DNA from: Umezawaea endophytica
Lineage (GTDB): Bacteria; Actinomycetota; Actinomycetes; Mycobacteriales; Pseudonocardiaceae
Assembly: GCF_025061645.1 (NCBI RefSeq)
Contig: NZ_JANYMP010000026.1
Span: 1 to 64,000, forward strand
DNA: 64,000 nucleotides
Direction: 5' to 3'
In this document: in pieces, positions 1 through 64,000 of the stretch
How positions within the stretch are numbered: the stretch's first letter is position 1
Layout of the letters: each line of letters starts with the position of its first letter
Notes under the pieces: generated by a model
Told to the model about the DNA's origin: nothing
Seen by the model: the letters and a program-made list of their open reading frames with translations, nothing else
Databases searched by the model: none
Translations under genes and position numbers: made by a program

Positions 1-8
1 GTTCGTGA

Positions 9-52
9 GGACCCCCCGATTCATAACCTACTCGAGGGGTCCGACAGTTTTT
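9..52 (+). terminator. Rho-independent-like terminator at window edge
   Basis: A 7-bp stem, ggacccc at 9-15 pairing with ggggtcc at 36-42, is followed a few bases later by five T at 48-52. The T run follows the stem on the + strand, so it best fits termination of a rightward transcript entering from outside the window. It also lies just past the stop of the leftward gene that ends at 65. Confidence 0.5.
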
Positions 53-64
53 GAAGGCTGTCTG

Positions 65-1012
65 TCAGGTCAGGTGAGTGGCCAGGGTTTTGCCGAGTGT
101 GGTGCCGGAGAGCCAGGCGGTTTCGACGCGGGGGTTGCCCCAGGCGTCGCCTGCGATGCCGATGTGGTCCTGGCCCAGGTAGAACGATTCCCGGCCTGGT
201 TTGGTGGGGCGGGCGTAGGTCCAGCGGTGTACGTGGGTGGTGCTGGCGTGCGTGGTCAGGCCCAGGACGGTGCGGACGGCGGTTTCTACCTCGTTGGCCG
301 CGGCTGAGGGGTCGGCGACGTAGTGCTCGGTGAAGTCGGCTGTGGTGTGGGCTACCAGTACCGGGGCGTTGTCGCCGCGGCGTTCGCCGTCGTCGAACAC
401 GGTTTGCAGGATCGGGTGGTCGTTGACGAAAGCGCCGTGGAAGTCTGACCAGTCGCGCGTGGGGTAGACGAGGGTGACTGCCAGGGACGGCAGCCAGTGC
501 TGGTCCTCCACCGCGGCGCGGGCGTTGGTCAGGTCCGGGTGCAGGATGCGGAGAGCCTGGGGGCCAGGCATGGCCAGGACTACCGCTTCCGCGTCCACTC
601 CGTCGATGCGGAGGCCCGGTTCGACCCACTCGACCGCGTGGTCGGTGGTGACGTCCAAGCCGTTCGCCAGGTCCTCCGCCAGTGAGCGGAGGCCGTTCGG
701 GGCGGCCCAGCGCATCGGGCCGGTGGTCTTGTGGTCGCCGTCGGGGTCGAGCACGGACAGGGTGTCCGTCCACTCGCGGACCAATCCCGTGTCGCGCCAG
801 CGGGAAACCAGCGCGGTGAAGTCGTCGTCCTGCGCGGTGAAGTAGGCGGCGCCGATGTCGGTGCGCCTGTCGTCGTAGCGCTTCGTCGCCAACCGGCCGC
901 CCACGACGCGGCCGCGTTCCAGCACCCGCACGGCCACACCCGCCTCGGTCAACGACCTGGCGCAGGCAAGCCCCGCGATTCCCGCTCCCACCACTACTAC
1001 GGCCACGTCCAC
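65..1012 (-). CDS. Renalase-like FAD-dependent amine oxidase/oxidoreductase
   Basis: This 315-residue protein opens with a Rossmann dinucleotide motif (VVGAGIAGLACARSL, about residues 7-21), followed by LERGRVVGGRLAT, the second FAD contact of the amine-oxidase/renalase class. A C-terminal FAD-binding stretch (GIAGDAWGNPRVETAWLSG) lies near residue 290. The length fits the short bacterial renalase-like proteins, which oxidise small reduced nucleotide or amine substrates in the cytoplasm; the actual substrate cannot be read. The start is GTG at 1012. The gene stands alone. Third codon positions in its 3' half are less G/C-biased than in neighbouring genes. Confidence 0.8.
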   Translation of the reverse strand: MDVAVVVVGAGIAGLACARSLTEAGVAVRVLERGRVVGGRLATKRYDDRRTDIGAAYFTAQDDDFTALVSRWRDTGLVREWTDTLSVLDPDGDHKTTGPMRWAAPNGLRSLAEDLANGLDVTTDHAVEWVEPGLRIDGVDAEAVVLAMPGPQALRILHPDLTNARAAVEDQHWLPSLAVTLVYPTRDWSDFHGAFVNDHPILQTVFDDGERRGDNAPVLVAHTTADFTEHYVADPSAAANEVETAVRTVLGLTTHASTTHVHRWTYARPTKPGRESFYLGQDHIGIAGDAWGNPRVETAWLSGTTLGKTLATHLT

Positions 1013-1133
1013 CAGCCTATGAGTGGCGCTCAGTCACGGCTGACCGGGCCGGTGAGGCCGACCGGGCAACGAGTCTGCTGCGAGCGGGTGAAGTCCGGGA
1101 GCAGGGCGGCCCGCGCTGCCTAACGTGATCACC

Positions 1134-1313
1134 ATGAACGTCGACCTGGAGGTCCCGGTGCGGTGGCGCGGTGTGCGGAAACACGTGATGCGCAAAAGAA
1201 AACGGGGCAGGCACGCTCGGGAGAGGGCACCTGCCCCGCCTACCTGGGCGGCGGCGTTCTTCGGGATCGTGCTGCTCGTGGCACTGATCCTGCTGCTGCT
1301 CACCTACGTCTAG
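1134..1313 (+). CDS. Small single-pass membrane protein, unknown function
   Basis: This reading frame of about 59 residues has a very basic N-terminal half (RKHVMRKRKRGRHARER) followed by one strong hydrophobic helix (AAAFFGIVLLVALILLLLTYV minus its ends) that runs to the C-terminus. That pattern suggests a type II or tail-anchored micro-membrane protein with its charged end inside. The start is uncertain: GTG 1125, ATG 1134 and ATG 1188 are all in frame, and none has a good ribosome binding site. The stop is one base from the stop of the convergent LURP-like gene. No family recognised; the clean basic/hydrophobic layout is the only support. Confidence 0.5.
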   Translation: MNVDLEVPVRWRGVRKHVMRKRKRGRHARERAPAPPTWAAAFFGIVLLVALILLLLTYV

Positions 1314-1314
1314 A

Positions 1315-1890
1315 TCAGCGCGACTGGAGCGCGTCCACGGCGACGGCCTGCGCGATGACGACCCGGCGGTCGACGTACGGGTCCTGGATCTCCAGGAGGT
1401 AGTGGTCCCGCAGCCAGGTCTTCTTGTCCACGCTGAACACCGGGGCTCCACCGCGGGCGAAGTCGAAGTGGTAGCGCATCGGGAACGGGAAGTTGTTGAG
1501 GAACGGGATGAAGTTCCACAGCCTGCGGAACACCGCCACGCCCTGGCTGCGCTCCTTGCCGGTCGCGGTGGCCGCGCCGGGCTGGTCCAGGTGCCACGTG
1601 GAGTTCAGCAGCGACTTGCCGAAGTCCTTGCGGAAGAAACCGATCGGCTGGTTGTTGCCGTCGATGACGTCGTACCCGCTCGCCAGGTCGATGACCTTGC
1701 GGGCGCGGAAGTTCGCCAGCACCGTGGACTTCGACGAGTCCGTGTAGACGGTGACGTGCTCTTTGAAGGCCATGCGCTTCTGCTCGACGAACGCGACGAC
1801 GGCCCCCGGCTCGCCGTTGCCGTCATCCGCGAAGATCTCGTAGCGGTTCACCATCAGGGTGACCTTCTGGTGCATGTGGAGTCTGTTCAT
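1315..1890 (-). CDS. LURP-one-related (tubby-like fold) family protein
   Basis: The protein has about 191 residues. It has the beta-strand-rich pattern of LURP-one-related/scramblase-like proteins: MVNRYEIFADDG, a basic KEHVTVYTD strand, KVIDLASGYDVIDGNNQPIG and a following FFRKDFGKSLL segment, a core typical of these tubby-like barrels. Related domains bind membrane lipid or act as scaffolds; no catalytic residues are expected. ATG 1890 was chosen because homology-like sequence begins just after it; ATG 1875 is a good alternative. The open frame extends upstream to 2082, but that part is arginine/tryptophan-rich shadow of the MazG-like gene. Cellular role unknown. Confidence 0.7.
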   Translation of the reverse strand: MNRLHMHQKVTLMVNRYEIFADDGNGEPGAVVAFVEQKRMAFKEHVTVYTDSSKSTVLANFRARKVIDLASGYDVIDGNNQPIGFFRKDFGKSLLNSTWHLDQPGAATATGKERSQGVAVFRRLWNFIPFLNNFPFPMRYHFDFARGGAPVFSVDKKTWLRDHYLLEIQDPYVDRRVVIAQAVAVDALQSR

Positions 1891-1945
1891 CGCCTGCGGG
1901 TTCAAGTTCTCCCCCTGAGATGGGCCGTGTGAGTGACAGAGCATG

Positions 1946-2281
1946 TCACTCGACCGGGCGAAGGTCTCCGGTGGGGAACCTCTTCTCGTTGCGTTCGATC
2001 TTCGCGAACGCCGCTTCCACCAGGTCGACGTCCAACTTGTCGGCCAACCGGACCAGGTAGTGCACCACGTCGGCCAGCTCATCGCGGACGTTCCAGGCGA
2101 GTTCCGGATCCGACATCGCCGCCGCGGCCTCCTCGGGCGTCAGCCACTGAAACAGGTCGGTCAGCTCGCCCACCTCGCCGGACAAGGCCATGACCAGGTT
2201 CTTCGGCGTGTGGTAGGTGTCCCAGTCGCGGGCGGCGGCGAACCGGCGCAGGGCGTCCCGCAGGTCTTCCAAGGTGTTCAT
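1946..2281 (-). CDS. MazG-like nucleotide pyrophosphohydrolase (RS21-C6/dCTPase type)
   Basis: This is a 111-residue all-helical protein of the MazG/RS21-C6 class. The metal-binding signature EVGELTDLFQW (about residues 35-45) pairs with the second helix acid motif DELADVVHYLVRLAD (about residues 68-82), giving the EExxE...ExxD arrangement that binds Mg and hydrolyses nucleoside triphosphates to monophosphates. The usual role is clearing non-canonical or methylated dNTPs. ATG 2281 was chosen because the codons upstream of it do not look like protein. It is divergent from the DinB-like gene, about 170 bases away. Confidence 0.85.
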   Translation of the reverse strand: MNTLEDLRDALRRFAAARDWDTYHTPKNLVMALSGEVGELTDLFQWLTPEEAAAAMSDPELAWNVRDELADVVHYLVRLADKLDVDLVEAAFAKIERNEKRFPTGDLRPVE

Positions 2282-2448
2282 GGTCCGCAGAGCTACCACA
2301 CCGCCCGTGGACGACCGCGCACGCGGTCGGCTCCTCGCCGAGGCCGCGAGCGTTTGCGGGCCGTGGGAAACCGGCTGCCCCCGCCGGCGTTGGGGGATAC
2401 CTTCAGCGGCGAGCGGCAGCCGCCGCACCCCACGTGGAGGACGCACCA

Positions 2449-2955
2449 GTGACCGACAACCGCACCGATCCCGACCCGGTGGCCGACGAGCGCACCACCC
2501 TCGCGGGGTTTCTCGACTACCACCGCGAGACCCTCGCGCTGAAGTGCGAGGGCCTCACCGACGAGCAACTGCGGCTCCGCGCCGTGCCGCCGTCGGGGAT
2601 GTCGCTGCTGGGCCTCGTGCGGCACCTGACCGAGGTCGAGCGCGGCTGGTTCGGCCGCCGCGTCGGTGGTCGTGACCTGCCGCCGCTCTACTTCAGCGAA
2701 CCGGACAACCCCGACGGCGACTTCGACGACCTCGACTCGACCGACGTCGCCACGGTGTTCGCGACCTGGCGGGCCGCGTGCGCGGAGTCGCGGGACATCG
2801 TCGCCGCCTCCTCGCTGGACGCCACCGCCCAGCGCCGGGACGGGACCGACGCGAGCGTGCGCTGGATCATGCTGCACATGCTGGAGGAGTACGCCCGGCA
2901 CAACGGGCACGCCGACTTCCTGCGTGAACGCATCGACGGCGCGACGGGCGAATAG
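2449..2955 (+). CDS. DinB-like (DUF664) metal-dependent family protein
   Basis: The 168-residue protein matches the four-helix DinB/DUF664 fold. It opens with a helix containing FLDYHRETLALKCEGL, then SLLGLVRHLTEVERGWF, and ends with HMLEEYARHNGHADFLRE. The His residues in the second and last of these helices form the expected three-His metal site of the superfamily, which includes mycothiol- and bacillithiol-dependent transferases. The start is GTG 2449, preceded by ggagg at 2436-2440 with 8-base spacing; the GTG at 2434 overlaps that ribosome site and is unlikely. Substrate unknown. Mycothiol use would be natural in an actinomycete but is inference. Confidence 0.8.
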   Translation: MTDNRTDPDPVADERTTLAGFLDYHRETLALKCEGLTDEQLRLRAVPPSGMSLLGLVRHLTEVERGWFGRRVGGRDLPPLYFSEPDNPDGDFDDLDSTDVATVFATWRAACAESRDIVAASSLDATAQRRDGTDASVRWIMLHMLEEYARHNGHADFLRERIDGATGE

Positions 2956-3008
2956 TCAACACGTTGGTGTTGGACTAGCACCCGTTCGAGATCCACTATC
3001 TTGTCGCC

Positions 3009-3563
3009 GTGGCGCGCACCTGGTTGTCGATACGCGTGGAACTGGTCGAAGGTCGTGGAGAGCTGTTCTGGCCGCGGCCAGGCCGTGATTTCGTTGTGGC
3101 CCGGACTCACTCGTTCGGTCAGTTGGCGCGAGCGATCGACATCGCGTTCGCCCGGTGGGACCTGGCCCACATGCACATGTTCACGCTGTTCGGCGGGGCG
3201 TGCATCAGCGCGTTGAACCACTGGGACGGGGACGAGCCCGAAGGCACGATGGACAGCGCCAAGACCAAGTTCGGCAAGCTGAAGCCCGGCGACCAGTTCG
3301 CCTACGTCTTCGACTTCGGCGACGAGTGGGCGCACGTGTGCACGGTCGGCGCGGAGCGCGTCGACCCGTTGGAGCTGCTCGGCTACATCCCGGACGGGCC
3401 GACGCCGTACTGGGGGTGGGGCACGCTGCCCGACCAGTACGGGCGCGGGTGGGACGACGACGGCGACGTGGCCCCGAAACCGCCGAAACCGGTGCTGGGC
3501 GACCTGCCGCCCATCCTGCCGCTGTGGGGGAAGCGGCGCCGGGCCGCTAGAGGACGAGCGTGA
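3009..3563 (+). CDS. Plasmid pRiA4b ORF-3-like protein
   Basis: The 184-residue protein carries the pRiA4b ORF-3-like domain: an N-terminal strand (WLSIRVELV), then the helix and loop SFGQLARAIDIAFARWDLAHMHMF, and the diagnostic FAYVFDFGDEWAHVCTV near residues 98-114. It ends in a YWGWGTLPDQYGR segment and a proline-rich tail. The family is often called an IS1096 passenger protein, but it is common on chromosomes away from any transposase and has no known enzymatic activity. The start is GTG 3009. Its last 17 bases overlap the end of the convergent XRE-ImmA gene. Confidence 0.8.
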   Translation: MARTWLSIRVELVEGRGELFWPRPGRDFVVARTHSFGQLARAIDIAFARWDLAHMHMFTLFGGACISALNHWDGDEPEGTMDSAKTKFGKLKPGDQFAYVFDFGDEWAHVCTVGAERVDPLELLGYIPDGPTPYWGWGTLPDQYGRGWDDDGDVAPKPPKPVLGDLPPILPLWGKRRRAARGRA

Positions 3564-4620
3564 GCCTGCCCCGCCGGGTCGTGGCCTGACTCTCGCCGGG
3601 GAGCGCGGTGACGACCAGACCGAACAGGAGCGTGTTCAGTTCGGCGGGGTCGAGCAGCAGTTCGCGGGCGACCTGCTGGGGGCTGGTGCCGCGGTCGCGG
3701 AGGGTGCGGAAGACCTTGCTCAGCAGCAGCGAGCCCTCGCGGGCCGTCAACCCGTCGGGTTCGGCCAGCCGGTAGCCGCGGCGGCTGAGGTCGGCGCAGA
3801 CGACGCCGTACTGGTCGGCCGTGAGCAGACCGAGGTCGCGCAGGCGGTAGGTGAGGGCCAGCGCCGACACCCGCCAGTGCGTGCGGTGGGTGAGCACCTG
3901 CTCCGTGACCGGGCCGCGCGGCACCGACGCGAGAACACCCGCGCGGGGCATGAGGAACGCCCCGGCGAACGTGTTCGCCTGGCGTTCCGCGTCCTCCGGC
4001 CGGATGTTCGCGTGCAGGACGAGGTGGCCCAGTTCGTGGGCGGCGTCGAACCGGCCGCGTTCGGCGGACGTCGTCGGGTTGAGGAACACGAACGGCGTGC
4101 CCGCGTGCCAGAAGGAGAACGCGTCCACGTCGGCGCAGTCGACCGGCAGCGAGAACACCCGCACCCCGTGCGCCTCCAGCAGGTGCACCATGGTCGGCGC
4201 CGGACCGGAACCCAGCCCCCAACGGCCGCGCACCATCGTCGCGGCGGTCTCCGGGTCGGGGTGCTCCACCGTCGGCACGTCCGGCACCGGCAGCGTGAAC
4301 GTCCGCTCCAGCCACCGGTTGAACCCGATCGCCAGCCTGCCCGCCGCCACCGCCGCGTCCCGTCGCGGCACGGGAACCCTGGCGGCCGCCCGGAACGCGA
4401 CGGCCTCGCACGGCAGCTCCGCCTCGTCCGGCGCTTCCAGGAACTCCACCGGGAACCCCAGCGCCTCGGCCAGCGCCGCGGTCTTCCCCGCCGCGGGCCG
4501 CCGCCTGCCGTGCTCGTAGTCGCCGATGCTGCTCGCGCTCACCCCGACGGCCCGCGCCACCTCGGCCGCGGTCAGCCCACGCCGCTTGCGCGCCAGGACG
4601 AGCCGGGAAGGTGTGAGCAT
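3547..4620 (-). CDS. XRE-family regulator fused to ImmA/IrrE metallopeptidase
   Basis: This 357-residue two-domain protein begins with a Cro/CI-type helix-turn-helix (LVLARKRRGLTAAEVARAVGVSAS at about residues 7-30). Around residues 195-205 is the zinc peptidase motif AAHELGHLVLH of the ImmA/IrrE (COG2856) family. In known members the peptidase cleaves a repressor, or the fused domain regulates its own operon under stress, as in ImmA of ICEBs1 and the DdrO system of Deinococcus. The full HExxH is present, so catalysis is plausible. The unknown gene 4667-5305 lies 46 bases upstream in the same direction and probably shares its transcript. Target unknown. Confidence 0.85.
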   Translation of the reverse strand: MLTPSRLVLARKRRGLTAAEVARAVGVSASSIGDYEHGRRRPAAGKTAALAEALGFPVEFLEAPDEAELPCEAVAFRAAARVPVPRRDAAVAAGRLAIGFNRWLERTFTLPVPDVPTVEHPDPETAATMVRGRWGLGSGPAPTMVHLLEAHGVRVFSLPVDCADVDAFSFWHAGTPFVFLNPTTSAERGRFDAAHELGHLVLHANIRPEDAERQANTFAGAFLMPRAGVLASVPRGPVTEQVLTHRTHWRVSALALTYRLRDLGLLTADQYGVVCADLSRRGYRLAEPDGLTAREGSLLLSKVFRTLRDRGTSPQQVARELLLDPAELNTLLFGLVVTALPGESQATTRRGRLTLVL

Positions 4621-4666
4621 GGTGGCGCCATTCTGGTACCTCCTCCCAACCCGCCGCCAGACGGGG

Positions 4667-5305
4667 TCAGCGCAGCGACACGGTGAAGTCGATCTCCGCC
4701 GGTCCGTCGGGCGTGATGTCCGCGACGGGCCCGAAGTCGTAGGGTGGCAACGTGATCCGGTGCGACCAGTGGTCGATCACCTGCCCCTGCGGCGTCGGCT
4801 CCGGCTGCGACACCTCCCGCAGCACCACCAACCGCCCGTTCCGCACCGTCGGGAACGTCACGAGGAACCACAGCTTCAACCCGCCGTGCCGCTCGAAATC
4901 GGCGAACAGGCTGAACTGGTCGTGGTCGTTGTCCCGCGTCATCGCCGTGATCGCGGGCCCCTTCGTGTAGTCGCTGCGCAGCTTCGCGCCGGGATCACCG
5001 GTATGCCTGTTCCCCTGCAACGCGCCGAGCACGACCGGCTTGCTCGGGTGCCGCACCAACCCGGCGTTCCACTTGTCGTACCGACTCCACCCCTGCTCGA
5101 CCAACACCTCCCTCAACCGCCCCACGCGATGAATCCAGTCGAGCAACCCGGCCCCGTTGGTGGGCCCGAGCGGAGGAGCGGACGTCCGCGCGTTCAACCC
5201 CGCCCAGATCGCCTGGTCCAGGTACTCGACCTTCAGATCGAGCTCGGCCAGGCGGGCGTCAGGACCCGGCATCGGCGTCGCCGGGTGGAACAGGATCTCG
5301 GTCAT
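4667..5305 (-). CDS. Uncharacterised protein upstream of the XRE-ImmA gene
   Basis: I do not recognise this 212-residue protein. It has no signal peptide or membrane helix. The N-terminal half is helical (LDLKVEYLDQAIWAGLNARTS; LLDWIHRVGRLREVLVEQ), and the C-terminal half reads as beta strands (LKLWFLVTFPTVRNGRLVVLREV; ITLPPYDFGPVADI). Normal codon bias and an ATG at 5305 support it as a real gene. Because it precedes an XRE-ImmA/IrrE gene in a likely two-gene operon, it may be the regulated partner of that pair, but nothing in the sequence proves it. Confidence 0.65.
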   Translation of the reverse strand: MTEILFHPATPMPGPDARLAELDLKVEYLDQAIWAGLNARTSAPPLGPTNGAGLLDWIHRVGRLREVLVEQGWSRYDKWNAGLVRHPSKPVVLGALQGNRHTGDPGAKLRSDYTKGPAITAMTRDNDHDQFSLFADFERHGGLKLWFLVTFPTVRNGRLVVLREVSQPEPTPQGQVIDHWSHRITLPPYDFGPVADITPDGPAEIDFTVSLR

Positions 5306-5419
5306 GGCTTCACGGTAGCGAGGGGGTACGACAGTTTTCGGCGGTCGCGGCGGAGGGCCACCGGCTCAGCACGGCGAATCGGGTCGGCCCCACCAGGACA
5401 CGCGTGGCCTCGCCGGCGA

Positions 5420-6001
5420 CTACTTCAGCAGGTTTTGCACGACGGCCTCGGCGACCACCCGTGCTCCGTCGCACGGCTTGGGGAACTTGTCGGCGAAACC
5501 CTCGCTGACCTCGAAGCCCGTGTAGAGGTACTGGCCGTCGGCGACGTCGACGGCGATGTTGCAGAGCACCTGGTCGGTCGGCAAGGTGACCGTGATGGCG
5601 GGGAAACCGGCCACTGGTGTGATGGCGGCAGGCTGACCCTCGCGCTTTCCGCTGGTCCACGCGTCGATGCCCTCGGTCACGACCGTGGTGACGCGCCAGA
5701 ACGCTCCGTCGGCGTTGAAGCTGCAATTGGGTGACTTGAACGTGTCGGTGGTGCCTGGACGAGGTGCTGTCGTCGGTGCGATGGCGGCCAGTTGCTCAGC
5801 GGTCATCAAGTCGCACGGATTCTTGCCGTCGAGGTTGATCTCGCGCGGCCTGGAGCTCGGCGAGGTCGCCTTCGACGCGGATGTCGTCGCCGAGGTGGTC
5901 GCTTCCGTGGTGGACGATCGAGGTGCCGCGGCCCCGCCTTCGGTGCTGGTGCAGGCGGTGAGCAGGGCCAGGCAGAGCGCGGGAGCCAGGTAGCGGCGCA
6001 T
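5420..6001 (-). CDS. DUF3558 lipoprotein
   Basis: This 193-residue lipoprotein has a short signal peptide ending in the lipobox LLTAC (Cys at about residue 17). A Ser/Thr-rich linker of about 35 residues follows. The mature domain contains the DUF3558 hallmarks: INLDGKNPCDLMTAEQLAAI, a second Cys in KSPNCSFNADG, LCNIAVDVADGQYLYTG and FPKPCDGARVVAEAVVQNLL. It is exported and anchored to the outer face of the membrane. DUF3558 is common in Pseudonocardiales and mycobacteria and lacks a biochemical function. Here it is the last gene of the PPE/EspG operon, 5 bases after the preceding stop, suggesting a link to type VII export. Confidence 0.85.
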   Translation of the reverse strand: MRRYLAPALCLALLTACTSTEGGAAAPRSSTTEATTSATTSASKATSPSSRPREINLDGKNPCDLMTAEQLAAIAPTTAPRPGTTDTFKSPNCSFNADGAFWRVTTVVTEGIDAWTSGKREGQPAAITPVAGFPAITVTLPTDQVLCNIAVDVADGQYLYTGFEVSEGFADKFPKPCDGARVVAEAVVQNLLK

Positions 6002-6006
6002 GGGTG

Positions 6007-6351
6007 TCAGTGGTCCTTGGTGAGCTGCTGCATGGTGGTGGCGTGGGTCTCGTCGACCAGGTGGTAGGTCTTGGCCGCGTCTTTCAGGCCGTTGATGGTC
6101 TTGGTCAGCTCTCCGGCGAACTTCCTCGCCGCGTCGATGGCGGCACTCGCGTTCGCCTTGAAGTCCTCGGCCGCGTCCTTCGACACGTCGTCCTCGGCCA
6201 ACGGCTTGCCGCGCAGCGCGTCCGCGTTGTCCTGGACGAAACCGGTCACGCTGTCCCGCACCGCTTCCAGCTTGATCATGAGGTGCACGACCTCCTTGGG
6301 CAGCACCGTCATCTTCACGGCCGGACCGCTCTGTCCCGTTGGCACCGACAT
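6007..6351 (-). CDS. Small helical protein of type VII-associated operon (WXG100-like size)
   Basis: The 114-residue protein is predicted almost entirely helical, with two amphipathic segments (VVHLMIKLEAVRDSVTGFV and AAIDAARKFAGELTKTING) and no signal peptide. Its size, helical layout and place between EspG-like and DUF3558 genes resemble WXG100/ESX substrates, but there is no clear WXG turn, so the family call is tentative. The ATG at 6351 lies one base after the EspG-like stop, and the stop is 5 bases before the lipoprotein start, so the genes are probably cotranscribed and translationally coupled. Confidence 0.65.
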   Translation of the reverse strand: MSVPTGQSGPAVKMTVLPKEVVHLMIKLEAVRDSVTGFVQDNADALRGKPLAEDDVSKDAAEDFKANASAAIDAARKFAGELTKTINGLKDAAKTYHLVDETHATTMQQLTKDH

Positions 6352-6352
6352 G

Positions 6353-7129
6353 TCACTCCTGGGTGGTCTCGGCCAGCAGTTCGTTCACCGCTGTCGTCAG
6401 GCGGGCGTGGTCGGCCGGGGCGAGGGTCGCCCAGCCTCGGCGGCGGGTGAACTGCCAGCGGCCGTCCGGGGTGTCGTAGAACGACACGACGTACGGGCCT
6501 CGGCGGCGGGGGCCGGGGTGGCCGTGGCGGAGTGGGCGGTGGGCCGCGCCGAACTGGCCCATCGCGACCACGCCGCCCAGTACCGAGACGACCTGGCGGG
6601 CGTCCTGCGAGGTGAGTCCGCCCTCGCGCAGGACGGTTTCGAACCTGGTCGGTGACTCGTCCGCCGCCGTGGCCGCGCGGTCCAGGACGTCGGCGGGCAA
6701 GGTGATCGACCGGGACCGCGGGGCGGGTGCGGGCGGGAGGAGACCGACCACGGCCGTGGCCAGCCCGTCGGGATCCGCGGCGTCCAGGATCAGGTGCTCC
6801 GCGGTGAGCGTCGCGACGACGGCGTGCCGGTGGACCACCGCGCCCAGCGCCTTCGAGCGCGGGCCGGTCGGGTCGAGGCGGAGTCGTGCGTCCACTTCGA
6901 CCTCCGGTCGGGCCAGGGCGCGCAGGTGGGCGACCAGATCCGGGTGGAGTTCGGTGCGGTCCACCAAACCCTGGTGGGACATGGACTTCCAGGTGTGGTG
7001 GAACAGTTCCCGGCGTTCGTCCACCGTCGCGCCGTGGGCCGCGACGGTGAGCGCCGTGGGGTGTTCGCCCAAGCGCAGGTGTTCCCAGCACAGGTCGTAC
7101 TCCAGGCGGGACAGGACGAAGCGGGTCAC
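6353..7129 (-). CDS. EspG-family type VII secretion-associated chaperone
   Basis: This 258-residue protein fits the ESX-associated EspG family of cytosolic chaperones that bind the tip of PE/PPE partners. It opens with FVLSRLEYDLCWEHLRLGEHPTAL, then VDERRELFHHTWKSMSHQGLV, and includes VVSVLGGVVAMGQFGAAHR and the C-terminal VVSFYDTPDGRWQFTRRRGWATLAP. The start is GTG 7129, which overlaps the stop of the PPE-like gene in a 4-base GTGA; the longer open frame to 7183 would intrude further into that gene. An adjacent PPE-domain protein is its natural client. Confidence 0.8.
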   Translation of the reverse strand: MTRFVLSRLEYDLCWEHLRLGEHPTALTVAAHGATVDERRELFHHTWKSMSHQGLVDRTELHPDLVAHLRALARPEVEVDARLRLDPTGPRSKALGAVVHRHAVVATLTAEHLILDAADPDGLATAVVGLLPPAPAPRSRSITLPADVLDRAATAADESPTRFETVLREGGLTSQDARQVVSVLGGVVAMGQFGAAHRPLRHGHPGPRRRGPYVVSFYDTPDGRWQFTRRRGWATLAPADHARLTTAVNELLAETTQE

Positions 7130-8367
7130 CGGCGGTCGTCCCCGATCACCGGGGGAGCGACGAGGACGTCGTTGTCGCCCCACACGTCGTCGAGTCCTCG
7201 CAGGTATTCGGCGGACGTGTGCTCGATGTCGTCCTCGCCCTGCCCGCGTTGAGGAGCGCCGCCCGCCGCGCCAACGCCGCCCCCGGCCGCGCTTTGACGG
7301 CCGGTCAGGTGCGCGTCATCGGTGCTGGATGACGGGCCGCGGTTGACCTGGCCGCCGGGTTGGTGGCCGAGAAGTGGCGATCCGCCTGCCCTGGGGGTGC
7401 CGACGCCGGTGTGCCCGCCGCCGGCGGCGGACCTGCCGCCGCCAGTGGGGATCGCGCCGGGAACACCACGACCGCTCGAGCCGCCGCGGGACCCCGGCAC
7501 GGAGAACGCGGTACCGGGTGGGACCTGGGACGGGCCGGGCGGCACGGGGGACGAGTTCGGGTTGGTGGTGGAGGAGTCGGGTCGCAGCACCGGTGGTGTG
7601 ACCGCGTCGGACAGGTGCGTCGTGCCCTGGTCGCCCGAGTGCACGAGGGGAGGCGGTGTCACGGCGTTCGGGGTCGGCGGCGGGGACGGCGAGGCGCCCG
7701 TACCTCCTGTGCCTCCCGCGTCACCCTTGCCTCCCGTGTCGGTGACGCGGGAACGGCCGTTGAAGCCGCCTCCGTGCCGTGGCGGGACAGGAGGTCGCAC
7801 CACCTCGGGAGGTGGGACCTCGAGGGTGACGATCGGCGGTGGGATGAACGTGCCGACGGTGGACACTGCCGCGCCCGCGTTGCCCTGGTAGCCGGTCATC
7901 ATCCGCACGGCTTCGCGCTTGGCCTCGTTGGCCCGCCGCTCCTGGACGTCCTGGTCGGTCTGGCCGCCGACGAGGTGCGTGAACCCGGCGGGAATGCCCA
8001 GGAAGTCGTCGTTCGCGGTCGACGTCACCGCGACCGGTCGGGGCATCCGGCCCTTGGTGTCGCCGTAGTACGACTGCTGGGCCTGGAACGCGTTGTGGCT
8101 GGCCACCCCCGCCACGCGGGCGTTCTCGGCCCACTGCACGAGCGGCGCCATGCCACCGCTGAACGACTCGTTCGCCGCCCCGGTCCACACGGCCTTCGCG
8201 TCCCGGACGGCCCACTCGACGTCCGACTTGGCGTTGCCCATGACGGCGCGGAACGACAACCACGCGCTGTTGGTCGCGTCCACCCAACCGGCACCGGCGC
8301 TCTGGTGGATCTTGTCGTAGAGCTGCTGGTGCGACTGCGCGTCGAAGTTGTGGTTCCCCACCGGCAT
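7126..8367 (-). CDS. PPE-domain-like protein with long Pro/Gly-rich tail
   Basis: The 413-residue protein has a helical N-terminal domain of about 150 residues. It contains NFDAQSHQQLYDKIHQSAG, WVDATNSAWLSFRAVMGNAK and VWTGAANESFSGGMAPLVQW, as in actinobacterial PPE-type ESX substrates. The rest is low complexity, rich in Pro, Gly, Ser and Thr, ending in an acidic segment (IEHTSAEYLRGLDDVWGDND). ATG 8367 has a strong aaggggg ribosome site; the open frame to 8394 does not. It heads the operon with EspG-like, helical and DUF3558 genes. No EccC/EccD/mycosin genes are nearby, so export must depend on an ESX machine elsewhere. Confidence 0.75.
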   Translation of the reverse strand: MPVGNHNFDAQSHQQLYDKIHQSAGAGWVDATNSAWLSFRAVMGNAKSDVEWAVRDAKAVWTGAANESFSGGMAPLVQWAENARVAGVASHNAFQAQQSYYGDTKGRMPRPVAVTSTANDDFLGIPAGFTHLVGGQTDQDVQERRANEAKREAVRMMTGYQGNAGAAVSTVGTFIPPPIVTLEVPPPEVVRPPVPPRHGGGFNGRSRVTDTGGKGDAGGTGGTGASPSPPPTPNAVTPPPLVHSGDQGTTHLSDAVTPPVLRPDSSTTNPNSSPVPPGPSQVPPGTAFSVPGSRGGSSGRGVPGAIPTGGGRSAAGGGHTGVGTPRAGGSPLLGHQPGGQVNRGPSSSTDDAHLTGRQSAAGGGVGAAGGAPQRGQGEDDIEHTSAEYLRGLDDVWGDNDVLVAPPVIGDDRR

Positions 8368-8623
8368 GTCGAAACCCCCTTGTTCCTCGTGCACCCTCTG
8401 CGATTGCTTCGTCGCTCGGAGTGCACCACTCCCGGTCGGGACAATAGCGGAGGGGTGATGGAGCGGCGACGCTATTAGGCAATTGCCAGAGCCGTGGTGG
8501 CGGTTATCACGAGTGGTGGCGTAGGGGATCGGTGATTAATCCGCAAAGATCGTGGGCACTGTCGTGAATTTGAATAGTAGGGGTCACTCTTTCGAGTGAG
8601 ATCATCCCTTTGTTGAGAACATT

Positions 8624-9031
8624 TCACCTCCCGTCGGGCAGCGCGGTCAGCAGGCTGTCGGTCACCGTCGACGTTTCGGTGTGCCAGCCGCGCAACTCCT
8701 CCACGGTCGGGGCCTGGGCGTAGTCGGTGTGGTTGGCGACGACGCTCAAGGTGCCCCAGAGGCGGGCGGTGTGGTTGGCGAGGGGTTGGTCTACGTAGAG
8801 GGGGAGGGTGAGCAGGTCCGTTCGCATGCTGATGCTGGGTTCGCGGTGGGCGTGGTGGAGGGCTGCCACCGAGCGTTCCAGTGAGGTGCGCAGGAGCCAG
8901 GCGCAGCACTTCGGCCAGATTCCGGTGGTCAGCCTGCCGGTGGTGAGCAGGCCGTGCGCGAAGCGGAGTCGTTCGGCGATCTCGTGCTGGATCGTCGTCG
9001 TGGTGGTGGCTGTTCGAGTCGCCAAGGTCAC
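8624..9031 (-). CDS. Small conserved protein, orphan paralogue of the SMC-operon protein
   Basis: The family of this 135-residue helical protein is unknown to me, but it is clearly paralogous to the protein at 18188-18610. Both share AWLLRTxLERxV near the middle and APTVxELRGWHxxT near the C-terminus, and both are cytosolic. Here the first motif reads KCCAWLLRTSLERSVAAL and the second APTVEELRGWHTETSTV. The start is GTG 9031, 5 bases after ggagg. It is not next to SMC or nuclease genes. Its upstream region shares a dyad block with the SMC operon. An RNA-binding or HEPN-like role is only a guess from helical content and Arg/His residues. Confidence 0.7.
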   Translation of the reverse strand: MTLATRTATTTTTIQHEIAERLRFAHGLLTTGRLTTGIWPKCCAWLLRTSLERSVAALHHAHREPSISMRTDLLTLPLYVDQPLANHTARLWGTLSVVANHTDYAQAPTVEELRGWHTETSTVTDSLLTALPDGR

Positions 9032-9048
9032 CGTCTCCTCCGGTTGGC

Positions 9049-9116
9049 GCCAATGTCGAAAAACGTAGAGCGCAAATAGACCTACTGAAGAGTTGTCACA
9101 CCATCGGGTGTAATTC
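9049..9116 (-). promoter_or_regulatory. Upstream dyad block shared with the SMC-operon promoter
   Basis: The dyad acacc-atcg-ggtgt (9098-9111) lies about 70 bases upstream of the GTG at 9031. Around it the sequence matches the region upstream of the SMC operon at 21080-21152: aaacgtag, then tgaag, then tcacac-N-atcg-N-gtg, with nearly the same order and spacing. The combination suggests a common promoter and operator for the two operons. Which protein binds it is unknown. Confidence 0.5.
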
Positions 9117-9297
9117 CTCGCGTGATGAACGGCTGGGTGCGATACCGCGTGTGGCCGAACACCTCTGTCGGGTTAACCCGATTTTGGCGGACACCCAGAA
9201 CCCCCCGGTCGGGCGTGACACGGGGCTGTGCCGGATCTGACACGGCCGGTGAGCAGGGTGATTCCCGTTCGACACGAAAATCGGAGGGGGAACGTCG

Positions 9298-10245
9298 ATG
9301 GTGTGGGCTTTCGAGGCCGAGGGCCTGGTCAAGCGCTACGGGAAGACGACGGCGCTGGCGGGGATCGACCTGCGGGCCGAGCGGGGCGCGGTGCTGGGGG
9401 TGCTGGGGCCCAACGGGGCGGGGAAGACGACCGCGGTGAGGATCCTGGCGACCCTGCTGAGACCGGACGCGGGACGGGCGGCCGTCGGTGGGCTGGACGT
9501 GGTGAAGGACGCCGCCAAGGTGCGGCGGCTGATCGGGCTGACGGGGCAGTACGCGTCGGTCGACGAGGACCTGACGGGAACGCAGAACCTGGTGCTCATC
9601 GGGCAGTTGCTGGACCTGCGGACGTCCGACGCGAAGGCGCGTGCGGCCGAGCTGCTGGCCGGGTTCGGGTTGTCCGAGGCCGCGGGCAAGCAGGTGAAGA
9701 CCTACTCGGGCGGGATGCGGCGGCGGTTGGACCTGGCCGCGAGCCTGGTCGGACGGCCGGACGTCATCTACCTGGACGAGCCGACGACCGGGCTCGACCC
9801 GGCGAAGCGCGAGGACGTCTGGACGATGGTCCGGGCACTGGCGAACGACGGCGTGACGGTGCTGCTGACCACGCAGTACCTGGAGGAGGCCGACGCGCTG
9901 GCCGACACCATCTCGGTGATCGACCACGGCAAGGTCATCGCGAACGGGTCGCCGGGGGAGCTCAAGCGGGTCGTGGGCGGGCAGACGGTGCTGGTTCGGC
10001 CGTCCGACCCCGCGCACCTCGACGCGGCGGGGGCGATCGTCGCCGCGGTCGCGGGCCGCAAGGTGGAGTCGCCCGCGCGAGGGGTGCTGACGGTTCCGGT
10101 CGACGGCGACGCGGCGTTCACCGAGATCGTCCAACGCCTGGCGCGCGACCGGATCCCGGTCACCGAGCTGTCGCTGCGGCTGCCGAGCCTCGACGAGGTC
10201 TTCTTCACGCTCACCGGTCACCACACCAAGGAGGACGCGGCATGA
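9298..10245 (+). CDS. DrrA-type ABC exporter ATP-binding protein
   Basis: This 315-residue protein is the nucleotide-binding subunit of a daunorubicin-resistance-like exporter. Walker A is GPNGAGKTTAVRIL (about residues 38-51), the signature is YSGGMRRRLDLAASL (about 136-150), and Walker B is VIYLDEPTTGLDP (about 157-169), followed by an H-loop (TTQYLEEADAL). The C-terminal 90 residues form the extra domain usual for DrrA, ending PSLDEVFFTLTGHH. ATG 9298 follows a ggaggggg ribosome site. It overlaps the permease gene by 4 bases (ATGA). A drug or secondary metabolite is the usual substrate; the next gene but one is a SARP-type regulator. Confidence 0.92.
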   Translation: MVWAFEAEGLVKRYGKTTALAGIDLRAERGAVLGVLGPNGAGKTTAVRILATLLRPDAGRAAVGGLDVVKDAAKVRRLIGLTGQYASVDEDLTGTQNLVLIGQLLDLRTSDAKARAAELLAGFGLSEAAGKQVKTYSGGMRRRLDLAASLVGRPDVIYLDEPTTGLDPAKREDVWTMVRALANDGVTVLLTTQYLEEADALADTISVIDHGKVIANGSPGELKRVVGGQTVLVRPSDPAHLDAAGAIVAAVAGRKVESPARGVLTVPVDGDAAFTEIVQRLARDRIPVTELSLRLPSLDEVFFTLTGHHTKEDAA

Positions 10246-11066
10246 CCGCACTGGCGGAAACGGGATCCGAGCCGGTGCTGACCGCGCCCGCGCGCATCGC
10301 GCCGCGACCCTTCGGGCTCGTCCGGCACAGCCTCGCGCTGGCGAAGCGCAGCGTGCTCAAGACGCTCCGCACCCCGGAGCAGCTACTCGACGTGACGCTC
10401 CAGCCGATCGTCTTCGTGCTGGTGTACGTGTACCTGCTCGGCGGCGCGATCTCCGGCAGCACCGAGGAGTACCTCCAGTTCCTGCTGCCCGCGATCATGG
10501 TGCAGACGGTCATGTTCGCCGGGATGGCGACCGGGGTGAACCTCAACACCGACATCGGCAAGGGCGTGTTCGACCGGTTCCGCAGCCTGCCGATCGGCCG
10601 GTCCGCGCCGCTGATCGGGTCGGTGGCGGGTGACCTGATCCGCTACGTCGTGGCCATCGCGTCGCTGCTGGCGTTCGGGGCGGTCATGGGGTTCCGGTTC
10701 CACACCGGCGCGGTCGAGGTCCTGGCGGCGTGCCTGCTCACGGTGTTCTTCGCGTTCTGCCTGAGCTGGGCGTTCGTCCTGATCGGGATGCTGATGCGGT
10801 CACCGGGCGCCGTGCAGGGGACGGCGTTCCTGATCCTGTTCCCGCTGACGTTCGGCACGAGCATGATCGCGCCGAAGGAGACCATGCCCGGCTGGCTCCA
10901 GTCCTGGGTGGACGTGAACCCGGTGGCGCAGCTCATGGACGCCTCGCGCGCCCTGATGCTCGGCGGTCAGCTCGGGAACGACGTCCTGTGGGTGCTGGTG
11001 TGGTCGGTCGGGTTCCTCGTGGTGTTCGCGCCGCTCGCGGTGGGCGCCTACCGCCGCCGGACCTGA
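10242..11066 (+). CDS. DrrB-type ABC-2 exporter permease
   Basis: The 274-residue protein has six hydrophobic segments expected of an ABC-2 permease. The first (DVTLQPIVFVLVYVYLLGGAI minus its ends) begins near residue 50, and others are seen at YVVAIASLLAFGAVMG, LLTVFFAFCLSWAFVLIGML and VLVWSVGFLVVFAPLAVGA. The motif DRFRSLPIGRSAPLIG after the second helix is characteristic of DrrB relatives. It pairs with the ATPase whose stop it overlaps, forming a 2+2 exporter. Its last 19 bases overlap the end of the convergent SARP regulator gene. Confidence 0.92.
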   Translation: MTALAETGSEPVLTAPARIAPRPFGLVRHSLALAKRSVLKTLRTPEQLLDVTLQPIVFVLVYVYLLGGAISGSTEEYLQFLLPAIMVQTVMFAGMATGVNLNTDIGKGVFDRFRSLPIGRSAPLIGSVAGDLIRYVVAIASLLAFGAVMGFRFHTGAVEVLAACLLTVFFAFCLSWAFVLIGMLMRSPGAVQGTAFLILFPLTFGTSMIAPKETMPGWLQSWVDVNPVAQLMDASRALMLGGQLGNDVLWVLVWSVGFLVVFAPLAVGAYRRRT

Positions 11067-14000
11067 TCGATCGCGGCCGCGCGGTCCAGCGCGAAGCCTT
11101 CGGCGTGGGCGGCGTCGTACGCGGCGCCGCCCAGCGCCTCGCGCAGCGACGTCGTCAGCCGGACGACGTCGTGGTTCAGCGGGTCCGGGGCGCCGCGCAG
11201 CCGTTCGGCCACGCCGAGCACGAGCGCCGCCCCGGCCAGGTCGCCGCGGTGTTCCCGGACGGCCGCGACGGCCACGCCGACCTTCGCCAGCACCGGCATG
11301 TCCTTCGCGCTCAGCGCGTGGTCGGTGGCCTTCTCCAGCGACTCGCACGCGGTCGCCAGGTCGGCCTTCAGCACCGCGAGGAACACCGACGAGGCGAGCA
11401 CCAGCGCCCGCAGTTGCGGCGCCATGATCGCCCACCCGTCGAGCGCCTCCGCGCTGGTGGCGTAGTGCCGTTCCGCTCCGGCGAGGTCGCCGGACAGCCG
11501 GTCCAGGTCGCCCAGCGCGAGGTGCGCGAACGCCATGCCGTGCTCCGACAGCACCCCCTTGCGCGACCTGGCGACGTCCTCGTACTCGGCCCGCGCGCCT
11601 TCCGGGTCGCCGTTGTGCGACCGGGCCCCGGCGAGCACCAGCCGGTCGTGCGAGACGTCGTCGTCGGCCTGGAGCTCCAGGCGCAGGGCTATCGCCTCCT
11701 CCAGCGCGGTGATCGCCCGCTCGTGGTCGCCGAACACCAGGTGCGCCTCGGCCAGCGACGACAGCGACTGCGACAGCCCGAAGCGGTCACCGATCGCGCG
11801 GAAACCGTCGACGGCGTTGGTCATGTCGTCCCGCGTGCCCGCCATGTCGCCGTCGTTCTCCCGCAGCATCCCGCGCACCATCCACAGCGCCGCCCTGGTC
11901 CACGGGTCCGGGTGGTCGAGCCGGGCGTCCACCACCGCGAGCCCGAGTTCGACGTCGTCGGAGAAGACCGCGAACATCGGCTCGAACAGCGCGAGCACCG
12001 GGTGTCCTCTGTGGACGTTCACGGCGGAGACGGCGTCACGGAACTCGGCCAGGAACCCCGTCCAGTCGGCGCTGCCGTTCCACAGGGCGCTGTTGATCAG
12101 GTACATCGCGGTGGCGATGGCCTTCGCGGGTTGGGGGGCCTCGCCCGGAACGTCCAGCGCGCGCCGCAGCCAGGCGTCCGCGTCGACGGTGGTGCCGAGG
12201 ATCCAGCCGAACATGCCGAGCGACGCGCCCAGCCGGACGGCCGTGTCCGCGTCACCGGTGTCCGCGGCGAAGTGCAGCGCTGCGACGAGGTTGTCGCGCT
12301 CCAGGAGCAGCCGGGGCACCCAGGTGATCTGGGCGGGGCCGCGCAGGTGTGGTTCGGCGGACTCGGCGAGGTCGCGGAAGTAGGCCGCGTGCGCCTTCCG
12401 CGCCTCCGCGACGCCACCGCGCTCCGCCAGCCGTTCGAGGGCGAACTCCTTGATGGTCTCCAACATCCGGAAGTACGGCTCCGGGGCTTCGACCACCTGG
12501 AGCAGCGACTTGTCCGCCAGCGCCGTGAGCAGGTCGAGGGCCGTGCCGGGGCTCAGGTGCTCGGCGGCCTCCAGGCTGATCGCGCCGGGGAACACCGAGA
12601 GCCGCTCCACGAACGTCCGCTCCCGCTCGTCGAGCAGGTCCCAGCTCCACGCCACGACCGAGCGCAACGTCTGGTGCCGCGGCAGCGCGGTGCGGCTGCC
12701 GCCGGTGAGCAGCCGGAACCGGTCGTCGAGCCGGGCGGCCACCTGCTGCGGGGACAGCGACCGCAGCCGGGCCGCGGCCAGTTCGATCGCCAGCGGCATC
12801 CCGTCGAGCCTGCGGCAGATCTCGCCCACGGCGGCCACGTTCGCCTCGTCCACCCGGAAACCCGGTCGCACGGCGGCGGCGCGGTCGACGAGCAGCCGCA
12901 CGGCCGCGCTCCCGTTCGCCCGCGCCACGGTCGCCGCGGCGTCCGGCACGGCCAGCGGCGGCACCGGGCACAGCGCTTCTCCCAGCACGCCGAGGGGTTC
13001 CCGGCTCGTGGCCAGGATCCGCAGCCTCGGGCACCGGCCCAGCAGCTCGTCGGCGAGCCGGGCCGCGGCGTCCACGACGTGCTCGCAGTTGTCCAGCACG
13101 ACCAGGGAATCGCCGCGAGACAACAGGTCCACCAGTCGGCCGGTCACGTCCTGCGGGGGCGGGTCGCCGTCCTGCAGGCGCTTGTTCCGCGTCCCCAACG
13201 ATCCGAGCACCGCGGCGGGCACGTCCGCCGGGTCGGTCACCGACGCCAGCTCGGCCAGCCACGCCCCGTTCGGCAACCGGCTCGCGGCCGTCGTCGCGAG
13301 CCGCGTCTTGCCCGCCCCGCCGGGGCCCACCAACGTGATCAGCCTGCTCTCGCCGAGCAGCGCCGCCACCCGCGCCACCTCGGTCTCGCGGCCGACGAAG
13401 CTCGTCAACGCGGTCCGCAGGTTCCCGCGCGGCCCACCAGAACGCAGCACGGACTGGTGGACCTCGCGCAGCTCCGGCCCCGGATCGGCGCCCAGTTCCT
13501 CGACCAGCCGCCGCCGCACGTCCTCGTAGGCGGCCAGCGCCTCGGCCTGCCTGCCCACCCCGTGCAACGCCCGCACCAGCAAGCCCTGGAGGCGTTCGCG
13601 CAACGGGTGCCGCGCCGCCAGCTCGGTCAGCTCCACGACCAGCCGCTCGTCCGCGCCCCGCGCCAGGTCGGCCTCGGCGCACGCCTCGACGGCCGTCAGC
13701 CGGGCCTCGTCCAGCCTGGCCGCGTACGCGGTGGCGAACTCCGCGTCCCGCACGTCCGCCAGCGCGGGTCCGCGCCACAGCGCCAACGCCTCCCGCGCGC
13801 CGTCGGGGGTCCGCGCCAGCCGTTCGAACTCGTAGGAGTCCACGGCCGACTCCGGCAGGTCGAGCCGGTAGCCCGCGGTCGCCGACCGCACCACGTCCGG
13901 GTTCGGCAGCACCCGCCGCAACCGCGCCACCAGCGACCGCACCGAGTTGCCCTGGTCGGCTGGCGCGTCACGGGGCCACAGCGCGTCCGCCAGCTCGTCC

Positions 14001-14125
14001 ACGGTCACGACCCGGCCCACCCCGACCGCGAGCCGCACGACCAGCGTCCGCAGCCGCGTGCCGCCGATCGGCACCGGGACACCGTCCTCGGTCACCTCCA
14101 GCGGGCCCAGAATCCTCACCTGCAC
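11048..14125 (-). CDS. SARP/AfsR-type regulator: OmpR-like HTH + BTAD + NTPase + TPR
   Basis: This 1025-residue regulator begins with an OmpR-type winged helix (VRILGPLEV; LRTLVVRLAVGVGRVVTVDELADALW, residues 1-90). The bacterial activation domain (about 95-240) follows, ending GADPGPELREVHQSVL. Next is a STAND-class NTPase with P-loop LVGPGGAGKTRLA (about residue 262) and LVVLDNCEHV (Walker B). The C-terminal 400 residues are helical TPR-like repeats. Such proteins control secondary-metabolite or morphological genes in response to a signal sensed by the TPR region. It starts with GTG 14125 and converges on the DrrAB exporter, a plausible but unproven target. Confidence 0.88.
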   Translation of the reverse strand: MQVRILGPLEVTEDGVPVPIGGTRLRTLVVRLAVGVGRVVTVDELADALWPRDAPADQGNSVRSLVARLRRVLPNPDVVRSATAGYRLDLPESAVDSYEFERLARTPDGAREALALWRGPALADVRDAEFATAYAARLDEARLTAVEACAEADLARGADERLVVELTELAARHPLRERLQGLLVRALHGVGRQAEALAAYEDVRRRLVEELGADPGPELREVHQSVLRSGGPRGNLRTALTSFVGRETEVARVAALLGESRLITLVGPGGAGKTRLATTAASRLPNGAWLAELASVTDPADVPAAVLGSLGTRNKRLQDGDPPPQDVTGRLVDLLSRGDSLVVLDNCEHVVDAAARLADELLGRCPRLRILATSREPLGVLGEALCPVPPLAVPDAAATVARANGSAAVRLLVDRAAAVRPGFRVDEANVAAVGEICRRLDGMPLAIELAAARLRSLSPQQVAARLDDRFRLLTGGSRTALPRHQTLRSVVAWSWDLLDERERTFVERLSVFPGAISLEAAEHLSPGTALDLLTALADKSLLQVVEAPEPYFRMLETIKEFALERLAERGGVAEARKAHAAYFRDLAESAEPHLRGPAQITWVPRLLLERDNLVAALHFAADTGDADTAVRLGASLGMFGWILGTTVDADAWLRRALDVPGEAPQPAKAIATAMYLINSALWNGSADWTGFLAEFRDAVSAVNVHRGHPVLALFEPMFAVFSDDVELGLAVVDARLDHPDPWTRAALWMVRGMLRENDGDMAGTRDDMTNAVDGFRAIGDRFGLSQSLSSLAEAHLVFGDHERAITALEEAIALRLELQADDDVSHDRLVLAGARSHNGDPEGARAEYEDVARSRKGVLSEHGMAFAHLALGDLDRLSGDLAGAERHYATSAEALDGWAIMAPQLRALVLASSVFLAVLKADLATACESLEKATDHALSAKDMPVLAKVGVAVAAVREHRGDLAGAALVLGVAERLRGAPDPLNHDVVRLTTSLREALGGAAYDAAHAEGFALDRAAAIDQVRRR

Positions 14126-14150
14126 GACTCAACTGTGCCACGCGGTCCGG

Positions 14151-17063
14151 TCACTCCACCGGGATCGGGGTGAGTTCGCGCAGGGCGTCGCGGTCGCCGT
14201 CGAGGCGGGTGCGGGCCCAGGTGAGGACGGCGGACTCCTGGGCGAACAGGACGACCTGGCGGTGCGCGGACAGCGCGAGGAGGAGGTCGAGGATGGCGGT
14301 GGTGCGGTTGTCGTCGGCCTGGACGGTGATGTCGTCGAGCAGGAGCGGGCAGGTCTCGCCGGGGACGGTCAGGTGTTCGGCCAGTGCGAAGCGGAGCAGC
14401 AGGTAGACCTGTTCCGCGGTGCCCAGCGACAGGTTCGCGGCCGGGCGCCACTGGCCGGACGGGCCGCGGACGGTGACCTTCAGGGTGGTCGGGTCGACGG
14501 CGGCGTCGGTGTAGCGGCCGCCGGTGATCTCGCCGAGGTGGTCGCACAGGGTCGTGGCGAGGGTGGGGGCGATGTCCTGGTGGACGCTCTCCTGCGCGGC
14601 GGCGAGGAACTTCCGGGTGAGCGTGAGCGTCGTTGCCAGGCTCGTGACGTCGGCCAGCGCGGCCTGGGCGGTGGCCAGCGCTTCCTCGGCCTCCGGGACG
14701 CCGGGCAGTGCGCGGCCGCGTTCGGCGAGCGCGCCGCACAGCTCGTCGGCGGCGCTGGCCACCCGCTTGGCCTCGGTCCTGGCGGTGGCGACGACGGCCC
14801 GCGCCTCGGCGAGCAGCACCTCGACCTCCGCGGCGTCTGTGGTGAGCGGCTCGCGCCCGACGCCGTCGGCGAGTTCGTCGAGCCGGGCGGGCCTGGTGGT
14901 CGTGTCGCGCACGGCGACGGCGTCGCGATCGGCCAGCGCTGTGGCCGAGTCCCGCTCGTCCTGGTCGGCCTCCGCGACCAGCGCGGCGTGCTCCTCCCGA
15001 GCCGCGACCACGTCGGCGGCGAGGCCGTCGCGGGTGGTGTCGGTGAGCAGCGAGGTCAGCTCGGTCCAGGCGTCGCGCTCCTCGGCGACCACGCGGAGCT
15101 GGTCTTCCCAGCCGCGCTGCCACTCGTCGAGCGCGGCCAGCAGCTCGGGGGCCGTGGTCGCGGTGGAGTTCCGGTCGACCACGACCACGGCCTCGCGGAT
15201 CAGGCCCAAAGCCTTGGCGCGCAGGCGTTCCACCTCGACGGTCGTCTCCTCCGCCCGCTCGCGCTCGGCGATGGCCCCCGTCAGCACGTCCTTCTGCGCG
15301 GCCATGGCGGCCTGCCTGGCCGCGACCGCGCAGGACCGCTCGTAGAGCGCCAGCAGCTCGCCCACGTCCAGCTCCGGCTCGGGATAACCCTTGGCCGCCA
15401 ACGCGATCCGCAGCTCCTCCGTCTGCCGGGTCGCCTTCTCCGCGTACTGCCGCTGGTGCTCGTCCCAGACCGCGCGGGCGGAGCGCAGGCTGATCTGCCG
15501 CTCGGCCCTGGTGGCGAGTTCCTGGAGCACCAGCGGTTCCGCGGGCAGGGCCAGCGTGGCGCACCGGTCCGCGGCCTCCGCGGTGACGGGGCCCTCGCGG
15601 CGGTCGTGCTGGCCGGAGGCCGCGGACTCGGCCGTCGCGGACTCGACGAGCCGGAGGATCCCGACGAACAGCACCGGGGTCAGCAGGACCAGCCCCGGCA
15701 GCCAGCCGCCGATGAGGATCAGCAGCAGGCCCGCGACCGCCACGGCACCGGTCGCGAGGGTCAGGGCGTTGCGGCGCAGCGGTTTCGGTGGCACCGGGGG
15801 CGAGGTGTCCAGCGCGGCGGCCAGTTCCCGCACGGCGGCGGGGCCGACGGCGAGCGCCGCGGTGAGCCGGACGTCGCCGATCTGCTCGTCCACCATGGGC
15901 CGGTGGCCCTCGTGCGCCGCCACGACCGCGAGCGCGCGTTCACGGGCCAGCGCCAGCTCGCGGATCCGCGGCTTCACCTCGGTGTCACCGAGCGGCGGCT
16001 CCGGCACGGCGGCCAGTTCCTGCCGCAGTTCCGCGGCCGTCGACCCGGTCAGCTTGCGCGCCTTGGGCACCGCCCGCCACGCCGCGAGCGCCGCGTGCAC
16101 GATCCGGGTCGCCTCCTCCTGCGCGACCAGACCGGCGGGCGCGACGCCGCCGAACCGCTCGTCCAGCTCGTGGACCCGCGCGAGCCGCTGCTCGGCCCTG
16201 GCGACCTCGGCGACCTGGTCGTCGGCCTTCTCCCGTGACCGCACGGCCTTGCGCACGGCGGCGGTGTGCGCACGGGTCGCGGTCAGCAGCCCGTCCAGCG
16301 CGGTGGCGGCGGCGTCCGCGCGCTCGGCGGCTTCGGCGGCCGTGTCCGCCGCGGCCCGGCGCTCCTCCGCCTCCACCACGAGGTCGAGGTACTTCTCGTG
16401 CGCGGTCACGGCGTGGGCGAGGTCCCGCTTGGCCTGCTTGAGCCGGTACTTGGCCACCTGGAGCGGTTTGGTGGAGTTCGCCAGCCCCGCCCCCACGTGG
16501 TCGCCCTGGAACGTCTCCAACCGCTCCAGCGCCGCCACGGCGGTCGCGTCGGCGCCCGCGGTGGCCGCCGCGCGCTGGAGGTGCTCCTGGAGGCCGTCGG
16601 CCGCGCCCAGCACCCCCAGCAACTCCGCCTGGTTCACGCACGCGGTGGCGGCGAACGACTTCCGGTCCAACCCGAGCCAGCGGCTCCCGTCCGGCGCGCC
16701 CTCGAACATCACCTCGGCGCTCACGTCCGCCCCCTGCCGGACGTCCACGGCGCGGCAGCCGCCCCGTCCGCCCAGGTCCTGGCACAGCTCGATCCGCCGC
16801 CCGTCGTCCAGCACCACGACGGCCGAGACCCGCCAGTCCTCGTCGTGCCACGGCTTGTGCTGCTCGGCGAACCGGCGCTCCGCCACGGTTGCCGCGCCCC
16901 GGCCGCGCCGCCGACCGCACAGCGCCGCGTGGATCGCGGCGTGCCACGAGGACTTCCCCGACTCGTTCGCCCCGGCGATCACGGTCAGGCCGGGCGCCAG
17001 CGCCAGCGTCCGTTCGGCCAGCGGACCGAACGCGTGCGCGGTCACGGACTCGATTCTCATCAC
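14151..17063 (-). CDS. YhaN-like Rad50/SMC ATPase with central membrane hairpin
   Basis: The 970-residue protein has a split ABC-type ATPase. The N-terminal part begins MRIESVTAHAFGPLAERTL with Walker A GANESGKSS (about residues 31-39). The C-terminal part has signature LSLGTAEQVYLLLRFAL (about 875) and Walker B PLLLDDITVQADD (about 905). The middle is coiled coil interrupted at about residues 430-470 by two adjacent hydrophobic helices separated by one short turn. That central hairpin is typical of YhaN-class proteins and should tether the coiled-coil tip to the membrane. It lies 21 bases after the Mre11-like gene and is the last gene of the four-gene operon. The partner nuclease makes it a candidate DNA-end or phage-DNA processing complex. 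Confidence 0.85.
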   Translation of the reverse strand: MMRIESVTAHAFGPLAERTLALAPGLTVIAGANESGKSSWHAAIHAALCGRRRGRGAATVAERRFAEQHKPWHDEDWRVSAVVVLDDGRRIELCQDLGGRGGCRAVDVRQGADVSAEVMFEGAPDGSRWLGLDRKSFAATACVNQAELLGVLGAADGLQEHLQRAAATAGADATAVAALERLETFQGDHVGAGLANSTKPLQVAKYRLKQAKRDLAHAVTAHEKYLDLVVEAEERRAAADTAAEAAERADAAATALDGLLTATRAHTAAVRKAVRSREKADDQVAEVARAEQRLARVHELDERFGGVAPAGLVAQEEATRIVHAALAAWRAVPKARKLTGSTAAELRQELAAVPEPPLGDTEVKPRIRELALARERALAVVAAHEGHRPMVDEQIGDVRLTAALAVGPAAVRELAAALDTSPPVPPKPLRRNALTLATGAVAVAGLLLILIGGWLPGLVLLTPVLFVGILRLVESATAESAASGQHDRREGPVTAEAADRCATLALPAEPLVLQELATRAERQISLRSARAVWDEHQRQYAEKATRQTEELRIALAAKGYPEPELDVGELLALYERSCAVAARQAAMAAQKDVLTGAIAERERAEETTVEVERLRAKALGLIREAVVVVDRNSTATTAPELLAALDEWQRGWEDQLRVVAEERDAWTELTSLLTDTTRDGLAADVVAAREEHAALVAEADQDERDSATALADRDAVAVRDTTTRPARLDELADGVGREPLTTDAAEVEVLLAEARAVVATARTEAKRVASAADELCGALAERGRALPGVPEAEEALATAQAALADVTSLATTLTLTRKFLAAAQESVHQDIAPTLATTLCDHLGEITGGRYTDAAVDPTTLKVTVRGPSGQWRPAANLSLGTAEQVYLLLRFALAEHLTVPGETCPLLLDDITVQADDNRTTAILDLLLALSAHRQVVLFAQESAVLTWARTRLDGDRDALRELTPIPVE

Positions 17064-17084
17064 TACCTCGTGGTCTTGGCTGTC

Positions 17085-18191
17085 TCAGTGCACGGCAAGG
17101 TCGGCGGTGCGCCCGTCCAGCGCGCGCAGGCCCGTGACCAGGACCCGCCGCCGGGTGCGGTCGTCCAGGCGCGGGTCGGCCCGCACGTCGCGGACGAAGC
17201 GGCCGCGCACCGTGGGCTCCTCGGCGAGCGCGGCGAAGTCGTAGGCCACGCCGAGGGTCCCGAACCGGGGCACCAGCGCGTCCAGGTGCTCCGCGGCGGG
17301 CACGAGGTCGGTGAGGCGCAGCTCCACGTCCGGGCCGACGTCCCCGCCGAGCGTGACCCTGGCGATCCCCGTCAGCCCGGCCACGGCGGCGGCGACCCGC
17401 TCGCGCGCCTCGTCGGCGTGCGCGACGCCCGCCAGGTCCACCGCGACGTCGTGCACCCGGCTGGTGGACACGTCGTGGCGGACCCGGTCCACCCGGCCGT
17501 CGTCGTGCACCGTGCAGAGCACCGCGCCCCTCGGACCGCGCTCGCCGAACGCCAGCGGGTCGGGGTTGCCGGGGTAGGTGTGCCGCTCGGCGTCGCACGG
17601 GGTGTGGAAGTGCCCGACGAACGCGTGGTCCAGGCCCGACGCCGCGACCTGCTCGGTGGCGAACGGCGCGTGCGGCGCCGTCCCGGACTCCTGGGTGGAC
17701 AGCGCGGCGACCTCGGAACCGTGGAACAGGGCCAGGTTCACGCCACCGCGCCCGACCTCGAACCCGGTCAGGAAGCTCTCGCGGGTCGTGGGCGCGTGGT
17801 GCGCGGCCCCCCACAGCGTCACCCCGTCGGCGAGCACCTCGGGCACCAGGCGGTCCTCGGTGAACACGTGCACGTTCGACGACCACGCCACCTGCTGGTA
17901 CGGGCTCCGCGGGCCGTACCGGTCGTGCTCGCCCGGCGCTAGGTGCACCGGCACGGCGGCGTCCTCGAACGCGTCGCGGAGGAACTCGGCCGTGCCGGGG
18001 GAGAACCGCTCGTGCTCGTACAGGTCGCCGCCGCACAGCAGCGCGTCCACCTCCTCCGACCGCGCGAGCGCGATGATCCGCTCCAGCGTGGTGCGCAGCG
18101 CGGCCCGGCGCTCGACGGCCACCCCCGCGGGGAGCGGTCCGGCGGCGAAGGACGCGTCCAGGTGGAGGTCGGCGAACAGCAGCAGCCTCAC
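17085..18191 (-). CDS. Mre11/SbcD/YhaO-like metallophosphoesterase nuclease
   Basis: The 368-residue calcineurin-like phosphoesterase has all expected metal motifs in order: FADLHLD (residues 6-12), GGDLYEH (about 57), APGEHDRYG (about 88, GNHD-type), LFHGSE (about 160) and GHFHTP (about 200). A C-terminal capping region of about 140 residues follows. Family members are Mn-dependent exo/endonucleases that act with a Rad50-like ATPase. The start is GTG 18191, chosen because it begins directly with VRLLLFADLH and overlaps the upstream stop as GTGA. It sits between a small conserved protein and a YhaN-like ATPase, consistent with a complex of the three. Confidence 0.88.
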   Translation of the reverse strand: MRLLLFADLHLDASFAAGPLPAGVAVERRAALRTTLERIIALARSEEVDALLCGGDLYEHERFSPGTAEFLRDAFEDAAVPVHLAPGEHDRYGPRSPYQQVAWSSNVHVFTEDRLVPEVLADGVTLWGAAHHAPTTRESFLTGFEVGRGGVNLALFHGSEVAALSTQESGTAPHAPFATEQVAASGLDHAFVGHFHTPCDAERHTYPGNPDPLAFGERGPRGAVLCTVHDDGRVDRVRHDVSTSRVHDVAVDLAGVAHADEARERVAAAVAGLTGIARVTLGGDVGPDVELRLTDLVPAAEHLDALVPRFGTLGVAYDFAALAEEPTVRGRFVRDVRADPRLDDRTRRRVLVTGLRALDGRTADLAVH

Positions 18192-18610
18192 CCGTGCCTC
18201 CGAGAGGCGGACTCGACGCGCGGCAGCGGCAGCAGGGTGGGCTGCGCGGCGAGCAGGGCCCCGCTGAGCCACCGGGTGTCCTCGTGCCAGCCGCGCAGCT
18301 CGTCCACGGTCGGCGCGATCTCGTAGTCGTGGTGGTGCGCGGCCCGGCACAGCACGTGCCAGAGCTGTGTGGTGTCCGCCGCGACGTCGTCGCCCACGTG
18401 CTTGGGCAGGCGCAGCAGCAGCGCGTGCATGGACCTGGTGGCGTGCTCGTCGTCGGCGCACACCAGCGTCACGACCGCGCGCTCCAGCGTGGTGCGCAGC
18501 AGCCAGGCGCCGCACCGCACCCTCACCCCGTCGAGCCCGCGCGGGTCGGCGAGCATCCGGCCCACGTGGTCGAGGCGGTCGAGCACTTTCCGATCAGTCA
18601 CGTCACTCAT
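18188..18610 (-). CDS. Small conserved protein between SMC ATPase and Mre11-like nuclease
   Basis: The function of this 140-residue helical protein is unknown. It shares CGAWLLRTTLERAVVTL and IAPTVDELRGWHEDTRWL with the orphan paralogue at 8624-9031, and its Cys-Ala-Trp and Trp-His positions are conserved. Its ATG at 18610 overlaps the end of the SMC-like gene by 8 bases, and its stop overlaps the nuclease GTG by 4, so the three are translationally coupled. That tight coupling suggests an accessory or regulatory subunit of the ATPase-nuclease assembly. Confidence 0.75.
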   Translation of the reverse strand: MSDVTDRKVLDRLDHVGRMLADPRGLDGVRVRCGAWLLRTTLERAVVTLVCADDEHATRSMHALLLRLPKHVGDDVAADTTQLWHVLCRAAHHHDYEIAPTVDELRGWHEDTRWLSGALLAAQPTLLPLPRVESASRRHG

Positions 18611-21050
18611 CTCGCAGCCAGTTCGTCAGTCGTTCGGTGTCCCGGATCAGGGTCAGCAGGTCGCCGTCGTACGGCGACGTCGTTCCCGCGCGGCACGCGT
18701 TCAGCACGTCGACGGCCCAGGCGCCGAGCGTGTTCGTCAAGTGGGTCAACAGGTTCCTGTTCTCGGACAGGTCGTCGAACACGGCGAGCGACATCCGCTG
18801 CCTGGTCGTCAACGCCTGTTCCAGCACCTGCTCCACCTCGGCGTGCGACTGGCCGCGGGCCAACCGGACCTGGCGGAACCTGGTGTCGCCCGCGGTCTCC
18901 AGCGCCGAGCGGCAGCACGAGGCGACCAGTTCGGCGCGGGCCTCCTCCGGCAGGTCGTCGGTGGTGCGCATGGCCCGCGCGTCGGACAGGTACCGGCCGA
19001 CGGGGTCGTCGCACATCCGCACCTGCACCACGGAGTTCTCGCCCCGGCACACCTCCCACACGGTCGCCGTGAGCCGCAGCCTGCGCACCGCCTCGACGAG
19101 GCGCTCGTCGTGGGTGAAGACCACGACCTGGCGGGTGAGACCGACGTCGGCGAGCACCTGGGCGAGACCGTCGACCTTGGCCGGGTCCATCGCCTGCACC
19201 GGGTCGTCGATCACCACGAACCGGAACGGGCTCTCGTCGACCACGGCCCTCGGCAGGAACAGCGCGAGGGCCATCGCGTGCAGCTCGCCCTGGCTCATCA
19301 CGGCGAGCGCCGAGTTCGGCTTCCCGTCAACGGAGACGTCCAGCTCCACCCGCCGGTTGTCCTGGCCGGTGCTCTCCAGGTGCACAGTGCCGAGGTCGAT
19401 GTTGCTCTGCTGGCGGAGCCGCTGCCAGATCCGCTGCGACTCCTTGGCGAACGGCGCGATCCGCTCCGAGCGGAGCCGCGCCGCGGTTCTTCGGATCCAG
19501 CTCTCGGCCTCGGTCACGTCGGCGAGCACCTGCTGGTCGGCCAGCGCCCGCTCGGCCTGGGAGTGCCACTCGAACAGCGCGAGCGCCATCGGCCGCCACA
19601 CCAGGTCGCGCTTGTCGATCTGCTCCTGCGCCGCGGCCTTGAGCGTGTCGACGGCCGCCAGCACCGCCGCGTGCCGCACGGGCAGTTCGGTGCGCAGCTT
19701 GACCGGGTCCTCGCTGGTGGAGCACTGCGCCCACGCGGCCCACGCCGTGCGCGCCGCCTCGGTGTGCAGGAGGCCGTCGACCTCCTTGAGCAGGCCGGGG
19801 ACCTGGCCGCACAGCGACCGCGCCGCGGCGGTGGCGGTGTCGAGCCGGGTGCCCGCGTCGTGCAGCGCCGCCGCTGCCGCCGCCAGGGTCTCCGCGCGCT
19901 TCCTCGTCGCGGTGAACCAGCGCTGGTCCAGCACGCCGATGCCGCACACCGGGCAGGACTTGTTGCCCTTCGCCTCGTGCAGTTCCAGCGCCACGCGCAG
20001 GACCTCGCTGGTGCGCAAGCACATCTGCGCGCCGTCGGTCGCGACGGCGGTCACGCCCGAGAGCGCCGCGTCCAGCTCCTCCAGGCAGCGCGCCAGGTCC
20101 GCGGCCGACGGCAGCGGCAGCTCGATCACCTGGAGCAGCAGCGGTGTCCCGCCGCCGCCGACGTCCGTGCCCAGCGCCAGGTCCGCCAGCGCGTCCAGGT
20201 CCGGGTGGTCCTGCCCCAGCAGCTCGGCCGCGCGCTGCGCCCGGCCGTCGGGCGAGGCCGCCAGCTCCTCGCGCACCTTCGCCCGCCGGTCGTACGGCTT
20301 CGCGACCACGTCGGCCAACCGCTTGCGGTGCTCGGCGAGCCGGTTCTGCGCGTCGGTGATGGCCTCCAGCCCCAGCAGGCTGTGCACCGCGTCGTGCAGC
20401 TCGCTCGGCTTGCCCTCCAACGACTTCCCGAGTTCGCTGTAGGGCAGGAACGGCCGGTAGGTCTCCAGCGCCGACCGCCACTTGGCCTGGTCGAACACCG
20501 CCGGTTCCTGCCCGCTCCGCTGCTCGGTCCACGTGCCGCGGGTGAAGTCGTCGCCCGCCGTCCACGCCCGCCGGATGGTGGTCGCGCCCGCGGTGCCCGC
20601 GCGGACCAGCGTGATCGAGACCGAGACGTCGTCGGGGGCGTGCAGGTTCCGCCAGCCCTGCCGCCACACCTCGTTGAGCGACTTGGTCCAGCGGGTGTTG
20701 TTGCCGGTCAGCGCGAACTCGGCGGCTTCGGCGAAGCTCGACTTGCCCGACCCGTTGCGCCCGGTCACGACGGTCAGGCCCGGTCCGCTCACCAGCGGCA
20801 GATCGACCTCGGGGCCGATGCCCCGGAAGCCCCGCACCCGCACGCCAGACAGGTAGATCCCACCGCCCACCGCCTGCTGGGGGTGCGCGGTGGGCTCGTC
20901 CTCGGCGGGCACGCCGTCCAGCACCCGGTTCAAGGCCGACTCGCCACGGCAGGCCGCGATCACCAGTTCCGCCGCGCGGGGGGTCAACTCCCGATCACGT
21001 TCCACCCGGCTGAGCATCAAACCGTGCAACCCGGACTCGGCCACCGTCAC
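18603..21050 (-). CDS. Zinc-hook Rad50/SMC-like AAA ATPase
   Basis: The 815-residue ATPase has Walker A TGRNGSGKSS near residue 100, preceded by the strand VRGFRGIGPEVDLPL. A zinc hook CPVCGIG lies near residue 363 between two helical arms. The signature is MSQGELHAMALALFL (about 585), Walker B and D-loop FVVIDDPVQAMDP (about 610), and H-loop VVVFTHDERL (about 635). The first 70 residues precede the ATPase head and include RAAELVIAACRGES, an extra helical domain. GTG 21050 follows gaggag by 8 bases; the longer frame to 21134 runs through the promoter. The single-gene length and extra N-terminus differ from SbcC. It heads the four-gene operon. Confidence 0.87.
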   Translation of the reverse strand: MTVAESGLHGLMLSRVERDRELTPRAAELVIAACRGESALNRVLDGVPAEDEPTAHPQQAVGGGIYLSGVRVRGFRGIGPEVDLPLVSGPGLTVVTGRNGSGKSSFAEAAEFALTGNNTRWTKSLNEVWRQGWRNLHAPDDVSVSITLVRAGTAGATTIRRAWTAGDDFTRGTWTEQRSGQEPAVFDQAKWRSALETYRPFLPYSELGKSLEGKPSELHDAVHSLLGLEAITDAQNRLAEHRKRLADVVAKPYDRRAKVREELAASPDGRAQRAAELLGQDHPDLDALADLALGTDVGGGGTPLLLQVIELPLPSAADLARCLEELDAALSGVTAVATDGAQMCLRTSEVLRVALELHEAKGNKSCPVCGIGVLDQRWFTATRKRAETLAAAAAALHDAGTRLDTATAAARSLCGQVPGLLKEVDGLLHTEAARTAWAAWAQCSTSEDPVKLRTELPVRHAAVLAAVDTLKAAAQEQIDKRDLVWRPMALALFEWHSQAERALADQQVLADVTEAESWIRRTAARLRSERIAPFAKESQRIWQRLRQQSNIDLGTVHLESTGQDNRRVELDVSVDGKPNSALAVMSQGELHAMALALFLPRAVVDESPFRFVVIDDPVQAMDPAKVDGLAQVLADVGLTRQVVVFTHDERLVEAVRRLRLTATVWEVCRGENSVVQVRMCDDPVGRYLSDARAMRTTDDLPEEARAELVASCCRSALETAGDTRFRQVRLARGQSHAEVEQVLEQALTTRQRMSLAVFDDLSENRNLLTHLTNTLGAWAVDVLNACRAGTTSPYDGDLLTLIRDTERLTNWLRDE

Positions 21051-21073
21051 CGTTGTGTCTCCTCTTCGTGCTG

Positions 21074-21152
21074 ACGCAGCACGGCTAGGCGGGAAACGTA
21101 GGCGGAACGACGGACTTTCTTGAAGGGTGTTCACACGATCGTGTGGTCATTT
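21074..21152 (-). promoter_or_regulatory. SMC-operon upstream region with palindrome
   Basis: A perfect 14-bp palindrome, cacacgatcgtgtg at 21132-21145, lies about 80 bases upstream of the SMC-gene start. The flanking order aaacgtag, then ttgaag, then ttcacac matches the upstream region of the orphan paralogue (9049-9116). I read it as an operator overlapping or near the promoter; -35 and -10 boxes are not clear. Confidence 0.5.
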
Positions 21153-21292
21153 CCGGGGGACGCCGATTTCGGAGAGTTACCGCTGTGACAAGGAATTCCC
21201 GTGGTCACGTACCCGGTGACCGCTCGAACCCGCCGAATTCCCCGCGAGTAATTCGATGTCCTGGGGAATCGCGTTCTGGGAGGGTTTCGCGA

Positions 21293-22177
21293 GTGGACGT
21301 CGAGGAGATCACCGCACGCCTGACCCGTCGATTCGGACCGTCCGTCACGGCCTGGTGCGCGGACGCGCCCGCCCGTGCGGACCGGGCCGCCGCCGAGTGG
21401 GGACTGGTGCTGGGCGACCTGATCCCGGACGGCGCCTCGTCGGTCGCGGTGCGCTGCGCGTGGCCGGACGGCACGCCCGCCGTGCTCAAGCTCAGCCCGG
21501 AGGAGCCGTTCCTGGCCGAGCAGGTCGCGATGCTGCGCCGGTTCGCCCCGTCCGGCCGGGTGCCCGCCGTGCTCGCCGCCCGCGCGGACGCCGTGGTGCT
21601 GGAGGAGGTCCGGCCGGGCACGGCCGCCGACGAGTTCGACCGGCACCCCTCGCCGGAGTCGTGGGCCGGGCTGATGACCGCGCTGCACGCCGTGGAGCCG
21701 CCCGCCGACCCGCCGCGCGACCTGCGCGACCGGTCCGGCGAGTTCTTCACCCGCGTCGGCAAGCGCTTGGCGGAACCGGCGATCGGCGCGCGGATCAGCG
21801 AACGAACCTGGGCACTGGCGATCGAGCGGTGCGCGGCGCTGCTGGACACCGAGTCGACGCGGGTGATGCTGCACGGCGACCTGCACCTGGGCAACGTGCT
21901 CGACGGCGGCCCGCGCGGGCTGGTCGCCATCGACCCGAAGGTCTGCGTCGGCGACCCGTGCTTCGACGCCTTCGACTACGTGCTGGCGGGCGCGGGCCTG
22001 GACGGGGTGGAGAACCGGTGCGCGCTGCTTGCGGACGCGGCCGGGCTCGACGGCGACCGCCTGCTGGAGTGGGCCCGCGTCGGGGCGCCGCTGCTCGCCA
22101 TCGCGCTCATCCCGGCGGGTGACGCCGAGGAGGCCGTGGCCGAACTGCTCGCCCTCAGCGCTCCCACACCTGGATAG
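21293..22177 (+). CDS. APH(6)-type aminoglycoside/hydroxyurea phosphotransferase family
   Basis: The 294-residue kinase-fold protein resembles the streptomycin 6-phosphotransferase/hydroxyurea resistance kinases. It has AVLKLSPEEPFLAEQVAMLRR (Lys of the nucleotide site), the catalytic loop VMLHGDLHLGNVL (about residue 190) and the metal-binding AIDPKVCVGDPCFDAFDYV. The sequence does not tell whether it phosphorylates an antibiotic or a metabolite. GTG 21293 has gggagg upstream with about 9-base spacing; the longer frame to 21143 enters the SMC promoter. The 3' end overlaps the convergent inhibitor gene by 23 bases. Confidence 0.82.
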   Translation: MDVEEITARLTRRFGPSVTAWCADAPARADRAAAEWGLVLGDLIPDGASSVAVRCAWPDGTPAVLKLSPEEPFLAEQVAMLRRFAPSGRVPAVLAARADAVVLEEVRPGTAADEFDRHPSPESWAGLMTALHAVEPPADPPRDLRDRSGEFFTRVGKRLAEPAIGARISERTWALAIERCAALLDTESTRVMLHGDLHLGNVLDGGPRGLVAIDPKVCVGDPCFDAFDYVLAGAGLDGVENRCALLADAAGLDGDRLLEWARVGAPLLAIALIPAGDAEEAVAELLALSAPTPG

Positions 22178-22520
22178 CGCGCACCACGAAAGGGGCGTCC
22201 GGCACATAGGTGCCCTTGCCCGGATAGGTGGTGAACTCGGCCTCCGTCGAGCACGTCTCGCCCTGGAAGACGCTCGCGTCCCTGGTCAGCCGGTTCACGA
22301 ACGACCGCGCCACCAGCCCGCCGGGCAGCGGGATGCACTCGCCGGGGTTCGCCGACTCCAGGTCGAGCCGCTTCGCCGGACCGGTGTAGTCGACGCCGCC
22401 CCACAGGCAGAACTCACCGCGGTCGCACACCGCCTCCGCGGACTCCTGGGCGGAGGCGCTACCGCTCGCGACGAGTGCTCCCGCCGTGATGGCCAGTGCC
22501 GTCATCAGGCTTCGGGACAT
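22155..22520 (-). CDS. Secreted peptidase inhibitor family I36-like protein
   Basis: The 121-residue secreted protein has a signal peptide (MSRSLMTALAITAGALVASG, cleavage after SASA). The mature domain is a small beta-crystallin-like inhibitor fold: CDRGEFCLWGGVDYTG, a second Cys region PGECIPLPGG, and RSFVNRLTRDASVFQGETC, giving four Cys and the FCLW signature typical of I36 proteins such as the Streptomyces metalloproteinase inhibitor SMPI. ATG 22520 follows ggagg. In a genome with many secreted proteases it could protect the cell or tune extracellular proteolysis. Confidence 0.8.
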   Translation of the reverse strand: MSRSLMTALAITAGALVASGSASAQESAEAVCDRGEFCLWGGVDYTGPAKRLDLESANPGECIPLPGGLVARSFVNRLTRDASVFQGETCSTEAEFTTYPGKGTYVPDAPFVVRAIQVWER

Positions 22521-22628
22521 GGGGAACCTCCGTCGCTCGCGCACCGGTCCAGACTCGGCCGTTCGGCCCAATTCCGCGTCGGAGATGCCCGCCGTTCACC
22601 CGATTGTGTGGGCGACACGCCGAGGCGG

Positions 22629-23435
22629 CTACTCGACCTTTCGGATCAGGGCCATCGCGTCGCGCGGAGCCATGACCTTCACGTCGTTGTCGAAGTAGAC
22701 GAACACGTCCCCTCGCGCGGCCCAGGCGCGCACCTTCGCGGCCCACTCGTCGAGCCCCTCGTCGGTGTAGCCGCTGACGTACAACTCGTCGGCGCCGTGC
22801 AGCCGGACGTAGACGAAGTCGGCGGTCACGTCCTCCAGGTGCGGGAACCTGCCCGCCGAGTCGGCGACGACCAGCGCGATCCCGTGCTCGCGCAGCAGGT
22901 CCGGGAAGCGCGGGTCGGTGAAGCTCGGGTGGCGGACCTCCAGGGCGTGCCGCAGCGGCCGGTCGGCGTCGGTCGTCGTCCACGCCGGGTCGACGCGCTC
23001 GTCGTGCCGGGTCGCCAACGCGGCTGCCGCCGTGGTCGTGCGGGGCAGGTTGCCGAAGAACTCGACCAGCAGGTCGGGCTCGAACCGGAGCGTCGGCGGG
23101 AGCTGCCAGAGGATCGGCCCGAGCTTGGGGCCGAGCGCGAGCACGCCGGAGGCGAAGAAGTTCGCGAGCGTGTCCCCGCTGTCGCGCAAGCGCTTGAGGT
23201 GCGTGATGAACCGGCCGCCCTTGACCGCGAAGACGAAGTCGTCCGGCGTCTGCCCGGCCCACCTCAGGTAGCTCGACGGCCGTTGCAGCGAGTAGAACGA
23301 GCCGTTGACCTCCACCGAGGTCACCTGCCTGGACAGGTGGTCCAGCTCCCGCTTCCGCGCGAGGCCCTGGGGGTAGAAGACGCCGCGCCACGGCGGGTAC
23401 ACCCAGCCCGACGTGCCGACCCTGATCTCGCCCAT
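22629..23435 (-). CDS. DUF72 (YecE-like) family protein, copy 1
   Basis: The 268-residue TIM-barrel protein of the DUF72/YecE family starts IRVGTSGWVYPPWRGVFYP and carries SVEVNGSFYSLQRPSSYLRW, GPILWQLPPTLRFEPD, LEVRHPSF and FVYVRLHGADELY, all family marks. The biochemical function of DUF72 is not established. It is about half identical to the second copy at 28339-29112 but carries an insertion of about 25 residues before LEVRHPSF. It is divergent from the YdjM-like gene, with about 75 bases between starts. Confidence 0.88.
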   Translation of the reverse strand: MGEIRVGTSGWVYPPWRGVFYPQGLARKRELDHLSRQVTSVEVNGSFYSLQRPSSYLRWAGQTPDDFVFAVKGGRFITHLKRLRDSGDTLANFFASGVLALGPKLGPILWQLPPTLRFEPDLLVEFFGNLPRTTTAAAALATRHDERVDPAWTTTDADRPLRHALEVRHPSFTDPRFPDLLREHGIALVVADSAGRFPHLEDVTADFVYVRLHGADELYVSGYTDEGLDEWAAKVRAWAARGDVFVYFDNDVKVMAPRDAMALIRKVE

Positions 23436-23510
23436 CGGGCCATGCTCCCCCGGAGCCCGCGCCTGCGGAACTTGACCTTGAACGGTCCGCCCCGGATGCT
23501 CGAACGGGTG

Positions 23511-24293
23511 ATGGGACGAACGCACGCGCTCACCGGGTGGTGTGCGGGACTGGGGATCGCCCCGCTGCTGGGCCACGGCGACCTGGGCGGCGCGCTGCTC
23601 GTCGGACTGGTGACGGCGGGGTTCGCCCTGCTGCCCGACTTCGACCACCGGCACTCGACCGCGTCGCGCTACCTCGGCCCGTTGACCGGGGCCGTGTCGT
23701 TCATCCTGCGCAAGTCGTCGAGGTACATCTACGCGATCACGAAGGGACCGCGCGACGAACCGGTGACCGGCGAGCACCGGCACCTGTCGCACACCGTCCT
23801 GTTCGCCGTGCTGCTCGGCTACCTCACCGCGGGCGTCACGGAGCTGGGCGGCAAGTGGGCCGTGCTCGGCGTCGCCGTCTTCGCGGTGCTGCTGGCCGAA
23901 GCGGCGCTGGGGGACTGGGTCGCGATCGTGTTCGTCGGCGCCGCCGGGTGGTGGCTCGTCCGGTTCGGCTTCGACGCGGCCCTGGTCCAGTTGGACGACC
24001 TGTCCGGTGTGCTCGGCATCGCCGTGGCCGTCGGCTGCTTCGTGCACTGCCTCGGCGACGCCGTGACCATCTCCGGCTGCCCGTTCCTGTTCCCGCTGCC
24101 CATCGCGGGCGAGACCTGGTACGAGCTGCGCCCACCCAAGTGGCTGCGCTTCCGCACCGGCGGCCCGGTCGAGTCGATGGTCATGTTCCCCGCCGTCACC
24201 GTCGCCGCGCTGCTGCTCATCCCCGGCGCGTGGGCCGTGGTGACGTCCATCCTCCCGGCGCTGGAGAAGCTGACCCAGCCGGGTACGAGCTAG
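23511..24293 (+). CDS. YdjM-family membrane-bound metal-dependent hydrolase
   Basis: The 260-residue membrane protein begins MGRTHALTGWCAGLG, the conserved N-terminal His of the YdjM/LexA-regulated hydrolase family. It continues with LLPDFDHRHSTASRYLGP, GEHRHLSHTVLFAVLLGY and CFVHCLGDAVTISGCPF, whose His and Asp residues form the putative metal site. About five membrane helices are visible. Enzymatic substrate unknown; E. coli YdjM is an SOS gene linked to membrane. ATG 23511 is preferred; ATG 23496 is an alternative. Confidence 0.85.
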   Translation: MGRTHALTGWCAGLGIAPLLGHGDLGGALLVGLVTAGFALLPDFDHRHSTASRYLGPLTGAVSFILRKSSRYIYAITKGPRDEPVTGEHRHLSHTVLFAVLLGYLTAGVTELGGKWAVLGVAVFAVLLAEAALGDWVAIVFVGAAGWWLVRFGFDAALVQLDDLSGVLGIAVAVGCFVHCLGDAVTISGCPFLFPLPIAGETWYELRPPKWLRFRTGGPVESMVMFPAVTVAALLLIPGAWAVVTSILPALEKLTQPGTS

Positions 24294-24345
24294 CCGCACG
24301 GGAAATCGCCTGGCGTTCGCGGTGCCGGTGGGTGACGCTCACGGC

Positions 24346-25101
24346 ATGAAGCCGGAAGTGGTGGACGCGTACCTCGCCCGCATCGGTGCCACCCGGACGA
24401 CGGCGTTGGCCGACCTCCAGGAACTGCACCTGCGCGCGATCCCGTTCGAGAACCTGAGCGTCCACCTCGGCGAGCGGATCGTGCTCGACGAGGACGCGCT
24501 GGTCGCGAAGATCGTGGAGCGGCGGCGCGGCGGGTTCTGCTACGAGCTCAACGGCGCGCTGGCGGCGCTGCTGCGCGCGCTCGGCCACGAGGTCGACCTG
24601 CTGGGCGCCAGGGTGTTCCTGGGCGAACGCCTCAGCGCACCGCTCGAACACGTCGCCCTGCGGGTCGGGTCCACGCTCGTGGACGTCGGCTTCGGCGACT
24701 TCAGCCTCCGCCCGCTGCGCCTGGACGTCCGCGACGACCAGCACGACCCCGAAGGCGTCTTCCGCGTGGTCGAGGCACCGGACGGCGACCTGGACCTGCT
24801 CCAGGACGGCGAACCCCAGTACCGCCTCGACCCCCGCCCCCGCACCCTCGCCGACTTCGGCCCCACGTGCTGGTACCAGCAGACCTCACCGGACTCGCAC
24901 TTCACCAGGAAACCGCTGGCGTCGATGCCGACGGCGAAGGGGCGGGTCACGATCAGCGGGTCGACGCTGATCACCACCGAGGCGGGACGGCGGACCGAGC
25001 GGCAGCTCACCGACGCGGAAGCGCTGGACGCCTACCGCGGCCTGTTCGGCATCGGGCTGGACGCCGTGCCGTCGAAGGCTCCTCAGGTGACCTCAGACTG
25101 A
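24346..25101 (+). CDS. Arylamine N-acetyltransferase
   Basis: The 251-residue protein has the cysteine-protease-like NAT fold. It begins VDAYLARIGATRTT and HLRAIPFENLSVHLG. The nucleophile lies in RRGGFCYELNGAL (about residue 65), the catalytic His in PLEHVALRVG (about 106), and the Asp in LVDVGFGD (about 120). It transfers acetyl from acetyl-CoA to arylamines or hydrazines, or may act as an amide synthase in natural-product assembly. ATG 24346 fits the family start; GTG 24322 is also in frame. Its last 19 bases overlap the convergent mcrC gene. Confidence 0.92.
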   Translation: MKPEVVDAYLARIGATRTTALADLQELHLRAIPFENLSVHLGERIVLDEDALVAKIVERRRGGFCYELNGALAALLRALGHEVDLLGARVFLGERLSAPLEHVALRVGSTLVDVGFGDFSLRPLRLDVRDDQHDPEGVFRVVEAPDGDLDLLQDGEPQYRLDPRPRTLADFGPTCWYQQTSPDSHFTRKPLASMPTAKGRVTISGSTLITTEAGRRTERQLTDAEALDAYRGLFGIGLDAVPSKAPQVTSD

Positions 25102-26318
25102 CCGAACAGCGCTTCGGCGAGCCGTGGGACACCATCCGCCGGGTGCTGGTCCACGGCTGTGCCGACCACGTCGATGTGAGCGAGGGGCGACAGGCGAAAT
25201 TCGACGCGCTGCCGCTGGTTCACCGGAACACCACACGTCGGATGCACGATCACGGCCCGTGGAATGCCAGGGGCTCGATAGGCGGAGGCGTAGGCCAGCA
25301 ACTGGTAGATGTCGTCCCGGTGCACCGCGTGCCGGTCGAACCGCTTGTACTTGGCGTCAACGGCCAACAAGCCGGATCTCGACCGCACCAGGACGTCGGG
25401 CATGAGCGTCGAAGACGAGTGGCCGGGCCGGTGCACACGGGTGGCGTTGGCGCCGGTGCCCGCGACGACGGTCGCACCCGCGAGTCGGGCCGCGTCGACG
25501 ACCATGCGGCGCACCACGGCCTCCCACAGCCGGTTCATGTCCAGCAGCAGCGAGCCCGCGGTCAGGGAGCCCGCTGCCAGCAGGTCGGACACGCCTCCCG
25601 CGTTCAGCAGGATGCCCGCCCACGCGTGCGCGGGCTGGTACCTGTGGTTCATCCGGTGGTGCCGGGCTCGAGCCAGTGCCGCCCGCGCGGCCGTCGTGGT
25701 GCAGGTGGGGAACTGCGTGGCGAGGTCAGCGGCGTCGCGACTCAGCACGGTCGAGCCCGCCAACCGCGCCGCGCGAAGAAGCGCCGCTCCGCACACCTGG
25801 TTCTCCCACACGTCGATCTGGCGGTCGAACGCCGTGACGTGCAGCTTGTCCAGCACACCGAACCGCCGGGTCGCCTGCTTGGCGAAGTCCAGCCTGCCGC
25901 GCAACACCACGTCGACGGTTTCTCGTCGCCGGTAGTCCTTGCGCAACTGGCCGCGCAGCAGCGTCCGGCACTCGTGGAGGAAGGCGGTGATGATCAGGTC
26001 GACCAGACCCGACGCTCCTGGTGACCAGGTGCGCCGCCGATCGACCTCCCGGCTGTGAGGTGTGGTGGCGTAGTTCAGCCAGGAGAGCAGCATCTCACCG
26101 CTGACGTCGAACTTCGGCCTGATCGCGAGGGTGACCCGGTCGAGCACGAGGACTCCCGCCACGCCCTTGACCCGCAGGCTCCAGCCCTCACGTGTCCTGC
26201 TCATCGAGAACAGGTCCTTGGCCGCCTTGCCGGTCAACAATTCGAGGTCCGCGTCCGACACCTCCTCCTGGCCGAGCGCGAAGTCCTGTTGCTCGACCAG
26301 GTCATGACGTCGCCGCAT
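25083..26318 (-). CDS. mcrC: McrC nuclease subunit of type IV restriction system
   Basis: The 411-residue protein has an N-terminal OB-like region (SMSRTREGWSLRVKGVAGVLVL) that docks on McrB. The C-terminal PD-(D/E)xK nuclease reads MPDVLVRSRSGLLAVDAKYK near residue 320, with all three acidic/Lys positions intact. The central part carries ETVDVVLRGRLDFAKQ and AFDRQIDVWENQVC, also typical of McrC. It stimulates McrB GTP hydrolysis and cuts modified DNA. ATG 26318 overlaps the end of mcrB by 17 bases; the frame upstream of it is mcrB shadow. The 3' end overlaps the NAT gene. Confidence 0.88.
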   Translation of the reverse strand: MRRRHDLVEQQDFALGQEEVSDADLELLTGKAAKDLFSMSRTREGWSLRVKGVAGVLVLDRVTLAIRPKFDVSGEMLLSWLNYATTPHSREVDRRRTWSPGASGLVDLIITAFLHECRTLLRGQLRKDYRRRETVDVVLRGRLDFAKQATRRFGVLDKLHVTAFDRQIDVWENQVCGAALLRAARLAGSTVLSRDAADLATQFPTCTTTAARAALARARHHRMNHRYQPAHAWAGILLNAGGVSDLLAAGSLTAGSLLLDMNRLWEAVVRRMVVDAARLAGATVVAGTGANATRVHRPGHSSSTLMPDVLVRSRSGLLAVDAKYKRFDRHAVHRDDIYQLLAYASAYRAPGIPRAVIVHPTCGVPVNQRQRVEFRLSPLAHIDVVGTAVDQHPADGVPRLAEALFGQSEVT

Positions 26319-28299
26319 CGCGGTCCACCTCGGTCTTGAACTCCTTGGTGAGGGCCCGAACGAGGTCGTCAGGGGACATCTCCTCCTGGAAGACGCCGTC
26401 ACCGAGGATCTCGCGGAGCAGGCCGTGGTCGTCGATCACGTAGTCGACGAGCAGCGGTACGACGTCGTGGAAGAACATCGAGTGCAGCTCGGTCTCGTTG
26501 TCGACGGGCTTGTCGTCGTTCATGAAGAACGCGTGCCCGATCTCGTGCGCAACGCCCAAGTGCTTGCGCACCCGCTCGTTGAGCGCGGTGAGGAACGCGC
26601 CGAGGTCGAGCGCGCTGACGACGCCGTCCAACGCGTCGGGATCAGGCCGCACCTCCAGAAACCCGAACCGGCGGCGAATGGCCGCGTCGATGTGCGCGAC
26701 GCTTCGGTCAGCGGTGTTCATCGTGCCGATCACGTACACGTTCTTCGGGATCCGGAACTCGCGTCCGCTGGTCGACAGGAATACCGGGGTTCCGCGCTTG
26801 TCCTTTTCCAGCAAAGTCACCAGCTCACCGAGCACCCGCGCCAGATCGGCCCGGTTGATCTCGTCGATCACCAGGACGTGCTTGCGGTCGGGGGATTCCA
26901 CGGCTTCCTTGCAGAGCCGTACGAACACGCCGTCGGTCAACTTCAGGACGAGCCCCTGCTGAGTTGCCTCCACGGGCTTGTAGCCCTCGACGAAGTCCTC
27001 GTAGCCGTAGGACGGGTGGAACGTCGTCAACCGCACTGTCTTGGCGCCGAGCGCGCGTGCGGCGGCCATCGCCAAGCGCGTCTTCCCGGTACCGGGTGGA
27101 CCGTGCAGCACGACCTGCAACTTGCGTTCGAGGAGGTCGTGAACCCGTTGGACGTCCTCGGTCACGGTCTCCACCGCTGTCTGAGGCGTGGTGGTGTTCC
27201 GGAGCTCGTCCCACAGCGCCGCTTTCACCGGGGAGAAGGTCTGCGTCCACCCTCCGACCGCCTTGTCGAGGTGCTGCTGGTAGGAGGTGTCCCAGTCGAC
27301 CGACACCGTGTGGCGGTAGGCCTCTTGCGCCTCGTCGAAGCGGTAGCCCTCGTCCGTGACCGTGCCGACCGCGAGCACGGTCGACGTTCCCTGGTTCGCG
27401 ACGACCTTGTCGCCGGGCACGAGGTCGCGGAAGTACTTGATCAGTTTCTTGGCGGTCGTTCGCTGGGACTGTGCGCCCTTGTCCGGGTAGTGCCGCGCCA
27501 TCGCCGTGCTGAGTTCGTCGACGTCCGCGTACTGGCTGAGGTCACCCAGGTCGTCCCACCCGACACGGATGACACCGGCTGACAAGCACTCCTGCCAGTA
27601 CTGCGCGTTCCGACCGGGCGCGATCTTCACGATCATCTCCGACCGCTGCCGCGGGTCGAGGTGGGTGTAGAGGAACCTCGCCACCTCCAGCGGCAGCCAC
27701 GAGCCGACCACGGGGTGCGCCGACACCAAATCCTTGAGCTGGCGGTTGAGCTGCCAGGACAGCGCGCCGGGCTGGGGGTCTCCGCCGAACAGCACGATGA
27801 ACTTCCGCAGGTGGTGGGCGGAGTAGATCGGCAGCAGAGCGTCCGGCACATAAGTCGCGATCGACTTGCTCACCAGGCTCTGACCGTGGTGCAGCGCGGT
27901 CAGCTCGTCGAGGTCGTCCAGTCGATCTTCCCCCGCCGCTTGGAAGGCATCGACGAACTGGCTCCGCAGCCGACTCCACGCCTCGCCGATCTCAAGGTCC
28001 GCCAATGCTCCCGCGCGGTACCACTCACCATCGCTGCGACGCTGGTAGATGATGTGCTTGCTCGCACTCCCGCCCTTGATGCTGCCCAGGTACGGCGTCG
28101 AGTACTCGATCAGCCGGCAGTACGCGTCCGTGGTCGAGGTACCGAGCGCGTAGCGGTCGAGAGTCAGGTCCGGCCAGTCCTCCAGCGGGAACCTCGAGAG
28201 CACGGCTTGCCGCTCGGCCTCCGCCTGTTCCAGTCGCTTGCGCACATCGGGCTTGTCATAGGTGTCGAGCGTGCTGTTCAGCTCGTCGAGTCCCGGCAC
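26302..28299 (-). CDS. mcrB: McrB-like GTPase with PUA/EVE-like modified-DNA reader
   Basis: The 665-residue protein has a unique N-terminal region (1-215). A domain resembling EVE/PUA modified-base readers spans about residues 222-315: YWQECLSAGVIRVGWDDLGD, then KKLIKYFRDLVPGDKVVANQ. The McrB AAA+ GTPase motor follows, with Walker A GPPGTGKT (400-407), Walker B VLVIDEINRAD (475-485) and MNTADRS (527-533), the McrB guanine-specificity signature. It is the recognition and motor subunit of the McrBC complex. The reader differs from the E. coli DUF3578 domain, so the modification sensed may differ. It is cotranscribed with mcrC. Confidence 0.85.
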   Translation of the reverse strand: MPGLDELNSTLDTYDKPDVRKRLEQAEAERQAVLSRFPLEDWPDLTLDRYALGTSTTDAYCRLIEYSTPYLGSIKGGSASKHIIYQRRSDGEWYRAGALADLEIGEAWSRLRSQFVDAFQAAGEDRLDDLDELTALHHGQSLVSKSIATYVPDALLPIYSAHHLRKFIVLFGGDPQPGALSWQLNRQLKDLVSAHPVVGSWLPLEVARFLYTHLDPRQRSEMIVKIAPGRNAQYWQECLSAGVIRVGWDDLGDLSQYADVDELSTAMARHYPDKGAQSQRTTAKKLIKYFRDLVPGDKVVANQGTSTVLAVGTVTDEGYRFDEAQEAYRHTVSVDWDTSYQQHLDKAVGGWTQTFSPVKAALWDELRNTTTPQTAVETVTEDVQRVHDLLERKLQVVLHGPPGTGKTRLAMAAARALGAKTVRLTTFHPSYGYEDFVEGYKPVEATQQGLVLKLTDGVFVRLCKEAVESPDRKHVLVIDEINRADLARVLGELVTLLEKDKRGTPVFLSTSGREFRIPKNVYVIGTMNTADRSVAHIDAAIRRRFGFLEVRPDPDALDGVVSALDLGAFLTALNERVRKHLGVAHEIGHAFFMNDDKPVDNETELHSMFFHDVVPLLVDYVIDDHGLLREILGDGVFQEEMSPDDLVRALTKEFKTEVDRDAATS

Positions 28300-28338
28300 T
28301 GTGCTCCCTCGGCAACGGGTCCTGGTCCTGTCGAGGGC

Positions 28339-29112
28339 TCATCGGTGGGAACCCCTCGGACGTTGCGGATCGGCCGGAATCCGATCCGTGCCGAGGCGCT
28401 CCGCGAGCGAGACCGCGTTGTAGGGCGCGGCGCCGCTCAGGGTGTTGTCGAAGTACACGAACACGTCGCCGTCCTCCGCCCACGCGCGGACCCTGGTCGC
28501 CCAGGCGTCCAGTTCGGTTGGGCCGTAGGCGCTGACGTAGAGCTCCTCCGCGCCGTGCAGGCGGGCGTAGACGAAGTCGGTGGTGGCGTCTTCGACGGCC
28601 GGGAAGCGGCCCGCCGTGTCGGCGACGACGGCGGCGATCCCGCGGTCGCGCAGGAGGTCCAGGAACTCGGGGGAGTCGAAGCTCGGGTGGCGGACCTCGA
28701 CCGCGTGGCGCAGGTCTTTGGGGAGCGCGTCGAGGAACGTGGTCACGCGGTCGGGCTTGAAGGGCAGGAACGGCGGGAGCTGCCAGAGGACGGGACCGAG
28801 CTTGGTGTCCAGTTCATGGACGCCGGAGGCGAAGAACTCCGCCAGGTCGGCGTCGACGTCGCGCAGGCGCTTGTCGTGGGTGATGACCTTGGGGGCCTTG
28901 ACGGACAGCACGAAGTCGTCGGGGGTGCGGGCGGCCCACGAGCGGTAGTGGTTCGGCTGCCGCAGGCCGTAGAAGGTGCTGTTCAGCTCGACCGAGTTGA
29001 CCCGCGCCGCCAGGTGCTCCAATTCGCGGTCGCGCGGCAAACCCCTGGGGTAGAAGGAACCGCGCCACTCGGGGTAGGTCCAGCCGGAGGTGCCGATCCT
29101 GATGTCGCCCAC
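28339..29112 (-). CDS. DUF72 (YecE-like) family protein, copy 2
   Basis: The 257-residue DUF72 TIM-barrel protein shows IRIGTSGWTYPEWRGSFYP, SVELNSTFYGLRQPNHYRSW, KLGPVLWQLPPFLPFKPD, VEVRHPSF and FVYARLHGAEELYVS. It is paralogous to copy 1 (22629-23435) but lacks that copy's insertion. The start is GTG 29112, directly before GDIRIG; the open frame extends far upstream but without family sequence. With copy 1 it brackets mcrBC, NAT and the YdjM-like gene in direct orientation. Function not established. Confidence 0.87.
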   Translation of the reverse strand: MGDIRIGTSGWTYPEWRGSFYPRGLPRDRELEHLAARVNSVELNSTFYGLRQPNHYRSWAARTPDDFVLSVKAPKVITHDKRLRDVDADLAEFFASGVHELDTKLGPVLWQLPPFLPFKPDRVTTFLDALPKDLRHAVEVRHPSFDSPEFLDLLRDRGIAAVVADTAGRFPAVEDATTDFVYARLHGAEELYVSAYGPTELDAWATRVRAWAEDGDVFVYFDNTLSGAAPYNAVSLAERLGTDRIPADPQRPRGSHR

Positions 29113-29218
29113 ACCCGCGTTGATTCCCGGTTCGGCCGTGATCGAAACAACAGTGGCAGGCGGGGGGAACGCGGGTAGTACGGAAGGAGCAACCCGTGCG
29201 GCGAAAGCGAGATCCACG

Positions 29219-29569
29219 ATGACCAGCACCCTCACCCACCGCTCCACCCTCGACGACGACCGCGCCGCGCTGGTCGAGTCGGTCGGGTCGCTGCTGGCCG
29301 TCAAGCCGGACCTGCTGGCCGCGAACGGGACCGTGGCGGTGCTGCGCGGGTTCGACCGGGCCAGCCGGGAGGCGCGGGACGCGGTCACGGCGGTCGTGCG
29401 GGCGCACGGCGGGCACGTGCTGGACCTGACCGTGGCGTCGTGCGCGGGCGGGGTGGCGGACTGGCCCGTGGTGGACCTCGTGGTGGCGGTGAGCCGGTCG
29501 ACGGTGGAGACGGCGGAGCGGGTCGCGAAGACGTGGGACGCGCCGCTGCTGGCCGTAGCACCTCTGTAG
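29219..29569 (+). CDS. Small uncharacterised protein
   Basis: I do not recognise this 116-residue protein. It has no signal peptide or membrane helix. It shows alternating helices and strands (DDDRAALVESVGSLLAVKPDLL; NGTVAVLRGFDRASREARDAV; VVDLVVAVSRSTVETAERVA), consistent with a small alpha/beta fold. Coding bias is normal. ATG 29219 has only a weak gaga site upstream, so the start is uncertain. It precedes the VapBC pair by 33 bases but has its own composition and probably a separate role. Confidence 0.6.
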   Translation: MTSTLTHRSTLDDDRAALVESVGSLLAVKPDLLAANGTVAVLRGFDRASREARDAVTAVVRAHGGHVLDLTVASCAGGVADWPVVDLVVAVSRSTVETAERVAKTWDAPLLAVAPL

Positions 29570-29602
29570 CGCAATCTGCTCCGAAAGCGCTACGCTGGGG
29601 GC

Positions 29603-29887
29603 ATGAAGACGGCCATCGGGCAGCGGGAGCTGCGCAACGACAACGCCGAGATCATGCGGCGCGTCGAAGCGGGGGAGGCGTTCGTGGTGACACGCAACGG
29701 GCGACCGGTCGCGGACCTCGTGCCGCACACCGCCGAGGAGGGCAAGCACCGGCGGACCCTCGGCGAGCTGCAAGCCGAGTTCCGGAAGCTGCCGCCCGTG
29801 GACGTGGCGCGCTGGGACGCCGACCGGCTGGCCGACGACCGGATCTTCGGCGCCGACGACCCGCTGGAAGACGCGTGGCGCCGGTGA
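29603..29887 (+). CDS. vapB: VapB-type antitoxin (Phd/YefM fold)
   Basis: The 94-residue antitoxin has a Phd/YefM DNA-binding N-terminus: MKTAIGQRELRNDNAEIMRR and EAFVVTRNGRPVADLVP. A C-terminal toxin-binding tail follows, with KLPPVDVARWDADRL and acidic DDPLEDAW. It should neutralise the PIN toxin and repress the operon. The stop overlaps the toxin GTG by 4 bases. A promoter is not clear, but gcgctacgctggggg just upstream has a tacgct sequence that could be a -10. Confidence 0.88.
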   Translation: MKTAIGQRELRNDNAEIMRRVEAGEAFVVTRNGRPVADLVPHTAEEGKHRRTLGELQAEFRKLPPVDVARWDADRLADDRIFGADDPLEDAWRR

Positions 29888-30279
29888 CAGACCGGATCCT
29901 GCTCGACACCTGCGTGGTCATCAGGCTGGAGGAGATCGACTTCGGCGACCTCGTGGACGCCGAACCCGCGATCAGCGCCGTCACGGTCGCCGAACTGGCC
30001 TACGGCCTGGACATCGACGACCCGGTCGAGCGCTTCGCCCGCACCGAGCGCTACTACGCGGCACTGGAGATGTTCGAGGTGCTGCCGTTCGACACGGCGG
30101 CGGCGAAGATCTACGGCACGTTGGCCGCGCTCGTGCGCCGCAGCGGCCGGAGCGCCCGACCGAGGCGGATGGACCTCCAGATCGCCGCCACGGCCGCCGC
30201 GAACGGCATGCCCGTGCTCACGCAGAACTTCAAGGACTTCATCGGGCTGGAACGCGCGGTGAAGGTCGTCGCGGTCTGA
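29884..30279 (+). CDS. vapC: VapC-type PIN-domain toxin ribonuclease
   Basis: The 131-residue PIN nuclease has its acidic site residues in order: ILLDTCVVIRLE (Asp about 8), TVAELAYGLDI (Glu about 41), FDTAAAKIYGTL (Asp about 75) and RMDLQIAATAAANG (Asp about 99). VapC toxins cut specific RNAs, often tRNA or 23S rRNA, when the antitoxin is degraded. The start is GTG 29884, coupled to the antitoxin by GTGA. All catalytic acids are intact, so the toxin is probably active. Confidence 0.9.
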   Translation: MTDRILLDTCVVIRLEEIDFGDLVDAEPAISAVTVAELAYGLDIDDPVERFARTERYYAALEMFEVLPFDTAAAKIYGTLAALVRRSGRSARPRRMDLQIAATAAANGMPVLTQNFKDFIGLERAVKVVAV

Positions 30280-30299
30280 GCGCCGCACGGGTGGGGCCG

Positions 30300-30755
30300 T
30301 CACAACCCCGCTCGGTCCAGGGCGCTGCCGATGACGTGCCGCACGGTCGCGTCGCTCGGATCTGCGGCCAGCGCGACGGCGCACGGGCACGTGCCCAGGT
30401 CGCGGCCCGCCTCGGCGCACAGGAAGACGCCGAGCACCCGCAGGTTGCGGGCCGTGTGCCGCAGCCGCACCACCCCCTTGAACGGCACCCGGCAGTGCAC
30501 GGCCTTGGCGATGTCGAACGTGACGTCCGGCCGCGGCTCCACGGTGACCTGCGTGTCCAGCTCCTCCGCCAGTTCGGCGACCCGGTGGCACGAGGTGCGT
30601 TCGACCAGTCTCGGGTCGATGCGGGAGACCAGCCTGACGCGCACCTCGTCGCGCCAGCCGGTGTCCGCGTCGAGGAACTCGGCGAACTCGTCCATGCGCA
30701 CCGGGTCGGGTTTCCGGGAGCTTCGTCGGCGGACTCTGCGGCGATGTGTGTCCAT
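30300..30755 (-). CDS. Uncharacterised protein with Cys and His residues
   Basis: The 151-residue protein is unrecognised. It has a basic N-terminus and the segments DEFAEFLDADTGWRDEVRVRLV, ERTSCHRVAELAEELDTQV, IAKAVHCRVPFKGVVRLRHT and LGVFLCAEAGRDLGTCPCAVAL. Five Cys residues, two of them in CPC, suggest metal binding or disulphides, although there is no signal peptide. ATG 30755 was chosen by coding bias; ATG 30695 would remove a basic, low-complexity N-terminus and is equally possible. It is convergent with vapC, 20 bases apart. Confidence 0.55.
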   Translation of the reverse strand: MDTHRRRVRRRSSRKPDPVRMDEFAEFLDADTGWRDEVRVRLVSRIDPRLVERTSCHRVAELAEELDTQVTVEPRPDVTFDIAKAVHCRVPFKGVVRLRHTARNLRVLGVFLCAEAGRDLGTCPCAVALAADPSDATVRHVIGSALDRAGL

Positions 30756-30962
30756 CTGTCGAGAATCGGACAGTCCTGACCGGTTCTCGACAACCTCACC
30801 CGGCTGCGTGCCCCTGTGACTCGGCCGTACCAACCGCCGTCACCCGCCGGTCCGGAACGGTCCACGTAGCTCCCCCGGACGTGCGTCGTCACGCTCGGTT
30901 GGCGTCCCTTGACCGGGCGAAGCCGAGGTAACGGCGAATCATTCGCCGTCGATAATGGGTTC

Positions 30963-31589
30963 ATGACAGACGGCTTCACGTTGGCTGATCGGATCGTGGC
31001 CCTGCTGGGCCACTTCCCCAACGGGCTCACCGACGCGCAGATCGCGTCGCAGCTACGGGTCGTCCACGACCAGGTCAACTCGCGCTGCCGCACCCTGGCG
31101 GACGCGGGCATCCTGCACCGCGACGACTTCGGCCGCCCGGTGATGAACAGCCTGGTGACCGAGTTGCCGCGCGCCGCCATCAAGCGCAGCGCCGCGCACG
31201 AGTGGCACTGGGAGGGCAACGTCCTCGCGGAACTGGTCCGCTACTTCGAGATGGACGGCTGGGTGTTCCTGCGCGGCGACCGCGTCATGGCGCAACGCGG
31301 CGGCAGGCTCCTGCACGTGGAATCCCGCGGCTTCCCGACGAAGAAGTCCACATCGGACTCCAAACCGCCGCACCCCATGGAGCAGGCCGAGAGCTGGTAC
31401 GCCGACGCCCTGCTGAAGGTGCTGCGGCTGCGGCAGGACTGCCCCGACGACATCGTCGGCATCGGCCTGCCGGACTTCGTCTGCTACCGCGAACTGCTCG
31501 CCGACACCGCGGACGCCTTGCGCGCCATGCGCATCGACGTGTACCTGGTCCGCGCGGGCGGCTGCGTGGACGCGTTGTCGATCCACTAG
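30963..31589 (+). CDS. Winged-helix protein with putative PD-(D/E)xK-like nuclease domain
   Basis: The 208-residue protein starts with a winged helix: DRIVALLGHFPNGLTDAQIASQ, then VNSRCRTLADAGILHRD. The second half reads like a restriction-endonuclease-like core, WHWEGNVLAELVRYFEMDG, then LLHVESRGFPTKKS and AESWYADALLKVLRLRQD, ending IVGIGLPDFVCYRELL. The usual ExK is present as ESRG, so activity is uncertain. I recall similar proteins with EVKGYPS at that spot in actinomycetes, but cannot verify it here. Substrate unknown. A strong terminator follows it. Confidence 0.6.
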   Translation: MTDGFTLADRIVALLGHFPNGLTDAQIASQLRVVHDQVNSRCRTLADAGILHRDDFGRPVMNSLVTELPRAAIKRSAAHEWHWEGNVLAELVRYFEMDGWVFLRGDRVMAQRGGRLLHVESRGFPTKKSTSDSKPPHPMEQAESWYADALLKVLRLRQDCPDDIVGIGLPDFVCYRELLADTADALRAMRIDVYLVRAGGCVDALSIH

Positions 31590-31597
31590 GAATCGCG

Positions 31598-31638
31598 AAA
31601 CGGCGCCTGGCCCCCCTCGTGGGGACCAGGCGCCGTTT
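31598..31638. terminator. Bidirectional terminator between convergent genes
   Basis: A perfect 13-bp stem, aaacggcgcctgg at 31598-31610 with its complement at 31626-31638, encloses a 15-base loop. It is bounded by A-rich and T-rich ends, so it can work both ways. It lies between the stops at 31589 (+) and 31654 (-). Confidence 0.85.
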
Positions 31639-31653
31639 TCGCGTGCGACGACC

Positions 31654-33762
31654 TTACGCGGGCAGGGAAGCGACGCCCGGTTCGAGGAAGCGCTTGCCGG
31701 TGACCTTCTCCGAGATGCCCTCGCGGTCGAGGTACGGCGTGATGCCGCCCAGCCAGAACGGCCAGCCCGCGCCGAGGATCATGCAGAGGTCGATGTCCTT
31801 CGCCTCGGCGACGACGCCCTCGTCCAGCATGAGCCGGATCTCCTCGGCCAGGCCCTCCAACGCGCGCGCCTTGACCTGGTCGGCGGTCAGCGGCTGGTCG
31901 CCGAACTCCCAGAGCGCGGCGACCTCGGGGTCGACGGTCTGGTTGCCCTGGGCGTCCCACTGCCACACCGCGGTCTTGCCCGCGGCGACGAACCTCTTCA
32001 TGTTGGGGCTGACGCTGAAGCGGTCCGGGAACGCGTCGTGCATCGTCTCGGACACGTGCAGCGCCACGGCGGAACCGACGAGCTGCAACAGGATCAGCGG
32101 CGACATCGGCAGGCCGAGCGGCTCGGTCGCCTTGTCGGCCACCTCGAACGGCGTGCCCTCGTCGATGGACTTCACGACCTCGCCCATGAAGCGGGTGAGG
32201 AGGCGGTTCACGACGAACGACGGGGCGTCCTTCACCAGCACGCAGGACTTCTTGAGCTGCTTGCCGACCGAGAACGCGGTGGCGAGCGTGGCGTCGTCGG
32301 TCTGCTCGGCGCGCACGATCTCCACCAGCGGCATGACCGCGACCGGGTTGAAGAAGTGGAAGCCCACGACCCGCTCCGGGTGCGCCAGCTTCGACGCCAT
32401 GTCCGTGATGGACAGCGACGAGGTGTTGGTCGCGAGGATCGCCTCCGGCGACACGTGCTCCTCGACCTCGGCGAACACCTGCTGCTTCACCGCGAGGTCC
32501 TCGAACACGGCCTCGATGACGAAGTCGGCGTCGGAGAACGACGCCTTGTCCAGCGAGCCGGACACGAGCGCCTTGAGGCGGTTCGCCTCGTCGGGCGACA
32601 CGCGCTTCTTGCCGAGCAGCTTGTCCACTTCGGAGTGGACGTAGCCGACGCCCTTGTCCACCCGCGCCTGGTCGATGTCGGTCAGCACGACCGGCACGTG
32701 CAGGCGGCGGGCGAACAGCAGCGCCATCTGCGACGCCATCAGACCGGCGCCCACGACGCCGACCTTGGTGATCTTGCGCGCGAGTTCCTTGTCCGGCGCG
32801 CCGGCGGGCTTCTTGGCCCGCTTCTGCACCAGGCCGAACGAGTACAGGCTGGACCGCAGCGTGTCGGTCATCAGCACGTCGGTCATGAACCTGGTCTCGG
32901 CCTCGTAGCCGCGGTCCAGGTCGTTCTCGCGCGCCAGCTCCAGCAGCTCCAGCGCCTTGAGCGCGCCGGGCGACGCGCCCTTGGTCTTGCCGTGCACGAT
33001 CGCCTTCGCGCGCGCCACGGCGGCGTCCCAGCCCTCGCCGCGGTCGATCTCCTTGCGCGGCGGGGTGATCTCGCCCGCGAGCACCTTCGACAGCCAGGCG
33101 AACGACTGCTCCAGGTAGTCGGCGGAGTCGAAGACGGCGTCCACGATGCCCATCGTCCCGGCCTGCGCGGGCTTGAGCATCTTGTTCTGGTTCAACGCGT
33201 TCTCGAAGATCACGGTGACCGCGTCGTTCGCGCCGATCAGGTTCGGCAGTAGCTGCGTGCCGCCCCAGCCGGGGAACAGGCCGAGGAACAGCTCGGGCAG
33301 CGCCACGGCCGCCGCGTTGGACGCCAGCGTCCGGTAGTGGCAGGACAGCGCCAGCTCCAGGCCGCCGCCCATGACCGCGCCGTTGACGAACGCGAAGGTG
33401 GGGACCTCCGAGTCGGTGAACCTGCGGAACACCGCGTGGCCGATCTCGCCAATCAGGTCGGCTTCCGCGCGCTGGTCGCCGCTCACGGCGCCCAGGTCGG
33501 CGCCCACGGCGAAGATCAGCGGCTTGCCGGTGACGACGATCGCGGCGGGCTCGGCCGCCGCGGCCTCGTCGAACGCGGCGCCGAGGCTGAGGAGCCCCCG
33601 CACGCCGAACGTCGACGGGCGGGTGTGGTCCAGGCCGTTGTCGATGGTGATGACGGCGACCTTGCCCCGGACACCGGGCACGTCGACCAAGCGGGCGACG
33701 GCGCTCGTCACGACCTCGTCGGGGTACCGCGTCGCGGCCTCGTCAAGGGAAAGCGTGCTCAC
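31654..33762 (-). CDS. fadJ: FadJ/FadB-like enoyl-CoA hydratase/3-hydroxyacyl-CoA dehydrogenase
   Basis: The 702-residue beta-oxidation multienzyme has an N-terminal crotonase domain: VNGAVMGGGLELALSCH near residue 125 and ELFLGLFPGWGGTQLLP near 155. A NAD-binding HAD domain follows, with KVGVVGAGLMASQMALLF near 345, then LATNTSSLSITDMA, VGFHFFNPVAVMPLVEI and the C-terminal HAD domain (FVVNRLLTRFMGEVVK). It hydrates and oxidises acyl-CoA to 3-ketoacyl-CoA in the cytoplasm. GTG 33762 overlaps the thiolase stop by 4 bases, so both are made together, as fadAB pairs are. Confidence 0.92.
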   Translation of the reverse strand: MSTLSLDEAATRYPDEVVTSAVARLVDVPGVRGKVAVITIDNGLDHTRPSTFGVRGLLSLGAAFDEAAAAEPAAIVVTGKPLIFAVGADLGAVSGDQRAEADLIGEIGHAVFRRFTDSEVPTFAFVNGAVMGGGLELALSCHYRTLASNAAAVALPELFLGLFPGWGGTQLLPNLIGANDAVTVIFENALNQNKMLKPAQAGTMGIVDAVFDSADYLEQSFAWLSKVLAGEITPPRKEIDRGEGWDAAVARAKAIVHGKTKGASPGALKALELLELARENDLDRGYEAETRFMTDVLMTDTLRSSLYSFGLVQKRAKKPAGAPDKELARKITKVGVVGAGLMASQMALLFARRLHVPVVLTDIDQARVDKGVGYVHSEVDKLLGKKRVSPDEANRLKALVSGSLDKASFSDADFVIEAVFEDLAVKQQVFAEVEEHVSPEAILATNTSSLSITDMASKLAHPERVVGFHFFNPVAVMPLVEIVRAEQTDDATLATAFSVGKQLKKSCVLVKDAPSFVVNRLLTRFMGEVVKSIDEGTPFEVADKATEPLGLPMSPLILLQLVGSAVALHVSETMHDAFPDRFSVSPNMKRFVAAGKTAVWQWDAQGNQTVDPEVAALWEFGDQPLTADQVKARALEGLAEEIRLMLDEGVVAEAKDIDLCMILGAGWPFWLGGITPYLDREGISEKVTGKRFLEPGVASLPA

Positions 33763-35003
33763 TTGGTCTCTCCCGTCCAGAGGGGGTTCTCCCAGATCAC
33801 GGTGCCGCCCATGCCGATGCCGATGCACATGGAGGTGAGGCCGTAGCGCACGTCGGGGCGCTCGGCGAACTGCCGGGAAAGCTGCGTCATGAGGCGCACG
33901 CCCGACGAGGCCAGCGGGTGGCCGGTCGCGATGGCGCCGCCCCACTGGTTCACGCGGGGGTCGTCGTCCTTGATGCCGAAGTGGTCGAGGAACGCCAGCA
34001 CCTGCACGGCGAACGCCTCGTTGATCTCGAACAGGCCGATGTCGTCGATGGTCAGGCCCGCGCGCTTGAGGGCCTTCTCCGTCGCGGGCACCGGGCCGAT
34101 GCCCATGACCTCGGGCTCGACGCCCAGGAACGAGTAGCCGACCATCCGCATGCCGACGGGGAGGCCCAGTTCGCGGGCGGTCTCCTCCTCGGCCAGGATG
34201 CAGCCGGTCGCGCCGTCGTTCAGACCGGCCGCGTTGCCCGCGGTGATCCGGCCGTGCGGGCGGAACGGGGTCTTGAGCTTGGCCAGGTCGTCCAGCGAGG
34301 TGCCGGGGCGCGGCGGCTCGTCGGCCGAGGCGAGGCCCCAGCCCTTCTCCGCGGAGCGGGTGGCCACCGGCACGAGCTCGGGGCCGATCTTGCCCGCCGC
34401 GACCGCGTCGGCGTACTTGGCCTGCGAGGCCACGGCGTACGCGTCGGTGCGGTCCTTGGTGATGTCCGGGAACCGGTCGTGCAGGTTCTCCGCGGTCTGG
34501 CCCATGACCAGCGCGGAGGTGTCCACGATCCGGTCCGCGATGAAGCGCGGGTTCGGGTCGACGCCCTCGCCCATCGGGTGGCGGCCCATGTGCTCGACGC
34601 CGCCCGCGATGACCACGTCGTAGGCGCCGAACGCGATGCCGCTCGCGGCGGTCGTCACGGCCGTCATGGCGCCCGCGCACATGCGGTCCACGGAGTAGCC
34701 GGGCACGGACTTGGGCAGCCCCGCCAGCAGCGCCGCGGTGCGGCCCAGGGTGAGGCCCTGGTCGCCGATCTGCGTCGTGGCCGCGATGGCGACCTCGTCG
34801 ACGCGCTCGGGCGGCAGTTCGGGGTGGCGCCGCAGCAGTTCGCGGATCACCTTGACCACCAAGTCGTCGGCGCGGGTCTCCGCGAAGATCCCCTTGGGTC
34901 CGGCCTTGCCGAACGGCGTGCGGACGCCCTCGACGAAGACCACGTTCCGAACGCCACGAGCCACGTCGTGTCCGCTCGGTGCCGGCGCTGCTGGTGCGGC
35001 CAC
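33759..35003 (-). CDS. fadA: Acetyl-CoA acyltransferase (3-ketoacyl-CoA thiolase)
   Basis: The 414-residue thiolase has the nucleophile Cys in SVDRMCAGAMTAVT (about residue 115), GHPLASSGVRLMTQ (about 360) and the C-terminal SMCIGIGMGGTV (about 395). The first residues (APAAPAPSGHDVARG) are an extra leader before VRNVVFVEGVRTPFGK. The start is GTG 35003 with ggaggag just upstream; the frame to 35087 is not supported. It cleaves 3-ketoacyl-CoA to acetyl-CoA and a shorter acyl-CoA, using the product of the overlapping fadJ gene. A palindromic operator candidate lies about 100 bases upstream. Confidence 0.93.
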   Translation of the reverse strand: MAAPAAPAPSGHDVARGVRNVVFVEGVRTPFGKAGPKGIFAETRADDLVVKVIRELLRRHPELPPERVDEVAIAATTQIGDQGLTLGRTAALLAGLPKSVPGYSVDRMCAGAMTAVTTAASGIAFGAYDVVIAGGVEHMGRHPMGEGVDPNPRFIADRIVDTSALVMGQTAENLHDRFPDITKDRTDAYAVASQAKYADAVAAGKIGPELVPVATRSAEKGWGLASADEPPRPGTSLDDLAKLKTPFRPHGRITAGNAAGLNDGATGCILAEEETARELGLPVGMRMVGYSFLGVEPEVMGIGPVPATEKALKRAGLTIDDIGLFEINEAFAVQVLAFLDHFGIKDDDPRVNQWGGAIATGHPLASSGVRLMTQLSRQFAERPDVRYGLTSMCIGIGMGGTVIWENPLWTGETK

Positions 35004-35101
35004 GGCGTCTCCTCCACGTTGAGCTGACTGGAAAGTTCGTCCGGCGGTCGCGGCGGCGGAACGCACGCCGCTACCAGCCGGTAACACTGACTTTAGACCT
35101 C

Positions 35102-35117
35102 GTTACTGGTCAGTAAC
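35102..35117. promoter_or_regulatory. Palindromic operator candidate upstream of fadAJ
   Basis: The sequence gttactggtcagtaac is a 7-bp inverted repeat with a 2-base centre, about 100 bases upstream of the fadA start. Its size and symmetry fit a TetR- or GntR-type fatty-acid repressor site; the regulator is not in the window. Confidence 0.5.
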
Positions 35118-35145
35118 CACTGTGGTGGCACTGTCGATCGCGTCA

Positions 35146-35168
35146 CACCTACGGTGACACCGTAGGTG
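35146..35168 (-). terminator. Hairpin at the end of the ABA4-like membrane operon
   Basis: The 9-bp stem cacctacgg/ccgtaggtg with a 5-base loop overlaps the last codons and stop of the ABA4-like gene (stop at 35149). There is no T run, as is common in high-GC actinomycete terminators. Confidence 0.5.
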
Positions 35169-35595
35169 CGGGCTCCTCCCGGCGCGCCCAGAGCGCGCGA
35201 ACGGGCAGGAACAGGAGCAGTCCGATGGGTGACGCGAGGATGGTGACGAGCAGGATCGGCGCCATCACCAGCGGGTGGATGTCCAGCTCACGGCTCTGCC
35301 GGTACATCCAGCGGCCGACGAACAGGTCCCACGCGATGAAGTGCGCCCAGCCCAGCGCGGTGCCCTCGGGTGTGCCGAGGAACTCCGCCAGCGGGCCGAG
35401 CGCGGGCGCCGACACGGCCGCCCACAGCTCGGGGAGGTTCGCGATGGCCAGCACGAGGTAGATGAGCGCGGGCGGCACGACGACCAGCGGCGACGCGATG
35501 ACCTTCGCGGTCGTACCCCACTTCGGTGCGAGGATCATCAGCGCCCAGAACGGCACGGCGACCAGGAAGGTGATCGAGAAGAGGAACTGGGTCAT
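35149..35595 (-). CDS. ABA4-like (DUF4281) membrane protein
   Basis: The 148-residue integral membrane protein has four helices, including FSITFLVAVPFWALMILAP, LVVVPPALIYLVLAIANLP and MAPILLVTILASPIGLLLFL. It carries the ABA4-like family pattern GWAHFIAWDLFVGRWMYRQS before the last helix. The plant relative is needed for neoxanthin synthesis; bacterial members are uncharacterised. Its ATG overlaps the previous stop as ATGA, so it is coupled to the larger membrane protein 35592-36524, and the two probably work together in the membrane. Confidence 0.8.
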   Translation of the reverse strand: MTQFLFSITFLVAVPFWALMILAPKWGTTAKVIASPLVVVPPALIYLVLAIANLPELWAAVSAPALGPLAEFLGTPEGTALGWAHFIAWDLFVGRWMYRQSRELDIHPLVMAPILLVTILASPIGLLLFLPVRALWARREEPAPTVSP

Positions 35596-36524
35596 GCCTG
35601 CACCGCCGCGGTAGTGGGCTTGAGCGCTCGCACGACGCCGAGGCCGGTCACGGCCAGCAGGGCGGCGAGCGCGATGAGGGTGGGCGCGTCGGGGCTCGTG
35701 ACGGCCTGTCCGCGCAGGGACTGCCAGAGCGTGAGCGCGAACAGCCCGGCGTACAGCCCGGCCGCGAGTCGGACGAGCTGCGCACGGGTGCGCTCGTCGG
35801 CGAGCCTGGGGGAGCGGACGAACCCGAGCGCCGCGGCGAACAGGGGGAGCGCCTGGAGGGCGTGCATGCCGAAGAAGTGCGGGACGCGCAGGTCGCCGCC
35901 GGTGGTGTTCCAGCCCGTCGCCGCCATCGACGGACCGCCGTCCGGCACGCCGACGCTGTGCCCGCCGATGACGCCGTTGACGCCCTTGGAGATGTCCTGG
36001 ATCTGGTCCGGCGTGGGGACCAGCATCAGGAAGCCGACGGACAGGCCCGCGACCGAGATCAGCAGGCCGTACCGCAGCGCGGTGCCCGCGACCTTGTCGA
36101 CGAACTTGCTGAACGCGACGAGCATCGCGATCACCGCGGTCGACGTCCACAGGAACATGACGCTCAGGCCCATCGCGATGAACAGCGCGCGGTCGAAGGC
36201 CGTGCTGACGTTGAAGTGGCTGTGCTGCCCGCGGGCCGCCTGCCCGACGATGATCACCATCTCGATGGTGCTGGTGACCGCGATGATCGTGCCGAGCGGC
36301 TTGCCGACCTTCCGCGCCTTGGTGGGGAGGCTGAGCGCCCAGGAGAGCGTCACGCCGTAGAGGGCGAACGAGACGGCGAACTTGAACGGCTTGAACCAGA
36401 TCGGCGCGCCGTCGAGGGTGCGGTCGTCCACGAGCATCGCGAGACCGGTGATCGGGACGAGGGCGACCATGACGAGCGTGAAGAGCATCAGCGGCGTGTG
36501 CCAGCCCAAGGCTTTGCGCAGCAT
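35592..36524 (-). CDS. Multi-pass membrane protein, unknown function
   Basis: The 310-residue protein has about eight hydrophobic helices. It begins MLRKALGWHTPLMLFTLVM and VDDRTLDGAPIWFKPFKFAV, continues with ALYGVTLSWALSLPTKARKV and VSTAFDRALFIAMGLSVMFLW, and ends with a helix at TLIALAALLAVTGLGVVRAL. The FKPFKFAVS region and conserved His residues (LGWHT, HFNVS, PHFFGMHALQALP) could bind a cofactor, but I do not know the function. ATG 36524 has gggag six bases upstream. It is divergent from a MerR-type regulator and coupled to an ABA4-like gene. Confidence 0.75.
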   Translation of the reverse strand: MLRKALGWHTPLMLFTLVMVALVPITGLAMLVDDRTLDGAPIWFKPFKFAVSFALYGVTLSWALSLPTKARKVGKPLGTIIAVTSTIEMVIIVGQAARGQHSHFNVSTAFDRALFIAMGLSVMFLWTSTAVIAMLVAFSKFVDKVAGTALRYGLLISVAGLSVGFLMLVPTPDQIQDISKGVNGVIGGHSVGVPDGGPSMAATGWNTTGGDLRVPHFFGMHALQALPLFAAALGFVRSPRLADERTRAQLVRLAAGLYAGLFALTLWQSLRGQAVTSPDAPTLIALAALLAVTGLGVVRALKPTTAAVQA

Positions 36525-36540
36525 CGGCGGCTCCCATTCT

Positions 36541-36580
36541 GGATAGTGACACTTTCTACTATCAGGAAGGTAGACTATCC
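36541..36580. promoter_or_regulatory. MerR-type divergent operator/promoter
   Basis: Between the membrane operon and the MerR gene lie nested dyads: ggatagt (36541-36547) with actatcc (36574-36580), and tctac (36555-36559) with gtaga (36570-36574). A + strand candidate promoter gtgaca (36546-36551) and tagact (36571-36576) is separated by 19 bases, the long spacer of MerR-controlled promoters. Confidence 0.6.
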
Positions 36581-36611
36581 ATGTTGGGCCGGCTACGCGA
36601 GAGGGGTGTCC

Positions 36612-37232
36612 GTGCGGATCTCGGAGTTGAGCAGGAGCAGCGGCGTCCCCGTGCCGACGATCAAGTACTACCTGCGCGAGGGGCTGCTGCCCTCCGGCGA
36701 GCGGACCGGCCGCAACCAGGCGGCCTACGGCGGCGAGCACCTGCGGAGGCTGAAGCTCGTGCGCGCGCTCGTGGACGTCGGGGGACTGTCGATCGCCGCG
36801 GTCGGCGACGTCATCGACGTGCTGGAGGCCTCCGACGTGGTCACCCACCAGGTGCTGGGGGTCGTGCAGCGCAGCATGGGCTCCGACGACCCTCCCGAGG
36901 CCGACCGGGCGGCCCAGGACGAGGTGCGCGACTTCCTCGCCCGCCGCGGCTGGGAGACCATGGCGGACGACCCGGCCGCGCGCTCGCTCGCGGGAGTGGT
37001 GGCGACGGCCCGCAAGCTCGGCCACCACCGCTTCGCCGCGCAGCTCGACGCCTACGCCGAGGCGTCCGTCGGCATCGCGCGCCAGGACCTCGACTACGTG
37101 CTGCTGCACTCCGAGGTGGACGACGTCCTCGAGAGCATGGTGATCGCGACCGTCCTGGGTGACGCCGCGCTCGTCGCGTTGCGCAAGCTCGCCCAGCGCG
37201 ACGCGTCGGCCCGACTCCTCGGCGAGGAGTGA
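36612..37232 (+). CDS. MerR-family transcriptional regulator
   Basis: The 206-residue regulator opens with the winged helix VRISELSRSSGVPVPTIKYYLREGLLP and continues NQAAYGGEHLRRLKLVRALVD, both typical of MerR. A helical domain of about 110 residues follows with no Cys-rich metal site (DFLARRGWETMADDPAARSL; LDYVLLHSEVDDVLESMVIATVLG), so it probably senses an organic ligand. GTG 36612 has a gagagggg site; GTG 36606 is in frame too. It probably controls itself and the divergent membrane operon through the 36541-36580 dyads. Confidence 0.85.
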   Translation: MRISELSRSSGVPVPTIKYYLREGLLPSGERTGRNQAAYGGEHLRRLKLVRALVDVGGLSIAAVGDVIDVLEASDVVTHQVLGVVQRSMGSDDPPEADRAAQDEVRDFLARRGWETMADDPAARSLAGVVATARKLGHHRFAAQLDAYAEASVGIARQDLDYVLLHSEVDDVLESMVIATVLGDAALVALRKLAQRDASARLLGEE

Positions 37233-37242
37233 GCCCAGGAGA

Positions 37243-37461
37243 TCAGGCCGCACGGAAGGAACGGGTGCCGCGAGCCCGCGCCCTGGCCGTGACGGGAGGG
37301 CGTTCGGGCTGGACCACGAGGTGGTGCGCACGGGCGAGGACCGCCGCGACGGCGGGTTCGGCGCGCGTGGGGAGATCGGTGGCGGGCACGACACCCGCGG
37401 CGGCGAGCGAGACCAGGACTGGCATCAGCGGCGGGTGCCACCGGACGATCTTGCGGAACAT
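37243..37461 (-). pseudogene. Short ORF resembling the start of the 36524 membrane protein
   Basis: A 72-codon frame starts MFRKIVRWHPPLMPVLVSL, a close echo of MLRKALGWHTPLMLFTLVM of the membrane protein encoded at 35592-36524. After about 30 residues the resemblance ends in an Arg/Ala-rich sequence without further helices. ATG 37461 has gagg five bases upstream, so it may still be translated. I read it as a truncated paralogue or fragment left by duplication; a genuine small membrane protein cannot be excluded. It ends 10 bases from the convergent MerR stop. Confidence 0.5.
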
Positions 37462-37521
37462 TCCGACCTCGCAGTGCCGAGTTGGCCGACGATCGCCAAG
37501 TGAATCGGCACCGCACCGCTT

Positions 37522-37575
37522 CCACTACCCCTGACCTGCGCGTTGGTCCACTCAGGTCAGGGATAGGGGTAGTGG
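37522..37575 (-). terminator. Long imperfect hairpin downstream of rnd
   Basis: The arms ccactaccc (37522-37530) and gggtagtgg (37567-37575) enclose a second pair tgacctg (37532-37538) and caggtca (37553-37559). The structure abuts the rnd stop at 37577 and probably ends that transcript; no T run is seen. Confidence 0.55.
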
Positions 37576-37576
37576 G

Positions 37577-38830
37577 TCACTCAGTAGGGGGTGGCGGCGG
37601 CTGAAGCGCCTCCGCGAGGGCGTCGGCGGTCAGGTCGACCTGCCAACGCCGGGCGCCGCCGTCCAGCAGCGCCCGTTCCACCCCGGCCGGGGTGAGGTCC
37701 TCCGGGGGCTGCCAGCAGGTGCGGCGCACCAGGTCCGGCAGCAGGAGGTTCTCCACGGGCAGGGTGTTCGCCTCGGCGATGGCCGTCAGCGCCGCCCGGA
37801 CAGCGGCCAACCGCAACGCCGCCGCCGGGTCCTTGTCGGACCAGCGGTTGGCGGGCGGAGGACCGTCGTGGTGGGGTGATGGCTCCGGCAACTCGGTGCG
37901 CGGCAGCGCGGCCGCGCGCTGCAAGGCGCCCAGCCACGTGCCCACCATGCGCCGTTGCGCCCGCCCGCGGAACACGGGGAGCGCAAGAAGCGCCGCTTCG
38001 TCCACGGGATTGCGGACGGCGGCGTCGACGAGCGCGGCGTCGGGCAGCACTCGACCGGGCGCGATGTCCCGTTCCCTGGCGACCGAATCCCTGGTCTCCC
38101 ACAACGCGCGCACCGCGGCCAACTGCCGCGGGTTGCGGATGCGGTGGATACCGGAGGTCCGGCGCCACGGCTCGGCACGAGGACGACTCAGCGGCGCGTT
38201 GCGCGCCGCCTCGAACTCCTCGTGCGCCCATTCGAGCTTGCCCTGTCGTTTGAGCTCCTGCTCGAGCACGTCGCGCAGCTCGATCAGGAGTTCGACGTCG
38301 AGCGCCGCGTAGTTCAGCCAGTCGGCGGGAAGGGGGCGGCGCGACCAGTCGGCCGCGCCGTGCCCCTTCTCCAGCCTGTAGCCGAGCAAGCGCTCGACGA
38401 GTGTGCCCAGAGCGACCCGTTCGAAACCGGCTAGCCTGCCCGCCAGCTCGGTGTCGAACAGGACGCTCGGATGGAGGTCGAGTTCGGCGAGGCACGGCAG
38501 GTCTTGCGACGCCGCGTGCAGCACCCACTCGGTTCCTTCCAGCGCTTCGACCAGCGGGTCGAGCCGACCACCTAGGGCGATCGGATCGACCAGCACGGTT
38601 CCAGCGCCTTCCCGGCGCAGTTGCACCAGGTAGGCACGTTGCGAGTAGCGGTAGCCCGAGGCTCGCTCGGTGTCCACCGCGACCGGACCCTTCGCCCCGG
38701 CGAGAGCCGTAGCTGCTCGCCGGAGCGCTGACAGGTCGGACACCACTGGCGGAACCCCCTCTGCGGGTTCCGTCAGCGGCACCGGATCTGCTCCGGTTGG
38801 TTCGGTTGGCTCGTCGGCGGGTACGTCCAC
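37577..38830 (-). CDS. rnd: Ribonuclease D (DEDDy 3'-5' exonuclease with HRDC domain)
   Basis: The 417-residue protein has all DEDDy motifs: Exo I VAVDTERASGYRY (about residue 50), Exo II WVLHAASQDLPCL (about 105), LFDTELAGRLAG and Exo III YAALDVELLIEL (about 175, with Tyr and Asp). An HRDC helical domain spans about 215-290 (LAAVRALWETRDSVARERDI), followed by a divergent second HRDC-like C-terminus. It trims tRNA and other structured RNA precursors. GTG 38830 is preceded by no rival start. The extended acidic N-terminus is usual in actinomycetes. Confidence 0.92.
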   Translation of the reverse strand: MDVPADEPTEPTGADPVPLTEPAEGVPPVVSDLSALRRAATALAGAKGPVAVDTERASGYRYSQRAYLVQLRREGAGTVLVDPIALGGRLDPLVEALEGTEWVLHAASQDLPCLAELDLHPSVLFDTELAGRLAGFERVALGTLVERLLGYRLEKGHGAADWSRRPLPADWLNYAALDVELLIELRDVLEQELKRQGKLEWAHEEFEAARNAPLSRPRAEPWRRTSGIHRIRNPRQLAAVRALWETRDSVARERDIAPGRVLPDAALVDAAVRNPVDEAALLALPVFRGRAQRRMVGTWLGALQRAAALPRTELPEPSPHHDGPPPANRWSDKDPAAALRLAAVRAALTAIAEANTLPVENLLLPDLVRRTCWQPPEDLTPAGVERALLDGGARRWQVDLTADALAEALQPPPPPTE

Positions 38831-38897
38831 GACGGATGACCCTATGACGAACGTCCCGCTCGCGGGTGTATCAGGCCGGTTCAGTGCGTCGACCAGC

Positions 38898-39614
38898 TCA
38901 GCGGATCACGCCGGCACGCATGGCCAGCGCCACCATCTGAGCCCGGTCACCGGTGCCCAGCTTGCGCCCGATCCTGCTCAGGTGAGACTTCACCGTGAGC
39001 GCGGAAAGGCTGAGCGCTTCGCCGATCTCCTTGTTGCTCTGGCCATCGGCGACCAACTGGAGGACCTCGACCTCACGCGCGGAAAGCTCCCGCGGAGTGT
39101 TGTCGGTGCCCGGAACCCTGGTGCCCGCTGCGAGCACCGGAGCCACACTCGGATCCGCGTAGACCCCGCCGTCGAGAACCCTGCGCACCCCGTCGGTGAC
39201 CACCATGGGCGAAGCCGACTTCAGGAGGTACGCCTGAGCGCCCGCCTGGAAAGCCGACCGAACCGCATAGGGGTCGTCGGAGGATGCGAGGACCACGATT
39301 CGCGGCCAGCCCTGAGCACGGAGTTCCGTGACCAGGTCGATACCGGTGCCATCCGGTAGGCCCAAGTCGAGGATCGCGAGGTCGCAAGGTCCGGTTGCCA
39401 GAGCCCGCGCCCGAGCCTCTGCAACCGATGCGGCCTCATGCACTGTCCCGGCTCCCATTTGGGTGAGCCGAGCGGATATCGCCTCCCTCAGCAGTGGGTG
39501 GTCGTCGACCACCAGCACTGAGAACAACTCTTCCCGCGGGTGCGGGACCATGTTCGCCGGCAACGAGCCGGCTGGCGTGGTACGAACGGCCTGACCTAAG
39601 CCGACGGCAGCCAC
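38898..39614 (-). CDS. NarL/FixJ-family response regulator
   Basis: The 238-residue regulator has a short leader, then a receiver domain with VLVVDDHPLLREAI, phospho-acceptor Asp in LAILDLGLPDGTG (about residue 80) and Lys in AYLLKSASP (about 130). A C-terminal LuxR helix-turn-helix follows: LSAREVEVLQLVADGQSNKE, LSLSALTVKSHLSRI. GTG 39614 has ggaggt with good spacing. No histidine kinase is adjacent, so it is an orphan regulator here, next to rnd and divergent from a dipeptidase. The dyad at 39661-39700 could be an autoregulatory site. Confidence 0.9.
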   Translation of the reverse strand: MAAVGLGQAVRTTPAGSLPANMVPHPREELFSVLVVDDHPLLREAISARLTQMGAGTVHEAASVAEARARALATGPCDLAILDLGLPDGTGIDLVTELRAQGWPRIVVLASSDDPYAVRSAFQAGAQAYLLKSASPMVVTDGVRRVLDGGVYADPSVAPVLAAGTRVPGTDNTPRELSAREVEVLQLVADGQSNKEIGEALSLSALTVKSHLSRIGRKLGTGDRAQMVALAMRAGVIR

Positions 39615-39660
39615 GTCACTACCTCCCTGGAGTCGGTCGTGCCCCCCGACCGGCACCGGG

Positions 39661-39700
39661 ACTTTCGGCCAATCAGCCGCGCCACTGATCGACCGAAAGT
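39661..39700. promoter_or_regulatory. Inverted repeat upstream of the response regulator
   Basis: The repeat actttcgg (39661-39668) pairs with ccgaaagt (39693-39700) across 24 bases. It lies in the divergent region, about 50 bases upstream of the regulator GTG, and may be its binding site or a leader hairpin. Confidence 0.35.
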
Positions 39701-39867
39701 GGTGTCGTCTGGGGCAGCGTAGCCGCCCGAGCGGGTCTACGGGACGATCAATCGGGTATCTATCCCTATCGAGTTGTGACTGGTGACCCCTTCTGTCACA
39801 CGATCGGCTGACAACTGGATGGGGCCGTAACGCGAGTCTCACTCACAACGACATCTAGGAGTTTCCT

Positions 39868-41040
39868 GTGGCGAGCAGCACAAGCCGGGACCGTGCGCAG
39901 GCACTTCTCGAACGGATCCAGCTCGCCGACGGGCACAACGACCTGCCTTGGGCCCTCCGGGAGTTCTTCGAAAGGGACCCAAACAGTGAAAAGTCAACGG
40001 ACGGTCCCGGCGACGACGTGTTCGCCACGGCGGCGAAGGTCGACCTGTCCATCCGGCAGCCCGCGCTCCAGACCGACCTCGTCCGACTGCGCGAGGGCCG
40101 GGTGGGGTTGCAGTTCTGGTCCGTCTGGATCCCCTGCAAGCTGACGGGTGACGGAGCCGTGACCGCCGTGCTGGAGCAGGTCGAACTGGTCCACGAGATG
40201 GCAGCCCGCTACCCGTCGGACCTCGCCATCGCCACCACGGCCGCCGAGGCCGAAGCCGCGTTCGCCTCCGGGCGGATCGCGTCGCTGCTCGGAGCCGAGG
40301 GCGGGCACAGCATCAACTCGTCGCTGGGCGTGCTGCGGGCGCTGCGGCGGCTCGGCGTCCGGTACATGACGCTCACCCACAACGAGAACACCCCGTGGGC
40401 GGACTCGGCGACGGACGAGCCGGTGCACGGCGGGCTGACGCCGTTCGGGCGGGACGTCGTGCGGGAGATGAACCGGATCGGGATGCTGGTCGACCTGTCG
40501 CACGTGGCGCCCACCACGATGCACGACGCGCTGTCGGTGACGTCGAAGCCGGTGATCTTCAGCCACTCGTCGTGCCGGGCCGTCGCCGACCACCCCCGGA
40601 ACGTGCCGGACGACGTGCTCGGGAAGCTCGGGGACAACGGCGGGGTGTGCATGGTGACGTTCGTGCCGCACTTCGTGTCCCAGGCGTACGCGGAGTGGGA
40701 CGCGCGGTTGAAGGACGCGATGGACGCTGTTGGGGCTAAGCACAACGACCTGGAGGAGAGGGGGGTCTTCGTGGCTGGGTGGTCTGGGGGTGGGGAGCCT
40801 CCGCACGTGACTCTTCAGGATGTGGTGGCTCATGTGGAGCATGCTCGGGAGGTCGCTGGGGTTGATCACATCGGGCTTGGGGGGGACTACGACGGGGTGA
40901 AGGCGCTGCCTGAGGGGTTGGAGGACGTGTCTTGTTATCCGAACCTGTTCGGGGAGTTGTTGGAGCGGAAGTGGAGTGAGGGGGAGTTGGCGAAGTTGGC
41001 TGGGGGGAATGTGTTGCGGGTGTTGAGGGAGGCGGATTGA
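39868..41040 (+). CDS. Membrane dipeptidase family (renal dipeptidase-like) hydrolase
   Basis: The 390-residue zinc dipeptidase of the PF01244 family has the His-x-Asp metal pair in LADGHNDLPW (about residue 22), the bridging Glu in LLGAEGGHSI, His in LVDLSHVAPT and VIFSHSSCRA, and Asp in LGGDYDGV (about 335). It hydrolyses dipeptides, including D-amino-acid or beta-lactam-like ones; no signal peptide is seen, so it is cytosolic. GTG 39868 follows aggag. From about 40730 onward codons become rich in third-position T, unlike the first 850 bases. Confidence 0.9.
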   Translation: MASSTSRDRAQALLERIQLADGHNDLPWALREFFERDPNSEKSTDGPGDDVFATAAKVDLSIRQPALQTDLVRLREGRVGLQFWSVWIPCKLTGDGAVTAVLEQVELVHEMAARYPSDLAIATTAAEAEAAFASGRIASLLGAEGGHSINSSLGVLRALRRLGVRYMTLTHNENTPWADSATDEPVHGGLTPFGRDVVREMNRIGMLVDLSHVAPTTMHDALSVTSKPVIFSHSSCRAVADHPRNVPDDVLGKLGDNGGVCMVTFVPHFVSQAYAEWDARLKDAMDAVGAKHNDLEERGVFVAGWSGGGEPPHVTLQDVVAHVEHAREVAGVDHIGLGGDYDGVKALPEGLEDVSCYPNLFGELLERKWSEGELAKLAGGNVLRVLREAD

Positions 41041-41440
41041 GGGGTGGGTTGAGGGGGATGGTGATCTTGGGGTGGGTGTGCGGATGGGTGTGCGGGTGAT
41101 CTTGCGGATGCACGTGCATTAATACTGTGCAAAGTGAGGGCTTTGAGGGGGATGTGGGGGGTGGGTGGGGTCGGTCGGCACCCCGCTCGCCAAGTGTCTC
41201 GATGCCCGCTTTCGTTTGTCAAGGCGGGAAAGATGCCTTGACAAACGAAAGCGGGCACGAGGGCGCTTTGGATCGGGGTGCAGGCCTGGGTCTGGCTGCC
41301 TTCTCTGGTTGCGTGCTTGCGCTCGGGGGCGTTGAGGGTCCGGGAGGGCGAAGCAGGGAAAGATGCAAGACAGAAGAAGGCAGGGCAGGTCAGGGGTGGG
41401 TCGGGATGGGTGCGGCCGGTCAGGCCGGGGGGCAAAGTGG
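41041..41440. other. Gene-free stretch between dipeptidase and DUF3000 gene
   Basis: About 400 bases with lower coding signal in all frames. It starts with a G-rich, T-containing strand continuing the drift of the dipeptidase 3' end and contains a near-perfect hairpin (41203-41257) and a weak echo of its core (gggaaagatgc again at 41356). No believable gene, tRNA or promoter was found. Confidence 0.6.
41203..41257. repeat. Perfect 23-bp inverted repeat, 9-base loop
   Basis: The left arm 41203-41225 (starting tgcccgctttcg) is the exact complement of the right arm 41235-41257 (ending gaaagcgggca); the loop is gggaaagat. It sits between convergent genes and could stop both transcripts. Its length, perfection and A/T-containing arms are unlike local sequence and suggest a dispersed element. 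Confidence 0.8.
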
Positions 41441-42004
41441 TTAGTGGCCTGTTCGTTGGCCGAACATGGTTACGCCTACGGGGGGTAGGCCTACCGCTGT
41501 GGCCATCAGGTCGAAGAAGGCTGTGCCGTGGGCTGCCAGTTCTGCGTCTTGGGCTGTCCAGGAGGCGCGTAGTTCCAGGTCGTCTGTTCTGGCTGGGCCG
41601 GAGATGTCGCCGAACCTGGCTGAGGACGTTTGGGTGACTGTGCCGCCCAGGGCGGTGAAGGGGGCGCCGGAGACTTCCAGGGCTTCCGAGAGCCAGGACC
41701 AGCCGACTTCCGGTAGCAAGGGGTCTGCTGCCAGTTCTGGGTCGAGTTCTACGCGTACGTAGGCGACCAGGCGGAACTTGCCGTCCCAGGCTTCCACGCC
41801 GTCCGGGTCGTGCAGGAGGACCAGCCTGCCCGTCGACAGTTCGTCCGACGGGCCGGTTATTTCGGCGGTCAATGCGTAGGCCCAAGGTGCTAGGCGTTGC
41901 GGCGGGCGCACTTCGGTGAGTTCCAGCTCTGGTCGGGTTTGCACCGACTTGAGCGTCGCCACCGCCCGCCGGAACAGCTCGGGCTCCGCCGCGATTCCGG
42001 TCAC
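41441..42004 (-). CDS. DUF3000 family protein
   Basis: The 187-residue actinobacterial protein of unknown function shows [57 protein letters not shown] minus its ends, and [21 protein letters not shown], all DUF3000 features. It is cytosolic with an alpha/beta pattern. GTG 42004 was chosen; a longer frame to 42049 overlaps the hemE upstream region. The gene is divergent from hemE, a common actinobacterial neighbourhood, suggesting but not proving a heme-related role. Confidence 0.85.
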
Positions 42005-42106
42005 GGCACCGACTGTATGCCCAAAACGTTCGCCGTTCGCCTGCGGCACGCCGAGTGGGTGACACCGCGCCGAAGCGCTTTCCCGTGGCGTGGGACGATT
42101 GGGGGG

Positions 42107-43153
42107 ATGACGAACTCCCTCCTCTCCGAAGCCCCGCTGCTGGTCGCCGCGCGCGGTGGCACGCCTTCTCGCACGCCGGTGTGGTTCATGCGCCAGGCGG
42201 GCCGTTCACTGCCGGAGTACCGCAAGCTGCGCGAGGGCACCGCGATGCTCGACGCGTGCATGGACCCGGAGATGGTCTGCGAGATCACGATGCAGCCGGT
42301 CCGCAGGCACGACGTGGACGCGGCGATCCTGTTCAGCGACATCGTGGTGCCGCTGAAGGCCGCGGGCGTCGACCTGGACATCGTGCCGGGTGTCGGGCCC
42401 GTGGTCGCGAACCCGGTGCGGACCGCCGCTGACGTGGCCGCTCTCCCCGTGCTGCGGGTCGAGCAGGTGCAGCCGGTGCTGGACGCGATCGGGCTGCTGC
42501 TCAAGGAACTGGGCGGCGTGCCGCTGATCGGGTTCGCGGGCGCGCCGTTCACGCTGGCGTCGTACCTCGTGGAAGGCGGTCCGAGCCGCAACCACGAGAA
42601 GACCAAGGCGCTCATGCACGGCGACCCCGAGCTGTGGCACGCGCTGCTCGGGCGGATCGCCGACCTGACCGCGGAGTTCCTGCGCGCCCAGGTCGAAGCC
42701 GGTGTGTCGGCCGTGCAGCTCTTCGACTCGTGGGCGGGCGCGCTGTCCGAGCGCGACTACCGCGAGTTCGTGCTGCCGCACTCGACCCGCGTGCTCTCCT
42801 CGATCTCCGGCGTGCCGCGCATCCACTTCGGCGTCGGCACGGGCGAGCTGCTGCCCGCGATGCGCGAAGCGGGCGCGGACGTCGTCGGCGTCGACTGGCG
42901 CATCCCGCTGGACGAGGCGGTGCGCCGCCTCCGCGAAGCCGCTCCGGAGCTGCCGGTGCCGGTCGTGCAGGGCAACCTGGACCCGGCGCTGCTGTTCGCG
43001 GGGGTGCCCGCGCTGGAGCGCGAGGTCGAGCGGATCGTCGGTGAGGGCAAGGCCGCCGCCGGGCACATCTTCAACCTCGGGCACGGCGTGCTGCCGGACA
43101 CCGATCCGGAGATGATCACCAAGGCGGTCGAGCTGGTGCACGCCGCCGGATGA
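42107..43153 (+). CDS. hemE: Uroporphyrinogen decarboxylase
   Basis: The 348-residue enzyme has the family signature [20 protein letters not shown] (near residue 25, substrate-binding Arg) and [20 protein letters not shown] (about 140). The catalytic Asp of [14 protein letters not shown] (about 80) and [18 protein letters not shown] (about 205) are also present. It removes four carboxyls of uroporphyrinogen III to give coproporphyrinogen III in the cytoplasm. ATG 42107 follows a ggggg run. Its stop overlaps the cgoX ATG by 4 bases, so the two enzymes that act in series are coupled. Confidence 0.97.
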
Positions 43154-44571
43154 GACCACTCCACGTCGCGGTGATCGGGGGCGGTGTCTCCGGTCTCGCC
43201 GCGGCGCACCGGCTCCGCAAGCTGCTCGGACCGAGCGCCACGATCACGCTGGTCGAGCAGTCGGACCGGCTCGGCGGCAAGCTGAGCACGGTCGAGCTGG
43301 CCGGGCACGCCTACGACGTCGGCACCGAGGCGTTCCTGGTGCGCAGGCCCGAAGCGGCCGAGCTGATCCTGGAACTGGGCATCTCGGCGTCCGTGGTGCA
43401 CCCGACGGGCGTGCCCGCGACCATCCGCGCGGGCGGTCGCACCAAGCCGATCCCGGCGCACACGCTCATGGGCGTGCCCGCGTCCGCGGAGGCCGTGCGG
43501 TCGGTGCTGTCCGACGACGGGTTCCGCCGGGTCGAGGCCGAGCCCGCGCTGCCGCCCATTCGCCTCGACGGCGCCGACGTGGCCGTCGGCACGCTGCTGC
43601 ACGAGCGGTTCGGGCCCGAGGTCGGTGCCCGACTGGTCGGTCCGCTGCTCGGCGGCGTCTACGCGGGCAGCCCGAAGTCGTTGGGGCTGCGGGCGACCAT
43701 GCCGCAGCTCGCCACGGCGCTGGACTCCGGGATCGGGTCGCTGCTCGCGGCCGCCGCCACGACGATGCCCGCCCCACCGCAGGCCCGCGCGAAGCGCCCA
43801 CCGGTGTTCGGCACGCTGGCGGGCGGACTGTCCGGGCTGATCGACGCGCTGGAGCGCGCCTCGGCGGCGCAGGTCCGCCTCGGGCTGCCGGTGCGGGCGT
43901 TGAGCTGGCGCGACGTCGGCTGGCGGCTGGAGATCGGGTCGGCGTCGTCGCCGGAGTACCTCGACGTGGACGGGATCGTCCTCGCCGTGCCCGCGCCGTC
44001 GGCGCGCAAGCTGCTCGGCGACGTGGCGCCCGCCGCGGCGAAGCGGTACGCGGAGATCGACGTCGCGTCGATGGCCGTGGTCGCCATGGCCCTCCCGCCG
44101 GGCACGGAACTGCCGGAGCGGTCCGGTGTGCTGATCGCCGAGGGCGAGCGCCACCGGGACACGACCCCGTTCACCGCCAAGGCCTTCACGTTCTCCAGCC
44201 GGAAGTGGGCGCACCTCGACGACGGCCCGCTGCTGGTGCGCGGGTCGGTCGGGCGCTTCGGCCAGACCGCGCTGCTCCAGCGCTCCGACGCGGATCTGGT
44301 GAAGGTCGTGCGCGCGGACCTCGCCGAGCTGACGGGCGTCACCGCCGCGCCCATCGACACCGTCGTCACCCGGTGGGGTGGCGGCCTGCCGCAGTACGGC
44401 GTCGGCCACCTCGACCTGGTGTCCGGCATCGAGCACGCCGTGGCGGAACTGCCGGGCGTCGCCGTGGCCGGCGCCTCGCTGCACGGCGTGGGCGTGCCCG
44501 CGTGCATCGCGACGGCGGACGCCGCCGCCGCACGGGTCGCCGCCCACCTCCTCGGCCGCGTCCAGCGGTGA
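43150..44571 (+). CDS. cgoX: Coproporphyrinogen III oxidase, HemY/CgoX type
   Basis: The 473-residue FAD oxidase has [17 protein letters not shown] (residues 6-22), [16 protein letters not shown] and the C-terminal FAD segment [20 protein letters not shown]. The central substrate domain includes [20 protein letters not shown]. In actinobacteria the HemY-type enzyme oxidises coproporphyrinogen III to coproporphyrin III in the coproporphyrin-dependent heme route, consistent with hemQ nearby. The ATG overlaps the hemE stop. The traditional symbol hemG/hemY is also used. The ferrochelatase gene is not in this window. Confidence 0.93.
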
Positions 44572-44573
44572 GC

Positions 44574-44603
44574 GGGCCCGTGGCGCGCGAACGCCACGGG
44601 CCC
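44574..44603. terminator. 12-bp stem terminator between cgoX and subtilase 1
   Basis: The stem gggcccgtggcg (44574-44585) and cgccacgggccc (44592-44603), loop cgcgaa, begins two bases past the cgoX stop and just before the end of the minus-strand subtilase. It belongs to the same hairpin family as those at 48759 and 52753. Confidence 0.75.
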
Positions 44604-44610
44604 ACCACTG

Positions 44611-47600
44611 CTAGCCCGCGATCTTGTAGGCGCGGATCACGGTGTTCTCGACGGTGTTGCCCTTGCTGTCGGTGGCCTTGGCCCGCAGTGAGGCGAAGCT
44701 GCCGGCAGGTCCGTTGTGGACCAGTGCTGACCTGCCGATGACGGGTGCGTGGCGCCAGGTCTTGCCGTCGTCGAAGGAGACGTCGACAGTGATCCGGTTG
44801 ACGCGGCCGTTGTCGGCGCCGGGGTTCTGCTGGACGACGAGGGGCACCGGGAACGTGCGATTGGCGGGGGCGGTGTTCCGCCGGTCCAGGTCGGGGCGGA
44901 AGCGGATGATCGACATCGGGAGGGGGGTGTACCGCGGTCCCACCTCCTCCGAGCGGAACGTCCACGCGGCGGTGACCTTCGTGCTGAACTCGGACACCCC
45001 GCTGCGTGTCGCCTCCGTCTCCACCCGGTAGGACGCCGAGAGCGAGGACATGTCGCCCCGGAGGTTGCCCGGTTCGGTGCTCTCGCCGATCTTCACGCCG
45101 TCGCGGAAGAGGGTCGTCCTGGCGCTGTCGAACGCCGAGTAGCCCGTCCCGCCCGTGCTGTCGCCGAACACCGGCACCGTGACGCGGAGGGTCGAGCCGG
45201 TCCTCCCCAGCGCGTAGGCGAACCCGTCCAGCGCCGGGCCGAACACCGCGTAGCCGGGCAGGTTGGCGTAGCGCTTGCCTGCTCGGAACTCCCGCGGCGG
45301 CGTGTTCTGCTCCGCCTCGATGGTGTTCTCGAAGATCTGCTCGTGCGTCGAGGTCCACGTGACGCCGTCACCGGCGACGTAGTCGGTCGCGGTGCCGGAC
45401 GCGCCGACGGGTGCCCGCCAGGCGAACGTGCCGCCGCCGAGGGAGTCGGCCGGGCTCAGCGTCAGGAAGTGGTCGCGGCCATCAGGACTTGGCCCGACGG
45501 TGGTCTTGACCTCGGCGAAGTCGCTCTTGCCCAGGTCGCGGACCACCCCGGTGGGCATCTCGCCCTTCCACGCCGAGGCGAACCGGTAGTTGATCGGCAT
45601 GTCGCCCACGGGCGTGCCCTGCCACTGGACGCCGACTCGCGAGGCCATCCGGTCCGGCGCGGCGTCCTCGCCGATCTGGCCCGTCGACGGTTCGTAGGTG
45701 TCGGGCAGCGCCTTGCCGTGGATGACGGTGCCCGTCGCCGTCGGCCAGGTCGCGCCGACGTCGCTGATCCGGATCACGGCGGTCGGCTCCGGGACGGACA
45801 CCTTGACGGGCTTGGTGATCCGCGCGTCGGCGTCGACGACGGTGTCCTCGTCCACGGTCAGCCTGGGGGCCGCCAGGAACGCGAACCTCTTCCCCGTCAC
45901 GATGGTGCTCCACGCGTAGTAGTCGCCCTTCGGCACGCGGATCTGGGCGCTCCCGTCGTCCTCGGACAGGTAGTACGTCTGCGAACCGCCGATCTCCCCG
46001 AGGTAGGTCTCGCCTGGTGCGCGGGTGCCGTCGAGGTCGGTGTGGTTCACGGTCACGGTGTAGCTCTCGACCTCGCGGGCGACCGAGACCGGGCTGCGCA
46101 CCGCCCCGGTGCTCGACGTGGCGATGACGGTGCCGGTGAAGGCGCCGTCGAGCGTGCCGATCCGGGTGTCGCCGGTGACGGTGACCTTCGCTTCGCCGCC
46201 CGCGGGGACGGTGACGTTCGCGGGGGCGACGGTCAGCAGGCCCGCGGGGGCGGGTTTGCCGTCGGGTCCCTTGGCGTCGACGGTCAGGTCGAGGGTGACG
46301 GTGTCGGTGCCGGAGTTGCGGTAGACGACGTCCTTGGTGACCGGCACGTCGTCGGCGTGCGGCCACTGCTGGAGGCCGAGGCTGAGGTTGGCGGGTTCGG
46401 CGGTCACGGTCTGGGTGATGGCCCTGGTGAGGTCGATCCGGCCGGTGCCCTGGTCGAACGCGGTCAGCGCCGGGTTCGGCTTGGCGGAGGCGACCAAGGC
46501 GGCTTTGATCCGTGATCCCGTCCAGTCGGGGTGCTGCTGCTTGAGCAGTGCCGCGGCGCCCGCGACGTGCGGGGTGGCCATCGACGTGCCCGACATGGAC
46601 ACGTAGCCGTCGCCGACGGGTGTGCCGATCGAACCGGTGGAGGACCTCGCGGCCACGATGTCCACGCCTGGTGCGGTGACGTCGGGTTTGACGGCGCCGT
46701 CGCCGACCCTGGGGCCACGGCTGGAGAACGCCGCGATGTCGTCGTTCCGGTCGACCGCGCCGACGGTCAGTGCGGCGTCCGCGCTGCCGGGGGAGCCGAT
46801 GGTCTCGGCGTCGCTGCCCGAGTTGCCCGCGGCGATGACGAAGAGCGTGCCGTGCTGGGCGGAGAGCGTGTTCACCGCTTCTTCGAGCGGGTCGATCTCC
46901 GGGCTGTCGCCGCCGCCGAGGCTGAGGTTGACGACGTCGGCGCCCTGCTCGACGGCCCAGGCCATGCCGCCGAGGATCCAGGACTCGGCGCACCCGAACC
47001 GGACGCAGACCTTGCCGTCCAGGATCTTGGCGTCCGGGGCCACACCGCGGTACTTGGCCCCGGCGCTGGCGACCGTGGCCGCGACGTGCGTGCCGTGGCC
47101 GCTCAGGTCCGCGTCCGACTCGTAGGTGAAGTTCTTCGCGGCCAGTTCTTTGCCCTTGAGGTCGGGGTGCTCGGCGTCGACGCCGGTGTCGAGCACGGCG
47201 ACCTTCACGCCGGTTCCGGTGTAACCCGCCTGCCACGCCGCGGGCGCGCCGATCTGCGCCACGCTGCGGTCCAGGGTCGGCTGCCGCAGGCCGTCGAGCC
47301 TGATCTTCGTGTACGAGCTGTCACCGACGAGGGTCCGCCAGGTGTCCGCGGCCTTTGCCTTCGAGGTGTTGGCCGAGAAGGACTTCACGACGGGCAGGTC
47401 GTAGGTGACGGTGGTGCCCGCGAGGGCGTCGGCCGCCCGGACCCCGCCATCGGTGGTCAGGATCAGCGGCACGGAGTCGCGGTGGGCGTCGTCGTAGCGC
47501 GACTCGACGAGTTCCGTGACGTCGAACAGCCGCCTGTCCACCCGGCCGCTCGCCACGGCTTTGCGGGCGTCGTCGGGCACGACGAACAGGTGCCCCTGTT

Positions 47601-47841
47601 CGGTGGACGTCGAGTAGGCGATGTCGTCACGGCCGGTGCCGGGGACGACCGAACCCCCTCCGGCCCCGTCGAGCACGACCCGGTCGCCGGTGATCAGCGT
47701 GACGGAGCCCGCCGCTCCCGGCGCGGTGAACCTCGGCGGTGCGGAGCCCTCGGCCGCCGACTCGCCCGCGGACCCGACCACGAGTCCGAGCGTGAGCGCG
47801 GTGACCCCCATTAAAGCGCTGTGTCGTCGTGGTGATCGCAA
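44611..47841 (-). CDS. Secreted S8 subtilisin-like protease 1
   Basis: The 1076-residue secreted subtilase has a signal peptide (hydrophobic LMGVTALTLGLVVGSAGES, cleaved near SAAEG). A propeptide follows (SVTLITGDRVVLDG, LFVVPDDARKAVASGRVDRR). The catalytic domain has Asp in VAVLDTGVDAEHPDL (about 215), His in GHGTHVAATVASAG (about 250), Asn in VIAAGNSGSD and Ser in SGTSMATPHVAGAA (about 417). About 600 C-terminal residues of beta domains end NTVIRAYKIAG. The start is TTG 47841 with aggagg six bases before. The second and third copies share this layout. It is convergent with cgoX. Confidence 0.92.
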   Translation of the reverse strand: MRSPRRHSALMGVTALTLGLVVGSAGESAAEGSAPPRFTAPGAAGSVTLITGDRVVLDGAGGGSVVPGTGRDDIAYSTSTEQGHLFVVPDDARKAVASGRVDRRLFDVTELVESRYDDAHRDSVPLILTTDGGVRAADALAGTTVTYDLPVVKSFSANTSKAKAADTWRTLVGDSSYTKIRLDGLRQPTLDRSVAQIGAPAAWQAGYTGTGVKVAVLDTGVDAEHPDLKGKELAAKNFTYESDADLSGHGTHVAATVASAGAKYRGVAPDAKILDGKVCVRFGCAESWILGGMAWAVEQGADVVNLSLGGGDSPEIDPLEEAVNTLSAQHGTLFVIAAGNSGSDAETIGSPGSADAALTVGAVDRNDDIAAFSSRGPRVGDGAVKPDVTAPGVDIVAARSSTGSIGTPVGDGYVSMSGTSMATPHVAGAAALLKQQHPDWTGSRIKAALVASAKPNPALTAFDQGTGRIDLTRAITQTVTAEPANLSLGLQQWPHADDVPVTKDVVYRNSGTDTVTLDLTVDAKGPDGKPAPAGLLTVAPANVTVPAGGEAKVTVTGDTRIGTLDGAFTGTVIATSSTGAVRSPVSVAREVESYTVTVNHTDLDGTRAPGETYLGEIGGSQTYYLSEDDGSAQIRVPKGDYYAWSTIVTGKRFAFLAAPRLTVDEDTVVDADARITKPVKVSVPEPTAVIRISDVGATWPTATGTVIHGKALPDTYEPSTGQIGEDAAPDRMASRVGVQWQGTPVGDMPINYRFASAWKGEMPTGVVRDLGKSDFAEVKTTVGPSPDGRDHFLTLSPADSLGGGTFAWRAPVGASGTATDYVAGDGVTWTSTHEQIFENTIEAEQNTPPREFRAGKRYANLPGYAVFGPALDGFAYALGRTGSTLRVTVPVFGDSTGGTGYSAFDSARTTLFRDGVKIGESTEPGNLRGDMSSLSASYRVETEATRSGVSEFSTKVTAAWTFRSEEVGPRYTPLPMSIIRFRPDLDRRNTAPANRTFPVPLVVQQNPGADNGRVNRITVDVSFDDGKTWRHAPVIGRSALVHNGPAGSFASLRAKATDSKGNTVENTVIRAYKIAG

Positions 47842-47979
47842 CAGCCACCTCCTGGTGTGGTGAACCTGGTGCGGGACGCCTGGAAGCGCTCCCGCACTTC
47901 CGGCCACGACCACTGGCCGTGCGTGGTTGCACGAGCACGTGGCGTGAGAGCGCCATGTTTTCGCCACCTCCGCCCGCAC

Positions 47980-48008
47980 GGGATCTGGTAGGCGTGGATC
48001 ACGGTGTT
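47980..48008 (-). pseudogene. Relic of a subtilase C-terminus
   Basis: These 29 bases match the last codons of subtilase 1 (44619-44647) at 26 positions. On the minus strand they encode NTVIHAYQIP, against NTVIRAYKIAG in the intact copies. No stop follows and nothing upstream is homologous, so this is the residue of a lost or truncated copy, between the subtilase 1 start and the hemQ start. Confidence 0.7.
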
Positions 48009-48060
48009 GCGCGTACCACCGGTCGTTCCCGGCCGTGTCCGGCGGTGAGAGGATGGAGCC

Positions 48061-48753
48061 ATGGCCCGCCTGGACTACACCGAGCTCAACGACACCATCC
48101 GCTACACCATGTGGTCGGTCTTCCGCGTCGAACCCGGCCGCCTCCCCGACGACCGCGGCTCCGCGGCCACCGAGGCGCAGAACTACCTGGACGCCCTGGA
48201 AGGCAAGGGCGTCGTGGTGCGCGGCGTGTACGACGTCGCGGGCCTGCGGGCCGACGCGGACTACATGATCTGGTGGCACGCCGAGGAGATCGAACAGGTC
48301 CAGGCCGCCTACCAGGGCTTCCGCCGCACCGCCGTGGGCCGCGTGTCCACCCCGGTCTGGAGCCAGGTCGCGCTGCACCGGCCCGCCGAGTTCAACCGCA
48401 GCCACATCCCGGCGTTCCTCGCCGGTGAAGAGGCCCGCAAGTACGTGTGCGTGTACCCGTTCGTGCGCTCCTACGAGTGGTACCTGCTGCCCGAGGCCGA
48501 CCGGCGCAAGATGCTCGCCGACCACGGCAAGGAAGCGCGGGACTACCCGGACGTGCGCGCCAACACGGTGTCCTCGTTCGCGCTCGGCGACTACGAGTGG
48601 ATGCTGGCGTTCGAGGCGGACGAGCTGCACCGCATCGTCGACCTCATGCGGCACCTGCGCGGCACCGAGGCCCGCCTGCACGTCCGCGAGGAGGTCCCGT
48701 TCTACACCGGGACCCGCGTGCCCGCCTCCGAGCTGGTCATCAACCTGCCGTGA
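48061..48753 (+). CDS. hemQ: Coproheme decarboxylase HemQ (chlorite dismutase fold)
   Basis: The 230-residue protein matches actinobacterial HemQ/Chd[65 protein letters not shown] (Tyr and Lys of the coproheme site) minus its ends, [15 protein letters not shown] (proximal His) and [20 protein letters not shown]. It removes two propionate carboxyls from coproheme to give heme b, the last step of the coproporphyrin route started by hemE and cgoX. ATG 48061 has a ggag site. The symbol chdC is also used. It lies between two antisense subtilases rather than directly after cgoX. Confidence 0.95.
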
Positions 48754-48758
48754 CCGCG

Positions 48759-48793
48759 AGCGGGCCCGTGGCGCTGGCCGCCGCGGGCCCGCT
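48759..48793. terminator. 14-bp stem terminator between hemQ and subtilase 2
   Basis: The arms agcgggcccgtggc (48759-48772) and gccgcgggcccgct (48780-48793) pair with a single G-U, loop gctggcc. It follows the hemQ stop and precedes the end of subtilase 2, and resembles the hairpins after subtilases 1 and 3. Confidence 0.75.
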
Positions 48794-48798
48794 CCCGG

Positions 48799-51700
48799 CT
48801 ACTTCCCGGTGATCTTGTAGGCGCGGATCACCGTCGTCTCGGCCGTGTTCCCCTTGCTGTCGGTGGCCTTCGCCCGCAGCGACGCGAAGCCGGCCTTGCC
48901 GTTCAGCACGAGGGCCGAGTCGCCGACGACCGGGACCCGGCGCCAGGTCGCGCCGTCGTCGAACGACGCCTCGACCGCGATCCGCCGGACCTTCCCGTTG
49001 TCCGCACCGGCGTTCTGCCTCACCACGAGCGGCACCCGCAGGAGCCGTCCGGCGGGCGCGGCGTTGACCGCGTCCAGTTCGGGTTGGAAGCGGAGCACGG
49101 ACAGCGGCAGCTTCCGCTCCTCGTCGCCCTCGTGCGCCGAGCGGAACGTCCACGCGGCGGAGACCTTCGTGCTCACGTCCGAGACCACGCTCCGCGTCGC
49201 CTCGGCCTCCACCCGGTACGACCCCGCCGCGGCGGGCACCTCGAACTCCCCGTAGGCCGCGCCCGGCGACTCGCCGACCCGCACGCCGTCGCGGAACAGC
49301 GTCGTGCGGGCCGTGGTGGTCATCGAGCCGCCGGGGTTGCCGACGCCGTCGCCGAACAGCGGCACGCTCACGGTGAGGGTGTCGCCGCGCCGGTGGAGCG
49401 CGGAGTACGACGTCGTGGTGGGACCGAAGACGGCGGTGTTCATGGTTTCGCGGTAGGCCCCGCCGGGCCGGTACGCGCGGGCCGTCCCGCTCAGCGTCGC
49501 CTCGAAGTCCAGGCCCGTCCCCGTGCGCCGGGTCTGGACGAACGTCGACCTCCACCGGATGTTCTCGCCCGCGAGGTAGCCGATCGCGGTACCCGGTGCC
49601 GGGACCTCGACCAGCCAGGCCCCGCCGCTCCCGTTCCCGTCGACGCCCATCATGCCGTGCAGGTTCTGGCGGCCGTCGGGAGTCGGCCCGAACCGGGTCC
49701 GGACCTCGGCGAAGTCCCGCTTGGCAGGCGAGCGGACGTACCCGGTGGGCAGCGATCCGGTGAACCCGGAGGTGTACCGGTAGGTGACCGGCGTGGTCCC
49801 GACGGGCGCCGCCCGCCACTCCGCGCCGAGGGTCGCGCTGAGGTCGGCGCCGACGTCCGGACCGAGCTGGGCGATCGTCACGCCGTCGAACGCGCCGAGG
49901 AACAGCCCGATGGTGGTGACCCCGGTCTCGCCGTGGCGGAGGGAGAGGTTGATCATGCTGCCGATGGCCTCGGCCTTCGGGTCCGGCACCGTCAGCGTGA
50001 TCGGTTTGGCGAGCCGGGCGTCGACCGCCACGGTGGTGTTCGCGGTCAGGTTCAGCCTGGGGTACGGCAGGGACGCGTACCGGTCGTCACCGGTCAGCAC
50101 GGAGCTGCCCGCGAAGTAGTTGCCCACGGGCAGCTTGAGCGACGCCTGCCCGTCCTCCTCGGACAGGAAGAACGCCTGGCCGGAGTCGAGGCCCACCAGG
50201 AACGTGGAGTTCTGGGTCGCGGGAGCCCCGTCGGCGTCGGTGTAGTCGAGCGTGAGGGTGTGGGTCTCGCCCTCGCGGAGGACGGCGACCGGCGTGCGGA
50301 CCGAGGTCGCGCCGGAACTCGCGACGACCGAACCGGCGTAGCCGCCGTCGAGCGCCACGAGCTTGGTGTCACCCGTGACGGAGACCTTCGCCTCACCGCC
50401 CGCGGGCACGGTCACCTTGGCCGGCGCGACGGTGAACAGGCCCGCGGGCTTCCCGTCCGGCCCGGTCGCGTCGACCGCCACGTCCAGCGCCACGGGCGTC
50501 GGGCCCGTGTTGCGGTAGGTGATGTCCTTGGTGACGGGCTCGTCGTCCTCGTGCGGCCATTCCTGGACGCCGAGGGCGACGCTGACGGGCTCGGCCGTCA
50601 CGGACTGGGTGATCGCCCTGGTCAGGTCGACCCGCCCGGCTCCCTGGTCGTACGCGCCCACGCCCGGCGTGGGCTTGGCCGCCGCGACGAGCGCCGCCTT
50701 GAGCCGCGCGCCGGTCCAGTCGGGGTGCTGCTGCTTGAGCAGCGCCGCGGCGCCCGCGACGTGCGGGGTGGCCATCGACGTGCCGGACAGCGCCACGTGG
50801 GAGTCGCCGACGGGCGTGCCGATGGAGCCGGTGGACGACTTCGCGGCCACGATGTCCACGCCGGGCGCGGTGATGTCGGGTTTGACGGCGCCGTCGCCGA
50901 CCCTGGGGCCGCGGCTGGAGAACGGCGCGACCCTGTCCTCGCGGTCGACGGCGCCGACGGTGAGCGCGGCGTCCGCGCTACCGGGGGAGCCGACCGTGCC
51001 GGGACGCCCGGAGTTGCCCGCCGCGATGACGAACAGCGTGCCGTACTGCGCGGACAGCGCGTTCACGGCCGCTTCGAGCGGGTCGACCTCGGGGCTGTCG
51101 TCCCCGCCGAGGCTGAGGTTGACGACGTCGGCGCCCTGCTCGGCCGCCCACGCCATGCCGTCGAGGATCCAGGACTCGGCGCACCCGCCGTTCACGCACA
51201 CCTTGCCGTCGAGGATCTGCGAGTCCGGTGCCACGCCGCGGTACTTCGCCCCGGCGCTGGCGATGGTGGCCGCCACGTGCGTGCCGTGGCCGACCAGGTC
51301 CTGGTTGTCCGGGTCCTGGGTGAAGTTCTTCTCGGCCAGTTCCCGGCCCACGAGGTCCGGGTGGGCGGCGTCGACGCCCGTGTCCAGGACGGCGACCTTC
51401 ACGCCGGTCCCGGTGTAGCCCGCCCGCCACGCGTCCGGCGCGCCGATCTGGGCGGTGCTGCGGTCCAGCGTGGGCTGGCGGAGGCCGTCCAGCCAGATCT
51501 TGCGGTAGCCGTCCGGCGCGGCGGCCAGCGCGCGCCAGGAGTCCGCCGCCGTCGCCTTGGCCGCTCGGGCCGCGAACGAGCCCACGACGGGCAGGTCCGC
51601 GGTCTTGGCGAGGCCAGCGACGGACCCACCCGGCGCGGGCGTGACGATCAGCGGCACGGAGTCGCGGTGCGCGTCGTCGTAGCGCGCCGCGAGCAGCCCG

Positions 51701-52023
51701 GTGACGTCGAACAGCCGCTGGTCCAGCTTGCCCGCCGCGAGCAGCGGCTTGGCGTCCTCCGGCACCACGTACTGGTGTCCGGCGGCGGTGAACTTCGAGA
51801 ACGGGATCCCCGCGCGGTCGCGGCCGGGGACGATCGAGCCGACCTGGTCACCGATCACCACCACCTGGTCGCCGGTGATCAGCGTGACCGAACCGGCGGA
51901 ACCCGGCCCGGCCCGGTCGACGGGCCCCGGAGCGGCCGATGCCGACTGGGCGGAGCCGACCACCAGGCCGAGCGCGAGCAGGGACGCGCTCCAACGGGCA
52001 CCGCGCCTTCGTGTCCTTCGCAA
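48799..52023 (-). CDS. Secreted S8 subtilisin-like protease 2
   Basis: The 1074-residue secreted subtilase starts at TTG 52023, preceded by gggggaggt. Its signal peptide core is LLALGLVVGSAQSASA. The propeptide begins GSVTLITGDQVVVIGDQVG. Catalytic residues are Asp in VAVLDTGVDAAHPDL (about 212), His in GHGTHVAATIASAG, Asn in VIAAGNSGRPG and Ser in SGTSMATPHVAGAAALLKQQ (about 411). Long C-terminal beta domains end TTVIRAYKITGK. It is the most diverged of the three copies in the central region (SMINLSLRHGETGVTTIGLF) while keeping the same ends, suggesting a changed substrate or exosite. Confidence 0.92.
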   Translation of the reverse strand: MRRTRRRGARWSASLLALGLVVGSAQSASAAPGPVDRAGPGSAGSVTLITGDQVVVIGDQVGSIVPGRDRAGIPFSKFTAAGHQYVVPEDAKPLLAAGKLDQRLFDVTGLLAARYDDAHRDSVPLIVTPAPGGSVAGLAKTADLPVVGSFAARAAKATAADSWRALAAAPDGYRKIWLDGLRQPTLDRSTAQIGAPDAWRAGYTGTGVKVAVLDTGVDAAHPDLVGRELAEKNFTQDPDNQDLVGHGTHVAATIASAGAKYRGVAPDSQILDGKVCVNGGCAESWILDGMAWAAEQGADVVNLSLGGDDSPEVDPLEAAVNALSAQYGTLFVIAAGNSGRPGTVGSPGSADAALTVGAVDREDRVAPFSSRGPRVGDGAVKPDITAPGVDIVAAKSSTGSIGTPVGDSHVALSGTSMATPHVAGAAALLKQQHPDWTGARLKAALVAAAKPTPGVGAYDQGAGRVDLTRAITQSVTAEPVSVALGVQEWPHEDDEPVTKDITYRNTGPTPVALDVAVDATGPDGKPAGLFTVAPAKVTVPAGGEAKVSVTGDTKLVALDGGYAGSVVASSGATSVRTPVAVLREGETHTLTLDYTDADGAPATQNSTFLVGLDSGQAFFLSEEDGQASLKLPVGNYFAGSSVLTGDDRYASLPYPRLNLTANTTVAVDARLAKPITLTVPDPKAEAIGSMINLSLRHGETGVTTIGLFLGAFDGVTIAQLGPDVGADLSATLGAEWRAAPVGTTPVTYRYTSGFTGSLPTGYVRSPAKRDFAEVRTRFGPTPDGRQNLHGMMGVDGNGSGGAWLVEVPAPGTAIGYLAGENIRWRSTFVQTRRTGTGLDFEATLSGTARAYRPGGAYRETMNTAVFGPTTTSYSALHRRGDTLTVSVPLFGDGVGNPGGSMTTTARTTLFRDGVRVGESPGAAYGEFEVPAAAGSYRVEAEATRSVVSDVSTKVSAAWTFRSAHEGDEERKLPLSVLRFQPELDAVNAAPAGRLLRVPLVVRQNAGADNGKVRRIAVEASFDDGATWRRVPVVGDSALVLNGKAGFASLRAKATDSKGNTAETTVIRAYKITGK

Positions 52024-52081
52024 CTGGCTACCTCCCCCTGAGGTGTGCGCGCCCGCCGTGGGCGCGCTTCCGGGGGGCGCC

Positions 52082-52148
52082 GATCGGACGGCGGCAGCGG
52101 TGAACCGAACGTGACGAAATCCCCCCGGAGGCCTCGAACCTATCGGCG
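52082..52148 (-). promoter_or_regulatory. Conserved upstream block of subtilase 2
   Basis: A block of about 66 bases upstream of the TTG start matches the block upstream of subtilase 3 (56083-56148), sharing gatcg, ggcggtg-aaccga, gtgacgaaa and tcgaac-tatcg. It is probably the promoter with an operator; subtilase 1 has no such block. Confidence 0.5.
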
Positions 52149-52222
52149 GTGGAAGTGGTTGGATTCCGCTCAACGAGCGAAGTACCGGACCGGCGTCCGA
52201 TCACCCCGCGTAGTTGCCGGGG

Positions 52223-52702
52223 TCAGGCGCGTTCGGTGACGACGCCCGCCGCGGAGACCACGAGACCCGCCTGCGCGCCGCCCCCGCCGCAGTCCGGGCC
52301 GTTCGGGTAGGTCTGCTTCGGCGTCACGGTCAGGTCCTCGTCGAGCACGACGGCGCCCGCCGAGTCCGCCAGCGTCAGGGTCACGGTGACGGGCTCGGAG
52401 GGCAGGCCCACGACCTCCGCGAAGCCGATCATCCCGCCCGTCGGCACGACCGACACCCCGCAGGTGTCGGTGGGGGCGGTGCCGGTGCACGTCTCCCGCC
52501 CGTTCGTGGTCGCGGGCGTCAGCGTCACGGCCGGTTTCGTGCACTTGCCACCCCAGCAGACCTCCAGCGTCGCGGACTTCACGCCGGGCAGGTCGACGTC
52601 CAGGCCGATGCCGACCCGTGTGCCGATGAGCGTGCAGGCCTTGGGTTCCGCGGCGCACCCGCAGAGGGCGAGCAGCGACGCGATGACGGCGATGATCCTC
52701 AT
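52223..52702 (-). CDS. Small secreted lipoprotein, unknown function
   Basis: The 159-residue lipoprotein has signal MRIIAVIASLLALCGC with a lipobox ending at Cys 16. The mature protein has paired Cys residues (PKACTLIG, LEVCWGGKCTKPAV, RETCTGTAPTDTCGV and GPDCGGGGA), probably disulphide-bonded outside the cell. The fold looks beta-rich (VTVTLTLADSAGAVVLDEDL). ATG 52702 has a short-spaced ggag. It lies between two subtilases in the same direction. A role as a protease partner is only positional inference. Confidence 0.75.
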   Translation of the reverse strand: MRIIAVIASLLALCGCAAEPKACTLIGTRVGIGLDVDLPGVKSATLEVCWGGKCTKPAVTLTPATTNGRETCTGTAPTDTCGVSVVPTGGMIGFAEVVGLPSEPVTVTLTLADSAGAVVLDEDLTVTPKQTYPNGPDCGGGGAQAGLVVSAAGVVTERA

Positions 52703-52752
52703 GTGCTCCAGACGGAAGCGACGGCCGATCGGGTTGCTCCGCGTCGGGTGAG

Positions 52753-52784
52753 CGGGCCCGTGGCGCGAGAACGCCACGGGCCCG
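52753..52784. terminator. 13-bp stem terminator downstream of subtilase 3
   Basis: The arms cgggcccgtggcg (52753-52765) and cgccacgggcccg (52772-52784), loop cgagaa. It is nearly identical to the hairpin after subtilase 1, including flanking bases up to the stop codon. Confidence 0.75.
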
Positions 52785-52790
52785 CCACTG

Positions 52791-55700
52791 CTAGCCCGCG
52801 ATCTTGTAAGCGCGGATCACGGTGTTCTCGACGGAGTTCCCCTTGCTGTCGGTGGCCTTGGCCCGCAGTGAGGCGAAGCTGCCGGCGGGTCCGTTGTGGA
52901 CGATCGCCGACCTGCCGATGACGGGTGCGTGGCGCCAGGTCTTGCCGTCGTCGAAGGAGACGTCGACGGTGATCCGGTTGACGCGGCCGTTGTCGGCACC
53001 GGGGTTCTGCTGCACGAGCAGCGGAACCGCGATCAGCCGTCCGGCGGGTGCGGAGTTCTTCTTGTCCAGCTTCGGCAGGAAGCGGACGACCGACAGCGGC
53101 AGCGACTTGGACTGCTGCCCGTCCACGTGCGCCGAGCGGAACGTCCACGCGGCGCTGACCCTGGTGCTGAACTCGGACACGCCGCTGCGGGTCGCCTCGG
53201 ACTCCAGGCGGTAGGCCCCCGCCTCGGCTGGCACGGTGAAGTCGCCGTACGTGGTGGTGGTCTCACCGACCTTCGTGCCGTTGCGGAAGAGCGTTGTCCT
53301 GGCCGAGTCGACCAGCGAGTAGCCCTCACCGCCCCTGTTGTCGCTGAAGAGCGGCACCGAGGCGCGGATGGAGTCGCCGCTCCGGCCCAACGCCCGCAGG
53401 TAGCCGTCCAAGCCGGGGCTGAAGACGGCGTAGTTGGGCGCGAGCTCGTAGCTCTTGCCCGGCTTGTACTTCTTCGGGGGCGTGACCTGCTCCGTCTCCA
53501 GCGAGTTGCCCGACACCTGGTCGTACAGGGCACCCCACGTGGTGTTGTCACCGGCGACGAGGTCGACCATCGTGCCGGACTCGCCCATGGGCGCGATCCA
53601 CGACCAGCCGCCACCGCCGTCGGGGTCCGTCCCGAGCAGCGCGTGCGCGTGGGTCCGGCCTTCCGGGGTCGGGCCGACCGTGGTCCTGACCTCGGCGAAG
53701 TCCTTCTTGGCCAGGTCGCGGACGTGCCCGGTGGGCGCCTTCCCCAACCACGCCGAGCCGAACCGGTAGTTGATCGGCGTGTCACCGTCCGGGGTGCCGC
53801 GCCACTGGACGCCCATCCGCGCCGTCAGGTCACCCGGCGCGACGTCCGGGCCGAGCTGGGCCGTCGTCAGGGTGTCGCCGAAGTCGCTGAGGTAGATCAG
53901 GCCGTAGCCGGTGCTCTTCTGCCCCGACCGCCTGGTCACGGAGTACTCGCCCAGCACGCCCTCGGCCGCGGGCTCGGGGACGGACACCTTGACGGGCTTG
54001 GCGACCCGCGCGTCGATGTCGACGACGGTGTCCCCGCTGACCGTGAGCTTCGGCCGCGTGAGCACCGCCCAGTCGGACCCGGTCACGATGTAGGTCGTGC
54101 CGAAGTAGTCGCCCTTCGGCACGCGGACGCTGCTGCTCCCGTCCTCCTCGTAGAAGCCGTAGGCCTTCATCGTGTCGAGCGCCACGAGCGCCGTGGAGCT
54201 GTCCGGGGCGGGCTTGCCGTCCGGCCCGGTGTGGTTGACGGTCACGGTGTAGCTCTCGACCTCGCGCACGATGGAGAGCGGGCTGCGCACCGCTCCGCTC
54301 GCCGTGGTGGCGACGACGGTGCCGGTGTAGGCGCCGTCGACCGAGCCGATCCGGGTGTCGCCGGTGACGACCACCTTCGCCTCGCCGCCCGCGGGCACGG
54401 TCACCTTCGCCGGGGAGGCCGTGAGCAGGCCCGCGGGAGCGGGCTTGCCGTCGGGACCCTTGACGTCGACGGCCACGTCCAGCGCGACCGCGTCGGTACC
54501 GGAGTTGCGGTAGACGACCTCCTTGGAGACCGGCACGTCGTCGGCGTGCGGCCACTCGTGCAGGCCGAGGCTGAGGCTCGCGGGCTCGGCCGTCACGGTC
54601 TGGGTGATGGCCTTGGTCAGGTCGATCCGCCCGGTGCCCTGGTCGAACGCGGTCAGCGCCGGGTTCGGCTTCGCCGAGGCGACCAGCGCCGCCTTGATCC
54701 GCGATCCCGTCCAATCGGGGTGCTGCTGCTTGAGCAGCGCCGCCGCGCCCGCGACGTGCGGGGTGGCCATCGACGTGCCGGACATGGACACGTAGCCGTC
54801 ACCCGCGGGGGTGCCGATCACGCCGGTGGACGACTTCGCCGCCACGATGCCCACACCCGGTGCGGTGACGTCGGGCTTCACGGCGCCGTCGCCGACCCTG
54901 GGGCCGCGGCTGGAGAACGGGGCGATGCCGTCGTTGCGGTCCACGGCACCGACGGTGAGCGCGGCGTCCGCGCTGCCGGGGGAGCCGATGGTCTCGGCGC
55001 CGCCCGAGTTGCCCGCCGCGATGACGAAGAGCGTGCCGTACTGGGCGGACAGCGTGTTCACCGCTTCTTCGAGCGGGTCGATCTCCGGGCTGTCACCGCC
55101 ACCCAGGCTGAGGTTCACGACGTCGGCGCCCTGCTCGGCCGCCCACGCCATGCCGTCGAGGATCCACGACTCGGCGCACCCGTTGAGGACGCAGACCTTG
55201 CCGTCCATGATCTTCGCGTCCGGTGCCACGCCGCGGTACTTGGCCCCGGCGCTGGCGATCGTGGCCGCCACGTGCGTGCCGTGGCCGACGAGGTCCTGGT
55301 TGTCGGCGTCCTCGGTGAAGTTCTGCTCCACCAGTTCCCGGCCCTTGAGGTCGGGGTGCTCGGCATCGACGCCGGTGTCGAGCACGGCGACCTTCACGCC
55401 GGTCCCGGTGTAGCCGGCCTGCCACGCCGCGGGAGCGCCGATCTGCGCCACGCTGCGGTCCAGGGTCGGCTGCCGCAGGCCGTCGAGCCTGATCTTCGTG
55501 TAGGCGCTGTCGGCGAGGAGGGCGCTCCACGCGCTCGCGGCCTGCGCCTTGGCCGTGCGGGCCGCGAACGACCGCACGGTCGGCAGTGCACCGGTGACCG
55601 CTGTCCCGACGGGGGAGCCCGCCGCGCGGAGGTCCTTGCCGGTCGTGAGGATCAGTGGAACGGAGTCGCGGTGGGCGTCGTCGTAGCGCGACTCGATGAG

Positions 55701-56030
55701 TTCGGTGACGTCGAACAGCCGCCTGTCCACCCGGCCCGAGGCCACCGCCCGCCGCGCGTCGGCGGGGACGACGAAGACGTGCCCCTGCTCGGTGGACGTG
55801 GTGAAGACAACGTTGTCGCGACCGGCGGCCTTGACGACCGAGCCACCTCCGGTCCCGTCGAGCACAACGCGGTCACCCGTGATCAGCGTGACGGAACCCG
55901 CCTTGCCCGCGGCGGGGAACCTCGTCGGCGCGGACTCCGCGGCCGTCGACTCCCCCGCCGATCCGACCACGAGTCCGAACGCGAGCGCGGCCACTCCCAG
56001 TAGAGCGCCGTGTCGTCGTGTTGATCGCAA
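52791..56030 (-). CDS. Secreted S8 subtilisin-like protease 3
   Basis: The 1079-residue secreted subtilase is closest to copy 1. The start is TTG 56030 with ggaggtgg just before. The signal peptide core is LLGVAALAFGLVVGSAGES, the propeptide SVTLITGDRVVLDGTGGGSV, Asp in VAVLDTGVDAEHPDL, His in GHGTHVAATIASAGAKY, Asn in VIAAGNSGGAE and Ser in SGTSMATPHVAGAA (about 415). The C-terminal region ends NTVIRAYKIAG. In the segment after the catalytic domain it differs from copy 1 (ALDTMKAYGFYEEDGSSSV). The near-identity of both gene ends with copy 1 suggests recent duplication or gene conversion. Confidence 0.92.
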   Translation of the reverse strand: MRSTRRHGALLGVAALAFGLVVGSAGESTAAESAPTRFPAAGKAGSVTLITGDRVVLDGTGGGSVVKAAGRDNVVFTTSTEQGHVFVVPADARRAVASGRVDRRLFDVTELIESRYDDAHRDSVPLILTTGKDLRAAGSPVGTAVTGALPTVRSFAARTAKAQAASAWSALLADSAYTKIRLDGLRQPTLDRSVAQIGAPAAWQAGYTGTGVKVAVLDTGVDAEHPDLKGRELVEQNFTEDADNQDLVGHGTHVAATIASAGAKYRGVAPDAKIMDGKVCVLNGCAESWILDGMAWAAEQGADVVNLSLGGGDSPEIDPLEEAVNTLSAQYGTLFVIAAGNSGGAETIGSPGSADAALTVGAVDRNDGIAPFSSRGPRVGDGAVKPDVTAPGVGIVAAKSSTGVIGTPAGDGYVSMSGTSMATPHVAGAAALLKQQHPDWTGSRIKAALVASAKPNPALTAFDQGTGRIDLTKAITQTVTAEPASLSLGLHEWPHADDVPVSKEVVYRNSGTDAVALDVAVDVKGPDGKPAPAGLLTASPAKVTVPAGGEAKVVVTGDTRIGSVDGAYTGTVVATTASGAVRSPLSIVREVESYTVTVNHTGPDGKPAPDSSTALVALDTMKAYGFYEEDGSSSVRVPKGDYFGTTYIVTGSDWAVLTRPKLTVSGDTVVDIDARVAKPVKVSVPEPAAEGVLGEYSVTRRSGQKSTGYGLIYLSDFGDTLTTAQLGPDVAPGDLTARMGVQWRGTPDGDTPINYRFGSAWLGKAPTGHVRDLAKKDFAEVRTTVGPTPEGRTHAHALLGTDPDGGGGWSWIAPMGESGTMVDLVAGDNTTWGALYDQVSGNSLETEQVTPPKKYKPGKSYELAPNYAVFSPGLDGYLRALGRSGDSIRASVPLFSDNRGGEGYSLVDSARTTLFRNGTKVGETTTTYGDFTVPAEAGAYRLESEATRSGVSEFSTRVSAAWTFRSAHVDGQQSKSLPLSVVRFLPKLDKKNSAPAGRLIAVPLLVQQNPGADNGRVNRITVDVSFDDGKTWRHAPVIGRSAIVHNGPAGSFASLRAKATDSKGNSVENTVIRAYKIAG

Positions 56031-56082
56031 CAGCCACCTCCCGGTTTGGTGAATCCGTGCGGGAACGCACGACCGGGGCGTC

Positions 56083-56148
56083 GATCGAACGGTGGCGGCG
56101 GTGTACCGAAAGTGACGAAAGACCCCGGCACTTTCGAACATATCGACG
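56083..56148 (-). promoter_or_regulatory. Conserved upstream block of subtilase 3
   Basis: This is the counterpart of 52082-52148, with the same order of gatcg, ggcggtg-accgaa, gtgacgaaa and tcgaac-tatcg. It begins about 50 bases upstream of the TTG start at 56030. Confidence 0.5.
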
Positions 56149-56286
56149 TTTGAGAAGCGTGCCTTCCACTTGACGGGCGAAGTTCCGGCCGACCTTCTGC
56201 CACGCTCCGTGACGGAAAACGGCGTGAGCAGGGGCGTGGCAGAGATGTGCCACGGTCGTCCCGTATCAGTTCGCGGCGCTCTCGCG

Positions 56287-56634
56287 TCAGGACGCGGTCC
56301 GGCGCCACCAGCGCTTCGGTTTCACCGGCGGCAGGGCCCCGCGGTCCCGCGCCCAGGCCGTGAAGGCCGCGGCGTCCTCCCGAGCCCGGCTGCCCGCCAC
56401 CCGCGGGTGGGCCAGGGCGTACTCGTCGAACAGCGGGCGGAAGCGGTCCGCCAGCGCGTCGACGGCCTCCGGCGCGAGCATCGCCACGATGCCGCGCCGC
56501 TTCGCCAGCAGCGACCGTGCCTCCACGCGCAGCAGGCGCTCGTCGAACCCGCCGGGGGAGGGGCCGCCCGCCAGCAGCGCGGTCAGCAGCTCCGCCTGGG
56601 CCCTGGCCAGCCGTTCCCGCGCCCCGTCGGTCAT
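56287..56634 (-). CDS. Small partner protein of the DUF692 enzyme
   Basis: The 115-residue helical protein has [60 protein letters not shown] minus its last residue and [18 protein letters not shown], and ends in a basic KRWWRR. MNIO enzymes normally need a partner that binds the precursor; this gene, coupled to DUF692 by ATGA overlap, is the natural candidate, although it is smaller than known partners of the DUF2063 type. From memory, unverified, a similar small gene follows DUF692 in streptomycetes. It is the last gene of the operon. Confidence 0.7.
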
Positions 56635-57446
56635 CCGCGCCCCGCCAGCACCGCGCGGATCGCCGCCATCTCGCCCGCCAGCTCGGTGTCGGACGGGTAG
56701 TTGTCGTCGCGCTCCAGCAGCACACCGGGCGGGTCCACGCGGGACCTCAGCTCGCCCAGCAGGTCCAGCACCTCCGGCAGCACCGCGTGGGCGTGGGTGT
56801 CGTGGTAGACGCCGTCGTTCTCCACGCCACCCGCCACGTGCACGTAGGCCAGGCGCTCCAACGGGATCTCGTCCAGGAACCGGTTCGGGTCCGTGCCGAG
56901 GTTGCGGGCGTTCGCGTGCAGGTTCGCCACGTCGATCAGCAGGAAGCAGTCCGTGCGCTCCACCAGGTCCGCCAGGAACTGGCCCTCGGTCAGCTCGCCG
57001 TCCGGCCACTCCAGCAGCGCGGCGATGTTCTCCAGCGCCAGCGGCACCGGCAGGTTCGCCTGCGCCGTCCTCACGTTGGCCACCAGCACGTCCAGCGCGT
57101 CCCGCGTGCGCGGCACCGGCATCAGGTGCCCGGAGTCGAGCCCGCCCGCGCGGACGAAGCACACGTGGTCGCTCACCAGCGGCGCGCCCAGCGCCTCCGC
57201 CACCGAGCCGAGGTGCTCGACCCGGTGCGCGTCGACGGGGTCCGCGCTGCCCAGCGAGAGCGACACCGCGTGCGGCAGCACCGGCACACCCCGTTCGCGC
57301 AGCAGCAGGATCGACTCCGGCAGGTGCTCCACGTGCAGGTTCTCCGCGACCACCTCGACGAAGTCGACGTCGGGCAGCCGTTCCACGGTCAGGTCGATCT
57401 CCGCGCGCCAGCCGATGCCGACGCCGAGCCTGTCGATGGCACCCAT
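56631..57446 (-). CDS. DUF692 / MNIO-family multinuclear iron enzyme
   Basis: The 271-residue TIM-barrel protein of DUF692, now called the MNIO family, starts [17 protein letters not shown]. Candidate iron ligands are His in LVSDHVCFV, Glu in ALENIAALL, Asp and His in [14 protein letters not shown], His in YVHVAGG, and the Asp/His pair of [14 protein letters not shown]. Characterised MNIO proteins such as MbnB and TglH modify Cys residues of peptides with oxygen. Here two membrane proteins with Cys-rich tails lie directly upstream. The ATG shares one base with the stop of the second of them, with ggaggtgggg as ribosome site. Confidence 0.88.
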
Positions 57447-58282
57447 CAGTCCCCACCTCCTCCGCCACCGCACGACGAGCCGCAGGACGATCCGCTGCTG
57501 CACGACGACGAGCTGTCACTGCTGGAACCGCAGCCGCTGTTCGAGCCGCAGCCACTGGAACAGCTATTGCAACTGCTCCCGTACATGGTGCCGCCGTCCG
57601 AGCCGTTCCTGTTCCGGGCGTGCTTGCCCCGGCGCAGCGTCGCGCCCGCGCTCGGCACGATCCCGAGCATCTCCCACACGTAGTACATGTTCGGGAAATT
57701 CCCAATGCGTCCCGTCAGGCCGTGCTGGGCCACGATGCCGACCCGGTCGTTCGACATGACCACGACCTTCCGCTCCTCGCGGCGGCCCGCCCGGCGCACC
57801 GGACGGCGCATCCGGCCCGCGACCCAGCGGACGGCCAGCGCGAGCACGACCACCAGGATCGCGATCCCGGCGTTCAGGTCCACCAGGCCGACGGCGGCGA
57901 TGGCGCCGACCGCGGCGACGACGCAGAGGAACCGGACGAAGCCCCACGCCTTGCGCCTGCCGGGCGAGATCAGCAGACCCCGGTCGACCAGGTGCTGCTT
58001 CAGCGCGTCCAGCGCGCCGCTGCCCGCCGTGGACTTGATCAGCTCGCCCAGCATCCGGCCGGTGCGGGCCGCGCCCAGCGCGTACGCCTCCAACGGTGTC
58101 GCCGCGCCCTGCGAGGTCGCGGACACCGCGCTCACCACCCCCTCACGGGAGATCCGCAGGAGTCCCGCCTCCAGCAGCCGGACGACCGCCACCTCCGCGG
58201 CGCGGCCAGGCCCGCCGGACAGGTAGCCGAATTCCTCGACCGAGATGCCTGTTCTGCCCGAAATATCCGTCCCGGAAGCCAT
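57446..58282 (-). CDS. TIGR04222-like membrane protein with Cys/Ser/Gly tail, copy B
   Basis: The 278-residue protein has a cytosolic helical region ([40 protein letters not shown]), typical of TIGR04222. Two adjacent membrane helices follow ([37 protein letters not shown], approximately residues 130-170). After a basic linker and [16 protein letters not shown], the C-terminal 50 residues are Ser, Gly and Cys only, with seven Cys ([15 protein letters not shown] and later [16 protein letters not shown]). Such a tail is an attractive substrate for the DUF692 enzyme that overlaps it. The other copy is 130 bases upstream. Confidence 0.8.
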
Positions 58283-58353
58283 TGACCGCCGCCTTTCCCA
58301 CAAGCCGATGGCCATCCGACTCCGCGGCGGGCCCATTCGTTCCGCGCTGTGAG

Positions 58354-58399
58354 GCCGAGGCCACCACGGCGACGTCAAGTCGTCCGCGATGGCCTCGGC
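58354..58399 (-). promoter_or_regulatory. Intercistronic hairpin between TIGR04222 copies
   Basis: The arms gccgaggcca (58354-58363) and tggcctcggc (58390-58399) bracket a 26-base loop in the 130-base gap between the two membrane-protein genes. It may adjust relative expression or mark partial termination. Confidence 0.45.
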
Positions 58400-58412
58400 A
58401 CCCCCTCACCGG

Positions 58413-59288
58413 CTAGCTGCCACCCCCGCCGCAGCCGCCGCCCCCACCACAACTGCTTCCTCCGCCACTGCTGCAACTGCTCCCGCCGGTGCTGCAACCG
58501 GTCCCGGACGAGACGTAACCGCCGCCGCTGCTCGTGCTCGCGGCCGTGTACATCAGCGACGTGCGCAGGGCCAGGTCGGGGTGCGCGGACAACCCGCCGA
58601 GGGCGACCAGCCCCGCCACACCGCCCGCGCTCGCCGCCGCCCTGCTGCCCGACCGGGCGCCCTCCAGGGCGCGGTCACCCGCGGCCGTGCGCCTGATCGA
58701 GCCGGACCGGGTCAGCAGCACGACCAGCACGGCGGTGAGGATCAACTGGAGCGTCAGCCAGCCGACGGGAGCGCCGATCGCGATCCCGTTGACCCAGCGG
58801 ACCACCCCGATGGCGAACAGCACCACCATCGGCAGCGCGCCCACCCGCAGTTCCCGCTTGGCCGTGGAGGGCTCGATGAGCATCCCCGCCCCGCTGAGCC
58901 GGGTCCCGACCGCCTTCACCGCGTCCGCCTGCACCACGGAGGCCATGAGCAGGTTCAGCGTGCGGTTGCTGTAGCGGCCCGCGTCCGCCAGCACGGCGCG
59001 GTCCACGGCGTTGGTCGCCTTCGGCTTGCCGATCAGCCCCACCGTGCCGCGTCGGGTCGACCGGAGCGCCTCGGCCTCGATCAGCCTGGCCAGGGAGGCC
59101 TCGACCACCCGTCGAGGCCCGCCCGCGAGGTACGCCAACTCGTCGACGTCCACGCTCCCCGCGGGCGCGCCCACCCGGCTCGCCCGCATCCGGATCCGCA
59201 CACCGATCGCGAACAGCACCGAGATGCCCAGCGCGATCCAGTAGATGTTCAGGAATTCCGGGCCCGAAAGCCCCCAAGGTTGCTCCAC
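58413..59288 (-). CDS. TIGR04222-like membrane protein with Cys/Gly tail, copy A
   Basis: The 291-residue protein has an N-terminal membrane helix (IYWIALGISVLFAIGVRI), then the TIGR04222 helical region (VDVDELAYLAGGPRRVVEAS, LARLIEAEALRSTRRGTVGL). Two further helices lie in the middle (LPMVVLFAIGVVRWVNGI; LTLQLILTAVLVVLL). A tail with four Cys among Gly and Ser follows (GTGCSTGGSSCSSGGGSSCG). It heads the operon. The start is GTG 59288, preceded by aggggg; the longer frame to 59357 enters the promoter. Copy A differs from B in its extra first helix, and the tail would lie on the same side as the DUF692 enzyme only if the topology is Nout or Nin as appropriate, which cannot be settled here. 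Confidence 0.78.
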   Translation of the reverse strand: MEQPWGLSGPEFLNIYWIALGISVLFAIGVRIRMRASRVGAPAGSVDVDELAYLAGGPRRVVEASLARLIEAEALRSTRRGTVGLIGKPKATNAVDRAVLADAGRYSNRTLNLLMASVVQADAVKAVGTRLSGAGMLIEPSTAKRELRVGALPMVVLFAIGVVRWVNGIAIGAPVGWLTLQLILTAVLVVLLTRSGSIRRTAAGDRALEGARSGSRAAASAGGVAGLVALGGLSAHPDLALRTSLMYTAASTSSGGGYVSSGTGCSTGGSSCSSGGGSSCGGGGGCGGGGS

Positions 59289-59614
59289 GGTCCACCCCCT
59301 GCCGCTCTTGGCGGAACTCGTCCGCCAATCGAGAGGCAAGCGTGTGCTCTGGAACACATCCCGACAAGGGGCTTGAGCGAAATTTAGGCTGCTGTTGGGT
59401 ATTGCTTAGGAGGACGACGACCCGTCGACTCCGCTGGACCCCTCGCCATCAGTTCCTTTGAGCAAGAACATGCTTCCTCCCAGGTCGGAGACCGGTCCGG
59501 ATGACGTCACCCAAGGACGTCATCCGGGGCAACCACACCAGTCTGCTTCACGGAGACCCGATTGTCGCCTGTTGCGCTGCGTGCTCGAACGACTCCGGAG
59601 AGACGCATTCCGCA
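59289..59614. other. Intergenic region upstream of the TIGR04222 operon
   Basis: About 326 bases lie between the operon start and the msrB stop, with no believable gene. They contain a perfect 12-bp inverted repeat with a 7-base loop (59497-59508 with 59516-59527, core gatgacgtc) that may end the msrB transcript or act as an operator of the operon. No other signal was found. Confidence 0.6.
59497..59527 (-). terminator. Perfect 12-bp stem hairpin downstream of msrB
   Basis: The arms ccggatgacgtc and gacgtcatccgg flank acccaag. It lies about 90 bases past the msrB stop and 210 bases before the start of the TIGR04222 operon, so either a terminator or a regulatory site. Confidence 0.5.
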
Positions 59615-60043
59615 TTAGGGCGCGGATTCGTCCACCAATCGCAAGCTGATGCTGTTGATGCAGTAACGCTGATCCGTAGGAGTGTCGTAACCCTCGCCCT
59701 CGAAAACGTGCCCGAGGTGGCTGTGGCAGTTCCCGCACAGCACTTCCGTGCGGACCATGCCCATGGCGCGGTCCTCGCGCAGGATCACCCGGTCCGCCGC
59801 CAGCGGCGAGAAGAACGAGGGCCAGCCGCAGTGCGAGTCGAACTTGGTCTCGCTGCGGAACAGTTCGGTGCCGCACGCGCGGCACTCGTAGACACCGACC
59901 TTCTTGGTGTCCGTGTACTCACCGACCCACGCGGGCTCGGTGCCGCCCTGGCGCAGGACGCGGTACTCGCTGGGGGTCAGGCTCTCCCGCCACTCCTGCT
60001 CCGAGCGGACGACCTTCGGCGTGGCGCCGACAACAGGTTCCAT
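59615..60043 (-). CDS. msrB: Peptide-methionine (R)-S-oxide reductase
   Basis: The 142-residue enzyme has two zinc CxxC pairs (YECRACGTELF about residue 55; VLCGNCHSHLGHVF about 104), the FDSHCGWPSFF motif, and the catalytic Cys in DQRYCINSISLRL (about 130). It reduces the R-sulfoxide of methionine in proteins using thioredoxin. The ATG at 60043 is unrivalled. Its place next to the Cys-rich membrane operon could be chance or point to oxidative-stress biology. The gene stands alone. Confidence 0.95.
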   Translation of the reverse strand: MEPVVGATPKVVRSEQEWRESLTPSEYRVLRQGGTEPAWVGEYTDTKKVGVYECRACGTELFRSETKFDSHCGWPSFFSPLAADRVILREDRAMGMVRTEVLCGNCHSHLGHVFEGEGYDTPTDQRYCINSISLRLVDESAP

Positions 60044-60131
60044 GCCTCCACGCTAATGCGATTCGGGCGCCGGGGTGGGTTGCGGGTGTCTTACGGAACA
60101 GCGATGGGCGCCCGTCGACCGGGCGCCGACG

Positions 60132-60446
60132 TCACCCGAACAGGACCCCGATGATCTCGCCGAGGCCGAACCACACGCTGATCAGCACGCCGAGCAGGAT
60201 CAGCGTCACCACCAGCACCGCGAGGAAGCGCTGCTCCCCGCTGGCGCGGTTCGCCGAGTCGGCGAAGTCCGCCACGCCGTCGAGGTAGCCCTCGACCGTG
60301 TAGCCCGGCCGTTCCCGCTCCATCCGGTCCAGGTGCTCCGCGAAGGCCTTCGCCTCGGGATCCGCCGGATCGAGCCCGATGAGGTCGTCGGAGAACCGCT
60401 TCGCCGGTCCTTCGTCTGGTCTTTCCGCGCCTGGAAAGGTGGCCAT
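60132..60446 (-). CDS. Small membrane protein, unknown function
   Basis: The 104-residue protein has an acidic N-terminal half (KRFSDDLIGLDPADPEAKAF, HLDRMERERPGYTVEGYLDG) and a C-terminal membrane helix (FLAVLVVTLILLGVLISVWFG) with a short hydrophobic end. Its family is unrecognised. It begins 22 bases from the stop of the asparaginase gene in the same direction and may be cotranscribed with it. Confidence 0.65.
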   Translation of the reverse strand: MATFPGAERPDEGPAKRFSDDLIGLDPADPEAKAFAEHLDRMERERPGYTVEGYLDGVADFADSANRASGEQRFLAVLVVTLILLGVLISVWFGLGEIIGVLFG

Positions 60447-60467
60447 GCTCCCGAGAATAGAGGGTCC

Positions 60468-61418
60468 TCAGCCCGCCAAGGCCAGAGCGGGCCTCACCGC
60501 GCCGACGGGCAGCCCGTGGCCCAGCACCGGGACGGTCGCCAACGACGTGAGCGCGCCCACGTCCACCCCGAGCATCCGCAGCGCTTCGACGACGACCACG
60601 GCCCGCGCCCGGCTGGACCCGTCCGCGATCTTCAGCGCCACCGCGGACCCGTCCGGCAGGCCGATCGCGTAGACGCCCTCGGCGCCGTCCTTGGCCAGCG
60701 CACCCGGCAGGGCCCGCATCAGCTCGGTGACGTCGCGGCCGGTGCCGCCGACCCACTCGGGGTGGCGGTTCATCGCGGCGGCGATCCGGTGCTCCGGGGT
60801 GCCCTCCGGCGCGCTGGCGATCGTGCCGAACGCCCGCGCCAGCCCGTTCAGGCTGATCCCGAACAGCGGCGCGCCGCACCCGTCGACCCCGACCGCGCCG
60901 ACGAGTTCCCCCGACAGTTCTTCGAGGGTCGTCCGCATCGCGACCTGGAGCGGGTGGTCGGGCGAGAGGTAGTCGTCGGTCGACCAGCCGTTGCGCACGC
61001 AGGTCAGCAGCATCGCGGCGTGCTTGCCCGAGCAGTTCATGTACTCCGGGGCCCGGCCCCGGCCCGCGGCCAGGTGGGCGGCCAGCGCGGCCTCGCCGAT
61101 CGGCAGGTCCGGGGTGCACTGGAGGGCGGTGAGGTCCAGGCCCGCCAGCGCCAGGATCCGGCGGGCGCCCTCGACGTGGAAGTCCTCGCCGGAGTGGCTG
61201 GCGCAGGCCAGCGCCAGCAGTTCGCCGTCGAGGTCGAGGCCGTTGCGGAGCATCGCCAGGCCCTGCACCGGCTTGTTGGAGGAACGGGGGAGCGTCACCC
61301 GTTCGGGGTGGCCCTTGCGGAGGACTTCGGCACCGGACGCGTCGAACGCGACCACCGAACCGTGGTGCACGGATTCCAGGAACTCGCCACGCCAGACCTC
61401 GGCCACGACCTCGTGCAC
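60468..61418 (-). CDS. L-asparaginase II-family protein
   Basis: The 316-residue protein of the L-asparaginase II (PF06089) class has SSNKPVQGLAML near residue 45, ACASHSGEDFHVEGA, YMNCSGKHAAMLLTC near 128 and VDGCGAPLFGIS near 178. These residues are typical of the family, which is distinct from AnsA/AnsB but related in mechanism. It should hydrolyse asparagine or a related amide in the cytoplasm. GTG 61418 follows gaggagg. It is divergent from a GntR regulator with a palindrome between them, so it is probably its target. Confidence 0.85.
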   Translation of the reverse strand: MHEVVAEVWRGEFLESVHHGSVVAFDASGAEVLRKGHPERVTLPRSSNKPVQGLAMLRNGLDLDGELLALACASHSGEDFHVEGARRILALAGLDLTALQCTPDLPIGEAALAAHLAAGRGRAPEYMNCSGKHAAMLLTCVRNGWSTDDYLSPDHPLQVAMRTTLEELSGELVGAVGVDGCGAPLFGISLNGLARAFGTIASAPEGTPEHRIAAAMNRHPEWVGGTGRDVTELMRALPGALAKDGAEGVYAIGLPDGSAVALKIADGSSRARAVVVVEALRMLGVDVGALTSLATVPVLGHGLPVGAVRPALALAG

Positions 61419-61440
61419 GACACGCCTCCTCTACACTGCC

Positions 61441-61454
61441 AACTGTCGACAGTT
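61441..61454. promoter_or_regulatory. Palindromic GntR operator candidate
   Basis: The perfect palindrome aactgtcgacagtt sits midway between the divergent asparaginase and GntR genes. Its GTCGAC core with symmetric flanks fits the size of FadR-subfamily GntR sites. A tacact sequence at 61432-61437 could be a -10 for the regulator. Confidence 0.6.
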
Positions 61455-61494
61455 AACAGCCTGTTGGTCGGTTTTGCCAGGTTGGGAGATGTAC

Positions 61495-62142
61495 GTGACA
61501 CCGCCGCTGCACCTGAGCCTCGCCGGGCAGACCGTGGACGTGCTCCGGGAGCTGGTCCTGACCGGGGAGATCCCGCCGGGGGAGCGGGTGAACGAGGTCG
61601 AGCTGGCGCACCGGCTGGGGATCAGCCGGGGGCCGCTGCGGGAGGCGATCCGGCACCTGTCCAGCGAGGGGCTGCTGGTGCTGGTGCCCAACAAGGGGGC
61701 CCACGTGCCCAAGGCCGACGCCGACGAGGTGCAGGCGCTGTTCGAGCTGAGGTCCGCGCTGGAGTGCGCGGCCGCCGAGCTGGCCGCCAGTCGGCGGACG
61801 GACGCCGACGTGACCCGCCTGCGGGAGGTGTGCGAGCTGTCGCGCCGGGACTACCAGGCCGGGATGAGGTTCCCGTACCGCCTGGACCTGGCGTTCCACC
61901 AGGCGCTACTGGACGCCGCCCGGAGTCCGCGGATCGCGGAGCAGGTGCGGCTGGTGCAGCAGCGGGTGGTGCTGCTGCGCAGCGGGCTGAAGGACGACCC
62001 GCCGCACCAGCACGCGTCGCTGGACGACCACGACGCTCTCGTGGTGGCTGTCGCGGCGGGGGACAGCCACCAGGCGAACCGGATCATGCGCCGCCACCTG
62101 TCACGGGTGCGGGCTCAGATGCTGACCAGCCTGGACGGCTGA
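61495..62142 (+). CDS. GntR-family (FCD/FadR subfamily) regulator
   Basis: The 215-residue regulator begins with a winged helix (LRELVLTGEIPPGERVNEVE, ELAHRLGISRGPLREAIRHL, GLLVLVPNKGAHV) and has an FCD ligand domain with the expected metal-binding residues in LDLAFHQALLDAA (His), HDALVVAVAAGD (His) and IMRRHLSRVR (His). GTG 61495 is preferred, because gggag lies six bases upstream; ATG 61489 would sit on the ribosome site. It probably represses the divergent asparaginase gene until an amino-acid or carboxylate ligand binds. Confidence 0.88.
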   Translation: MTPPLHLSLAGQTVDVLRELVLTGEIPPGERVNEVELAHRLGISRGPLREAIRHLSSEGLLVLVPNKGAHVPKADADEVQALFELRSALECAAAELAASRRTDADVTRLREVCELSRRDYQAGMRFPYRLDLAFHQALLDAARSPRIAEQVRLVQQRVVLLRSGLKDDPPHQHASLDDHDALVVAVAAGDSHQANRIMRRHLSRVRAQMLTSLDG

Positions 62143-62156
62143 TCGCCGCCCGGCGG

Positions 62157-63041
62157 TCAGTGCGTGGCCAGGTGCTCCAGCAGCAGCGCCGACGTGCGCT
62201 CCGCCGCTTCCTCCGGCACGAAGTGCCCGACGCCGTTCAGCACCTCGAACCGGTACGGCCCGTGCGCCCAGTCGCTGGTGCTCTGCGCGGCCTCGGGGCC
62301 GACGGCGTCGTCCTCGGAGCCCCACAGGTACAGCGTCGGCACGGTGACGGGCGCGTACTGCCCGTCGAAGGTGTTCGCCCGGTACCAGTTGAGCGCGGCG
62401 GTCAGCGCCCCCGGCTCGGAGAGCTGCCGCACGTACTGCTCGACCCGCTGGCGCGGGATCACCGGGGGCCACCCCTGCCGCAGCCGGGCCGCGCCGTTGG
62501 CGAGCATCTCGCGTTCGGGCACCTCGGGCCTGCGCAGGTAGTCGAGGAGCGCTCCGCGGGCGCGCTGGTCGGGGTCGGTGCGCAGCGCCTCGGCGAACGC
62601 GCCGGGGTGCGGGGCGGACACGGAGGTGAGGGTGCGGACGCGCAGGGGGTTGCGGGCCGCGGCGAGCCAGCCGACCACGCCGCCCCAGTCGTGGCCGACC
62701 AGGTCGAAGCGGCGCCAGCCGAGCTGGTCGGCGATGGCGGTGACGTCGTCGACGGCGTGGTCGACGGAGTAGTCCTCCACGCGCTTCGGGCGGACGCCGG
62801 GCGAGTAGCCGCGCTGGTTGGGGGCGACCGCCCGGTAGCCGTCAGCGGCCAGCGCGCGGAGCTGGTGGCGCCACTCGATGCCGCACTGCGGGACCCCGTG
62901 CAGCAGCAGGACCTTGCGGCCGTCCAACGGGCCCGCCGCGACCGCGTCGAACGTGCCCGCGTCGGTCGGGATCCGCAGCCTCGTGAGCGCGGTGGCGTCG
63001 GTCGCGGTGCTGAGCTGGAAGACGTCACGTCGTGATCGCAT
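62157..63041 (-). CDS. Alpha/beta hydrolase, epoxide hydrolase-like
   Basis: The 294-residue hydrolase has the oxyanion motif LLLHGVPQCGIEWRHQLR (about residue 45), nucleophile Asp in LVGHDWGGVVGWLAAARN (about 117), an acid in LYLWGSEDDAVGPEA (about 240) and catalytic His in GVGHFVPEEAAERTSALL (about 270). An Asp nucleophile points to epoxide hydrolases or haloalkane dehalogenases rather than esterases. The start is uncertain: ATG 63041, ATG 63059 and ATG 63092 are all in frame and none has a clear ribosome site. Physiological substrate unknown. Confidence 0.85.
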   Translation of the reverse strand: MRSRRDVFQLSTATDATALTRLRIPTDAGTFDAVAAGPLDGRKVLLLHGVPQCGIEWRHQLRALAADGYRAVAPNQRGYSPGVRPKRVEDYSVDHAVDDVTAIADQLGWRRFDLVGHDWGGVVGWLAAARNPLRVRTLTSVSAPHPGAFAEALRTDPDQRARGALLDYLRRPEVPEREMLANGAARLRQGWPPVIPRQRVEQYVRQLSEPGALTAALNWYRANTFDGQYAPVTVPTLYLWGSEDDAVGPEAAQSTSDWAHGPYRFEVLNGVGHFVPEEAAERTSALLLEHLATH

Positions 63042-63092
63042 GACTACAGCCTGGAACATCTGCTGGTCGTGATCGATGGTGTGGGCACCCAA

Positions 63093-63815
63093 CTAGGAAC
63101 GGGGGGTAGCCCTACCGTCGTCGATCACCGTCGTGTGGTTGACGGACGTGCGGAACCGGACCTCTCCCGCCTCGTGCCAGGCGCTGACCAGCAGTTCGTC
63201 GCCGGGGAACACCGGGTTGGCGAAGCGGGCGCCCACGGCGAGGACGTCCAACCGCTCGGCCAGCAGGCGTGCGGTGATGCCGTAGGTGGCCAGCCCGTGC
63301 AGGATCGGGCGGGGGAAGCCGCCGCGTTCGGCGAACGCCCGGTCCCAGTGCAGCGGGTTCTCGTCGCCGGTGAGGCGGTAGAGGTCGGCCTGGTCCGGGG
63401 TGGTGCGGAAGCGCAGCTCCACGTCCGGCGCGCGGTCGGGCACCGGCAGGCGGGCCGTGGTCCCGCGCGGACCGCCGAAGCCACCCGCGCCGCGGACGAA
63501 CAGCGACGCGCGGGTGGTGAAGTCGGCGTCGCCGGTCGCGCGCCACTCGCGCACGACCAGCGCGCCGGAGCCCTTGTCGAACACGTCGACGACCCTGCGG
63601 GTCACCTCGATCGTGCCGGACGGCGGCAGTTCACCCGACAGCGCCAGCGACTGCTCGGCGTGCAGGACCCGCGTCATGTCGGCGTCCAGTTCCACCTGCG
63701 GGCCGCCGAACTGCGCGACCGCGATGGCGAAACCGGGCTGCATGCCCGTTCCGCCGACCGCGGCCGCGTAGCGCTCGACGTCGTCCTCGGTCCAGGACCG
63801 GACGACGGTGCTCAC
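63093..63815 (-). CDS. MaoC-like acyl-CoA dehydratase (double hot-dog)
   Basis: The 240-residue protein has two hot-dog halves: an N-terminal FAS1-type half (WTEDDVERYAAAVGG, MTRVLHAEQSLALSGEL) and a C-terminal MaoC half with the hydratase motif LTGDENPLHWDRAFAERGGF and PILHGLATYGI. The Asp and His of that motif are the catalytic pair of R-specific enoyl-CoA hydratases. GTG 63815 overlaps the end of the acyl-CoA dehydrogenase gene by GTGA, so the two consecutive steps of acyl-CoA metabolism are coupled. Confidence 0.9.
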   Translation of the reverse strand: MSTVVRSWTEDDVERYAAAVGGTGMQPGFAIAVAQFGGPQVELDADMTRVLHAEQSLALSGELPPSGTIEVTRRVVDVFDKGSGALVVREWRATGDADFTTRASLFVRGAGGFGGPRGTTARLPVPDRAPDVELRFRTTPDQADLYRLTGDENPLHWDRAFAERGGFPRPILHGLATYGITARLLAERLDVLAVGARFANPVFPGDELLVSAWHEAGEVRFRTSVNHTTVIDDGRATPRS

Positions 63816-64000
63816 CCCAGGGAACCGCTGACCTTGGCGTGGCCCTTGAGGAGGTTGCGGGCGATCGTCCGGCGCTGGATCTCGTCGGTGCCCTCGTAGA
63901 TGCGCAGCAGCCGCAGCTCGCGGTACCAGCGCTCGATCGGCAGCTCACGGGTGTAGCCCATGCCGCCGTGGATCTGGAGCACGCGGTCGACGATCTCGTT
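63812..64000 (-). CDS. Acyl-CoA dehydrogenase, C-terminal part only
   Basis: The last 62 residues of an acyl-CoA dehydrogenase run off the window edge. They read NEIVDRVLQIHGGMGYTREL, then IERWYRELRLLRIYEGTDEI and QRRTIARNLLKGHAKVSGSL, the conserved C-terminal FAD and catalytic (YEGTDEIQ) segment of the family. The gene starts beyond position 64000. It precedes the MaoC gene and overlaps it by 4 bases. The enzyme introduces the double bond that the MaoC-like protein would hydrate. Confidence 0.95.
   Translation of the reverse strand, partial: NEIVDRVLQIHGGMGYTRELPIERWYRELRLLRIYEGTDEIQRRTIARNLLKGHAKVSGSLG

Follow-up and report, generated by a model that had tools for sequence, protein, structure and literature searches.

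Four genes on the minus strand of the window, the 64,000-nucleotide stretch of Umezawaea endophytica DNA analysed here, combine two membrane proteins carrying cysteine-containing tails with an MNIO (DUF692) iron enzyme and a small partner protein. To our knowledge, MNIO chemistry has so far come mostly from small, often exported peptides. The locus raises the question of whether an MNIO enzyme could act on the tail of a full-length protein, and on which side of the membrane such a tail would lie. The substrate idea is not original: the paper by Antoine et al. 2025 (PMC12452194) predicts that the Cys tails of TIGR04222 proteins are MNIO substrates, and the genes for P0001 to P0004 are a further case of this published, uncharacterised type of system. 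What is new here is that the evidence for the pairing is strengthened, a cytosolic tail is argued for, and further carriers of the tail are added.

The gene set and its products

The first gene has a GTG start and encodes P0001 (291 aa; 58413..59288, minus strand), and the second encodes P0002 (278 aa; 57446..58282, minus). Both products belong to NCBIfam TIGR04222, scoring 140 and 78.5 bits, respectively, against a cut-off of 43. The MNIO gene (P0003, 271 aa; 56631..57446, minus) and the partner gene (P0004, 115 aa; 56287..56634, minus) follow. This row of four was described correctly in the original prediction, as were its junctions: the start of P0003 and the stop of P0002 have one base in common (TGATG), and the start of P0004 overlaps the stop of P0003 (ATGA). 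A promoter and terminator scan returned none.

The AlphaFold2 model of P0001 (mean pLDDT 81) has an N-terminal TM1 helix, then a domain that we read as winged-helix-like, a TM2-TM3 hairpin, and a disordered tail with pLDDT <50 at residues 253-274, 282-285, and 287-291. This Gly/Ser tail (residues 253-291; 58416..58532, minus) contains four Cys, and the Gly/Ser tail of P0002 (residues 235-278; 57449..57580, minus) contains seven; translation bears out both predicted counts. P0002 aligns to positions 31-195 of the TIGR04222 profile and consists of a soluble N-domain, the TM2-TM3 hairpin, and the tail, with one additional Cys within a membrane segment. It has no TM1, and no hydrophobic stretch precedes the hairpin even when translation begins at the furthest upstream start. 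DUF2282 was not among the Pfam matches of P0001 and P0002 up to an E value of 1. At E up to 0.1, P0001 itself matches neither DUF2207_C nor GPP34, and 12 of 71 P0001 relatives match the former (best 7e-6) and two of 71 the latter (best 7e-4). Foldseek ranked a Vps74 (GPP34) chain first for the P0001 model, but with an E value of 1.5. We know of no Cys tail or MNIO for DUF2207_C or GPP34.

P0003 matches the Pfam family MbnB_TglH_ChrH (PF05114) with 277 bits (cut-off 25). In the alignment, the TglH ligands His107, Glu151, Asp184, and Asn187 correspond to H94, E139, D172, and N175 of P0003, and His216, Asp229, His231, and Glu258 correspond to H203, D216, H218, and E245; H59 was assigned by eye as the equivalent of His71. 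The ligands are kept in 99 of 99 aligned sequences, except for E245 (97 of 99). Judged by this alignment, the iron ligands of P0003 are intact.

P0004 is helical in its AlphaFold2 model (pLDDT 89) and matches neither an NCBIfam nor a Pfam family at E values up to 1. It may, at a weak level, be DUF2063-like: P0004 itself has no match to that family, and 19 of 59 relatives have a weak one (best 9e-4). Foldseek listed MbnABC chain C and TglHI chain A for the P0004 model, but with E values of 3.7 and 4.9, and neither this model nor that of P0001 found a match at E 0.001 or better. An identification by PDB sequence profile, with ChaB as the sole match (E = 0.57), was rejected.

The partner domain recurs beside MNIO genes. 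It is present in 97 of 98 MNIO loci with TIGR04222, in all 97 on the MNIO strand and shortly after the MNIO domain, and in 38 of the 98 it is fused in frame to the MNIO; where TIGR04222 is absent, 19 of the 20 MNIO loci fetched have the domain as well. Fused MNIO-partner genes could make for an easy co-expression test. Our loci share the enzyme family, the tail, and the type of partner with the clusters described in PMC12452194, which, in contrast to our counts, assigns PME-type 2 to at least 10% of clusters and presents many as seemingly partnerless. Saccharothrix sp. NRRL B-16314 is the source of that paper's model A, a partner of 115 residues; our locus from this strain has a 115-aa partner ORF, a likeness of strain and length.

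Association of tail cysteines with the MNIO gene

We drew two overlapping samples, comprising 121 genomes of the order and 394 of the class. TIGR04222 matches under the curated cut-off (16 + 4 rows) and one short MNIO match (G033:C45:72160) were discarded before counting; paralogue counts are lower bounds, with the best 21, 7, or 15 candidates scored per genome. An MNIO gene lies within 8 kb of 127 of the 193 TIGR04222 matches listed, and on the same strand in all 127. Because these adjacent pairs span 14 family labels of the class, co-occurrence is not confined to a few relatives.

The Cys content of the tails follows the MNIO gene. Among the matches listed, at least two tail Cys were found in 99 of 127 MNIO-adjacent TIGR04222 proteins, in 10 of 34 with an MNIO elsewhere in the genome, and in 1 of 32 from MNIO-free genomes. 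Within family f31, Cys tails were present in 15/15 adjacent versus 0/19 non-adjacent proteins (Fisher 5e-10, uncorrected for kinship), and within family f15 in 9/9 versus 0/7 (Fisher 9e-5, likewise uncorrected for kinship); the split was non-significant in f1, f8, f13, f32, and f43. The pairing exceeds chance: a TIGR04222 gene occurs in 77 of 80 named related loci, and every one of the 77 has at least one such gene with at least two tail Cys; in the remaining three (L209, L232, and L239), the fetched DNA starts just 288-559 bases before the MNIO match. The association has exceptions on both sides: a true Cys tail is found in one genome without an MNIO (G195), and one locus from a phylum-draw genome (L277) has TIGR04222, MNIO, and partner, yet a single tail Cys.

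Tails themselves also occur in MNIO-free genomes, where 15 of the 32 TIGR04222 matches listed have a Gly/Ser/Asp-rich tail, 13 of these 15 without Cys. A looser tail definition gives 10 low-complexity tails in MNIO-free genomes, and 5 of them carry at least two Cys; inspection by eye found Cys inside a Gly run only in that of G195.

The tail Cys are regularly spaced. None of 396 Cys-Cys gaps was ≤2, against a mean of 89 and a minimum of 70 in 200 random placements, and 257 of 396 were 5-7, against a mean of 87 and a maximum of 107 in the random placements. The residue after a tail Cys is Gly in 412 of 504 cases; Gly makes up 63% of the other tail residues.

Carriers of the tail and its side of the membrane

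From the 44 MNIO matches that have no TIGR04222 neighbour, 20 were hand-picked and fetched. In nine of these loci, a Cys tail sits on another carrier, namely seven one-helix proteins and two soluble proteins of ~450 aa, one of which was scanned and had no Pfam match; in the other 11, of which at least three are cut by contig ends, a Cys-tail ORF is missing. Hairpin-less TIGR04222 proteins also occur beside MNIO genes, but neither of these TM-less cases is clean: hydropathy peaks at 1.55 in L071 and at 1.94 in L066. A weak fourth hydrophobic stretch is found in part of the TIGR04222 family and, by eye, also in forms without the hairpin.

The original prediction suggested the tail of a membrane protein as the substrate; given the one-helix and soluble carriers, the candidate substrate is not a three-helix membrane protein in every case. 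At slightly less than even odds, the Gly-Ser-Cys tail would be a portable multi-site tag, always cytosolic, that an actinomycete MNIO and its dedicated, often fused partner modify on four or more types of carrier: TIGR04222 proteins with three helices, TIGR04222 proteins lacking the hairpin, one-helix anchors, and soluble proteins. Such a tag would make the product an intracellular, protein-borne thio-heterocycle metal centre, not an exported RiPP.

For the side of the membrane, we compared charges around the hydrophobic segments. K+R content is higher in the flanks than in the loop in 143 of 172 hairpins, and 28 of 172 contradict the positive-inside rule. Among the Cys-tail proteins of the named loci, 113 could be classified, and 106 of these show the same order; 47 of 178 named sequences were not classifiable. 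At TM1, just 63 of 88 have a fitting charge order. Forty-one Cys-tail proteins lack TM1, 40 of them from any upstream start too. Because of the charge distribution and the soluble carriers, we favour a cytosolic tail.

PMC12452194, in contrast, infers a periplasmic tail from predicted topology. Under that proposal, the tails would be MNIO substrates, modified before insertion and finally located outside the membrane. Bufferins, known MNIO products with Sec signal peptides according to the same paper, are in line with it, and the fourth hydrophobic stretch, if membrane-crossing, would place the tail outside. However, the positive-inside analysis, the charge following the helix in one-helix anchors, the TM1-less proteins, the soluble carriers beside MNIO, and the recurrence (by eye) of the fourth stretch in hairpin-less forms all speak against it, and we consider an outside location unlikely.

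Proposed mechanism, alternatives, and related systems

On balance, we lean toward reading the four genes as one system, in which MNIO and partner oxidise Cys of a cytosolic tail to give a membrane-attached cluster of modified Cys. P0003 and its putatively DUF2063-like partner would act on the regularly spaced Cys of both TIGR04222 tails, at several sites per tail and probably at Cys-Gly steps, yielding groups derived from Cys, for example thiooxazole or oxazolone-thioamide. The tail would remain cytosolic and reachable by the enzyme, and we infer that the resulting intracellular cluster would most likely serve as a soft-metal (copper) buffer or sensor. The predicted role of the tail as MNIO substrate is well backed by genomic data: its Cys track MNIO, its carrier is swapped, the partner is near-universal, and the iron ligands are intact. 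The metal-binding, redox, or thio-heterocycle nature proposed for the modified Cys is a guess. If the reading is true, MNIO chemistry would extend to ordinary proteins, with full-length cytosolic tails and many regular sites, and actinomycetes would gain a new type of internal metal or redox centre.

Alternatively, the tails could stay unmodified and bind metal or form disulfides, with the MNIO acting on a different substrate, whose gene lies nearby or elsewhere. Cys can ligate metal without modification, and a Cys-tail ORF is missing from 15 of the 98 loci with MNIO and TIGR04222 (14 of the 15 in family f33). Against this stand the dependence of tail Cys on MNIO within f31 and f15 and the observation that the tail, rather than the carrier, stays with MNIO and partner; we regard this alternative, too, as improbable.

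Release of a bacteriocin-like peptide from the TIGR04222 tail by cleavage appears very unlikely to us. A 2016 paper (PMC5183585) does list a TIGR04222 peptide as part of a predicted bacteriocin cluster, and a Peptidase_S8 gene (52791-56141, minus) adjoins the four-gene set, with a relative in 46 of 80 named loci. However, the peptidase was not seen in the fetched flank of the other 34, by eye its N-terminus resembles a signal peptide, which would place its action outside, and the carriers are full-length proteins. We give almost no credence to passive drift of low-complexity Gly/Ser tails to Cys (GGC, AGC, and TGC being one step apart), because the MNIO-free controls and the far from random spacing speak against it.

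The preferred reading, enzymatic modification of cytosolic tails, would resemble several known systems. In bufferins Buf1/Buf2 and oxazolins, an MNIO and a DUF2063-type partner together modify several Cys, as predicted for the tails, and their Cys-Gly steps (EGKCG) recall the Gly/Ser/Cys tail; these products, however, come from Sec-signal precursors with a PME-type 1 partner, whereas the carriers here are soluble proteins or membrane proteins. MbnBC (methanobactin) and TglHI (3-thiaglutamate) contain enzymes of the same family as P0003, each requiring a partner, and TglH has the same iron ligands. Both act on short peptides, their sequence similarity to P0003 is weak, and TglI has a recognition (RRE) domain.

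The original prediction also mentioned a similar gene order near hemQ in streptomycetes. In the window, hemQ (48061-48753, plus) lies ~8 kb from the gene set and is itself the single Pfam match among six ORFs of that region. The search covered 20 genomes, all but one of which (G135) have an MNIO; in 11 of these 19, hemQ is found no more than ~8 kb from the cluster: five of five in family f1, six of six in family f33, which may be Streptomyces, and none of eight in other families. The remark holds to that extent; since the proximity is restricted to f1 and f33, we read it as local synteny and rejected a functional link. SCO6045, which may be the MNIO-partner gene but is given no weight here, is listed in a table of a redox-sensor paper (PMC4991794), and PMC5069765 gives SCO6042 the name chlorite dismutase.

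The four-gene set and its surroundings

The four genes of the original prediction lie in a row on the minus strand as described, namely two TIGR04222 membrane proteins with Gly/Ser/Cys tails (P0001, 58413-59288; P0002, 57446-58282), an MNIO (DUF692) enzyme (P0003, 56631-57446), and a 115-aa partner (P0004, 56287-56634). We also recovered the tail Cys counts of 4 and 7 claimed for the two TIGR04222 proteins, the single base common to the MNIO start and the preceding stop, and the ATGA overlap between the partner start and MNIO. Directly upstream of the TIGR04222 pair is msrB (MsrB, SelR; 59615-60043), followed by a small ORF with no good Pfam match (60132-60446) and asparaginase II (60468-61418); directly downstream of the partner is a Peptidase_S8 gene (52791-56141), and all four neighbors are on the minus strand. 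The hemQ gene (chlorite dismutase family; window positions 48061-48753, plus strand) is approximately 8 kb from the cluster. Of 19 MNIO-bearing genomes searched, 11 show this hemQ neighborhood, all of them in family f1 or f33.

The closest named MNIO to P0003 is that of Umezawaea tangerina (93% identity). The iron ligands of TglH, as given in excerpts of PMC10880893, have counterparts in P0003, and 99/99 aligned sequences conserve them, except for Glu245 (97/99). A third, sub-threshold TIGR04222-like match in the same genome (L003, G000 contig 11; 30 bits) falls in a 645-codon open frame with no Gly tail.

Tail cysteines and MNIO

The original prediction called for a search for co-occurrence of MNIO with Cys-tailed TIGR04222 genes. 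For this, the TIGR04222 and PF05114 profiles were run against two overlapping genome draws, 121 from the order and 394 from the class. Their union held 193 TIGR04222 matches over the cut-off (140 genomes) and 142 MNIO matches (129 genomes); 30 genomes had TIGR04222 only and 19 had MNIO only. The expected association was found: MNIO lay within 8 kb of 127/193 TIGR04222 matches, on the same strand in 127/127, and a TIGR04222 neighbor was present at 98/142 MNIO matches. A Cys was counted as a tail Cys when its flanks were at least 75% Gly/Ser/Cys. By this measure, at least two tail Cys were present in 99/127 TIGR04222 matches adjacent to MNIO, 10/34 with MNIO elsewhere in the genome, and 1/32 from MNIO-free genomes. 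Gly/Ser/Asp-rich tails occurred in 15/32 matches from MNIO-free genomes, 13 of these 15 with zero tail Cys. A looser tail definition gave 5/10 in MNIO-free genomes; by eye, several Cys in these tails precede the Gly run, and one frame is apparently spurious, with G195 standing out as the clear exception. Within families, the Cys-tail split between MNIO-adjacent and other matches was complete in f31 (15/15 versus 0/19) and f15 (9/9 versus 0/7), weak in f33 (15/34 versus 1/12, p = 0.035), and not significant in f1, f8, f13, f32, and f43, with f8 and f13 having one non-adjacent case each. TIGR04222 was present in 77 of the 80 named loci, each with a Cys-tail copy (77/77); in the remaining three, the fetched DNA starts close to MNIO.

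Across 110 Cys tails the most frequent Cys spacing was six, and the last Cys stood two residues from the C-terminus in 60/109 closed tails. The 108 tails with at least three Cys had 0/396 gaps of two or less and 257/396 gaps of five to seven, where random placement (ends fixed, 200 trials) gave means of 89 and 87, respectively. The residue after a tail Cys was Gly in 412/504.

Some results do not fit. The Cys tail was absent in 28 MNIO-adjacent TIGR04222 matches, 13 of which share their locus with a different ORF that does have one. No Cys-tail ORF was found in 15 loci with MNIO and TIGR04222, 14 of them in f33; loci L063, L068, L074, and L115 of this family have a fused MNIO-partner gene and a Cys-free TIGR04222, and they too lack any Cys-tail ORF. 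Tandem arrays in the named loci (L187-L266) reach five TIGR04222 genes per locus. Because middle operon copies are often Cys-free (e.g., tail Cys 4, 0, 6 in L199, L200, L206, and L212), not all TIGR04222 proteins are candidate substrates.

A Gly-rich Cys-tail ORF also stood beside MNIO in 9/20 MNIO loci without TIGR04222. Seven of these carriers are short proteins with one hydrophobic helix (L168-L171, L180-L182); in the four loci compared (L168, L170, L181, and L182), the carrier has MNIO on one side and the partner on the other. Their tails are Gly/His/Cys, and they lie beside MNIO and partner. The other two, each approximately 450 aa and beside a fused MNIO-partner gene (L183:3951-5306, minus strand; L184:1616-3043, plus strand), are probably soluble, since hydropathy over the whole frame peaks at 1.54 and 1.35, respectively. 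The carriers of L181, L182, and L183 had no Pfam match at E 0.01. Hairpin-less TIGR04222 proteins exist as well, and those of L071 and L066 adjoin MNIO. It is the tail, not the carrier, that accompanies MNIO, and the four-gene set is a real, conserved system.

Passages by Antoine et al. (PMC12452194, July 2025) propose the C-terminal Ser/Gly/Cys segments of a TIGR04222 subset as MNIO substrates and report no experiment on TIGR04222 tails; the central substrate hypothesis is already in print there, and our evidence strengthens it.

The partner protein

Our evidence changes the partner picture. Passages of PMC12452194 assign a PME-type 2 partner to 10% or more of clusters, many clusters being described as apparently without partner genes. 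Searching with a profile grown from P0004, we found the partner domain in 97/98 MNIO loci with TIGR04222, always on the same strand, as an in-frame fusion to MNIO in 38 and after MNIO in another reading frame in 59. It was also present in 80/80 named loci and in 19/20 fetched MNIO loci without TIGR04222 (6 fused), and the profile matched in 0/65 fetched loci without MNIO. A phylum draw gave the domain in 12/296 genomes, in single copy; it was in or adjoining the MNIO gene in the 11 with a listed MNIO position, and in the twelfth (G506) MNIO is in the same locus. In 12 of the 16 places where PMC12452194 speaks of fusions, an MNIO-nitroreductase fusion is mentioned and an MNIO-partner fusion is not. 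The partner model is mostly helical (pLDDT 89), and the resemblance to DUF2063 and MbnC/TglI is suggestive at most.

Side of the membrane

Excerpts of PMC12452194 predict that the tail segments face the periplasm. On either side of the hairpin, K+R per residue was 0.22 (ahead of TM2) and 0.20 (beyond TM3), against 0.08 within the TM2-TM3 loop, and the hairpin flanks exceeded the loop in 143/172. In the named loci this held for 67/72 three-helix and 39/41 TM1-less Cys-tail proteins, a count in which 47/178 sequences were not classifiable. Around TM1, K+R density was 0.169 after versus 0.060 before, an order that fits in 63/88. Further-upstream starts gained a hydrophobic segment in 1/41 TM1-less cases and none in P0002. 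One-helix anchors had 4 to 6 K/R within 20 residues after the helix in 5/6 (L171 had 2) and zero before it in 4/6 (5 in L169, 4 in L171); the L169 and L171 counts use a script-chosen start, and L170 was left out of scoring. Together, these charge, start, and anchor data favor a predicted cytosolic location for the tail and the N-domain (the soluble domain ahead of the hairpin).

We lean toward the reading in which MNIO and partner modify the tail Cys on the cytosolic side, which would yield a membrane-attached intracellular modified-Cys cluster; the modification chemistry and the role of the system we infer. That the tails are MNIO substrates with a final periplasmic location seems unlikely to us. 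We consider it very improbable that a bacteriocin-like peptide is cut from the TIGR04222 tail and released, although a passage of PMC5183585 assigns a TIGR04222 peptide to a predicted bacteriocin cluster and the adjoining Peptidase_S8 gene, which has a relative in 46/80 named loci, slightly raises the odds.

An AlphaFold2 model of P0001 (pLDDT 81), from which the membrane side is not decidable, has helices at TM1-TM3 and a disordered tail; in our reading, the modeled domain appears winged-helix-like.
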